NCBI GenBank assembly: GCA_030835845.1
Contig: JAUROD010000045.1
Location: 1 to 49,494, forward strand
Source of the DNA: Flavobacteriaceae bacterium
Lineage (GTDB): Bacteria; Bacteroidota; Bacteroidia; Flavobacteriales; Flavobacteriaceae
Length of the DNA: 49,494 bases
Reading direction: 5' to 3'
Below the pieces are notes generated by a model. That model saw only the letters and a list, made by a program, of their open reading frames with translations. It was not told where the DNA came from and ran no database searches. A program made the translations under genes and the position numbers. This document shows, in pieces, positions 1-49,494 of this stretch; position 1 is the stretch's first letter; each line of letters opens with the position of its first letter.

Positions 1-562
1 TCACCGGAGGAGCCAGATCAGCGCAACCACTATCATCGACTACAGTACCACTTTCGGTATTAGGACAGTTGTCGTTTATGTTAACGACACCATCTAGGTC
101 ATCATCTCCGTTAGGATCAGCGATAACATTTACTGTATGGATAGCTGTGATGCTATTCCCATTTTGATCACTAACCAAATAGGTTATTTTATATACCCCT
201 TCTGAGTTTGTATTGACCAGATTATGGTTAGAACTCATAATGTCCTCTTTAAGTACTCCATTGGGATCGTCCTTTACAGCAACGACTGGAGGTATATAGG
301 TGCTCCCCACTTCTATGGTTTGTTTTTGAGGGGTAATGATAATTTCTTCTGGGTTGGAAATTTGTTTTTTTGGTTTTTCTTTGGTTTTCAATTTTCCTGA
401 CCAGTTCAAAAATACATAGCCTTTGTGTGGGTGTGTATTTCTTCTTTCGGTTTCTTCTCTCAATGATGGTTCAACTTGAGCATGTTTTTCTTCCTGAAAT
501 TCATTTTTTGGAGTACAGTAGACAAAAAAGGACAAGCAGAACAAAAGAGTTATTGTTTTCAT
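1..562 (-). CDS. Partial (C-terminus beyond window edge) secreted/lipoprotein-like protein with Ig-like repeat and thrombospondin type 3-like calcium-binding repeat
   Basis: Manual translation of the minus strand from ATG at 562: MKTITLLFCLSFFVYCTPKNEFQEEKHAQVEPSLREETERRNTHPHKGYVFLNWSGKLK...VYKITYLVSDQNGNSITAIHTVNVIADPNGDDDLDGVVNINDNCPNTESGTVVDDSGCADLAPPV, open to window edge; DxNxDxxxD...C repeat. Absent from the ORF track because it is truncated. Confidence 0.75.
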   Translation of the reverse strand, partial: MKTITLLFCLSFFVYCTPKNEFQEEKHAQVEPSLREETERRNTHPHKGYVFLNWSGKLKTKEKPKKQISNPEEIIITPQKQTIEVGSTYIPPVVAVKDDPNGVLKEDIMSSNHNLVNTNSEGVYKITYLVSDQNGNSITAIHTVNVIADPNGDDDLDGVVNINDNCPNTESGTVVDDSGCADLAPPV

Positions 563-891
563 TAAGTAGGTTTTAGTAGAATTTAAAATAAAGAAAATGG
601 GCTATTTTTTTCATCTTTTTACAGTTTTGGTTGAGTAAATATTACACCAAAAAAAAGAAGGACAACGAACTCGGAGATATTTTTTTGATTTTTTATCTTT
701 TTTCCAATTTCCCGATTTGATGCTGTACGTGCCTGTTTAAAAAATGATATATTCACTTTAAATCATTGAATAAATAAGAGTTAAGTAAAGGTGAGGTAAA
801 TTGAAACCTTCCAAAAAATGGATTTTATTGAGAAGGATACAGCATTAAATTTATTGACTATATATATGGATCAAAAAAGGGCTACACTGAT

Positions 892-1797
892 TTAAGCAGA
901 TAAGATCATTTTGTTATAAGGAATAATAGTAGCAAAGCCTTTGGATTTGAAATAGGCAGGGCTATCTGAATTTCCAGAAACCAAAACAAAATCACCTCCC
1001 CATGCTCCCAAGCTTTTAAGTTGTCCGCTGAAGTCTTCAAAAAGACGTTTTTTGACCGGTGTTTGACCAATGAATTGGGCTGTAATTTCTTCGTGTTCAA
1101 CAAGCAAAGCATTAAATTGTTCTTGTGTAGTTGCTACGACAATTTTTTTAGTCAATTGACTAATTTGATTCAAATCAGTTTGTGCTAAAGTTTGTTTTTG
1201 ACGGAAAGATGAAATGGCTGATCTGCTATTTTGTTTTTGGTTGAGGTATAGAAAAAATAGTTGGTCAGCAAAGGGAGGTAAAAAATCAATTTCCTCGACC
1301 TTTGGTGTGGTTTTGTTTCGTTGGTATAAAATTGGTTTTGATGCTTTTGCAGCAGCAAGGTCATAACCACTTCCCCCAAATGTATCTTTAAGTAAATGAT
1401 AAGGATTGATCGCTAACCAATCGGCAAGGTTGGCAATAAGGGTAGAGGATGAACCCAGTCCCCAATGACGATCAAATTCAAGTTCGGTACAAACAGTGAC
1501 TCCATTCCCATAAAAACCAGGTGCAAGTGAATCAACTGCTTTGAGAATATTAATGAGTGAATCAATAAGGCTTAATGGGGTCCCTCTATTTTCGATTAGG
1601 TTAAAGGAAAAATCTAAGCTGCAATCTATCCAAGTAGTTTGGTTTGAGTCAATGCTTTTCCATTGAATTTGATTTGAAGAAGTGGTCTCAACAGTCATGT
1701 ATTGCCCCAATCGAGTGGGAAGAGCAAGTGCTGTAGCTCCATCAAGTACACTGTATTCAGCGGTTAACAAAAGTTTTCCGTGGCTGTAATATTTCAT
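892..1797 (-). CDS. GHMP kinase, GYDIA-type (mevalonate pathway-associated)
   Basis: GLGSSSTL ATP-binding loop, GSGYDLA motif; 4-bp overlap with HMG-CoA reductase gene. Confidence 0.85.
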   Translation of the reverse strand: MKYYSHGKLLLTAEYSVLDGATALALPTRLGQYMTVETTSSNQIQWKSIDSNQTTWIDCSLDFSFNLIENRGTPLSLIDSLINILKAVDSLAPGFYGNGVTVCTELEFDRHWGLGSSSTLIANLADWLAINPYHLLKDTFGGSGYDLAAAKASKPILYQRNKTTPKVEEIDFLPPFADQLFFLYLNQKQNSRSAISSFRQKQTLAQTDLNQISQLTKKIVVATTQEQFNALLVEHEEITAQFIGQTPVKKRLFEDFSGQLKSLGAWGGDFVLVSGNSDSPAYFKSKGFATIIPYNKMILSA

Positions 1798-3107
1798 TGA
1801 TCTAAACCTAAAAAAGAATGAACAGCAGCATGGCTCACAGCAACTGTTTTAAAGTGAATCAATGCAGCTTCTTTTTGTGCAGTTGTTGCATTGAGTTGAT
1901 TTAGTATATTTAGAAGGTGCATTTTCATATGTCCTTTTTGAATTCCCGAAGTGACCAGTGATCGAACAGCCGCAAAGTTTTGTGCTAAACCAGCTACGGT
2001 AATCAATTCCATCAACTGAGCAGCATTAGGATTGTTTAACAGCTCAAGTGACCATCGTACCAATGGATGTAACTTAGTCAATCCACCAACTGTTCCAACG
2101 GCAAGAGGAAGTTCAATTTCAAAGTGAAACACATCATTTTTGATATATGCACTGGATAAACTTCTGTACTGTCCATCACGTGCAGCAAAAGCATGTACCC
2201 CAGCTTCAACTGCTCTAAAATCATTTCCTGTAGCCAAAACAACAGCATCAACGCCATTCATAATTCCCTTGTTGTGGGTTACGGCACGATAGGGTTCAAC
2301 TTTAGCGATTTGAACGGCACGAACAAATTTTTCTGCAAATTCTCTTTGTGTAAGACCGTCTTCTTTTTCAAGTGCTTCTATTGGACAACTTACTTCTGCC
2401 TTGACCCGACAATTTGGTACATAGTTGGATAGAATGCTCATCACAATTTCGATCTTTTTTTCTTCTACGCTAAAATGCTCCGATTGTTCAATATGAGCAA
2501 CTACATTATCTGCCAATTGTTCCAAACAAGAATTGATGAAATTAGCTCCCATGGCATCTTTGGTCAGAAAACAAAGATGAAGCTGAAAATAATGTGGAAT
2601 ATCGGCAGTTTTATTCCGTAATTCAATTGATTTTATCCCTCCCCCACGTTGCTCCATTTTTTGGGTAAGTGGTTTTAACTCTTGGATAAAATCATTTTTC
2701 TTTTCGTCAATAAATCGACTAAGCTTGTCCGAATCCCCTTTGAAAATAAAGTGTATTTGTCCTACTTTTTCCTCACCCAAAAGGGTTGTTTTAAACCCTC
2801 CGCGTTCACTCCAATATTTTGCTGTTTTAGCTGCTGCTGCAACAACTGAACTCTCTTCAATAACCATTGGAAGTACATAATTTTCTCCGTTGATTAGGAA
2901 ATTTGGAGCAACACCCAACGGTAAATAAAAATTGGAAATTGAATTTTCTATGAAATCATCGTGTAACTGTTGAAGCGCTTGATCACTGTTTTCATAGGAG
3001 GAAAGTATTTCACGTGCGGTTGGGTTGTCGTGAAAGTAAGTAGCAATTAGCCAATCAATTTTCTCTGATTTTGTTTTTTTGGAAAAACCTGAAATTGCAT
3101 TTTTCAT
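1794..3107 (-). CDS. Hydroxymethylglutaryl-CoA reductase, class II (degradative-type)
   Basis: ENYVLPMVIEESSVVAAAAK, DAMGANFINSCLE, GTVGGLTKLHP motifs. Confidence 0.92.
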   Translation of the reverse strand: MKNAISGFSKKTKSEKIDWLIATYFHDNPTAREILSSYENSDQALQQLHDDFIENSISNFYLPLGVAPNFLINGENYVLPMVIEESSVVAAAAKTAKYWSERGGFKTTLLGEEKVGQIHFIFKGDSDKLSRFIDEKKNDFIQELKPLTQKMEQRGGGIKSIELRNKTADIPHYFQLHLCFLTKDAMGANFINSCLEQLADNVVAHIEQSEHFSVEEKKIEIVMSILSNYVPNCRVKAEVSCPIEALEKEDGLTQREFAEKFVRAVQIAKVEPYRAVTHNKGIMNGVDAVVLATGNDFRAVEAGVHAFAARDGQYRSLSSAYIKNDVFHFEIELPLAVGTVGGLTKLHPLVRWSLELLNNPNAAQLMELITVAGLAQNFAAVRSLVTSGIQKGHMKMHLLNILNQLNATTAQKEAALIHFKTVAVSHAAVHSFLGLDQ

Positions 3108-3216
3108 AGGTGCGTATTCATTTCAAAGATACAATTTTACCAGCCAATAAATTTGTACATTTTAGAACAGAATTAATTCAAAATGTTTACTTTGCTAAAT
3201 CCAAAACTTTAATACA

Positions 3217-5385
3217 ATGAGATCTTCTTTAAAACATATTTTTTTCTTTGTCTTGGCTTGTACAATGATAGCTAAAGCTCAGACTAAATTGACCAATGAG
3301 GCAATATGGAATTGGGAATTTACACCTAAAACCTTGGCTTCGATTCACCCTCTTAAAAGCCAAAGTGCATACACCGTTATTAAGGTAGATTATACCGCTA
3401 GACAAGCAAAAGTTGTACTCTATGATTTTGCTACGGCTCAAGAATTAGCCGTATTGGTAGATTCTGCAACTTCACCTCAAATTCCTTTTTTTACATCCTA
3501 TACCTTTTCAGAGGATGAACAAAAAATTATTTTAGGAACTGAAGTTGAGTCCATTTATCGTCGCTCCAAAAGAGCCATCTATTATGTACACAATTTACAA
3601 AACAAGAAAACTTCATTGCTTTTTGGTGAACCCGTACAAGAGCCTCAATTTTCTCCAGATGGAACTAAAGTTGCTTTTGTATATGCGCGAAATTTATATA
3701 TCAAAGACCTTCAAAAAAATACCATTGAACAGCTTACCACAGACGGAAGCAAACATATTATCAATGGACTAACGGACTGGGTTTACGAAGAGGAGTTTGG
3801 GATTGTTCGTGCTTTTGATTGGAATGCAAACGGGACAGCAATTGCTTTTATGCGATTTGACGAAACTGATGTGCCAGAATTTTCAATGGATATATATGGA
3901 CAAGATTTATATCCTTTCCCTTATACGTTTAAATACCCAAAAGCAGGTGAAAAGAATGCTGCTATTTCGTTGTTTCTATATCATTTGGAAGATCAGCAAA
4001 CAACTTCAATTGAATTAGGAGATGAAGTACCATACTACATCCCTCGATTTGCGTTTACACCAGATGAAAATCGACTTACAGTACAAACGATGAATCGCTT
4101 GCAAAATCACCTCAAATTGTGGGCGTATGACATCGAACAAAAAGAAGCCAAGGTACTCTTAGAAGAACATTCTTCTACCTATGTAGATATTCATGACAAT
4201 CTTCGCTTTTTACCTCAAGGTGCATTTTTATGGACCAGTGAACGCGATGGATTTAACCATATTTACCACTACAATGCAGATGGAAGTTTAAAAAAACAAC
4301 TCACCAAAGGACCTTGGGAAGTCACTCGTTTTTTTGGTTATAATACCAAAGCTAACGAGCTTTACTACGCTTCTGTAGAAAAGAGCAGTATTGAACGTGT
4401 CGTATATGCATTGTCTATCAATGGAAAACGCAAACGTGTACTAACTCCAGAAACAGGATATAACGGGGTGTCATTTAGTGCGGATTATCAGTATTATATT
4501 CATACCTACGAAGATGCCACAACTCCAATTAGTTATACACTTCGTGCAACGAAAAACGGAGGGTTGGTTCGTGCAATTGAGGATAATGCAGCGTTGAAAG
4601 AAAAATTGGCTCCCTATGCTCTTGCAGAAAAAGAATTTTCAACCATTGCTATCAATGGAGAAGAATTGAATATGTGGGTACTCAAACCCAAAGATTTTGA
4701 TCCTTCAAAAAAATACCCACTGTTTATGTATCAATATTCCGGACCAGGTTCGCAAAATGTGGCAAACAAATGGCATGGTCAGCGTGATATGTGGCATCAA
4801 TTGTTGGTGCAAAAAGGATATATTGTAGCATGTGTAGATGGTCGTGGAACAGGATTTAAGGGTGCAGATTTTAAGAAAATGACTTATTTGCAACTGACCA
4901 AATTCGAAACTGAAGACCAAATTGCTGCCGCAAAAAAGTTAGGTGAATTGGATTATATTGACGAAAATAGAATTGGTATTTGGGGATGGAGTTATGGAGG
5001 TCATATGGCTGCAAATTGTATCCTGAAAGGAAACGATGTATTTGCTATGGCAATTTCAGTAGCACCAGTGACCAACTGGAGATTTTATGATACGATTTAC
5101 ACCGAACGATTTATGCGAACTCCTCAAGAAAACCCCGAAGGATATGATTTAAACTCACCACTTAATTATGCCCATTTACTCCAAGGGAAATACTTGCTCA
5201 TCCACGGTACGGGTGACGATAATGTGCACGTACAAAACACCATGCGAATGGTGGAGGCACTGGTCCAAGCAAATAAACAATTTGAGTGGATGATATATCC
5301 AGATAAAAACCATGGAATCTATGGAGGAAACACCAGTTTACACCTCTACAATAAAATGACTAATTTTATAGAGAAGAACCTTTAA
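3217..5385 (+). CDS. S9 family peptidase, dipeptidyl peptidase IV-like
   Basis: N-terminal beta-propeller DPPIV domain; catalytic GWSYGG; C-terminal HGTGDDNVH and KNHGI. Confidence 0.93.
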   Translation: MRSSLKHIFFFVLACTMIAKAQTKLTNEAIWNWEFTPKTLASIHPLKSQSAYTVIKVDYTARQAKVVLYDFATAQELAVLVDSATSPQIPFFTSYTFSEDEQKIILGTEVESIYRRSKRAIYYVHNLQNKKTSLLFGEPVQEPQFSPDGTKVAFVYARNLYIKDLQKNTIEQLTTDGSKHIINGLTDWVYEEEFGIVRAFDWNANGTAIAFMRFDETDVPEFSMDIYGQDLYPFPYTFKYPKAGEKNAAISLFLYHLEDQQTTSIELGDEVPYYIPRFAFTPDENRLTVQTMNRLQNHLKLWAYDIEQKEAKVLLEEHSSTYVDIHDNLRFLPQGAFLWTSERDGFNHIYHYNADGSLKKQLTKGPWEVTRFFGYNTKANELYYASVEKSSIERVVYALSINGKRKRVLTPETGYNGVSFSADYQYYIHTYEDATTPISYTLRATKNGGLVRAIEDNAALKEKLAPYALAEKEFSTIAINGEELNMWVLKPKDFDPSKKYPLFMYQYSGPGSQNVANKWHGQRDMWHQLLVQKGYIVACVDGRGTGFKGADFKKMTYLQLTKFETEDQIAAAKKLGELDYIDENRIGIWGWSYGGHMAANCILKGNDVFAMAISVAPVTNWRFYDTIYTERFMRTPQENPEGYDLNSPLNYAHLLQGKYLLIHGTGDDNVHVQNTMRMVEALVQANKQFEWMIYPDKNHGIYGGNTSLHLYNKMTNFIEKNL

Positions 5386-5411
5386 TTGAATATTGACTAT
5401 ATAAAACTATT

Positions 5412-6938
5412 ATGGCAAACGAAATCCAAGCAGACGACACTATATTAGGACACCCAAAAGGATTATTTTATCTATTTTTTGCAGAGTTATGGGAACGATT
5501 TAGTTTCTATGGAATGCGCGCTTTATTGACCCTGTATATGGTCAATGTAATTTTTGAAGCATTGGCGACTCGGGATATTGCAGCAGCAGCGGTATATGCT
5601 TCTTATGGGTCATTGGTCTATGCATCAACCGTTATTGGTGGACGAATATCAGATACGTTGTTGGGGTTTCGAAAGTCGATTTTACTCGGAGGGGTATTGA
5701 TGGCACTTGGCCATTTTGTCCTAGCAATTGAATACGATATCACCTTTTATCTCGCCTTGGGATTGATTGTAGTTGGAAATGGTTTTTTTAAACCAAACAT
5801 CTCAACTTTTGTCGCTGCATTGTACAAGGAAAACGACCCGCGAAAAGATGCTGGTTTTGTCATTTTTTATATGGGAATTAATATCGGTGGGTTTGTAGCT
5901 CCTCTTTTATGTGGATGGCTCGGTGCAGTCTATGGATGGCATTACGGTTTTGGTCTTGCTGGAATTGGAATGCTAACAGGACTTGCTTTCTTTTGGAGTG
6001 GAATTAAAAAAGGGGTTTTTCAAAATCAAGGCTTACCCCCATCAGAAGAAAAACTTGCCAAAAAAGTACTCGGAATTTCAAATGATAATTGGGTGAGTAT
6101 CCTCGCCTTTTTATCTGCTCCGCTTATTGCATTTATGTTGTCTTCTTACAAGGCAATCGCTGGAGGAACTTCTTTTATGGGAGATCAGAATATCGTAAAT
6201 GTCCTCTTTAAATTAATTGGAATATTCGTTGTTATTTATCTTACTTATATTTTGATTCAAGCTACTTCTGAGGAACGAAAAAAATTAATCGTGGCTATTT
6301 TCATCACCGTTTTTATGACGCTTTTTTGGGGATTCCACGAATTATCAGGTAGTGTAATTACACTTTTTGCAGACCGTAATGTGGACTTGTTTTGGCTCAA
6401 TGCTTCACAAACAAACTCCCTAAATTCTATGTTTATCATCCTCTTGTCGATTCCTATTTCACTGTTATTTACTTATTTGAGTAAACGCAATATAAACCCT
6501 CGTACACCTTATAAGTTTGGTATTGGATTATTGCTCGCTGGTGTTAGTTTTTATGTACTCAAAATAAGTGGTGAATCTGCCAATGCAGAAGGCTTAGTTC
6601 CATTCGCATACTTGATTATAATGTACTTTTTGATTTCTATTGGCGAGTTGTTTATGTCTCCAGTCGGCTTGTCTAAAATTACAGATTTATCTCCTAGCCG
6701 TATTGTTGCATTCATGATGGGAATTTGGTTCTTATCTTCTTCCTATGCTTTTCAATTGGTTGGATTTATAGGTAAACAATTGGCTGTTGAAAGCACAGAT
6801 GCTGGTGTTTCGGGATTAGTTTCCTTGCCTATTTATCTTGAAGGTTTTTCACTAATTTCTAACTATGCCCTTGGTGCGGGAGTCATTGTTCTACTAATTG
6901 CTCCTTTCCTAAATAAACTTATGGGTGATGTACACTAA
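5412..6938 (+). CDS. POT/PTR family peptide MFS transporter
   Basis: AELWERFSFYGMRALLTLYM signature, 12+ TM segments, GNGFFKPNISTFV. Confidence 0.93.
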   Translation: MANEIQADDTILGHPKGLFYLFFAELWERFSFYGMRALLTLYMVNVIFEALATRDIAAAAVYASYGSLVYASTVIGGRISDTLLGFRKSILLGGVLMALGHFVLAIEYDITFYLALGLIVVGNGFFKPNISTFVAALYKENDPRKDAGFVIFYMGINIGGFVAPLLCGWLGAVYGWHYGFGLAGIGMLTGLAFFWSGIKKGVFQNQGLPPSEEKLAKKVLGISNDNWVSILAFLSAPLIAFMLSSYKAIAGGTSFMGDQNIVNVLFKLIGIFVVIYLTYILIQATSEERKKLIVAIFITVFMTLFWGFHELSGSVITLFADRNVDLFWLNASQTNSLNSMFIILLSIPISLLFTYLSKRNINPRTPYKFGIGLLLAGVSFYVLKISGESANAEGLVPFAYLIIMYFLISIGELFMSPVGLSKITDLSPSRIVAFMMGIWFLSSSYAFQLVGFIGKQLAVESTDAGVSGLVSLPIYLEGFSLISNYALGAGVIVLLIAPFLNKLMGDVH

Positions 6939-6949
6939 AAAGGAATAGA

Positions 6950-7489
6950 ATGAGAACCATTATAACACTATTTTTTACCTTCTTTTCTGTAGCACTCAGT
7001 GCACAAGAAATCCAATGGATGAGCTTAGCTGAAGCATTGGAAGCACAGAAAAACAAACCCAAAAAAATCTTTATGGATGCCTATACCAAATGGTGTGGAC
7101 CATGTAAAAAATTAGATAAATTTACTTTTGGAAATCCAGATGTTGCCCAATATATAGCAACCCATTTTTATGCTGTAAAATTTAATGCAGAGGGCAATGA
7201 GGCAATCGATTTTTACGATGAAACATTTGAAAACCCCAATTATAATCCCTCGGCAAAAGGACGAAATGCAACCCATCAATTCACTCAATTTCTAGGTATA
7301 TCAGGCTATCCGACAATGGTTTTTTTTAGTGAAAAAGGAGATCCAATTATGCCGCTTATGGGGTATTACAAACCCCAAGAATTGGAGCCTTACCTCAAGT
7401 TTATTGTGGAAGAAAAGTACAAGACTTTTTCTTCCCAAGAAGACATGAAGGATTATCTAGAAAACTTTACTCCTGTTTTTCGAGAATAA
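6950..7489 (+). CDS. Thioredoxin-family secreted protein
   Basis: Signal peptide; WCGPCKKLDKFTF active site. Confidence 0.9.
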   Translation: MRTIITLFFTFFSVALSAQEIQWMSLAEALEAQKNKPKKIFMDAYTKWCGPCKKLDKFTFGNPDVAQYIATHFYAVKFNAEGNEAIDFYDETFENPNYNPSAKGRNATHQFTQFLGISGYPTMVFFSEKGDPIMPLMGYYKPQELEPYLKFIVEEKYKTFSSQEDMKDYLENFTPVFRE

Positions 7490-9448
7490 AGAAATAAGCT
7501 CCCGAAATCTGTGTGTCATACCAGGGAATTCCTCTGGTTTGAAATGTTTTTTTCCAACGTTTTTTATATCCCGAACTATTGCTTGCATCCAAAATAACCA
7601 ATGCAGGTTGTAAGGTGTCAAATAATCGATCCATGTGTATTTTAGGATTGTTGTGAACCAAAAGAATATCATCTTCTCGAAATTGATTGAAAATCCAACT
7701 CCCATCAACGATCAAAAGGCGTTGATTGTTGATTTTATATTCCTTTTGAAGCGGCTCAACGGACAATCGATCTGAATTGAAGTACCGTAGAATAGGTGCT
7801 GTAAATTCGGGTTGAGGTAAAGATTCAGATGTGTAAATATGAAGCACTCCATTTTTTGGATGAATCAAATAGGTGTTTTTGTATTTGTGCCACACCCATA
7901 TTTTTTCTTGTAAATGTTGTTCAGAATACCACATAAATAGAATTAATCCAATACCCGTAATTGCCGAATATAAAAGAACACGTTTGGATGATTTTATCCA
8001 AAGTTGAAAGAGAAAAAACAAAACGATATAGCAGAGTAATGCTTCAATCTTTTGGATAGAAAGGTTTTTAAAAACAAAGGATTCTTGTTGGGCAACCCAA
8101 TCGACACTCTTTTGAATCCAGCTTGCAAAAAAGTCGAGAGGAAGAAAGGTTTGTGTTGGGAATAGACCAAAAGCAATTCGAAGTACTTCGATAAAGCTTC
8201 CGTAAAGGAAATACCCAATGATGGGTAACAGTAGCCAATTTGCCACTAAAAACAATCCTGGAAATTGATTAAAATAATAGACAGTAAGTGGTGCAACTGC
8301 AATTTGAGCAGCAAGTGTAACGGTTGTTAACTCCCAAAAGCGATGAAGGATTTTATTGTGAAATACAATGTGTAATAAAGGTTTTATTGTGGCGATACCA
8401 AACACAGCTAAATAACTAAGTTGAAAACCTAATTGGAGAATTAACCTTGGATTTAGAACCAACAATACGACCATGGACAGAAGCAGCAGATAGGCAGTTG
8501 GATAACGCTGAGAACCAATAAACCCCAACTGGAAGGCAGTAAACATTACAACCGACCTAAATACAGAGGGAGGAAGCCCTACCAAAACAGCATAACACCA
8601 AAGGGATATTATTACACACAAACTTTGAATTTCTATTCCTCTTTTCAATCGTTTTAACGGAGAGAATAACCATCGAAAGAACAACATAAATAGTCCAATA
8701 TGAAGTCCAGAAATGGCAAGTAAATGGATTACGCCTACTTGTGCAAAGCGATCCGAGGTTTCGCGTTCTAACCCTGTTCGATCACCTAACAACATGGTTT
8801 TAATAAGTTCTTTCGTCTCTTGATTCCACCCCGCTTCATTAATACGTTGAATAGCGAATTGTTTCATTCCCAATAAAATGGAAGAATTTTCCTTTTCAGT
8901 ATGGGTTATGTCTGTTTCAGAAATAGTGAGCTGATGGTAAATAGAATGAGTAAAAAGATAGCCTTTAAAATCAAAATCACTTGGATTTTTGGGGGATGAA
9001 TGGGTTGTAAAACTCCATAGCTTTTTACAAAAGCACCTATGGTTAGTGGACTTGTTGATTCGTTTTTTTTCAGTTGGAGTAGGAGTTTTCCAGTGGCATA
9101 TTCTCCATTTACTTCTTTAATTTTTACATAATACCTGTAATTGGAGATTGACGCACGTAAGGGTTGTTCAATGAGATACCCATATTCGTTTTCAATCTTT
9201 GGTGCTATTTGTTGGCTATAGTGCTGATTTGATACGTTTTTATTCATTTGAGCTGTATAAAAACCAATTGCCATAAAGACAATTCCAATACAGATTTTAA
9301 TCCATGTGATCGAGGATGTGAAATACCCAAAAAGAAGGAAAGCAAGGAGGATTTTTATTCCAAATAGCGAAGAAACGTCAGTAAATCCGAGATGGATTCC
9401 AACGACAAACACAAGCATGTAGGGAATAGGAGTAAGTTGGGTTTGCAC
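7467..9448 (-). pseudogene. comEC: ComEC/Rec2 family competence protein, split by a single frameshift into ORFs 8906..9448 (N-terminal DUF4131-like part) and 7467..8873 (competence core and C-terminal domain)
   Basis: ORF1 ends ...SYGVLQPIHPPK|IQVILILK; the -1 frame reads NPSDFDFKGYLFTHSIYHQLTISETDITHTEKENSSILLGMKQF with no stop and joins ORF2. Core motifs LLGDRTGL, HLLAISGLHIGLF. Confidence 0.85.
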
Positions 9449-9467
9449 CTCCTAAATATAGTAGATT

Positions 9468-10583
9468 TTAATTTATTAGTTGAGAAATTACATCTGATGC
9501 AACAACTTTACTCGCTTGAAGAGCACCTAGTTTTTGTTCCAATTCGTCATAATCTGATCTGATTTTATTTCGATTGGAGTCAATACTCAGACGTTTTAAT
9601 TCATTTGCAATCACCTCTGGTGTACATGCATTCTGAATAATTTCTTTAACAACTTCCTTATCCATAATCAAATTGACTAATGATATATAGGTTAAGGTAA
9701 GTATGTTTTTAGCAATAAAATAACTCACCCAACTACTTTTGTAGCAGACCATTTGAGGGACTCCAAAAAGAGCAGTTTCTAGGGTTGCAGTTCCACTAGT
9801 GACAATTGCAGCAAAGGCATTTTTGAGAAGTCCATAGGTGTCATTTTGAACAATAAAAACAGAAGGATGTCGTGAAAATTGATTGTAAAAAGAGGGATCA
9901 ATACCTGGAGCACCAGCAATTACAAATTGCTTTTCTGGAAATTGAGAAACAACACTTAAAAATAAAGGCATCATTTTTTTAATTTCTTGTGCACGACTCC
10001 CGGGTAAAAGAGCAACAATTGGCTTGTCTTTTGAAAGTCCATGCACCTTGTGAAAAGTATTGGGTTGTTTTCGAACATCACGTATAATCTCAATCAGTGG
10101 ATGACCCACAAAAGTAGTTTTATACCCGTGTTTTTCTTCGTAATAAGGTTGTTCAAAAGGCAAAATCACATACATCGAATCAATACATTTTTTAATTTGT
10201 TTGATGCGGTTTTCTTTCCATGCCCATAGTTGCGGACTGATGTAGTAAAAATTTTTAAATCCTTGTTTTTTTGCCCATTGCGCGATACGCAAATTAAACC
10301 CTGGATAATCAATATAGAGAATCACATCAGGTTGAAAAGCAGCAATATCTTCTTTGCAGAATCGTATATTTTTTAGAATTGTTTTAAGGTTGATCAATAC
10401 CTCCCAAAACCCCATAAAGGCAAGGTCTTTAAAATGCTTGACAAGAGTACCACCTACTTCAGCCATTTGATCTCCTCCCCAGAAACGAAAGTCTGCCTCT
10501 GGATCTTGTTTTTTAAGCTGATGCATCAATCGTGATCCGTGAAGATCTCCAGAAGCTTCCCCTGCAATTAAGTAGTATTTCAT
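9468..10583 (-). CDS. lpxB: Lipid-A-disaccharide synthase
   Basis: AGEASGDLHGSRLM, LPGSRAQEI, SGTATLETALFG. Confidence 0.95.
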   Translation of the reverse strand: MKYYLIAGEASGDLHGSRLMHQLKKQDPEADFRFWGGDQMAEVGGTLVKHFKDLAFMGFWEVLINLKTILKNIRFCKEDIAAFQPDVILYIDYPGFNLRIAQWAKKQGFKNFYYISPQLWAWKENRIKQIKKCIDSMYVILPFEQPYYEEKHGYKTTFVGHPLIEIIRDVRKQPNTFHKVHGLSKDKPIVALLPGSRAQEIKKMMPLFLSVVSQFPEKQFVIAGAPGIDPSFYNQFSRHPSVFIVQNDTYGLLKNAFAAIVTSGTATLETALFGVPQMVCYKSSWVSYFIAKNILTLTYISLVNLIMDKEVVKEIIQNACTPEVIANELKRLSIDSNRNKIRSDYDELEQKLGALQASKVVASDVISQLIN

Positions 10584-10864
10584 CAGTTTACTTTTAAAAA
10601 GGCAATGATACCGGTAAGGAAAAACAAAAAGGCAATCATTCCAAATGCTATTTTATTTTTTTTGATTCGAATTAAATAGTAGAAAACGGGGATATTTAGC
10701 AGTGCTCCTATACTCAAAATAGCGCCTAGTTTTTTCTTTGCATAAAGCACACTTAGACTATCGAAAAAAGGTTCTACTGAAAAGAATAATACAAAAGCAG
10801 ATACCCCTAAAAGGGTTAAGATAAAGGCAATTGCCATACCGATAGAGGTCCCTTTATTCATCAA
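10583..10864 (-). CDS. Small membrane protein (about 3 TM), unknown function
   Basis: Hydrophobic ORF between and overlapping surE and lpxB, same strand. Confidence 0.7.
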   Translation of the reverse strand: MMNKGTSIGMAIAFILTLLGVSAFVLFFSVEPFFDSLSVLYAKKKLGAILSIGALLNIPVFYYLIRIKKNKIAFGMIAFLFFLTGIIAFLKVN

Positions 10865-11630
10865 AATCCCATGTATTTAGTTGTTGAATTGCGTGATGTG
10901 CTGTAAGGTCAAAATGTGTAGGTACGATGGAAATATAACCCCCACCAAGTGCAGCTTCATCGGTATCTTCTCCACGGTCTTCATTTATGAATTCTCCTGT
11001 AAGCCAATAATAATCTCTTCCCATTGGGCTTTGACGTTTATCAAAATTTTCAACCCAATAGGCTTTTGCTTGACGACATATTTTGATTCCTTTAATTTTT
11101 CCTTTCGGTACTTTGGGGAAGTTTACGTTAAGCACTACATCGGTAGGAATTTTATTTGCCAATGCATTTCGTGTAATTTTTTCAACGTAGGGCTTTAATG
11201 ATTCAAAATCAGCAGTCCATCGATAGTCGAGTAATGAAAAACCAATCGCGGGTATTCCTTCAATTCCAGCTTCAATTGCAGCACTCATCGTCCCCGAATA
11301 AATCACATTGATTGACGAGTTTGAACCGTGATTGATTCCAGAAACACATATATCTGGCTTTCTATCCATAAGTTCATTGATAGCCAACTTTACACAATCT
11401 GCTGGTGTTCCCGAACATTGATATTCAATCTGAGGACCGTCCACACCTGTAAGTTTTGTGCAGTAAAGAGTAGAATTTATTGTAATGGCATGTCCCATGG
11501 CAGACTGAGGACTGTCAGGGGCAACCACCACCACATCTCCAATGGTATTCATCACTTCAATTAGTGTTCGTATTCCAGGTGCGGTAATACCATCGTCATT
11601 GGTTACTAAAATTAAGGGTCGCTTTGCCAT
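10854..11630 (-). CDS. surE: 5'/3'-nucleotidase SurE
   Basis: LVTNDDGITAPGI, SGINHGSNSSINVIYSGTMSAA. Confidence 0.95.
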   Translation of the reverse strand: MAKRPLILVTNDDGITAPGIRTLIEVMNTIGDVVVVAPDSPQSAMGHAITINSTLYCTKLTGVDGPQIEYQCSGTPADCVKLAINELMDRKPDICVSGINHGSNSSINVIYSGTMSAAIEAGIEGIPAIGFSLLDYRWTADFESLKPYVEKITRNALANKIPTDVVLNVNFPKVPKGKIKGIKICRQAKAYWVENFDKRQSPMGRDYYWLTGEFINEDRGEDTDEAALGGGYISIVPTHFDLTAHHAIQQLNTWDFDE

Positions 11631-11749
11631 CGATACTTTTTTGCTAAGTTAAGAAAACCTTGAAGTAGCGTGTTAAAATCAAGTCAAAAAGACCAAAGAA
11701 TTTTGTTCCCAACCGAACAATTCGATAAATTAGACAAAAAATAGAGCAA

Positions 11750-13873
11750 ATGAAAAAATCGATCAGTTTTGGAATAGTATCTGTGGGTTTACTTCTTCTT
11801 TTGGCATTTGGACCAGCGCGTCTGGATCCATCAAAAGATAAGCAACTGGTCGAACTTGTCACTTATGTACTAAGTCGTGCACATTTTGCACCCTCTGATC
11901 TTGATGATGCATTTTCTGAAAATGTATTCATGAATTATCTCAACGGACTTGACGGAAGGCATCAGTTTTTTCTTCAAAGTGACATCAATAGTTTCTCAGC
12001 ATTTAAAAATAAAATTGACGACGAAATTAAATCGTCAAAAATCAGTTTTTTTGCTATTTCTCAGGAACGATATTTACTAAGATATCAACAAGTCAAACAA
12101 TTTTACTCTGTTTTATTAGACAAGCCATTTGACTTCTCATCTCCTGACGAAATTAATTTAGATTTTGAAAATTTACCTTATTCAAATTCTATTTCAGACC
12201 TACAAAAATCTTGGCGTAAATTTTTTAAATACAATGCACTTGGTATTTATTACACCAAGAAAGAAGCAGAAAAGCAAAAGAAAAAAGACGACCCTAACTA
12301 TACCGTAAAGCCTGATGATGCATTGGAAATTGAAACACGTGAAGCATTACGAAAAGACATGAAGCTGTATTTTGAGGCACGTGATGATTTAAACCGCAAT
12401 GATTTTTTTGCTATTTATTTGAATGCAATTGCAGAGCAGTTTGATCCACATACAAATTACCTTGCACCTAGTGATAAAGATCGTTTTGATCAAAATATTT
12501 CTGGAAAATTTGAGGGAATTGGAGCTCGATTAACCAAACGAAATCAAGAAATTGAAATTGTGGAGGTTATTTCAGGAGGACCAGTATGGCGGGGAAAAAT
12601 GATTGAGCCTGGTGATAAAATTATGAAGGTTGCCCAAAAAAATGAAATGCCCGTTGATGTGGTTGGGATGAGATTGGACGATGTCATCAAACTGATCAAA
12701 GGACCTAAGGGTACTCAAGTCTACTTAACAATCAAAAAAGTAGATGGCTTTGTCAAAGAAGTTGAAATAACACGTGATGTAATTGAGTTAGAAGAAGCTT
12801 TTGCTAAATCTACTTTAATCGAAAAGGAAGGCAAGCGTTTTGGCTTAATTGATTTACCTAGATTTTATGTAGATTTTAGTGATTATGATGAACGCAATGC
12901 AGCCACAGATGTAAAAAAGGAAATCCAGAAACTCAAAGAAGAGGGAATGGAAGGATTGATCATTGATTTACGTGGAAATGGGGGAGGATCACTGAAAACA
13001 GTGGTTGATATGACAGGATATTTTATTGAAACTGGACCTGTTGTTCAGGTAAAAAGTACAGGAGGTCAAAAGCAAATTTTATCCGATATGGACAGAGGAA
13101 TTGAGTGGGAAGGTCCCCTTGTCATTTTAGTAAATGAATTCTCAGCTTCTGCTTCTGAAATCTTAGCAGCAGCACTGCAAGATTATCAACGTGCAATCGT
13201 ATTGGGAAGTAAACAAACTTACGGAAAAGGAACAGTCCAAAATGTCATTGACCTTAACCAAATTATGATTAATAGCACCTATCCTGATTTGGGTGCAATG
13301 AAGGTAACCACTGATAAATTTTACCGAATCAATGGAGGTTCAACCCAACTTGAAGGGGTAAAAAGTGATGTTGTTTTTCCAAACCGATATGCCTATATCG
13401 ACATAGGAGAAAAAAACCTTGAACAACCTTTGAAATGGGATCAAATATCTCCGGCTAGATACCAAAAGTGGTCAACAGATGGAGCCTACGAATACGTCAT
13501 TGAACGAAGTCAAAAAAGACTTGCAAAAAATTCTTTTGTCACCCTTATAGACGAACAAGCAAAATGGGTACAAGAACAGCAAGATGATTCCGTTTTTCCA
13601 TTGAATTATAATGCGTATGTAGGGGAAAATGAAGCATTAGAAAAGTTTAATTCTAAATTTAAAAAACTTCAAAATTTTCAAAATCAACTTCGATTTTCTC
13701 CAACAAAGTTTGATTTATCATGGATTCAAAAAGATACTATTGGAATAGAAAAGCGCAAACGCTGGGAAGAAACCCTATCAAAAGATATGTATGTAGATGA
13801 AGGAGTCAACGTATTAAATGATTTGGCAGGTCTTCCAAAAACGACCAGAAAAATCGCTCAAATAAATCAATAG
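11750..13873 (+). CDS. Carboxy-terminal processing peptidase (S41, Prc/Tsp-like, PDZ domain)
   Basis: PDZ domain, LRGNGGGSL, NEFSASASEILAAALQDY, YGKGTVQ. Confidence 0.93.
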   Translation: MKKSISFGIVSVGLLLLLAFGPARLDPSKDKQLVELVTYVLSRAHFAPSDLDDAFSENVFMNYLNGLDGRHQFFLQSDINSFSAFKNKIDDEIKSSKISFFAISQERYLLRYQQVKQFYSVLLDKPFDFSSPDEINLDFENLPYSNSISDLQKSWRKFFKYNALGIYYTKKEAEKQKKKDDPNYTVKPDDALEIETREALRKDMKLYFEARDDLNRNDFFAIYLNAIAEQFDPHTNYLAPSDKDRFDQNISGKFEGIGARLTKRNQEIEIVEVISGGPVWRGKMIEPGDKIMKVAQKNEMPVDVVGMRLDDVIKLIKGPKGTQVYLTIKKVDGFVKEVEITRDVIELEEAFAKSTLIEKEGKRFGLIDLPRFYVDFSDYDERNAATDVKKEIQKLKEEGMEGLIIDLRGNGGGSLKTVVDMTGYFIETGPVVQVKSTGGQKQILSDMDRGIEWEGPLVILVNEFSASASEILAAALQDYQRAIVLGSKQTYGKGTVQNVIDLNQIMINSTYPDLGAMKVTTDKFYRINGGSTQLEGVKSDVVFPNRYAYIDIGEKNLEQPLKWDQISPARYQKWSTDGAYEYVIERSQKRLAKNSFVTLIDEQAKWVQEQQDDSVFPLNYNAYVGENEALEKFNSKFKKLQNFQNQLRFSPTKFDLSWIQKDTIGIEKRKRWEETLSKDMYVDEGVNVLNDLAGLPKTTRKIAQINQ

Positions 13874-13875
13874 AA

Positions 13876-14919
13876 GTGCAAATTCTCCAAGCGTTTAAAA
13901 GGACTCTCAAAGATCCGCTTGGACTTGTAAGCTTCGTTTATATTGTTTTTCTTGTTTGTATGGCTGTCTTCGCTGATTTAGTGGTTCCTGACAAATCTCC
14001 CTATGCGAATCAAATGCATTTATCCATTCATTCAAAACCACCAGGTTTTGAAACCATGCTTTTACAACGCGTGGATGAAAATGGAAATTTGATGGAAGAA
14101 ATTCCAGTTCAAGCAACCAAATGGGAATCCAATCAATTGTTCTATTTGGAAGAAGGTTTAGGGGCTACTTATTTTAAACCACTTGTGTTGACAGGTTTTC
14201 CTGAGGGCACAACCTATGAAATAGTGGAAAAAGAGTACCTCAAAAAAACAAGTTTCATCTGGGGAACTGATAAGTTTGGACGAGATCTATTCAGTAGAAT
14301 GGTTTTAGGGACACGTATTTCGTTAAGTATTGGTTTTGTAGCGGTATTTATATCCCTTTTACTTGGAGTCTTTTTGGGAGGTATTGGGGGTTTTTTAGGT
14401 GGACGAACGGATCAAGTGGTTTTATGGTTAATCAATGTGGTTTGGTCGATACCAAGTTTATTGATGGTGATTGCCATCACCCTTGCCTTAGGAAAAGGGT
14501 TTTGGCAAGTATTTATTGCTGTGGGATTAACTATGTGGGTTGAGGTTGCTCGACTAACACGAGGTTTGGTGATATCAATCAAAGAACAGACGCATGTAGA
14601 TGCAGCCCGTGTTTTGGGTTTTTCTCCTTTGCGAATTTTTACACATCATATTTTTCCCTTACTCATTCCCTCACTAATTGTGCTTTCAACAGCCAATTTT
14701 GCTTCCGCTATTCTTATAGAAAGTGGATTGAGTTTTTTGGGTATAGGCGCACAACCACCCATTCCTAGCTGGGGTGGAATGATTAAAGATCACTACCGTT
14801 ATATAATACTTGGAAAACCTTATTTAGCAATCATTCCAGGAATAGCAATCATGAGTGTTGTTCTCGCTTTTATGCTGATTGGAAATAGTTTGCGTGATGC
14901 TCTGGATGTTAAAGGTTAG
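13876..14919 (+). CDS. ABC transporter permease (DppC/OppC-like)
   Basis: WGTDKFGRDLFSRMVLGTRISLSIG; EAA loop; GTG start. Confidence 0.88.
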   Translation: MQILQAFKRTLKDPLGLVSFVYIVFLVCMAVFADLVVPDKSPYANQMHLSIHSKPPGFETMLLQRVDENGNLMEEIPVQATKWESNQLFYLEEGLGATYFKPLVLTGFPEGTTYEIVEKEYLKKTSFIWGTDKFGRDLFSRMVLGTRISLSIGFVAVFISLLLGVFLGGIGGFLGGRTDQVVLWLINVVWSIPSLLMVIAITLALGKGFWQVFIAVGLTMWVEVARLTRGLVISIKEQTHVDAARVLGFSPLRIFTHHIFPLLIPSLIVLSTANFASAILIESGLSFLGIGAQPPIPSWGGMIKDHYRYIILGKPYLAIIPGIAIMSVVLAFMLIGNSLRDALDVKG

Positions 14920-16180
14920 ACTCGTTGAGTCGCTTGGCATCTAGGTTGATATAAATAAACAACAAACAAGTAAAGGCAAGTAAACTTGACCCTCCATAAC
15001 TGATAAATGGAAGAGGTATTCCAATTGTTGGAACAATCCCAATAGACATTCCTACATTGATAAAAAAGTGGATAAAGAAAATACTGGCTACGCTATATGC
15101 ATATACCCTTGCAAAGACGTTTTTTTGATGTTCGGCACGAAATAAAATGCGTAAAATAAGTATGGTAAATAAGAGTACAAGTAATGCACTGCCAAAAAAC
15201 CCCCATTCCTCTCCAACTGTACTAAAGATATAATCGGTATGTTGTTCGGGAACAAAACCTCCTTTGGTTTGTGTGCCTTGCAAATACCCTTTTCCGTTCC
15301 AACCCCCTGAGCCAATGGCAATTTTTGATTGATTTAAGTTGTACCCAATCCCTTGTGTATCAACTTCTTTGCCTAATACAATATTAAAGCGATCACGGTG
15401 ACGTTGTTCGAATATTTCGTTAAATATATAGTCTACAGAATAGACATAGGCTGAACTCAAGAAAATAACCATAAAATAAGGTAGAAAACGAGCTTTTCTA
15501 TTCATTTTCTTTGAGATAAAAAACAAGGCGATTAGAAATGTTATTAAAGCACTATATACAAATGGTATTGGTGCAATCAAAGTCAAAATAAAAAGAAAAA
15601 TTAGTCCACCGATTAAATATAAATAAAGATGGTTTAATCCTTCCCTATACAATACAAATAGAAATGCTCCAAAGACTAGAACGGACCCTGCATCTGGCTG
15701 TAAGAGGATTAAAAGCATCGGTAATAAAATAACGAAAAGCACCTGACCTATTGACCGAAATTCTTTGATGTTTGTTTGGTGTTCGCTGAGTAATTTAGCA
15801 ACGGCTAAACCAACTGCAATTTTGGCAAATTCAGCAGGTTGTAAACTTACTCCACCAAATACATACCAAGAACGAGCTCCTGATATAGTTGATCCAAAAG
15901 GGAATAAACCGATTAAAAGTAAGATGATAATTAGATAAATAAGACTTGAAAACCGTTCAAAGAATTTGGTTGGAGAATAGATTATAAAAAGCGCAGACAT
16001 TAAACTGACACCAAAAAATAAAACCTGTTTTCCAACAGGGCGATTGAAATTAAAGAGATAAGTATTGTTTTCATCGTAGGTAGATGAATAGATATTAGCA
16101 ATTCCGAAGGAAACCAAACAAAAGTAGATGATTACACTTATCCAATCGATACGATAGTTTTGGTTATTCATTGATGGCAA
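14909..16180 (-). CDS. rodA: Rod shape-determining protein RodA (SEDS family)
   Basis: SGARSWYVFGGVSLQPAEFAKIAV, HTDYIFSTVGEEWGF, PFISYGGSSLLA. Confidence 0.93.
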   Translation of the reverse strand: MPSMNNQNYRIDWISVIIYFCLVSFGIANIYSSTYDENNTYLFNFNRPVGKQVLFFGVSLMSALFIIYSPTKFFERFSSLIYLIIILLLIGLFPFGSTISGARSWYVFGGVSLQPAEFAKIAVGLAVAKLLSEHQTNIKEFRSIGQVLFVILLPMLLILLQPDAGSVLVFGAFLFVLYREGLNHLYLYLIGGLIFLFILTLIAPIPFVYSALITFLIALFFISKKMNRKARFLPYFMVIFLSSAYVYSVDYIFNEIFEQRHRDRFNIVLGKEVDTQGIGYNLNQSKIAIGSGGWNGKGYLQGTQTKGGFVPEQHTDYIFSTVGEEWGFFGSALLVLLFTILILRILFRAEHQKNVFARVYAYSVASIFFIHFFINVGMSIGIVPTIGIPLPFISYGGSSLLAFTCLLFIYINLDAKRLNESNL

Positions 16181-18026
16181 AGGATTTTCCAGAGACCGGT
16201 TTCAAGTACTCCTCAGTTAAACTTCCTTCCAGCATTCTATTTTCAAGCCATTTCCGTTTGACTTCACCAGTGAGATAATCTTCAATCATCAGGCTAGCAA
16301 TTGGTGCAGCCCAACGTGCTCCCCAATATCCATTTTCGATAAAAACTGCAATTGCAATTTTTGGATTTTCTTTGGGTGCAAATGCCACAAAAATCGAGTG
16401 GTCAGTGAGTTGAACAACTTCTCCATCGATACGTGTAAAATTTTCAGCTGTTCCTGTTTTTCCACACACTTCAATTCCTGGAATTCGAGCGATTCGTGCA
16501 GTTCCTTTTTGAATTACTTTTTCCATTCCGTCAATAACAACTTCAAAGTGTTTAGGATCTATACTTGTTATCTTTTTGGTAAAATTTTTCTGAATGGAAT
16601 CACCTTCAATACGTTTCACAAAATGGGGAGTATAATAATACCCCCGGTTGGCAATAGCTGCCGTAAAATTAGCAAGTTGAATTGGTGTAGTAAGAATTTC
16701 GCCTTGACCAATTGCATTGGAAATAATAGTTGGTGCTTTCCATTGTCCTGGAGGATAAGCACGATTGTAATAATTTGCTCCAGGGACTAGTCCTGGTCTT
16801 CCTATGGGTAAATCATATCCTAAATAATTTCCCAAGCCAAAACTTTTTAGGTGCTCTTTCCACTGATCGACCCCTTCTTCGGGCGTTTCATACTTCTCGA
16901 TAATTCTTCGATACGTAATTGAAAAATAGGTGTTACAAGATTCGTGAATTGCCTCGTAAAGATCATTCCGAGTACCATAACTACAATGACATTCCATAAA
17001 TGCCCCTCGAGCGTAATAATGTCCTTTATTACAGGTAAATTTTGTATCTGGAGAAATTACTCCTTCTTGAAGTGCAATAAGAGCATTAAGCGTTTTAAAA
17101 GGAGATCCAGGAGGATATTGTGCCAAAAGTCCACGATCAAAAAGAGGTTTTGATAGGGTGTCGTTTGCAAGTTTTGTATAGTTTGAAGACCGTTTGCGAC
17201 CTACCAACAAACCTGGATCGTAGGAGGGAGCATTGACCAACGCAAGTACCTCGCCTGTAGCGGGTTCAATGGCAACGATTCCACCGCGTTTGTTTTGCAT
17301 CAACGCTTCTCCATAAGCCTGGAGGTCGGAGTCGAGGGTCAGATATAAGTCTTTTGAAGGAACAGGAGTTACATCATACAGCCCCTCTTTATAAGGACCA
17401 ATAATTCGATTGAATCGGTCTTTTTGTAAAAAGCTTTTACCCTTTACACCACGCAACTTATTTTCATAAGATTTTTCAACTCCCTGACGACCAATAATTT
17501 CCCCTAAATTATAGTAAGCATCTCTTTCGAGATCATTCCGATTTACCTCACTGACGTAACCCAATACATTTGAAGCATGAGGTACGCGATATTCTCGAAG
17601 GGATTTTTTTTGGATAAAAAACCCTTCAAACTTCCACATCTGTTCCTGAAGTTTGGCATAGGTTTCTTTGGATATTTGGTTTACAACGACTGAAGGTAAT
17701 CGTTTGGAATAACGCCTAGCCTTTATTAGGTTTTGAGTCAATTCTTTTTTGCTTATATCGACAAGCTCACAGAAGGCAATCGTATCAAATGGAGATACGT
17801 TTTCTGGAATAATCATCACGTCATAGGCAGGTTGATTTGACACCATCAATCGACCATTTCGATCAAAAATAAACCCACGTTCTGGATATTTTGCAATTTC
17901 AAGTACAGCGTTATTTTCAGACAAAACACGGTAGTTGCTATTGAATACTTGAAGCTGCAACAATTTGTATAGAAAAAGAAAGGCGACAATTACTGTAACC
18001 CCTCGAAGTAAACCAATACGCATCAT
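16164..18026 (-). CDS. mrdA: Penicillin-binding protein 2
   Basis: Transpeptidase motifs (GLLAQYPPGSPFKTLNALIA has PGSPFK instead of STxK context; ESCNTYF; GKTGTAEN); adjacent to rodA/mreDCB. Confidence 0.92.
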   Translation of the reverse strand: MMRIGLLRGVTVIVAFLFLYKLLQLQVFNSNYRVLSENNAVLEIAKYPERGFIFDRNGRLMVSNQPAYDVMIIPENVSPFDTIAFCELVDISKKELTQNLIKARRYSKRLPSVVVNQISKETYAKLQEQMWKFEGFFIQKKSLREYRVPHASNVLGYVSEVNRNDLERDAYYNLGEIIGRQGVEKSYENKLRGVKGKSFLQKDRFNRIIGPYKEGLYDVTPVPSKDLYLTLDSDLQAYGEALMQNKRGGIVAIEPATGEVLALVNAPSYDPGLLVGRKRSSNYTKLANDTLSKPLFDRGLLAQYPPGSPFKTLNALIALQEGVISPDTKFTCNKGHYYARGAFMECHCSYGTRNDLYEAIHESCNTYFSITYRRIIEKYETPEEGVDQWKEHLKSFGLGNYLGYDLPIGRPGLVPGANYYNRAYPPGQWKAPTIISNAIGQGEILTTPIQLANFTAAIANRGYYYTPHFVKRIEGDSIQKNFTKKITSIDPKHFEVVIDGMEKVIQKGTARIARIPGIEVCGKTGTAENFTRIDGEVVQLTDHSIFVAFAPKENPKIAIAVFIENGYWGARWAAPIASLMIEDYLTGEVKRKWLENRMLEGSLTEEYLKPVSGKSFAINE

Positions 18027-18526
18027 TTTTGAGAACTCATTAAATTCAAGATTGCCACAATTAAGATAAAACTAAAAATTGTATTTACAATTGTGTACTG
18101 AATAACAGTCCAAAAATGTGCCAAACTAAAGAAGGCAATCAAGGAAAAAATGAGTTGATGAATCAGAAGCATCAAAAGTATATACAGCATACGATTGGGC
18201 CACCGAACACCGGTATAAATGGCGTTGGGGATATCATAGTTTGAGCCCAGTGCAAAACGAATTATTACGGGGCGAAGGAAAACAATACTCAAACTAGCAA
18301 TGGTATGTCCACCTGCGGTTTGAGTCAGTAAATCAAGGGTTAAGCCTACCGCGAAACCAATCAATATGAAATTGAATTGATCGAGGTTAAATCGATAGGT
18401 TATAAATAAAAGTACATAGACCATTGGGTTGCTAAACCCAAATAGGTTTATTTGATCAAATATCAAGGATTGAAGTAGAATCAATAATGCGGAATACAAG
18501 AAAAAGCGAGTAAAGTAGGGTATCAT
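18023..18526 (-). CDS. mreD: Rod shape-determining protein MreD
   Basis: Multi-TM protein in mreBCD-mrdA-rodA order. Confidence 0.85.
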   Translation of the reverse strand: MIPYFTRFFLYSALLILLQSLIFDQINLFGFSNPMVYVLLFITYRFNLDQFNFILIGFAVGLTLDLLTQTAGGHTIASLSIVFLRPVIIRFALGSNYDIPNAIYTGVRWPNRMLYILLMLLIHQLIFSLIAFFSLAHFWTVIQYTIVNTIFSFILIVAILNLMSSQK

Positions 18527-19344
18527 TTTTCAGGATTTATTAACGCTTCAATTTCAGTTTTATTTTTGTTACTTATTGCATAGACATGACTTAGATCGGT
18601 CATGTTATTGACAAGTTCGACCTCTATTTCGTAGTAGCCACCTTTTTCTGTTTGTTCAAAGTCGGTTACAAATCCAAGTAAAATTCCCTCAGGAAAATAA
18701 GAAGACATTCCACCTGTAACGATAGTATCACCAATTTGAACGGGGTTAATCACCGAAATATCAGAAAGCAGCATTTTATTGGGTGAATTTCCTCTCCAAG
18801 ATAGAGAACCAAATACATTTGACGATTTAAAACGTGCATTAATTTTTAGATCTTGATTTAAAATAGACAAGACACTTGCAAAGTTTTTACTTGTTTGATT
18901 CACAATCCCTATGATTCCTTTGGGACCAACAACTCCCATATCGGGATGGATACTATCAGTACTACCCTTGTCGATAAGAATAATATTCTTTGCTTTGGTA
19001 AAACTATTTCGAATAACGTGCGCTGGAACTGAAGAAAAAGCATCCAGAGGGGAAGGTTTGTTTTCTAGTTGAGTTTCTTTGAGTATCTTGTTTTGTTCAA
19101 TGAGTTGTTTTTTAAGATGGTTATTTTCTTGAATCAATTCAATGTTTAGGTCATTTAGACCAAAATAACCTCGCATTTGATTAAACGGACTAAATATGGT
19201 TCCAGAAACAGCAAGACTAGCTTGACTTATTTTGGATTGGTGATAACCACTTTGAGTTCCAGAAAAAAACAAACCCAAAATGAGAAGTAGTAGGAATAAG
19301 ATAAAGTTCTTATTTCGTAGAATGGCATTTAATATCCATTGCAT
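18523..19344 (-). CDS. mreC: Rod shape-determining protein MreC
   Basis: N-terminal TM, coiled coil, DKGSTDSIHPDMGVVGPKGIIGIV domain. Confidence 0.92.
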   Translation of the reverse strand: MQWILNAILRNKNFILFLLLLILGLFFSGTQSGYHQSKISQASLAVSGTIFSPFNQMRGYFGLNDLNIELIQENNHLKKQLIEQNKILKETQLENKPSPLDAFSSVPAHVIRNSFTKAKNIILIDKGSTDSIHPDMGVVGPKGIIGIVNQTSKNFASVLSILNQDLKINARFKSSNVFGSLSWRGNSPNKMLLSDISVINPVQIGDTIVTGGMSSYFPEGILLGFVTDFEQTEKGGYYEIEVELVNNMTDLSHVYAISNKNKTEIEALINPEK

Positions 19345-19352
19345 ACGTCGCG

Positions 19353-20381
19353 TTATTTAAGGAGAATCGTTTTGAATCGCTCTATGTTCTTAAGCGCAAT
19401 ACCTGTACCACGAACAACAGCTTGAAGAGGGTCTTCAGCAATATAAACGGGTAAGTCAGTTTTGAGTGAAATTCTTTTATCAAGTCCTCTCAACATTGAA
19501 CCACCTCCTGCGAGATAGATTCCTGTGTTGTATATATCGGCAGCCAATTCAGGGGGAGTCTGAGAGAGTGCTTCCATAATTGCATCTTCGATACGTAAAA
19601 TTGATTTATCAAGTGCACGTGCAACTTCTCTGTGCGAGACCATTGCTTGTTTTGGTTTACCTGTCAAAAGGTCTCTTCCTTGAACAGACATTTCTTCTGG
19701 TGGATTATCGATATCTTCGATTGCCGCACCAATATTTATTTTAATTTTTTCTGCGGTACGTTCACCCACATATAAATTGTGTTGACGACGCATATAGTAA
19801 ACGATATCATTGGTAAATACGTCTCCTGCAATTTTGACTGACTTATCACATACGATTCCAGAAAGAGCAATAACTGCAATTTCGGTTGTACCACCACCTA
19901 TGTCCACAATCATGTTTCCTTTTGGTTGTTTGATGTCAATTCCAATACCAATTGCAGCAGCCATTGGTTCGTGGATAAGATATACTTCTTTTCCGTTTAC
20001 ACGTTCGGCTGATTCTTTTACAGCACGCATTTCCACTTCTGTAATTCCAGAGGGAATACAAATAACCATACGTAAAGAAGGGGAAATTAACCTCTTTTTA
20101 AGCATTGGAACGCTTTTGATAAGCATACTTATCATTTGTTCAGAAGCGTTAAAGTCGGCAATTACACCATCTTTAAGTGGACGAATCGTTTTGATGTTTT
20201 CATGGGTTTTACCTTGCATCATACTTGCTTCATGACCAATGGCAATTACTTTATTGGTTCTCCGGTCAACAGCTACAATAGATGGACTATCCACAACAAT
20301 ATTGTCTTTGTGAATAATCAAGGTATTTGCGGTACCTAAGTCAATCGCAATTTCTTCGGTTAAAAAGTCAAAAAATCCCAT
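19353..20381 (-). CDS. mreB: Rod shape-determining protein MreB
   Basis: IDLGTANTLI, IVDIGGGTTEIAVIALSGI, LAGGGSMLRGLD. Confidence 0.96.
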   Translation of the reverse strand: MGFFDFLTEEIAIDLGTANTLIIHKDNIVVDSPSIVAVDRRTNKVIAIGHEASMMQGKTHENIKTIRPLKDGVIADFNASEQMISMLIKSVPMLKKRLISPSLRMVICIPSGITEVEMRAVKESAERVNGKEVYLIHEPMAAAIGIGIDIKQPKGNMIVDIGGGTTEIAVIALSGIVCDKSVKIAGDVFTNDIVYYMRRQHNLYVGERTAEKIKINIGAAIEDIDNPPEEMSVQGRDLLTGKPKQAMVSHREVARALDKSILRIEDAIMEALSQTPPELAADIYNTGIYLAGGGSMLRGLDKRISLKTDLPVYIAEDPLQAVVRGTGIALKNIERFKTILLK

Positions 20382-20409
20382 GCGCCTGTTTGGTGTTACT
20401 GAGTCAGTA

Positions 20410-20417
20410 CAAAGTTA
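20410..20417 (-). promoter_or_regulatory. Candidate Bacteroidetes -7 element TAACTTTG upstream of mreB
   Basis: Exact TAnnTTTG match on minus strand, 29 bp upstream of mreB start; no good -33 TTG seen. Confidence 0.35.
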
Positions 20418-20423
20418 AGCAAA

Positions 20424-21959
20424 TTAATGTTTAAAATGACGTATTCCAGTGAATACCATAGACATTTTGTTGCTGTCACAATAATCGACTGATAATTGAT
20501 CTTTTATTGACCCTCCAGGTTGAATCACAGCGCCAACTCCTTCGTTATCTGCAATTTCCACACAATCTGGGAAAGGGAAGAAAGCGTCACTGGCCATTAC
20601 AGCTCCCTTTAACGAAAAACCAAAGTTTTTTGCCTTATCAATCGCCTGACGCAAAGCATCTACCCGAGATGTTTGTCCAGTACCAGAAGCTAGTAGTTGA
20701 CCATTTTTGACCAAAACGATTGTATTCGATTTGGTGTGTTTACAGATTTTTGAAGCAAAAATTAAATCGGAAACCTCTTCTTTGCTTGGTTCTTTTTTGG
20801 TTACAACACTCAGCATTTCTTCTGAGTCAGTGATATGATCCCGATCTTGTACCAAATACCCATTGAGGCATGTACGTATCGTTTTTCCAGCAAGTTCAGT
20901 TTCTTTTTGAATCAATAAAACCCTGTTTTTCTTACTTTTTAAAAGGGCAAGTGCTTCACGAGCATAAGAAGGTGCAATAACAACTTCACAGAAAAGTGAG
21001 TTGATTTTTTCAGCCGTTGCGAGATCTATTTTTTTGTTGCAAATCAATACTCCTCCAAAGGCTGACACAGGGTCACCTGCAAGAGCATCTTCATAGGCTT
21101 TAACCAATGTATCACGTGTAGCAAAACCACATGCATTATTGTGTTTTAGGATAGCAAAAGTTGGTTTTTCGGAATAAAATTCAAGCATCAAGTTAACTGC
21201 AGCATCGATATCCAAAAGGTTGTTGTACGATATTTCTTTTCCGTGAACTTGATTGAGTAAATCTCCTAACGGACCAAAAAATTGACCCGCTTGGTGAGGA
21301 TTTTCTCCATAACGTAAACTTTTAGCTTCGTTTACACTCAATTTAAGTGCATCAGAAGCATTTGTATCCTGGTTGAAATAAGAGAAAATTGCACTGTCGT
21401 AGTGAGATGAAATTTGAAAAGCTTTGGTTGCAAAACGTTTGCGATCTTCCAAACTTGGAGCTCCATTTGAAGCAATCAACACATCGAGGACTTCAGCATA
21501 ATCATTTTTGTCAGAAACACATAAGACATCAGCAAAATTCTTTGCAGCAGCTCGGATAAGTGAAATTCCACCAATATCAATTTTTTCAATAATATCTTGA
21601 TCGCTTGCACCAGAAGCTACTGTTTTTTCAAAAGGATAAAGATCTACAATAACCAAATCCAACTGGGGTATTTCATATTCCAACAATTCAGCTTGATCAG
21701 AATCTACATTTTGACGATTTAAAATACCTCCAAATACTTTTGGATGGAGTGTTTTTACTCGCCCACCCAAGATAGAAGGATAAGAAGTAATGTCTTCCAC
21801 TGCAATTACCTCAATTCCAAGGTCACGGATAAATTTCTCTGTTCCACCAGTTGAATAAATGATGACACCTTGTTTATTCAGTTCTTGGACAATAGGTGCT
21901 AGACCCTCTTTGTCAAATACGGAAATTAGCGCTGAGGAAATTTTGTGTGATGAAGTCAT
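20424..21959 (-). CDS. purH: Bifunctional AICAR formyltransferase/IMP cyclohydrolase
   Basis: ISVFDKEGL, STGGTEKFIRDLG, LRYGENPHQAG, KHNNACG. Confidence 0.96.
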   Translation of the reverse strand: MTSSHKISSALISVFDKEGLAPIVQELNKQGVIIYSTGGTEKFIRDLGIEVIAVEDITSYPSILGGRVKTLHPKVFGGILNRQNVDSDQAELLEYEIPQLDLVIVDLYPFEKTVASGASDQDIIEKIDIGGISLIRAAAKNFADVLCVSDKNDYAEVLDVLIASNGAPSLEDRKRFATKAFQISSHYDSAIFSYFNQDTNASDALKLSVNEAKSLRYGENPHQAGQFFGPLGDLLNQVHGKEISYNNLLDIDAAVNLMLEFYSEKPTFAILKHNNACGFATRDTLVKAYEDALAGDPVSAFGGVLICNKKIDLATAEKINSLFCEVVIAPSYAREALALLKSKKNRVLLIQKETELAGKTIRTCLNGYLVQDRDHITDSEEMLSVVTKKEPSKEEVSDLIFASKICKHTKSNTIVLVKNGQLLASGTGQTSRVDALRQAIDKAKNFGFSLKGAVMASDAFFPFPDCVEIADNEGVGAVIQPGGSIKDQLSVDYCDSNKMSMVFTGIRHFKH

Positions 21960-21970
21960 AATCTGTTGAT

Positions 21971-22432
21971 TTAATATAGTGTTTCGGCAATTGCCGCATT
22001 AAGTTCTTCTAAAAAGCGGACATCTTCATTTGAAAATGCATTGATTGTATTTGAGTCGATATCAATTTGTCCAATATTTTCTCCAAGGACAAATAGGGGA
22101 ACGACAAGCTCTGATTTTACATGAATATCGCAAGCGATATAATTGTCTTGAGCAGAGACGTCATCGACTAAAAAAGGATTATTTGACACAGCAACTTGTC
22201 CACAAATTCCTTTTCCAAACGGAATAACGGTATGATCTGTTGGCAATCCAGCAAACGCTTTTAGGTGGAGGGTTTGAGTGTCTTGATTAGCAAAATAAAA
22301 CCCCACCCAATTGTAGTAGTCAATTTGAGTTTGGAGCAATTCACAAAGCTGGGTCAATGTCTCTTCCTCATTTGAAGAAGACCGACTCAGAAGGGTTTTG
22401 CAATTGCGCAGCAGTGCGGAGTAATCCATCAA
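21971..22432 (-). CDS. GAF domain protein, free-methionine-(R)-sulfoxide reductase (YebR/MsrC)-like
   Basis: WVGFYFA, IPFGKGICGQVA, IACDIHVKSELVVPLF. Confidence 0.8.
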   Translation of the reverse strand: MMDYSALLRNCKTLLSRSSSNEEETLTQLCELLQTQIDYYNWVGFYFANQDTQTLHLKAFAGLPTDHTVIPFGKGICGQVAVSNNPFLVDDVSAQDNYIACDIHVKSELVVPLFVLGENIGQIDIDSNTINAFSNEDVRFLEELNAAIAETLY

Positions 22433-22535
22433 GCTATTTTTTTGTCAAAAATAGGCAAAACGTAATGGATTTTAATGTAATTTGCTGAATAACTTATGCA
22501 CCAATGTCGAACAAATTAATCCCAATTGCAATCAT

Positions 22536-23234
22536 ATGAAACAAACCGTTCAGATTTTAGGAATGACATGTCAAAATTGTGTGAAAGGAGTTACTGAAAA
22601 ACTCAATTTCATGGATGGAATTTCTCAAGTTGAGGTGAGTCTAGAAAATGCTCAAGCTAGTTTTGACAATTCAAAATCAATTGATTTAGCTCAATTAGAG
22701 GCTACCCTTGGAGATAAATATTCTGTTCATCCAATCGACTCATCAATGCCAGCAGGACCATCAAAATTGAAACAGCTACGTCCATTGTTCTTGATTTTTA
22801 TATATGTATTTGCAGGAAGTCTTTTTCTTTCTCGTGGAGCATCAAATAGCTTGTGGATGTCTAATTTCATGGGATTGTTTTTTATTGTATTTAGCTTTTT
22901 TAAATTCTTGGATTACACTTCATTCCCTGCTTCTTTTCAACAATACGACCCAATTGCAAAACGAGTACCAATTTATGGCTGGGTTTACCCATTTATGGAA
23001 ACCTTCTTAGGGCTTTCTTTTTTATTTCAATGGCAAATCACCTATGCGCTTTGGATTACTTTAATCTGCTTATCAATCACCACTATTGGAGTGATTGCCA
23101 CCCTCAGGCTAAAGAAAACCATTCAATGTGCATGTTTAGGCACGGTTTTGGATTTACCAATGACTGAGGCTACCATTATTGAAAATACCATTATGATCGT
23201 TATGGCTGGATTGATGCTTGGTGGACTTGTATAA
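22536..23234 (+). CDS. Heavy-metal-associated (HMA) domain fused to MauE/DoxX-like membrane domain
   Basis: GMTCQNCVKGV metal-binding loop followed by 4 TM helices and a CACLGT motif; start chosen at MKQTVQILG rather than the longer ORF. Confidence 0.8.
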   Translation: MKQTVQILGMTCQNCVKGVTEKLNFMDGISQVEVSLENAQASFDNSKSIDLAQLEATLGDKYSVHPIDSSMPAGPSKLKQLRPLFLIFIYVFAGSLFLSRGASNSLWMSNFMGLFFIVFSFFKFLDYTSFPASFQQYDPIAKRVPIYGWVYPFMETFLGLSFLFQWQITYALWITLICLSITTIGVIATLRLKKTIQCACLGTVLDLPMTEATIIENTIMIVMAGLMLGGLV

Positions 23235-23248
23235 AAGCAATATCTTTG
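23218..23248 (+). promoter_or_regulatory. Candidate Bacteroidetes housekeeping promoter TTG-N20-TATCTTTG
   Basis: Matches TTG/TAnnTTTG consensus, about 17 bp upstream of the 23265 start. Confidence 0.55.
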
Positions 23249-23264
23249 CACCAGAAAATTAAAA

Positions 23265-23663
23265 ATGAGACAAGTTCGCATTTTATTGTTGCTCTTACTT
23301 TTTTTGCACAGCAAAATAGGTGTAGCAATCAATATCCATTATTGTGGTGATCACATTGCCGAAATCTCATGGTTTTTCGATGCAAAAGGTTGTGGAATGG
23401 AAACACCCCAACTGCCTAGTACAGACCAAACCCAATTTTCTGCTTCAGAATGTTGTGCAGATGAGACCATCTTAGAACAAGATACCAACAATCAAATTCA
23501 TTACGATTTTGATACAATCAATGCAGTACCCTTGTTGGTTTCTTATGATGAAATTCAAAAGTCCGTAGTACCCACGTCTCAAATTGTTATTAAAGTTTTT
23601 GCACGACCCCCTCCCAAACGTCCACAATACAAGTTAAATTGTGCCTATTTGGTGTATGGCTAA
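23265..23663 (+). CDS. HYC_CC_PP family small secreted protein
   Basis: Signal peptide, NIHYCGDH, ECCADE, RPPPKRPQYK. Confidence 0.8.
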   Translation: MRQVRILLLLLLFLHSKIGVAINIHYCGDHIAEISWFFDAKGCGMETPQLPSTDQTQFSASECCADETILEQDTNNQIHYDFDTINAVPLLVSYDEIQKSVVPTSQIVIKVFARPPPKRPQYKLNCAYLVYG

Positions 23664-23718
23664 TACAGTTTTATTCGCAACGCGTCTTTAAAATTTAGTA
23701 TTAACACACACAAATCAA

Positions 23719-25953
23719 ATGAAATTTTTACATACATTTTTAGTTCTTTTAATCAGTTGTTCCCTTTCGGCACAAACTGTAGTTGATGGGCTTATTTTAA
23801 CCCAACAAAACAACGAAACAATCCCCCTTGAAGGTGTCTCTATTTTTTGGTTAGGTACCAACATTGGTAGGGTAACCAATCAAGAAGGAGGTTTTCAAAT
23901 TGAATACACCCCGAGTACTACCCAATTGGTTATCAAATACCTTGGTTTTACAACGGATACTTTGACAGTAAACTCAACAAAAAAAATCATTCACTTCATG
24001 AAAGAAGATCTTGGAGATCAGTTGGATGAGGTTGAAGTTTCACAACGTCGAAAAGCCATTCAGAAGTCCTATTTTGCAGCGCAAAATGTAATGCAAGTAA
24101 ACAGTGCAGAATTGCTAAAGGCGGCATGTTGTAATTTGTCTGAAAGTTTTGAAACCAATCCGTCAATTGACGTTAATTTTTCTGATGCACTTACTGGAAC
24201 CAAGCAAATTAAAATGCTGGGTCTATCGAGTCCATACCTTTTAATTACGGAGGAAAATATTCCCTCTGTTCGTGGAGCATCTCAGGTATATGGATTGACC
24301 TATACCCCTGGAACTTGGATTGAAAGCATCCAAATTACCAAGGGAGCGGGAAGTGTAACCAATGGTTTTGAAAGTATTGCAGGTCAAATCAATACAGAAT
24401 TGCAAAAACCTTTTATGGATGCACCTTTGTTTCTTAATCTGTTTACATCGATAAATGGACGACAGGAAGCGAATTTACATTGGAACACCCGACTTTCTGA
24501 CAAATGGAGTACGGGACTTTATGTTCATGGGAACCAACGTAATTTGGAAAGTGACCGCAATTCAGATGGATTTTTGGATATGCCATTGACCAAGCAAGTC
24601 AACTTTTTGAATCGCTGGCAATATACCGATGCAGAAAAAGGATGGGTGAGCTTTATTAGCTTACGTATACTGGACGACAACAAACAAACTGGCTCAATTG
24701 ATTTTGACCCTGTGGAGGACAAAAACACAACTCGTGTTTGGGGAAGTCAAATTGATACAAAACGTGTAGATGCTTCGCTAAAAATAGGATATGTTTTTCC
24801 ATTGATTAGCTACCAGAGTTTTGGTTTTCAAGCTGCCTACAACAGCCACGATCAAAATGCTTATTTTGGACTTCGTCAATACGACATCAAGCACCAAAGT
24901 TTTTTTAGCAACCTCTTGTTCAATTCAATCCTTGGCAATACCAACAATACCTTCAAAACAGGGATCAACTTTACGATGGATAGCTATGAAGAAGTGGTTG
25001 ATGCGACACTTTATTCTCGAAATGACCGATCAATTGGTACATTTTTTGAGTATACCTATGACAGTTTGGACAAACTAAACCTTGTGGCTGGAATCAGAGT
25101 TGATCACCATAACAACCTAGGTACATTTGTGACTCCTCGTCTTCATGTAAGATACACACCCTGGGAACGTTCAGCTTTGCGTTTTTCGGCAGGACAAGGA
25201 CGAAAGGTGGCAAATATTTTTACAGAAAATCAAACCCTTTTTGCAACCAACCGTACACTTGATATTCGAACCAACGGAGGACCAATTTATGGGCTACGTC
25301 CAGAACGTGCTTGGAATTATGGAGCTAGCTTCCGTCAAGGATTTAGCCTCTTTAGTCAACAAGGAGATATCACATTGGATTATTACCGAACCGAATTTAT
25401 GGATCAAGTGGTGGTGGATTGGGAGTCCACTGGATTTATTCGCTTTTATAACCTCGATGGGAAAAGTATGGCAAACAGCCTACAATTAGAGGTTGACTAC
25501 AGTCCATTTACCAATGCTGCTTTGCGTTTTGCCTATAAAAATTACCAAGTTAAAACAACGTATTTAGATGGTTTAAAACAACGTCCATTGCAACCTGAGC
25601 ATCGCTTTTTTGCTAATGCAGAATACAATATTGAAGACGACCAAGGAAAGGGATGGAGAACTGACCTTACCTATCATTTTGTCGGAACACAACGTATTCC
25701 TGTAAACCCAAGAGATGGAGCTAATTTTTCAAGTGATGCCTATGGATTGTGGAATGCTCAAATCACCCGTGTGTTTTCTCCTCAATTTGAAGTATATTTC
25801 GGAGGTGAAAATTTAACCAACCAAAGACAACTCAATCCAGTTATTGGAGCAGATGACCCCTTTGGTACTAATTTTGATGCAAGCCTTGTCTATGCACCTG
25901 TATTTGGAAGGATGCTTTATGCAGGATTGCGCTTTAACTTAGAAAAAAAATAA
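23719..25953 (+). CDS. TonB-dependent receptor with carboxypeptidase-like regulatory domain, probable metal/chelate receptor
   Basis: Signal peptide, CarboxypepD_reg-like N-terminus, plug domain with AACCNLSESFETNPSIDV, beta-barrel with terminal GLRFNL. Confidence 0.9.
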   Translation: MKFLHTFLVLLISCSLSAQTVVDGLILTQQNNETIPLEGVSIFWLGTNIGRVTNQEGGFQIEYTPSTTQLVIKYLGFTTDTLTVNSTKKIIHFMKEDLGDQLDEVEVSQRRKAIQKSYFAAQNVMQVNSAELLKAACCNLSESFETNPSIDVNFSDALTGTKQIKMLGLSSPYLLITEENIPSVRGASQVYGLTYTPGTWIESIQITKGAGSVTNGFESIAGQINTELQKPFMDAPLFLNLFTSINGRQEANLHWNTRLSDKWSTGLYVHGNQRNLESDRNSDGFLDMPLTKQVNFLNRWQYTDAEKGWVSFISLRILDDNKQTGSIDFDPVEDKNTTRVWGSQIDTKRVDASLKIGYVFPLISYQSFGFQAAYNSHDQNAYFGLRQYDIKHQSFFSNLLFNSILGNTNNTFKTGINFTMDSYEEVVDATLYSRNDRSIGTFFEYTYDSLDKLNLVAGIRVDHHNNLGTFVTPRLHVRYTPWERSALRFSAGQGRKVANIFTENQTLFATNRTLDIRTNGGPIYGLRPERAWNYGASFRQGFSLFSQQGDITLDYYRTEFMDQVVVDWESTGFIRFYNLDGKSMANSLQLEVDYSPFTNAALRFAYKNYQVKTTYLDGLKQRPLQPEHRFFANAEYNIEDDQGKGWRTDLTYHFVGTQRIPVNPRDGANFSSDAYGLWNAQITRVFSPQFEVYFGGENLTNQRQLNPVIGADDPFGTNFDASLVYAPVFGRMLYAGLRFNLEKK

Positions 25954-25955
25954 CG

Positions 25956-26300
25956 ATGAAAAAAACACTTTTACTTTTACTAGCCCTTTTACCACTTGGT
26001 CTTATGGCACAAAAAAAAGACATTCAAAAAGCAACTTTTGAAGTCAATGGAGTTTGCGGGATGTGTAAATCTCGAATTGAAAAAACAGCCTTTGAACTCA
26101 AAGGGGTTAAATCTGCGAACTGGGATATTCCAACCCACCAGTTTAACGTCCTTTTTGATGCAAACAAAACACCTTTAGACAGTATTCATGCTGCAATTGC
26201 AACTGCTGGACACGATACACCAAAAGCAAATGCACCAGATGATGTCTATGCCAATCTACCGATGTGTTGTTTGTACGAACGTACAAAACTCAAACAATAA
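25956..26300 (+). CDS. Periplasmic heavy-metal-associated (HMA) domain protein
   Basis: Signal peptide, VNGVCGMCKSRIEKTAFELKGV, C-terminal MCCLYER. Confidence 0.88.
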   Translation: MKKTLLLLLALLPLGLMAQKKDIQKATFEVNGVCGMCKSRIEKTAFELKGVKSANWDIPTHQFNVLFDANKTPLDSIHAAIATAGHDTPKANAPDDVYANLPMCCLYERTKLKQ

Positions 26301-26316
26301 GTAGTAATTTATTTAT

Positions 26317-26343
26317 CCCGCAAAGACAAAAAGCCTTTGCGGG
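26317..26343 (+). other. Perfect 9-bp inverted repeat (CCCGCAAAG - 9 nt - CTTTGCGGG) overlapping the start region of the PepSY gene
   Basis: Direct reading of sequence. Confidence 0.85.
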
Positions 26344-26822
26344 TCTTTCATCGCTATTTAGGATTTTATTTAGCAGGTGTAATGACTGTTTACGCCATCA
26401 GTGGTATTACAATGGTATTTAGAAATACCGATGCGTTTAAAAAGCACACAGAAATTGCCAAAAAAATTGCTCCAGAACTCTCAGAAACTGCACTCGGACA
26501 AGTCCTAAAAATAAAGCGTTTTGCCATTCAAAAAGAGGAAGGAAATTTACTCTATTTTAACGAAGGCATCTATAATAAAATTACAGGTGAAGTAACGTAC
26601 ACCGAAAAGAAATTACCTTACCTACTCGACAAAATGCAGAAATTACACAAAGCTACAACAGATAGTCCCATATATTGGTTGAATATCTTTTTTGGATTTT
26701 CCCTTCTATTTTTTGTGGTATCTTCCTTTTGGATGTTTTTACCTCACACTTCAGTCTTTAAAAAAGGACTCTATTTTGCTCTTGCAGGATTGATCATGAC
26801 CCTAATGATCGTATTGCTCTAA
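26337..26822 (+). CDS. PepSY-associated TM protein (start uncertain; N-terminus may extend to ATT at 26307)
   Basis: RVFHRYLGFYLAGVMTVYAISG, PepSY-like region, C-terminal TM helices; no ATG near the start (TTG at 26337). Confidence 0.8.
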   Translation: MRVFHRYLGFYLAGVMTVYAISGITMVFRNTDAFKKHTEIAKKIAPELSETALGQVLKIKRFAIQKEEGNLLYFNEGIYNKITGEVTYTEKKLPYLLDKMQKLHKATTDSPIYWLNIFFGFSLLFFVVSSFWMFLPHTSVFKKGLYFALAGLIMTLMIVLL

Positions 26823-26831
26823 GCTACAAAA

Positions 26832-26976
26832 TTAAAGCCCCCGATTTCTCGGGGACCTCCTGATTGAATATACCAATCCTCTCATACGTTAGAGATTTAC
26901 GGTTTTTTTAAGTGCCTTGCTTGCCATTTCTACCTGTCCAATCTATACACTTGGTGAGATATAGATTAGACTGAAG
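26832..26976 (-). ncRNA. Candidate structured small RNA with intrinsic terminator, family not recognised
   Basis: Minus strand: TACTTTTG at 26985..26978 (TAnnTTTG), then GTCTAATCTATA/TATAGATTGGAC hairpin, AATCTCT/AGAGGATT hairpin, and CCCCGA-GAAA-TCGGGG terminator followed by GCTTTAATTTT; no coding potential. Confidence 0.45.
26839..26854. terminator. Hairpin CCCCGA-TTTC-TCGGGG between convergent PepSY gene and candidate minus-strand RNA
   Basis: 6-bp GC-rich stem; minus strand followed by GCTTTAATTTT. Confidence 0.6.
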
Positions 26977-27130
26977 ACAAAAGTATCAAGCATTCACTAG
27001 ACTTATTTAACCAAATCATAACTTCAGATACATTATCCGATAGCAAGCATAGACACTGACAAATATCACAATTTTTTGACACCTTACAAAAACTATTTTC
27101 CGTTATATAGTCATACGGCTATACCCCCTC

Positions 27131-27142
27131 GGGGGGGGGGGG
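27131..27142. repeat. Homopolymer G12 preceded by CCCCCTC
   Basis: Direct reading: ataccccctcggggggggggggcaatt. Confidence 0.9.
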
Positions 27143-27330
27143 CAATTAACTTTAATGAATAGCTTGTACAGTAGGATGAAAACGAGGAAGTTAGCATCAA
27201 TTACTTTCTTTTTTTCGGCTATTAATCCACGACTTTTTTTGGGTTATTTTTTTCATTAAATGTAGTTTAATAGCTAAAAAGAGTTGAAAAAGCGATTTCA
27301 TTACTAGGGTAAGAGGAGAGGAATAGGCAC

Positions 27331-27361
27331 AAAAAAAACCGCCTTATTTGCATAAGGCGGT
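27331..27361 (-). terminator. Intrinsic terminator of groESL operon
   Basis: Perfect 10-bp stem ACCGCCTTAT/ATAAGGCGGT, 4-nt loop, followed on the minus strand by T8; 23 bp past the groEL stop. Confidence 0.92.
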
Positions 27362-27383
27362 CTATTAAGTTAAGTGGTGATTT

Positions 27384-29042
<1,659 letters not shown>

Positions 29043-29321
29043 TTAAACAATTGCAAAAAGATCTGATTCCTTCATAATAAGGTAGTCAGTTCCATCATGC
29101 GATAATTCAGTTCCAGCATATTTACCATACAATACGGTATCACCTACTTTAACAGTGATTGGGTTGTCAGTGGTTCCAGGACCAACTGCAACTACAGTAC
29201 CTCGTTGTGGTTTTTCTTTTGCTGTATCGGGGATAATTATACCCGAAGAAGTTTTTGTTTCTGCAGCCGCTGGCTCTACAAGAACACGATCGGCTAAGGG
29301 TTTAATTGTTAGATTACTCAT
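29043..29321 (-). CDS. groES: Co-chaperonin GroES
   Basis: [44 protein letters not shown]. Confidence 0.98.
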
Positions 29322-29353
29322 AATAAATGTATATTTTAATTACAATGTGTCAA

Positions 29354-29384
29354 TGACAGAAATTATGCCAACTCAAGAATGTCA
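29354..29384 (-). promoter_or_regulatory. groES upstream region: TTGGCA box (29366-29371) inside a TGACA...TGTCA inverted repeat
   Basis: Direct reading; TTGGCA resembles a sigma-54 -24 element but the -12 GC is not perfect. Confidence 0.3.
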
Positions 29385-29400
29385 GTTTTTTTTAAATAAA

Positions 29401-29430
29401 AAATGCCAGCTTACTGACAAGCTGGCATTT
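29401..29430 (-). terminator. Intrinsic terminator after secG
   Basis: Perfect 12-bp stem AAATGCCAGCTT-ACTGAC-AAGCTGGCATTT with T-run. Confidence 0.9.
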
Positions 29431-29446
29431 TCACTAAGAACAAAAT

Positions 29447-29800
29447 TTATTGTTCTGTAACTGGTTCTACAGGAATTTCAGGAATTTCTTCGAGAATTGT
29501 CTCTGGAATTACTTCTTCAATCGCAGCATCGTCAATCAATTTTGATTCAGTTGATCCTGATCCATTAGAAGAAGTCAAACCAAAGTTTGACAATAGAATT
29601 AAAGCCAACAATAAGGTAGCTAATATCCATGTGCTTCGGTCGAGAAAGTCTGTTGTTTTTTGTACACCACCGAGTTGTTGTCCTCCGCCTCCAAATGAAG
29701 AAGACAATCCTCCTCCTTTAGGGTTCTGAACCATCACAACAAGGATGAGTAGAAAACACACAACAAGGATCAAGGTGATAAAGATAGAAAATGTGCTCAT
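29447..29800 (-). CDS. secG: Preprotein translocase subunit SecG
   Basis: VVMVQNPKGGGLSSSFGGGGQQLGGVQKTTDFLDRSTW. Confidence 0.93.
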   Translation of the reverse strand: MSTFSIFITLILVVCFLLILVVMVQNPKGGGLSSSFGGGGQQLGGVQKTTDFLDRSTWILATLLLALILLSNFGLTSSNGSGSTESKLIDDAAIEEVIPETILEEIPEIPVEPVTEQ

Positions 29801-29806
29801 GGGAGT

Positions 29807-30484
29807 TTATTTGTGTTTTTGTAATTTTTTTATTTGCTTGATTTGGTCTGCAAAGAAACTATTTTTTTCTGGATATTTCAAACTTAATATCTTATACGCT
29901 AGAAAAGCTTTCTTGTATTTTTTTTGTTCAACATAGACTTTTGCAAGGGTTTCAGTCATTAATTCTTCTGTGTTGAATGCATTGTCTTTGGTCAGATCAA
30001 TAATTTTTTGGTCTTTGGGTACGGGAGGTATTTTGGGTTGATTCTTTAAAAAAGTGTCAATCAAATCCAATTTTGCTTCAAACCCTTTTGACTCCTGTAT
30101 TTCTTCAATTTCATTTCCCGCCTGAACAATCCACTCCCCAAAGGTCAATCGCTTTATCGGTTCAATTGACAAAACTTCCTCAACTGCTCCTTCATTCTTT
30201 GCAACACTTTCCTTTTGTTTGGTGCTTTTTACTGGGCGGTGTTCTTCTGCTTCAATCCAATGATAAAGAGCCTCCCGAGAGGGTGTCAAGACAGCTGTTT
30301 TTTGTAAAATCAAACCGTAGTTGTATTCATCTTGCACCTTTAGTGTCTTCAGATAGTGTGCATACGCAGACTGAAAATAGGGATAACGATAGGTAATTTT
30401 TTCAAGCGATTTTCGTTGTTCCTCGCTTGATGGATCAAAATTTTCTAGCAGTTGTTTATACTCTTGTGCGTCCATCATTACCAT
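29807..30484 (-). CDS. Tetratricopeptide-like hypothetical protein
   Basis: Helical repeat-like; C-terminal KAFLAYKILSLKYPEKNSFFADQI; conserved position between lptE and secG. Confidence 0.65.
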   Translation of the reverse strand: MVMMDAQEYKQLLENFDPSSEEQRKSLEKITYRYPYFQSAYAHYLKTLKVQDEYNYGLILQKTAVLTPSREALYHWIEAEEHRPVKSTKQKESVAKNEGAVEEVLSIEPIKRLTFGEWIVQAGNEIEEIQESKGFEAKLDLIDTFLKNQPKIPPVPKDQKIIDLTKDNAFNTEELMTETLAKVYVEQKKYKKAFLAYKILSLKYPEKNSFFADQIKQIKKLQKHK

Positions 30485-31002
30485 TTTGCAAGTGATGCAT
30501 TAAATATATCTTGCGTAATTCGTTCAAAAATCAATTCGTTTGCCTCGGCTTTAATATCAAAAAGTTGTTTGTTTGCATCAAAATCATAAAAAAATGAAAA
30601 CCGTTTTTCAAATGAATCTTCTTCCCTTTTTGTATTTGTATAACGGACATTGACACCCATTGTTAATCGGTTTTGGGAGGCAGTGTTGTTTGATGTCGAA
30701 GTGGTTGGACTTATTGAATACTGTGTAATTTCTCCTTCGTAAACAAGATGCCCTCCTGTTTTTACCAAATTTAAATTGGTTTGATTTAGCAGTAAATCTT
30801 GCAATGCAATTGTAAACTCTTGATCTAGCCCTGGTTCAATGGTCGACCCGGGACGATTTCCAGCTTCGTTGGTGAAGTAATTGATTTGAAATGTCTCTGT
30901 TCCCGGAGGAACTGAGGCACCCGTAAATGAGTATATCCCACAGGAATAGGGGACTATTGCAAGTAAAATAAAACTTAAAAAAAGATTAATCCTCGTCTTC
31001 AT
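30478..31002 (-). CDS. lptE: LPS assembly lipoprotein LptE
   Basis: Lipobox-like [28 protein letters not shown]. Confidence 0.85.
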
Positions 31003-32257
31003 TCAGGTCAAACTGTTTAATTTTTCGATATAAGGTACGCTCCGAAATTCCAAGTTCCTCTGCAGCAACTTTTCGTTTTCCTTTACTTCGAGCCAATGCC
31101 TTTTTTATCATTTCAATTTCTTTATCAAGTAAAGATAAAGGTTCTTCTTCTTCAATTGTTTCTGCATAATCGTATTCGTCGGTCTCTTCAACCTTGGATG
31201 CAGCAGCTTCAATTTTTGGATTCACTACAGTTAATCGTGTTTCTTCAACAGCAGCTGAGGTCAACTCTGTACGACCATAAATTTTTTGAATCAAACCTTC
31301 CTTTTCCTCTTCACTAATTGAATCAAGGTCTTGATTCATTAGCTCTAAGGTAAGCTTTTTCAAATCACTCAAATCACTTTTCATATCAAAAAGGACTTTG
31401 TACAAAATTTCTCTTTCCGAACTAAAATCACTGCTTTCCTTTTTGTTATTTACCAATGCAGGAAGCTGTGACCCCATATCAGGAAGATAAGGACGAAGTT
31501 CAACAGCAGAAAGTTCTCGTTCTTTTTCAAGTACAGATAATTGCTCTGCCACATTTCTCAATTGTCGGATATTTCCATTCCAGTTGTACTGGGTTAACAA
31601 TTGCTGTGCATCTTCTTTTAATCGAAGTGTAGGCATACGATATTTTTGAGCAAAATCGGCTGCAAATTTTCGAAACAACAAAGGGATATCCTCTTTTCGA
31701 TCACGCAAAGGGGGGAGGTGGATTTCAACCGTGCTTAAACGGTAATATAAATCTTCTCTAAACTTATTTTTTTGAATTGCATCGCGCATAATCAAGTTGG
31801 TTGCAGCGACAATACGCACATTTGTTTTCTGTACTTTAGAGGATCCCACACGAATAAATTCACCCGTTTCAAGGACGCGTAACAATCGTACCTGAGTGGA
31901 AAGAGGAAGCTCACCAACTTCATCCAGAAAAATAGTTCCTCCATCAGCGACTTCAAAATAACCACTTCGATCGGAGGTAGCTCCTGTAAAGGCACCTTTT
32001 TCATGACCAAATAACTCAGAATCAATGGTTCCTTCTGGAATAGCACCACAGTTAACCGCAATATATTTGTTGTGTTTGCGTACAGAATTTTGGTGGATAA
32101 TTCGTGGAATATTTTCTTTTCCAACACCACTTTCACCGGTAACCAAAACCGAAATGTCTGTCGCTGCAACACGAAGCGCTTTTTCAAGGGCTCTGTCCAA
32201 TGAAGGATTCATCCCAATGATACCAAAACGTTGTTTTATGTGTTGTAAATTTTCCAT
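30986..32257 (-). CDS. Sigma-54 interaction domain, Fis-type transcriptional activator without N-terminal sensor domain
   Basis: [35 protein letters not shown]-terminal [20 protein letters not shown]; start set at [15 protein letters not shown]. Confidence 0.93.
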
Positions 32258-32259
32258 AG

Positions 32260-33744
32260 TTAAATCGCTTTCGAAATTCCAGTTGCTATACCCAGCAAAG
32301 TTGCAGAGGTACATTCCTCTACAAATACATCAACCAAATCGCCAATTTGATAGTTTTCTTTTGGGAAAACAACTACAGTATTTTGAGTCGTTCTTCCACT
32401 CCAATGAGCATCCGAACGCTTCGACTCTTTTTCAATCAAAACACAAACTTCTTTTCCTACATGCGATGCGGTTCGGAAACGACTGTGTGCTTGTTGTTTA
32501 TCAATGATTTCTTGCAATCTTCTTTTTTTGACTTTTTCAGGGATATCATCTTCCATTTTTCGTTCAGCAAGCGTACCCGGACGCTCCGAATAGGCAAACA
32601 TAAATCCAAAGTCATATTTCACATAATCCATCAAGCTAAGGGTGTCTTGATGATCTTCCTCTGTTTCGGTTGGAAAACCAGCAATCATATCTTGCGATAT
32701 ACCACAACCAGGAATAATTGTACGGATTTGATCAATCAATGTAATGTACTCTGCCCGGGTATGTAAACGGTTCATTTCTTTTAAAATACGATTACTTCCC
32801 GATTGTACAGGCAAATGAATGTACTTACATATATTGGGATACTTTGCCATGGTGTGCAAGACATCCACTGTCATATCCTGTGGATTGGAAGTTGAAAATC
32901 GAATTCGAATTCGGGGGTGTGCTTCAGCTACAAGCGTCAGAAGCTTTGAAAAGTCAACAGCTGTTTTTTGTTGAAGTGTAGAGGCTTTTGAAAAATCCTT
33001 CTTGAGTCCTCCACCATACCACAGATAACTATCGACGTTTTGTCCCAATAAAGTAATTTCTTTAAATCCCTTTTTTGCCAAATCGTTTACTTCTTCTAAA
33101 ATACTTTTAGGGTCGCGGCTTCGTTCTCTTCCTCGTGTAAAAGGAACAACACAAAAGGTACACATGTTGTCACAACCACGAGTAATTGAAACAAAAGCAC
33201 TTACTCCGTTGGAGTCCAATCGAACCGGAGCTATATCCCCATAGGTTTCTTCTTTGGATAAAATAACATTGACCGCATCACGTCCTTCATTGATTTCTGC
33301 TAAAAGATTTGGCAGGTCTTTGTAGGCATCTGGACCAACAACCATATCCACAATTTTTTCTTCTTCAAGAAATTTGTGTTTTAATCGTTCAGCCATACAT
33401 CCCAATACCCCAACTTTCATTGAAGGATTAGTTTTTTTGACTGCATTGAATTTTTCAAGTCGTTTGCGAACAGTTTGTTCTGCTTTTTCACGAATCGAAC
33501 AGGTGTTGATTAAAACCAAATCAGCCTCTGTCAATTCTTTTGTAGTGTGATACCCTTCTCCAGCAAGGATTGAAGCAACAACTTCACTGTCTGCAAAGTT
33601 CATCTGACAGCCATATGATTCGATAAAAACAGCCTTTCCCTCTTTTCCATTCGTTGCATTGGAGGAAATGATTACCCCATCAGTTTGTGGTGTAATTTTC
33701 TTTTCAACCATTTCGGTTGCAGTTTGATTGGCTTGTTTACTCAT
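32260..33744 (-). CDS. miaB: tRNA-2-methylthio-N6-dimethylallyladenosine synthase
   Basis: [11 protein letters not shown], radical [18 protein letters not shown] region. Confidence 0.95.
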
Positions 33745-33920
33745 ATTATATATGCCCTTCTTGTAAGGACAAATCGTTGATTAAAATCACACAAAATTAC
33801 AAAATATCCGCCATTTTGTCATGTTTTTAGAAAGACAATTTATAAATTTTAATAACCAACTTATAGGGTTCAAATCGAGGTAGTTTGTGAAGTTTATTTT
33901 AATTGATTTGTTCGTTAAAG

Positions 33921-33951
33921 TTTGACTCATGAAAAAATTCAGCTACTTTTG
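33921..33951 (+). promoter_or_regulatory. Bacteroidetes housekeeping promoter TTTG-N19-TACTTTTG for topA
   Basis: Exact consensus, 19 bp upstream of ATG 33971. Confidence 0.7.
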
Positions 33952-33970
33952 TCTGCAAAGATATCCACCT

Positions 33971-36460
33971 ATGGCAAAGAATTTAGTTATTGTTGAGTCA
34001 CCTGCAAAGGCGAAAACAATTGAGAAATTTCTAGGAAAAGAGTTTAAAGTAGCCTCTAGTTTTGGGCATATTGCGGATCTTCCTTCCAAAGAGCTTGGTG
34101 TGGATGTCGATGGAGATTTTTCACCAAAATACATTGTTTCTTCAGATAAAAAGAAAGTAGTTTCTGAATTAAAATCACTGGCTAAAAAAGCAGAAATGGT
34201 TTGGCTAGCAAGTGATGAAGATCGAGAAGGAGAAGCCATTGCATGGCATTTAGCCAACACACTTGATTTGGATGAAAAAAACACCAAACGTATTGTTTTT
34301 CATGAAATTACAAAAAATGCAATTCTCAATGCTATTGAAAAACCACGTGCAATAGACTACAATTTAGTCAATGCGCAACAAGCTCGTCGTGTGCTCGACC
34401 GATTGGTAGGATATGAATTGTCTCCCGTGCTTTGGAAAAAGGTAAAAGGTGGATTGTCTGCAGGTCGTGTACAGTCTGTGTCCGTTCGATTAATTGTGGA
34501 GAGAGAACGTGAAATTAAAGCGTTTATCCCAGAATCAACCTATAAAACACAAGCTGAATTTTTATCTAGCTCAAATAAGCTGATCAAAGCGCAACTGACC
34601 AAGCAATTTGAGGATGAAAAACAGGTCGAATCTTTTTTATCGACCAACAGCGATGCTACATTTAAGGTATCCTCGAAAGAAACTAAACCAGCAAAAAAGA
34701 GTCCAACGGCTCCATTTACTACTTCTACTTTACAACAAGAAGCAGCCCGAAAGTTATTCTTTTCGGTATCTAAAACGATGACCCTTGCACAACGTTTATA
34801 TGAAGCAGGTTTAATCACATACATGCGTACAGATAGCGTAAATTTATCTAAAGAAGCACAAAATGCTGCCCTCGGAGAAATTGAAAATAGGTACGGAAAA
34901 GAATATGTAAAAGCACGTTCATTTAAAAGTAAAAGCAAAGGTGCCCAAGAAGCACACGAAGCAATTCGTCCAACCGATCTAAGTCGAGATAAGGTTCAGG
35001 TTGATTTCGATCAAATGCGTTTATATGAATTGATTTGGAAACGCACAATTGCCTCTCAAATGAGTGATGCAAAACTGGAACGTACCGCATTAAAAATTAC
35101 TGCATCAACACACCCTAATCCATTTGTAGCGAAAGGAGAAATAATCACTTTTGAAGGTTTCCTTAAAGTGTATTTAGAAGGTGTTGACGACGACGAGGAA
35201 GAAGCTGAAGGTATTTTGCCTGCTGTTGAAGAAGGAGATCAACTCAATTTAAAAAGCTTGATTTCTACACAACGTTTTAGCCGACCTCCTTATCGATACA
35301 CAGAGGCTTCATTGGTTAAAAAACTTGAAGAGCTAGGAATCGGGAGACCATCCACTTATGCACCGACCATTTCAACTGTTCAGAATCGTGGTTATATAGC
35401 CAAAGGAGTAGTCGAAGGAGTAGCTCGAAATTATCAGCAGTTTAGTTTGGTCAACCAACAAGTCAAGAAAAATCTTCTTACCGAAATGGTAGGTTCTGAA
35501 AAAGGAAAGTTAGTACCAACAGATATTGGAATGATTGTCAACGATTTCTTGGTCAATAATTTCAAGGATATTTTAGATTACAATTTTACGGCTGATGTGG
35601 AGAAAAACTTCGATGAAATTGCCGAAGGTCGCGAAGATTGGGTAAAAATGATTAAAGGTTTTTATGGTCAATTTCAAACTACTGTAAATCATGTTAAAGA
35701 ACATGCTGAAAGAGAATCAGGAGAACGTATTTTAGGGAAACATCCTGAAAGTGGACGAACCGTAAAAGTGCGTTTAGGTAAATTTGGTCCTATCGCTCAG
35801 ATCGGGGATACAGATGACGATGAACCAACTATTTTTGCTAGTCTAACACAAGAACAACAACTCGATACAATTCTTTTTGAGGAAGCCCTCGAATTGTTTC
35901 AACTACCCAAAGATCTTGGGGAATATGAAGGTGAAAATGTGTCTGTAAATAATGGTCGCTTTGGTCCATATGTAAAGTTTGGAAATACTTTTGTTTCTCT
36001 GCCCAAAGGGTCAAATCCAATGGAAGTCGATCGTGATTTAGCGATTGAATTGATTGAGGAAAAGAAAAAAGCAGATGCACCGATTTATATGTATAACGAA
36101 CTTCCTGTTACCAAAGGGAAAGGACGTTTTGGACCTTTTATCAAATGGAGTGGAATGTTTATTAACGTAAACAAGAAATACGATTTTGACAACCTTTCAG
36201 AACAAGATATTGAGACGTTGATTGAAGAAAAAATCCAAAAGGAGAAAGATAAAGTTATTCATAATTGGGAAGCAGAAGGAATTCGTGTAGAAAAAGCACG
36301 TTGGGGTCGCTCAAACATAATTCAGGGGAAAGTAAAAATAGAACTAGGAAAAGAAATTGATGCAACAAAGTTGACCCTCGAAAAAGCTCAGGCTCTAATT
36401 GAAGCGAAAAAACCTAAAAAGAAAAAAGCTGCCCCCAAAAAGCGAACAACTAAAAAATAA
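33971..36460 (+). CDS. topA: DNA topoisomerase I
   Basis: MAKNLVIVESPAKAKTIEKFLG, ASDEDREGEAIAWHL, GLITYMRTDS; start corrected from the ORF track because the promoter overlaps the longer start. Confidence 0.97.
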   Translation: MAKNLVIVESPAKAKTIEKFLGKEFKVASSFGHIADLPSKELGVDVDGDFSPKYIVSSDKKKVVSELKSLAKKAEMVWLASDEDREGEAIAWHLANTLDLDEKNTKRIVFHEITKNAILNAIEKPRAIDYNLVNAQQARRVLDRLVGYELSPVLWKKVKGGLSAGRVQSVSVRLIVEREREIKAFIPESTYKTQAEFLSSSNKLIKAQLTKQFEDEKQVESFLSTNSDATFKVSSKETKPAKKSPTAPFTTSTLQQEAARKLFFSVSKTMTLAQRLYEAGLITYMRTDSVNLSKEAQNAALGEIENRYGKEYVKARSFKSKSKGAQEAHEAIRPTDLSRDKVQVDFDQMRLYELIWKRTIASQMSDAKLERTALKITASTHPNPFVAKGEIITFEGFLKVYLEGVDDDEEEAEGILPAVEEGDQLNLKSLISTQRFSRPPYRYTEASLVKKLEELGIGRPSTYAPTISTVQNRGYIAKGVVEGVARNYQQFSLVNQQVKKNLLTEMVGSEKGKLVPTDIGMIVNDFLVNNFKDILDYNFTADVEKNFDEIAEGREDWVKMIKGFYGQFQTTVNHVKEHAERESGERILGKHPESGRTVKVRLGKFGPIAQIGDTDDDEPTIFASLTQEQQLDTILFEEALELFQLPKDLGEYEGENVSVNNGRFGPYVKFGNTFVSLPKGSNPMEVDRDLAIELIEEKKKADAPIYMYNELPVTKGKGRFGPFIKWSGMFINVNKKYDFDNLSEQDIETLIEEKIQKEKDKVIHNWEAEGIRVEKARWGRSNIIQGKVKIELGKEIDATKLTLEKAQALIEAKKPKKKKAAPKKRTTKK

Positions 36461-36463
36461 AGT

Positions 36464-37612
36464 ATGGCACTTGATTTTCTTCAACCTATTGATGATACAG
36501 TGCTTGGAATAACATCTTTACTTCCAAAACAAGTCATTGGAAAATCCATACAGATTCACACAGAACGCAACGGTTTTCCATCGCTTAAAGATGCTCGAGT
36601 AGCTCTAATTGGTGTAAGCGAAAGTCGAAATAGTTATTATCCAGTCGAGGAATATGACATGGAGGCTTTTCGTCGCGAATTTTATCAATTATACCCTGGA
36701 AATTGGACGGTCGACTTTGTCGATTTAGGAAACCTTCCTTCAGGAGAAACTACCGAAGACACCTATTGGGCACTCAAAGATATTTGTCAGCACCTTCGTC
36801 AGGTGCAGATTATTCCACTAATTCTTGGTGGAAGTCAAGACCTTACAATAGCTTTATATCGCGCCTTTGAAAAAGGAACACAATGGGTAAATATAGTATC
36901 GGTTGATAATCGATTTGATTTTTCACAAGAGGAAGAATTAATTTCTGGACGTTCTTATATGAGTGAAATCATCATGGAACAAAATAGTCGATTAAATAAT
37001 TTTACCAACTTAGGATACCAATCCTATTTAATTGCTCAAGAAGAATTGGATTTGATGGATAAATTGTTTTTTGAGTGCCACCGTTTAGGAAAAGTACTAG
37101 ACGAACCCGCGTATACAGAGCCTGTTTTTAGAGAGGCAGATATTGCGAGTTTTGATATGAAAGTACTTAGTGGATTAGCCGATGGAAGTTTTTCAAATGG
37201 AATGCCTAACGGAATAGATAGTCGAACAGTATGTGCCCTTTCCCGCTATGCAGGCATTAGTGATCGTCTTTCAATGGTCGGTTTTTTTGATTTAAAAAAT
37301 ATCCCTGTTTTTCACAAATTACTAGCTCAAGTTGTCTGGTATTTTATAGAAGGAGTAGAATGTCGCTTTGATGAATATCCCGTCCTAACAAGCGAAGGGT
37401 TTAAAAAGTACACAGTGGCTATGTCAGATCGTGAATTGATTTTTTATAAAAGTGAAAAAAGTAAACGATGGTGGATGGAAATGACAAATGAAAGCTACTT
37501 GGATAATAAAAAGCCTGCAAATACGTTGTTGTCTTGTACACACCAGGATTATCTGGATGCTTGTAAAGACGAATTACCCGAAAGATGGTGGAAGGCATCA
37601 AAACGAAATTAA
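36464..37612 (+). CDS. Arginase/formimidoylglutamase-fold protein with degraded metal-binding motifs, probable pseudoenzyme
   Basis: ILGGSQDLT (for GGDHS), VDNRFDF (for DAHxD), SFDMK (for SxDxD); about 4 bp after topA, upstream of gldK. Confidence 0.8.
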   Translation: MALDFLQPIDDTVLGITSLLPKQVIGKSIQIHTERNGFPSLKDARVALIGVSESRNSYYPVEEYDMEAFRREFYQLYPGNWTVDFVDLGNLPSGETTEDTYWALKDICQHLRQVQIIPLILGGSQDLTIALYRAFEKGTQWVNIVSVDNRFDFSQEEELISGRSYMSEIIMEQNSRLNNFTNLGYQSYLIAQEELDLMDKLFFECHRLGKVLDEPAYTEPVFREADIASFDMKVLSGLADGSFSNGMPNGIDSRTVCALSRYAGISDRLSMVGFFDLKNIPVFHKLLAQVVWYFIEGVECRFDEYPVLTSEGFKKYTVAMSDRELIFYKSEKSKRWWMEMTNESYLDNKKPANTLLSCTHQDYLDACKDELPERWWKASKRN

Positions 37613-37678
37613 CTACTATTTCAATGAATTTTGAGGTAGAATAAAATAATAATGTACACGAAACGTTTAAAGTGTAAT

Positions 37679-39043
37679 ATGAGAAAAATAATTGTTTTCA
37701 TTTTTAGTGTGCTACTTCTTGCTAGTTGTAAAAACAAGCAGGGAGAACTAAGTGGATTACAACAGAAAAAATGGTTTCCAGAAAAACCAAAAGGAATGAC
37801 TCTTATTGAGGGTGGTTCTTTTGTAATGGGATCTCAAGACGAAGACATTGCAGGACAAAAAAATGCCCCCCTAAAAACCGTTTCTGTCCGTTCGTTTTTT
37901 ATGGATGAAACCGAAATTACCAATAGTGAATATCGCCAATTTGTTCATTGGGTAAGAGACTCTGTAACTCTTTCTTTATTAGCTCGAAAAGTAGATGAAT
38001 TGGGTTTGTCAGCCAACGACGAAAATGGAATCGGAAAGTATGCCTTTAAAGATGCAGATACAGCTAGTTTGTCAGAGTTTCAAAAATATATGCGCGAAAA
38101 TTATTATGACGTTTCTGAGGATTTTTATGCAGGCCGTGCACTTAATTGGGATGCTGAAATAGAATGGAATCCAGAAAATTATATGGATCAAGCATATGCA
38201 GAAGTGATGGATAGCATGTACTTACCACCCGATGTTTGGTACAATGGACAAATGAAAATTGATGTTAAAAAATTTGTGTATCAATACTTATTCTTTGATG
38301 CAGAAGCAGCAGCAAGAGCAGGAGCTAATTCATCAAAAGGACGTATGCAGTTCATCCAAAAGAAAGAATTGGAAATTTACCCAGACACTACAGTTTGGAT
38401 AAAAGACTTTAGCTATTCCTACAACGAGCCGATGCACAATAATTATTTTTCGCATCCAGCCTATGACGAATATCCAGTTGTTGGAGTTTCATGGGAACAG
38501 GCAGTAGCCTTTTGCAATTGGCGAACACGTATTAAAAACAACTTTTTAAAAGGAAAGAAGAAACCCCCCGTCAGTGACTTTAGGTTACCCAGCGAGGCAG
38601 AATGGGAATATGCTGCTCGTGGAGGCCTTCCCTCCGCAACCTATCCATGGGGATCCTCATATCTGTTGGATGATCGGGGTTGTTTTCTGGCTAATTTTAA
38701 ACCATTAAGAGGGGATTATGCTGCTGATCAAGCCCTGTATACTGTCGAAGCAAAATCATATTATCCCAACGATTACAATCTTTATAATATGGCAGGAAAT
38801 GTGTCGGAATGGACCGGTTCGTCCTACGACCCTCTAAGCTACGATTATGTGTCTTCTCTTAATCCAAATTTGTCCTTGAAAGAAGAAGAAAGAAAAGTTA
38901 TTCGCGGAGGCTCTTGGAAAGATGTGGCTTACTTTTTACGCGTTAGTACAAGAGATTACGAGTATCAAGATACCGCTAGAAGTTATATTGGATTCCGAAC
39001 TGTTCAAGACTATTTGGGATCGAAAAGTGTTAAAATGAAATAA
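37679..39043 (+). CDS. gldK: Gliding motility/T9SS lipoprotein GldK (FGE-sulfatase fold)
   Basis: Lipobox LLASC; EGGSFVMGSQDED, FRLPSEAEWEYAARGG, NVSEWTGSSYDP; first of gldKLMN. Confidence 0.95.
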   Translation: MRKIIVFIFSVLLLASCKNKQGELSGLQQKKWFPEKPKGMTLIEGGSFVMGSQDEDIAGQKNAPLKTVSVRSFFMDETEITNSEYRQFVHWVRDSVTLSLLARKVDELGLSANDENGIGKYAFKDADTASLSEFQKYMRENYYDVSEDFYAGRALNWDAEIEWNPENYMDQAYAEVMDSMYLPPDVWYNGQMKIDVKKFVYQYLFFDAEAAARAGANSSKGRMQFIQKKELEIYPDTTVWIKDFSYSYNEPMHNNYFSHPAYDEYPVVGVSWEQAVAFCNWRTRIKNNFLKGKKKPPVSDFRLPSEAEWEYAARGGLPSATYPWGSSYLLDDRGCFLANFKPLRGDYAADQALYTVEAKSYYPNDYNLYNMAGNVSEWTGSSYDPLSYDYVSSLNPNLSLKEEERKVIRGGSWKDVAYFLRVSTRDYEYQDTARSYIGFRTVQDYLGSKSVKMK

Positions 39044-39053
39044 ATACAATACA

Positions 39054-39695
39054 ATGGACGCAACACAAGTTAAAGGTCGATTAAAAAGAAAAGTGATAAT
39101 GCATATGCTCTTTCAGTTTGGAGGATCAATTGTAATTATTGGAGCATTGTTTAAAATTTCACATATTGATATTGGACCAATTAGTGGTGGCTTTGTTTTA
39201 GGAGTAGGACTTATTATGGAAGCTGTTATTTTCTTTGTAGGTGGTTTGATGCTTGACGATGTTCATGAAGAACAAGAAGAATTTTTACATAACAGACAAT
39301 TACGTAAAACAGGAATTGGAAATAAGGAAGAAGGATTGTCTGAAAAAATTGACGCTATGCTTCGTGAAGCAAAACTAGATGTGACCGTTGTTGATGGATT
39401 GAAAAAAAGTATTGAAAATCTAGAGGCATCAGCAAAGGCTTTAGCTCCAGCTGCTGAGGTAATTTCTTCTTCCAACAACTATTCAGAACAACTGGATGTA
39501 GCATCGAAAAAATTATCCTCGCTAAATGAATTGTATGATAGCCAACTTAAAAATGCAACATCTACTGGAGAGTATAACGATCAAATCGCTCAAAATGCAG
39601 AGCGATTAAAAGCACAAATGGATTTACTTTCTGCAAATTTAGCTTCACTCAATGAGGTATATGAAGCAATGCTAAAAGCGATGAATAAAAACTAA
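39054..39695 (+). CDS. gldL: Gliding motility/T9SS motor protein GldL
   Basis: Two TM helices with GALFKISHIDIGPISGG and Glu in TM2; position between gldK and gldM. Confidence 0.92.
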   Translation: MDATQVKGRLKRKVIMHMLFQFGGSIVIIGALFKISHIDIGPISGGFVLGVGLIMEAVIFFVGGLMLDDVHEEQEEFLHNRQLRKTGIGNKEEGLSEKIDAMLREAKLDVTVVDGLKKSIENLEASAKALAPAAEVISSSNNYSEQLDVASKKLSSLNELYDSQLKNATSTGEYNDQIAQNAERLKAQMDLLSANLASLNEVYEAMLKAMNKN

Positions 39696-39698
39696 CCT

Positions 39699-41282
39699 AT
39701 GGCTTCAGCAAGAGAAACCCCACGTAATAAACTCATTACGTTGATGTATTTGGTTTTTATCGCCATGCTCGCACTAAATGTGAGTAAAGAAGTGTTGGAT
39801 GGCTTTGGTCAAGTGTTCAAAAAAGTATCAAAATCCAATGAACGTGTCTACCAAGGAAATCAATTGTTTTACGAGAAAATTGAAACCAATTCCATTGAAA
39901 AGAAAGGCAAGTGGATCGCTCAAAATGAAAGAGCTAAAAAAATTAAAATTGCTTCAGAAAATTTCCATCAAAAAATTGAAGATTTAAAAAATCTGATAAC
40001 CGAAAAACAACGGTTAAAAGATCCTAATCTTGAAAACTTTGAAGAGATGGACAATGGAGAAAGTTTAGATATTGTTTTTTTTGATTCAAGCGGGATCTCC
40101 CCTGAAGGAGATGAATTTATTGATTTGATTAATCGTTACAAAGCCGAATTACACCAGCTATTCTCCAATGAATTTAGTCAATATAAAGCGCTCATTGATG
40201 AACGTTTTTTTACTGGAGATGAAAACGGAAATATCATCAATAGCGATGGACAACCACAATCATGGTTATCCCATAATTTTGAAGGATTTCCATTGATTTC
40301 ATCATTGGCGAAATTCACGATGCTACAAAATGATATTCGATTGACAGAAAGTGATGTATTGAATGCGCTTTTGGGTCGTGAGTTGGAGGGTAGTAGCGAG
40401 GTTAATACTGAAAACTACATAACTTTGCTCAAGGCTGAAAGAGGTGTGTATTATCAAGGTGAAAAATTCAATGGTAGTGTTTTGTTAGGACGAAAATCAG
40501 GTGCTCAAAATCCAAATGATGTCGTCTTATCAATTGATGGACGAAAGCTTTCCTCCAAAGAATATACAAAAATACCAGGTGGAGTTTCACTTGATGTGGA
40601 TGCCGGTCTCCCAGGTGATCATTTTATTGAGGGAGAATTGGTATTCTTGAATGAAGGTGTAGCCTCTAAAATTCCTGTTAACCAAAGTTATTCTGTAATT
40701 GCTAAACCCAATTCAGCAGTAATTTCAGCTGATAAAATGAACGTTGTTTATCGTGGAGTAGAAAATCCAATGACAATTTCAATACCTGGAATTTCAGACG
40801 ATAAAATCAATGCTTCTGCACCTGGATTAAAACGACTTAGAGGAAGTAAGTATACGATGAACCCTGGAAAAGGAAGAGAGTTGACTATCACTGCAAGTGG
40901 AGAGTTGCCAGATGGAGAAAAAATTACAACAAAAACAAAATTTCGTATAAAAGACCTTCCCCGTCCTACTGGTTCTGTACGTGGAGAAACTGGGAGTATT
41001 CAGATTCCACGATCCAATCTTGAAATTTCAACCATTGGGGCAGTTCTAGAGGATTTTGATTTTGATTTAACCTTGCGTACCACAGGATTTAAATTTAAGG
41101 TACCTGGTCAAGCTACAGTCAATGTGAAAGGAAATAAATTGGATGCAAAAGCCAAAAATGCTTTGCGAAGAGCACGTGCTGGACAAACCATCCAAATTTT
41201 TGATATTACGGTGGTCAACCCCAACAATCCAAGTTATAGATTTAAAAAGGTTTCTCCCGTAATTTGTGAATTAGTTAATTAA
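39699..41282 (+). CDS. gldM: Gliding motility/T9SS motor protein GldM
   Basis: ETPRNKLITLMYLVFIAMLALNVSKEVLDGF. Confidence 0.96.
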   Translation: MASARETPRNKLITLMYLVFIAMLALNVSKEVLDGFGQVFKKVSKSNERVYQGNQLFYEKIETNSIEKKGKWIAQNERAKKIKIASENFHQKIEDLKNLITEKQRLKDPNLENFEEMDNGESLDIVFFDSSGISPEGDEFIDLINRYKAELHQLFSNEFSQYKALIDERFFTGDENGNIINSDGQPQSWLSHNFEGFPLISSLAKFTMLQNDIRLTESDVLNALLGRELEGSSEVNTENYITLLKAERGVYYQGEKFNGSVLLGRKSGAQNPNDVVLSIDGRKLSSKEYTKIPGGVSLDVDAGLPGDHFIEGELVFLNEGVASKIPVNQSYSVIAKPNSAVISADKMNVVYRGVENPMTISIPGISDDKINASAPGLKRLRGSKYTMNPGKGRELTITASGELPDGEKITTKTKFRIKDLPRPTGSVRGETGSIQIPRSNLEISTIGAVLEDFDFDLTLRTTGFKFKVPGQATVNVKGNKLDAKAKNALRRARAGQTIQIFDITVVNPNNPSYRFKKVSPVICELVN

Positions 41283-41293
41283 AAGCATATCTG

Positions 41294-42190
41294 ATGAAAG
41301 TAAAAGTATTGGTTACACTTATTGTTTTGGGTAGTTTTTCCATGCAGCTCCATGCTCAGCCTAATTTGCTAAATGCAAAAGTACCTCAAGAAATAGGTAG
41401 ACTAAATAAAAATCAATCCACTGCTAATAACACAGCACCCTTGTCATACGGTTATATCGATGATCGAGATGTGATGTGGTCAAAAACAATATGGGAATTA
41501 ATTGATTTAGATCAAAGGATCAATTTTCCTTTCTACTATCCCACCGACACAATCAATCTAGGCTCCGATAGAAGATCGCTTTTTCATGTCCTTAAAGAAG
41601 GAATTAAATTAGGTGCAATTAAGGAAGTGTATGACGATGACTATTTTAAATTCAAATTGTCTTTTGATGAAATTGAAGAAAAATTAGTGGCAATTGATAC
41701 GCTTGATGCAGGTAGAGACCAATTAAATGCGGGTGAAAAAATAGATCCCCAATATATAAATAAACGAACAATCACCTCAAGAGAAATAAGACAATATTGG
41801 GTCAAAGGAATTTGGTATTTTGATCGTAGGCTTGGGGAATTAAAATATCGGATGCTTGGGATCGCTCCTGTTGCTCCTGATGTAAACTTTTTGAATCAAG
41901 CGGAAGAGGAACAAGACTTAATTCCACTTTTTTGGATTTGGTACCCTGACGCACGTGTGACACTACACAATACAAAAGTATTTAATAAAGAAAACACATC
42001 TCGACCTATTAGCTTTGACAACTTACTAAACTCCAGAAGATTTTCCTCCATAATCTATAAGGAAGACAATGTATACGAGGATCGTAAAATTGGAGATTAT
42101 ATTTTTGAGGATGCAATGTTACGTCTTATGGAGTCCGACAGAATTAAAGCCAAAATTTTGAATTTTGAGCAAGATATGTGGAATAACTGA
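41294..42190 (+). CDS. gldN: Gliding motility/T9SS protein GldN
   Basis: YIDDRDVMWSKTIWELIDLDQRINFPFYYP. Confidence 0.95.
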   Translation: MKVKVLVTLIVLGSFSMQLHAQPNLLNAKVPQEIGRLNKNQSTANNTAPLSYGYIDDRDVMWSKTIWELIDLDQRINFPFYYPTDTINLGSDRRSLFHVLKEGIKLGAIKEVYDDDYFKFKLSFDEIEEKLVAIDTLDAGRDQLNAGEKIDPQYINKRTITSREIRQYWVKGIWYFDRRLGELKYRMLGIAPVAPDVNFLNQAEEEQDLIPLFWIWYPDARVTLHNTKVFNKENTSRPISFDNLLNSRRFSSIIYKEDNVYEDRKIGDYIFEDAMLRLMESDRIKAKILNFEQDMWNN

Positions 42191-42210
42191 TCAAATTTAT
42201 TCCTATAAAA

Positions 42211-42238
42211 GACGCTGCATGATTGCAGCGTTTTTTTA
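42211..42238 (+). terminator. Intrinsic terminator of gldKLMN operon
   Basis: ACGCTGCA-TGAT-TGCAGCGT followed by T6. Confidence 0.92.
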
Positions 42239-42247
42239 TTTTTGACA

Positions 42248-43294
42248 ATGAAAAAAGTAGATTGCTTGGTGATTGGTCTTGGGTTAGCAGGACTAAGTTT
42301 TGCCGAAACCTTGCGTTTAGAAGGTAAATCGGTTCATGTGATCGATTCAAAAAAATCAGGTTCATCCGCAATCGCAGCCGGAATTTATAACCCTACAGTC
42401 CTCAAACGATTTAACCTCAGTTGGAACGGAGTAAAGTTTCACGAAACTGCATTGCCCTTTTATCAAAGTATTGAAAAAAGACTCAATCAAAATTTACTCC
42501 GCCGCTTACCTATCCATAAAATATTTTCAGAAGCAGCCGATCATAATCAATGGATTGTCGCTTCAGATCGTGAGGGATTGGACTTTTTTTTGGATTCAAA
42601 AATAAAACATGACCAACATCAAGGAATCAAAACACCTTATGGATATGGTACAGTAAAACACTGTGGTCGACTTGACACTGCTACACTCATAGAAACGTAT
42701 AAATCTGCTTTAGGAAACGATTACCAGCAAGAAAATTTTGATTACCATGCTTTAGAAATCCTTGATAATTCAATCCGTTATAAATCAATAGAAGCATCTC
42801 ACATTGTTTTTTGTGAAGGTTATGCCATGGTAGACAATCCATTTTTTTCCTATTTGCCATTGATCGGATCAAAGGGACAGATTTTATTAATTAGGTCAAG
42901 TCAGTTGTCGTCAAAAATGATTTTAAAGGGTCCGATTTTCATTGCTCCACTTCACGATGACTTATTTTGGGCGGGAGCATCTTTTGAACAACAAGATAAA
43001 TCACTCCAAACAACTGAGGAGGGAAAGGATTGGGTGCTTCGAAAAATTCATCAAATGATTGAAGTTCCATTTACAGTTGAAGAACAGATTGCACAAATCC
43101 GTCCAACAGTTAAAGATCGTCGTCCACTGGTAGGAACACATTCTTCAAGCAGAAGAATTCATCTTTTAAACGGTTTTGGATCTCGCGGAGTTTTAACTGC
43201 ACCCCTTGCTTCGAGATGGCTTTTTAATGCAATATTTAAGAACGAATCACTACCTGATGAGGTAAATATTTCGCGCTTCGAAAAAAAGGTGTGA
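42248..43294 (+). CDS. FAD-dependent oxidoreductase (DAO family)
   Basis: CLVIGLGLAGLSFAETLRLEG Rossmann motif; C-terminal RPTVKDRRPLVG, GFGSRGVLTAPL. Confidence 0.88.
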   Translation: MKKVDCLVIGLGLAGLSFAETLRLEGKSVHVIDSKKSGSSAIAAGIYNPTVLKRFNLSWNGVKFHETALPFYQSIEKRLNQNLLRRLPIHKIFSEAADHNQWIVASDREGLDFFLDSKIKHDQHQGIKTPYGYGTVKHCGRLDTATLIETYKSALGNDYQQENFDYHALEILDNSIRYKSIEASHIVFCEGYAMVDNPFFSYLPLIGSKGQILLIRSSQLSSKMILKGPIFIAPLHDDLFWAGASFEQQDKSLQTTEEGKDWVLRKIHQMIEVPFTVEEQIAQIRPTVKDRRPLVGTHSSSRRIHLLNGFGSRGVLTAPLASRWLFNAIFKNESLPDEVNISRFEKKV

Positions 43295-43345
43295 AATAAG
43301 CTTTAAATCAGTGTGTTTTTCTCACTTTTGTAAAAATTTTTGAGA

Positions 43346-45256
43346 ATGCTCAGCGTACAAAATTTAACCGTTTCCTTTGGAGGAACTACTCTTTTCAAAG
43401 AAATCTCATTTCGTTTAGGTGCTGGTGACCGTATTGGTTTGGTCGGAAAAAATGGGGCTGGAAAGTCAACCTTACTTCATTTGCTTGCCAAAGACACACA
43501 ACCTACTTCTGGAAGTATTGCACAAGAAAAAAACATTCAAATAGGTTTTCTAAGACAAGATATTGATTTTGAAAAAGGAAGAACCGTTCTTGATGAAGCC
43601 TACCAAGCTTTCAGTGAAATAAAATTGTTGGAAGTTGAAATGGAAGAGATTAACCAACAACTAACTGAGCGAACAGATTATGAATCTGAGGCTTATAGCG
43701 AATTAATTATTCGTCTTAATGAGGTTACTGAACGATACGAATTAATTGGAGGATATCATTATCAAGGAACAACCGAGCGAATTTTACAGGGGCTTGGTTT
43801 TAACCGTGAAGATTTCGATAAAATGACAGATACCTTTTCAGGTGGATGGAGAATGCGAATCGAGTTGGCTAAACTACTCCTCCAAGACAACGATATTTTA
43901 TTACTTGATGAGCCTACCAATCACCTTGATATTGAATCAATCATTTGGTTGGAGGATTTTTTGACAAAGTACAGTGGAGCTGTGGTTTTGGTTTCGCATG
44001 ATAAAATGTTTTTAGACCAAACTTCCAATCGTACAATTGAGATTGTTGGTGGAAGGATTTATGATTTCAAACAGGCCTATTCAAGTTACCTTGTTTTGAG
44101 AGAGGAAATTTTGGAGCAACAACGTAATGCGCAAAAAAATCAAGAAAAACAGATTCAACAAACAGAAAGGTTAATTGAACGTTTTCGTGCAAAAGCAAGT
44201 AAAGCTTCAATGGCTCAGTCTTTAATTAAAAAGCTAGATAAGATTGATCGAATTGAACTAGATGCAGTGGAAAACAATTCAATGAAACTTAATTTTCCAA
44301 TTTCAGTACAACCAGGAAAGGTTGTGCTTTCTGCAAAAAATATCATCAAAAGTTATGGTGATAAAAAAGTGCTAACCGGAGTTGATTTGGAAATCGAAAG
44401 AGGGACTAAAACGGCTTTTGTGGGGCAAAACGGACAGGGTAAATCAACTCTTGCTAAAATTATAGTTAACGAAGTTACGTATCAAGGAAATTGTGAATTA
44501 GGACACAATGTAATGGTAGGTTATTTTGCTCAAAATCAAGCAGAATATTTAGACGGTTCAATGACACTTTTGGAAACAATGCAGTATGCTGCAACTGATG
44601 AAAATCGTTCTCGTGTGAGGGATATGCTTGGTGCTTTTATGTTTCGAGGAGATGATGTAGATAAACGTGTCAATGTGCTCTCAGGAGGGGAGCGGAATCG
44701 ACTTGCTTTATGTAAATTATTACTGTCTCCTTTCAATGTATTGATTATGGATGAGCCAACTAATCACCTTGATATACAATCTAAACAAGTGTTAAAACAA
44801 GCACTTCAGCGCTTTGAGGGAACACTTATTTTAATTTCACACGATAGAGATTTCCTTCAGGGATTAAGCGATCGAGTGATGGAATTTAAAGACCATAAGC
44901 TGAAAGAATATTTGGGTGATATTAATTTTTACCTCGATCAAAAAAAGGCAAATTCTTTGTTCGAACTTGAATTTCAAACCAAACAAAAAGAAAAAAAATC
45001 CAAAAATACAGCGGGTGAAGATTACCAAAATCAAAAAAAACGCAAATCACTACAAAACAAGCAATCGAATTTAGAACGAAAAATTGCAGATCTAGAAGAA
45101 GAGTTGAAATCAATTGATTTTGAACTCGAAATAAATTATGAACAAACTATTGCTACACCTGATTTTTTTGAAAAATATAACGCCAAAAAGGAGTCATTAA
45201 ATACATTGATGGGAGATTGGGAAATTGTAGTCGATAAACTCACAAAATTAGACTGA
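43346..45256 (+). CDS. ABC-F family ATP-binding cassette protein
   Basis: Two ABC domains (GKNGAGKST, GQNGQGKST; LSGGERNRLALCKLLL), C-terminal coiled coil. Confidence 0.95.
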   Translation: MLSVQNLTVSFGGTTLFKEISFRLGAGDRIGLVGKNGAGKSTLLHLLAKDTQPTSGSIAQEKNIQIGFLRQDIDFEKGRTVLDEAYQAFSEIKLLEVEMEEINQQLTERTDYESEAYSELIIRLNEVTERYELIGGYHYQGTTERILQGLGFNREDFDKMTDTFSGGWRMRIELAKLLLQDNDILLLDEPTNHLDIESIIWLEDFLTKYSGAVVLVSHDKMFLDQTSNRTIEIVGGRIYDFKQAYSSYLVLREEILEQQRNAQKNQEKQIQQTERLIERFRAKASKASMAQSLIKKLDKIDRIELDAVENNSMKLNFPISVQPGKVVLSAKNIIKSYGDKKVLTGVDLEIERGTKTAFVGQNGQGKSTLAKIIVNEVTYQGNCELGHNVMVGYFAQNQAEYLDGSMTLLETMQYAATDENRSRVRDMLGAFMFRGDDVDKRVNVLSGGERNRLALCKLLLSPFNVLIMDEPTNHLDIQSKQVLKQALQRFEGTLILISHDRDFLQGLSDRVMEFKDHKLKEYLGDINFYLDQKKANSLFELEFQTKQKEKKSKNTAGEDYQNQKKRKSLQNKQSNLERKIADLEEELKSIDFELEINYEQTIATPDFFEKYNAKKESLNTLMGDWEIVVDKLTKLD

Positions 45257-45435
45257 TGTTCGAACATTTTTTTCAGTGTCCTTATTGCTGGGAGGAAATT
45301 TCTATGATATTAGAAAAACTTAATTCCGAACAATCTTATGTGGAGGATTGTGAGGTGTGTTGCCGACCGATTCAAATTACCTACTATTTCCCAGAACAAT
45401 TGGAGACTTTTTATGCTCAAAATATAGATGAATAA
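45256..45435 (+). CDS. CPXCG-like cysteine-rich mini-protein (59 aa)
   Basis: Manual translation: MFEHFFQCPYCWEEISMILEKLNSEQSYVEDCEVCCRPIQITYYFPEQLETFYAQNIDE*; ATG overlaps the ABC-F TGA; below the ORF-track length limit. Confidence 0.85.
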   Translation: MFEHFFQCPYCWEEISMILEKLNSEQSYVEDCEVCCRPIQITYYFPEQLETFYAQNIDE

Positions 45436-45437
45436 GA

Positions 45438-45466
45438 TCAGTTTTTCCTAAGTTTACGAAAACTGA
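45438..45466. other. Inverted repeat TCAGTTTT...AAAACTGA upstream of SnoaL-like gene
   Basis: Perfect 8-bp arms, 13-nt spacer. Confidence 0.6.
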
Positions 45467-45479
45467 AACAATTATCTCT

Positions 45480-45935
45480 ATGAAAAATTCACTACAGAAT
45501 TATTTTACAGTATTACTTTTTTGCCTAGGAACAAGCCAGTTGATGGCTCAAGAATCAAGTGACAAAAATCTTATTTATGCCATTTTAGATAATCAAATTG
45601 AGGCTTGGAATTCTGGTGATATTGATTTTTTTATGGAGGGGTATTGGAAAAGTGATCAATTAGTTTTTGTTGGCAGCAAAGGTCCTACCTATGGATTTGT
45701 AAATACCTTAAACAATTATAAAATCAGTTATCCAGATTTGGATGCAATGGGTACACTTTCTTTTGATATTCTTCACTTTAACCAATGGGATTCTCAAACA
45801 ATTCAGCTCATAGGGAGATTTACACTGATGCGTAAATCGGATCAGCCCACAGGTTTTTTCACTTTACTTTTTCGAAAAATAAATGGAGAATGGGTGATTG
45901 TCAGTGATCATTCCTCTGCAGCTAACTTACCTTAG
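45480..45935 (+). CDS. SnoaL/DUF4440-like (NTF2 fold) secreted protein
   Basis: Signal peptide; QIEAWNSGDIDFFMEGYWKSDQLVFVGS; FTLLFRKINGEWVIVSDHSS. Confidence 0.85.
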   Translation: MKNSLQNYFTVLLFCLGTSQLMAQESSDKNLIYAILDNQIEAWNSGDIDFFMEGYWKSDQLVFVGSKGPTYGFVNTLNNYKISYPDLDAMGTLSFDILHFNQWDSQTIQLIGRFTLMRKSDQPTGFFTLLFRKINGEWVIVSDHSSAANLP

Positions 45936-47957
45936 TTTTACAAACATTCTGGCATAAATCATACGTTCGGGAGCTGCTTCGAAAAAGCGTCCACCAAAGG
46001 CATTAATTCGAATGTTATCACTATAAAGCTGATTTGTAAGATTGTTAATTCCCAACACAAAATGAAATGATTGTTTTGCCCAATCGATAGGAAAGTTTAG
46101 TGCTATGTCTTGTTTCCAAAAACCCTCAGAAAAAGAAGTGTTTGAGTCATTTGTATATACCTTTCCACGATAATTGGATTCCAAACGAATAAACCACCCC
46201 TTATGAGCAGTAAATTGCGCTGAAAACCCTCCAAATTGAATAGGAATGCCTGGAAGAACTTTCCCTTTGTAATCAGTACCTGACTTCTCAAAAGCCTGAT
46301 AGGTGAAGTCTGATAAGTTATAAGTAGCTCCGAGTCTCCATTTTTTACCTAGACTGTAAATTAGATCAGCTTCAAGCCCTTTTCTAAGTGTTCGTCCTGC
46401 ATTTCTATAAAATGTTCTACCCTCATAAGCTTCAAGTTGATAGGGTACAAGATCATTTTTAGTATCAATATGAAATGCTGTTAGTGTCCAGCTTATTAGC
46501 TTGTTTTTTTGTTTGAATCCAATTTCATTGGTATTCGCTTCCTGAATTCCTAAACTTGAATTAAATCCACCATTCCCACTTGGATCTGCCGATAATTCGC
46601 TCAATGCTGGGGTTTCATAGCTTTTAGAGAAATTTATAAAGGTGTGGAGCCTAGGCTTAACTTCATATGAAATACCGAATTGAGGACTCCAAGCATTTAA
46701 GTTTTTACTATCCGATGAATCACCATCTGATATAAAGTTGTCCTCTAAAGTCAGTACATTTTTATCCCAACGAATACCCCCATTAATCAACCACTTTTTC
46801 CATTCGATCTGCTGAATGAAATAAAAACCAAGACTTGAGAATTGTTCCCACTGATTTAATGTTTGTGTTCCTTTTAATCCCTCTTGATTGATATAGCGTT
46901 TTCGTTGATCGTTTTGGTATGCATAAGCATATCCAATTTGGTTACGTAGCAGAACCTCTTTAGACCCAAAAGCATAGGTGAGGTCACTTCCCTGTCCAAA
47001 GTAATTTCTTTTTAGGTGTACAATTCCACCATCACTAAAAGGGAGTTTACCCATAAAGTTTCTGTTACTTGCGAAGGCATAACTTTTTATATCTATTCGA
47101 TTTTGATGGAATGAATATGTAGCTCCAATTTTTTGGTGGCTAATTTTTTCGCCCGCATCAAACAATACATTTCTATCTCTTGCCAAAGATCGATTAGTAT
47201 CTATATCACTCTGAGTCTGTCCTCCTCCGTCTTGTGCAATAGGACTATTTGTTAAATTGAATTGTAGGTTTATTTTTGATTTGGAATTTATTTTTTGATT
47301 TACCTTTAGGTTTAAAAAAGTCGACTCATATTGACTATGTTGGCGATATCCGTTTCCTTGATTATGATTTAAGTGTGCAATTAGATGCGTAGAATTTAGC
47401 TTTATACCTGCCGTGTATTCGAATTGTTTTTGGCTATACTGTCCCAGTCTAATTCCAAAAGTATGGAAAGGACTTTCAGCATAATCAAGAGTTTCGATAT
47501 GGATTACACCTCCCGATGCATTTCCATATCGCAATGCACTTGAACCTCGAATCAGTTCGATTCTTCGAATTAATGAAAGGGGTAGGTTATCCAACTGTCC
47601 TTGTCCATCAGGAGTAGTTTCAGGTATTCCATCAACGATTACCTTAATACCTCGAATTCCAAAAGCAGATCGAGCGCCAAAACCTCGAATAGACAAACGT
47701 AAATCTTGAGCATAATTCGATGAGTTAAAACTGCTTATTCCAGGAATGTTTGTCAGATATTCTTGAAGAGATAGGGAAGGACCCTGCCATGTTTCGTCAA
47801 TTTGCTTAATGGTTAATGCCCCTGGAAATTCTTGAGCTGAATATATTAATTTAATGGAATTGATCTTAACCTCATCCAATTCAATTGTATTTATTGTATC
47901 AATTTGAGCGTAAGAGTAAATACTAAATAAAAATAGTAAAACGAAAAACTTCTTCAT
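45927..47957 (-). CDS. TonB-dependent receptor (siderophore/metal type)
   Basis: Signal peptide MKKFFVLLFLFSIYSYAQ, plug domain (SIRGFGARSAFGIRGIKVIVDGIPETTPDGQ), barrel ending MIYARMFVKLR. Confidence 0.92.
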   Translation of the reverse strand: MKKFFVLLFLFSIYSYAQIDTINTIELDEVKINSIKLIYSAQEFPGALTIKQIDETWQGPSLSLQEYLTNIPGISSFNSSNYAQDLRLSIRGFGARSAFGIRGIKVIVDGIPETTPDGQGQLDNLPLSLIRRIELIRGSSALRYGNASGGVIHIETLDYAESPFHTFGIRLGQYSQKQFEYTAGIKLNSTHLIAHLNHNQGNGYRQHSQYESTFLNLKVNQKINSKSKINLQFNLTNSPIAQDGGGQTQSDIDTNRSLARDRNVLFDAGEKISHQKIGATYSFHQNRIDIKSYAFASNRNFMGKLPFSDGGIVHLKRNYFGQGSDLTYAFGSKEVLLRNQIGYAYAYQNDQRKRYINQEGLKGTQTLNQWEQFSSLGFYFIQQIEWKKWLINGGIRWDKNVLTLEDNFISDGDSSDSKNLNAWSPQFGISYEVKPRLHTFINFSKSYETPALSELSADPSGNGGFNSSLGIQEANTNEIGFKQKNKLISWTLTAFHIDTKNDLVPYQLEAYEGRTFYRNAGRTLRKGLEADLIYSLGKKWRLGATYNLSDFTYQAFEKSGTDYKGKVLPGIPIQFGGFSAQFTAHKGWFIRLESNYRGKVYTNDSNTSFSEGFWKQDIALNFPIDWAKQSFHFVLGINNLTNQLYSDNIRINAFGGRFFEAAPERMIYARMFVKLR

Positions 47958-47970
47958 GCATCCGAAAGGT

Positions 47971-48003
47971 AAGAAAAAAAAAGCCCCCAAGTATACTTAG
48001 GGA
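47971..48003 (-). terminator. Intrinsic terminator/attenuator-like hairpin in the leader of the TonB receptor gene
   Basis: Minus strand GTCCCTAAG-TATA-CTTGGGGGC followed by TTTTTTTTT, about 15-20 nt before the ATG at 47957. Confidence 0.7.
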
Positions 48004-48189
48004 CTTTAACCATAAACCAACTCAGATGAAACGAATTGATGAACCAAACATAGGACTATATTAAATTTGTCCTTCATTTATTTATGTTAAAACATTTTTT
48101 TACAAGAAAGAGATAATGAAGCATTTTTTTCAAACTACTAACTATCAGTAAGTTAAAATTATGTCAAAAAAAAATACTTACTTACTAAA

Positions 48190-48834
48190 TTATAATAGTG
48201 ATATTCCGAAACCAATATTTCCAACGAATAATCCTTTTTCACCTATTCCAATAACCTCAGGGAAGTCTACAGTTTGAGTTTCGTTAATCATTCCAGATGG
48301 TGTATTTGCAGAAGCCATAATGGTTAGTGTATTTGGAATATTGTTGCTAAATCCGTAACCAAGTTCTAGTCTAAAAAATATTCGTCCACCAGTCTTAACT
48401 CCTAATTTTATATTTTTCGAGCTAATTTGCTCTTCAATTCTTGCAGAACCTGAATAGGTAATATTTTCTGCTGCAGTAACTTCTAAACCAGTATAAATTA
48501 GATTAGTATTTAACTTTGAGACTCCAGCACTAACATATATTCCTTTTGCTTCTTTTCCAAAGTAGTAATTAATTCCATACTCATTGTATTTTAAATTTAT
48601 ATCTTCATTTTCAAGTTTAATGTTCAAGTTACCAACATCGACATAGAGTGCAAAATGAGAGGCGAATAGAGGAGGTGTGATTTCTAAAGTCCCGCTCAAA
48701 CCATTTGGAACCCCTCCTTTAATCCCAATTGAAAAACGTTTGATTTTTGATTGAATAGAATCTTCATTATTCTGTTGAGCAAAAGTAAATGAAGAAAAAA
48801 GGACGATATATAAGGTTGTAATATAGATTTTCAT
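48190..48834 (-). CDS. Hypothetical secreted protein, outer-membrane beta-barrel-like
   Basis: Signal peptide (SSFTFAQ), alternating beta pattern. Confidence 0.6.
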   Translation of the reverse strand: MKIYITTLYIVLFSSFTFAQQNNEDSIQSKIKRFSIGIKGGVPNGLSGTLEITPPLFASHFALYVDVGNLNIKLENEDINLKYNEYGINYYFGKEAKGIYVSAGVSKLNTNLIYTGLEVTAAENITYSGSARIEEQISSKNIKLGVKTGGRIFFRLELGYGFSNNIPNTLTIMASANTPSGMINETQTVDFPEVIGIGEKGLFVGNIGFGISLL

Positions 48835-48914
48835 TTCATTTTTATTTTAAAGTTAATTTAGTCATAATTGTGGAAATTTATTTCATAAGGAAGAATTACA
48901 GTACTTTTACAACT

Positions 48915-49277
48915 ATGTATAGAGCAGATACGAAATGGGTTGTTGTTACCCTATTTTGGTGTTTATTTATTTTGTTTTTGAGTTTATATGAATCAAATAA
49001 AATAAATGAATTCGTTCATTTTAGACATCAAGATAAGTTAGCTCACCTTGGAATGTATGCAGGTTTAAGTATTTGTCTAAATAAGCTGTTTTCTCAGTTA
49101 ATTTCTCCCAAGCGAAAATGGATTTTTATTTTTTGTATTACTTTTATTATAGGAGGTTCTTTAGAAATTCTTCAAGGACAATTGACACAAACCCGTGTTC
49201 CAAGTATTTACGACCAACTATTTAACCTAATTGGATTTATGTGCGCATATTTCTATGCCTTTTTTCGTAAACAATGA
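48915..49277 (+). CDS. VanZ family membrane protein
   Basis: HFRHQDKLAHLGMYAGLS, SLEILQGQLTQTRVPSIYDQLFNLIGF. Confidence 0.85.
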   Translation: MYRADTKWVVVTLFWCLFILFLSLYESNKINEFVHFRHQDKLAHLGMYAGLSICLNKLFSQLISPKRKWIFIFCITFIIGGSLEILQGQLTQTRVPSIYDQLFNLIGFMCAYFYAFFRKQ

Positions 49278-49341
49278 CTTTCAAATCAACGTTAAAAGAA
49301 AAGTCTGCTATTTCAATACTCTTTTTCGTTTGTTTTACTGG

Positions 49342-49494
49342 CTAACTAAATTCACCTTTTGATTTCAGGGCATTTTTTATATGTGCTAAATGATGGTTAC
49401 AATGCCATGAATACATCCCAATAGTTGAAATCAAATTAAATTTTAATCCATGTTGAGGATGTTCATAATCCATTTCCAATTGTTCAAGGGATAA
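49342..49494 (-). CDS. Partial DinB/YfiT-like metal-dependent hydrolase (C-terminus; start beyond window edge)
   Basis: Manual translation: LSLEQLEMDYEHPQHGLKFNLISTIGMYSWHCNHHLAHIKNALKSKGEFS*; WHxxHHLAHI motif. Confidence 0.75.
   Translation of the reverse strand, partial: LSLEQLEMDYEHPQHGLKFNLISTIGMYSWHCNHHLAHIKNALKSKGEFS

Follow-up and report, generated by a model that had tools for sequence, protein, structure and literature searches.

The gene between topA and gldK in this flavobacterial genome raises two questions: whether a protein that resembles arginases in fold is still an enzyme, and whether its place directly before T9SS and gliding genes has any functional meaning. The window referred to here is the whole stretch of DNA that was analysed, 49,494 nucleotides of contig JAUROD010000045.1 (GCA_030835845.1). 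The genes and signals of the run are as follows.

33929 to 36460, forward strand: topA, from synteny, ending 3 nt 5′ of the pseudo-ureohydrolase ORF
36464 to 37612, forward strand: the pseudo-ureohydrolase ORF between topA and gldK, 382 aa, scoring 26.7 bits to Pfam Arginase and with no evident signal peptide in its sequence
37652 to 39043, forward strand: gldK, a syntenic match, beginning 39 nt 3′ of the pseudo-ureohydrolase ORF
39054 to 39695, forward strand: gldL, from synteny
39699 to 41282, forward strand: gldM, 390.6 bits to TIGR03517
41294 to 42190, forward strand: gldN, from synteny
42207 to 42236, forward strand: terminator-like hairpin 3′ of gldN, the strongest within 33.7-42.3 kb

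The initial annotation had described the ORF as part of a tight run with topA, directly before gldKLMN, and the gaps of 3 and 39 nt confirm this. Further downstream the intergenic gaps are 10 nt (gldK-gldL), 3 nt (gldL-gldM) and 11 nt (gldM-gldN), and the hairpin distal to gldN is the only same-strand terminator-like hairpin between genes of the topA-gldN run. The two gaps that flank the ORF, together with this terminator, suggest co-transcription, and topA, the ORF and gldKLMN likely form a six-gene operon. A promoter scan gave matches no more numerous than those in shuffles. Divergent from topA lie a sigma-54-type regulator gene and miaB (30986-33744), a layout kept in many Flavobacteriaceae and in some other families, whilst an FAD-dependent oxidoreductase-like gene (42242-43294) follows the gldN terminator and holds the same place in other Flavobacteriaceae loci.

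The score of the ORF protein against Pfam PF00491 exceeds the gathering score of 22, which places it in the arginase superfamily. A profile of 32 relatives was aligned by hhalign with 11 canonical ureohydrolases over 306 columns (E 2.4e-45), with the metal motifs in register and free of gaps. Moreover, when an AlphaFold model of the protein (pLDDT 78, pTM 0.84) was compared with the PDB using Foldseek, the best 50 matches were all ureohydrolases; the metformin hydrolase complex (8x3g, 8snf, 8ryi) was among the top matches, with metformin hydrolase at E 3e-14, and Trypanosoma cruzi formiminoglutamase was matched with a target TM of 0.74. These comparisons establish that the protein has an arginase fold, as first supposed. 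The best NCBIfam model for the ORF is HutG (TIGR01227), which is also the model that matches most family members (31/32), and NCBIfam holds no model for the pseudo-ureohydrolase family. The initial annotation had expected the protein to be misannotated as a formimidoylglutamase; a HutG match does exist, but at 23.8 bits it falls far below the cut-off of 229 and fails to place the protein in that family.

In arginase, Mn-A is bound by H101, D124, D128 and D232, and Mn-B by D124, H126, D232 and D234. The features of the ORF product, all encoded on the forward strand, can be set against these ligands.

36587 to 37363, forward strand: arginase-fold region, residues ~42-300, from hhalign, AlphaFold and Foldseek
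36827 to 36841, forward strand: GGSQD in place of GGDHS, residues 122-126, with H101 replaced by Q125 in the ligand alignment
36905 to 36919, forward strand: DNRFD in place of DAHxD, residues 148-152, with D124 and D128 kept (D148, D152) and H126 replaced by R150
37118 to 37132, forward strand: EPVFR, residues 219-223, a family-specific EPxxR motif that hardly varies between members and is missing from canonical enzymes
37148 to 37162, forward strand: SFDMK in place of SxDxD, residues 229-233, with D232 kept (D231) and D234 replaced by K233
37373 to 37609, forward strand: family-specific C-terminal domain, residues ~304-382, with four strands, two helices and the residues W336-W337, C358 and D362-Y363

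When the ORF protein is aligned with 11 intact ureohydrolases, two of which this genome encodes, it reads Q-D-R-D-D-K in the six ligand columns against H-D-H-D-D-D. Three of the six ligands are therefore lost, and the substitutions named at the outset (H to Q, H to R, D to K) are exact in both the ligand alignment and the profile alignment. The latter, which keeps the motifs in register, approaches by profile rather than by structure the question whether intact Mn ligands lie elsewhere in the protein. The two other ureohydrolases of this genome (L001, G000:C7:17506-18279; L002, G000:C11:59115-60008) have six intact ligands each, and the loss is thus specific to the gene between topA and gldK.

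The same kind of loss is found throughout a family set of 151 relatives, the ORF protein included. Within it none of the six ligands is kept in 2 members, one in 17, two in 5, three in 107 and four in 20; no member of the 151 has five or six, and none has both of the ligands that belong to Mn-B only (H126 and D234). By comparison, nine of the 11 canonical controls have six and two have five. Among the 84 members of a non-redundant subset (below 60% identity), D124 is kept in 74, D128 in 63 and D232 in 70, whilst position 126 is His in 4 and position 234 is Asp in 4. As H126 and D234 hardly ever survive, and never together, the Mn-B site would be abolished across the family, and the Mn-A site appears reduced mostly to acidic residues. 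With the ligands of the binuclear Mn site gone, the hydroxide that bridges the metals and attacks the guanidinium could no longer form. The ORF protein is thus very probably a pseudoenzyme, non-catalytic as a ureohydrolase, in agreement with the original reading. Automatic annotation may label the protein as a working formimidoylglutamase (HutG) or agmatinase, a reading that we reject on the ligands and the score: the widespread HutG matches speak for it, but they are set against a score far below the cut-off and the replacement of three ligands and of the substrate Glu, and we give this reading practically no credence.

The pattern of loss leaves room for another kind of chemistry. The protein could still be an enzyme or a metal-dependent ligand binder whose Mn-A residues (Q/H101, D124, D128, D232) bind one metal and support a new reaction. 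In favour of this the ligand loss is patterned and not random, since D124, D128 and D232 are kept while H126 and D234 almost never are. However, most family members have replaced the ligand at position 101 (by Q, S, K, R or another residue), and the guanidinium-binding E277, which is Glu in 47/84, has often become D, N or G (Asp in the ORF protein). Moreover, members from Weeksellaceae and from family f5 have lost aspartate ligands too, lineage-wide. We therefore regard a retained single-metal activity as improbable. Four loci of a Weeksellaceae-like family of the same order (L064, L065, L066 and L087, family f2) have lost more of the aspartates, and their C-terminal WW is weakened (LWYF).

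A non-catalytic ureohydrolase fold may also join an intact ureohydrolase in a hetero-oligomer and be its inactive subunit, in the style of MetCb-MetCa. Subunits of metformin hydrolase are top Foldseek matches of the model, such a pair is documented (PMC11271267), and the two intact ureohydrolases encoded elsewhere in this genome could in principle act as partners. Against this, no intact ureohydrolase gene is adjacent, and the protein is the sole PF00491 protein in 10/45 carrier genomes, including the nearly complete G756 and G099. A protein that is often the only arginase fold of its genome needs no catalytic partner, and an obligate partnership with an intact ureohydrolase is disfavoured to the point of being very improbable.

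Could the degraded metal motifs simply mark a decaying arginase pseudogene? The family forms one side of a single branch (SH-aLRT 98), although long branches are present and the inner placement is unsure. Among close relatives of this genome dN/dS is 0.02-0.05, similar to that of gldK-N, with dS near saturation, and purifying selection on the family is shown by these sequence comparisons. Residues that are near-invariant among the 84 non-redundant members, and not in canonical enzymes, have also arisen: R207, G209, E219 (82/84), P220 (80/84), R223 (83/84), C257 and W292 (84/84). The C-terminal extension that the initial annotation had put at about 90 aa is real, but is nearer ~80 aa; it does not occur in canonical ureohydrolases and carries its own near-invariant residues (F327, W336, W337, C358, D362, Y363 and P372). 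A model of this domain (pTM 0.60, moderate confidence) found no PDB fold match at E<=0.001, the best being no better than E 2. Full-length ORFs, the low dN/dS and new invariant residues in 84 divergent members refute decay, which has a negligible chance of being right. Rather, as far as the sequences tell, this is a monophyletic family spread over Bacteroidia and not a decaying one-off.

We then ask what the neighbourhood of the gene means. In Flavobacteriaceae the order topA, pseudo-ureohydrolase, gldK occurs in every sampled locus. Among 113 informative loci, largely outside Flavobacteriaceae, 64 have topA upstream and gldKLMN downstream, 19 have topA only, 2 have gldKLMN only and 28 have neither, an arrangement seen in Sphingobacteriaceae and several other families. 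A PorP/SprF gene (TIGR03519) commonly stands between the pseudo-ureohydrolase gene and gldK outside Flavobacteriaceae. Gene order with T9SS genes is therefore conserved across distant lineages. Neither the motif loss, shared in kind by 151 relatives, nor the gene order, met again in many families, is a matter of chance. In the f2 loci mentioned above, topA has stayed within a few kb of the gene and gldKLMN has not.

This order may nevertheless be inherited and without functional meaning, the protein having a non-catalytic, general role in Bacteroidota, for instance one connected with topA or with cell physiology. Adjacency to topA is the most persistent (83/113) and remains at loci where gldKLMN has moved away, whereas in 66/113 the gene is followed by gldKLMN on its own strand. 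Moreover, miaB, on the far side of topA, is conserved as well (divergent from topA in 31/81 loci) with no T9SS meaning. Used as a control, however, miaB is kept less than gldKLMN, and adjacency to gldKLMN outlasts the miaB-topA pair, surviving in Bacteroidales where miaB is gone. Hence conservation is greatest for topA, intermediate on the gld side and lowest for miaB, a neighbour with no known link. In the f5 lineage (L058, L076, L078), where topA and gldKLMN are gone as neighbours, the gene stands beside murF-gldJ, with porU close and porP in 2/3. A gldJ-porU neighbourhood away from topA is suggestive, although it concerns one lineage, may go back to one event and might be due to chance. These three f5 proteins are very divergent and shortened, and only the C-terminal part of the family signature is clear in them.

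The distribution of the gene bears on the same choice. The family profile and the GldM model were run against 376 genomes of the class and, as a second sample, 129 genomes of the order to which Draconibacterium belongs, which we take to be Bacteroidales. In the class GldM was found in 350/353 carriers and 15/23 non-carriers (Fisher 8e-9), and in the order in 89/90 carriers and 29/39 non-carriers (Fisher 2e-5), both tests ignoring shared ancestry; three of the class-sample carriers rest on weak matches (~1e-18 to 1e-20). With SprA as an independent T9SS marker, three apparent GldM-less carriers resolve differently: in G675 the contig ends after gldL and SprA is present, in G723 gldM adjoins the gene, and in G522 SprA is present. 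Most genomes without T9SS do not carry the gene, even though topA occurs universally, which argues against a general role. Genomes with neither the gene nor the T9SS markers include several Bacteroidales and the 0.3-0.6 Mb reduced genomes of family f129, which gave only weak matches (~1e-4) read as canonical arginase. Many of the T9SS-negative genomes are reduced ones that lose much, and this counts against a T9SS link. Some exceptions stand and favour the general role: G488 (99% complete) has an intact gene, G345 (a MAG) has the gene too, and in neither were GldM, GldN or SprA found. In G002 (one contig, family f3) the gene and GldM are present and SprA was not found; G002 and G488 are of one genus, and T9SS may be in the course of being lost in their lineage. 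Three genomes of family f122 (G754, G766, G776) have a recognisable but divergent SprA and no pseudo-ureohydrolase.

Presence of the gene thus nearly implies T9SS genes, with exceptions, and T9SS does not imply the gene, since at least 44 GldM-positive genomes are without it (15/365 in the class and 29/118 in the order). A core T9SS component is rejected on these genomes; the adjacency to topA that outlasts gldKLMN and the carriers without T9SS markers point the same way. The tie to T9SS that had been proposed accordingly fares unevenly: gene order over many families and the near-nested distribution speak for it, whilst the better-kept topA and the two or three carriers without T9SS markers speak against it. 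On balance the genomic evidence tips slightly towards a functional T9SS link, and a general role with merely inherited gene order strikes us as possible but rather unlikely.

Taken together, the explanation that we lean towards overall is a pseudo-ureohydrolase that would serve the T9SS as an accessory or regulator. The binuclear Mn site of its ancestor, a formimidoylglutamase- or agmatinase-like enzyme, would have been taken apart as the Mn-B-only ligands H126 and D234, and usually H101 too, were lost. The fold would have been retained, a C-terminal domain added, and the new invariant motifs (R-G, EPxxR, W292, WW/C/DY) would have arisen. With no evident signal peptide the protein is presumably cytoplasmic, and it may act by binding, protein to protein, possibly under the control of a small ligand or of one metal bound in what is left of the Mn-A pocket. 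Its most plausible service to the T9SS would be to assist or regulate, from the cytosol, the GldL/GldM motor of the inner membrane, and it would not be a structural part indispensable to T9SS. Among the proteins encoded in the operon, GldL and GldM are those that sit in the inner membrane and extend into the cytoplasm, and they are therefore the first candidate partners. A specific contact with GldL or GldM is nonetheless speculative, and it is equally doubtful whether, in a cytosolic accessory of the T9SS and gliding motor, the remnant metal/guanidino pocket and the C-terminal domain contact GldL/GldM to tune the motor to a metabolite.

The ORF is probably, then, a misannotated non-enzyme that helps or regulates the T9SS/gliding machine. 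The family occurs in most sampled Flavobacteriales and much of the remaining Bacteroidia, encoded in the well-studied gldKLMN neighbourhood, where sub-threshold similarity to HutG or arginase would hide it in annotation. Should it act on T9SS, it would provide an input from the cytosol to a rotary secretion motor about whose control little is known; should it not, a large conserved pseudoenzyme family would still be without a function. Within the open-access literature no relevant report of an arginase-like T9SS gene was found, and in the searchable literature the family, its added domain and its gene context are apparently previously undescribed.

Compared with known systems, the protein shares with HutG (TIGR01227, within PF00491) the fold and the core motifs in register, and HutG is its best family-level sequence match; it differs in having no binuclear metal site and no conserved substrate Glu, in its C-terminal domain and in a score far below the cut-off. 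With the T9SS/gliding operon (porP-)gldKLMN it shares the run, the strand and a near-nested distribution; as far as found, however, its family is not a named T9SS component, and it is missing from many T9SS genomes. Pseudo-arginases are already known, and PMC11271267 cites the Trypanosoma brucei arginase-like protein, MetCb and domains of Fusobacteriaceae. MetCb/MfmB of metformin hydrolase (8x3g, 8snf, 8ryi) is likewise a metal-free ureohydrolase fold, working by protein-protein contact, but MetCb pairs with an active paralogue whereas the ORF protein is often alone of its fold in the genome. The T. brucei pseudoenzyme (Hai et al. 2015) has no binuclear Mn cluster, and its function is termed elusive (PMC11271267). 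The two are alike, by description and not by sequence, as arginase folds that evolved without the binuclear Mn cluster. The trypanosome protein is eukaryotic and presumably of independent origin, whereas here a whole bacterial family carries a new domain and a gene-context link.
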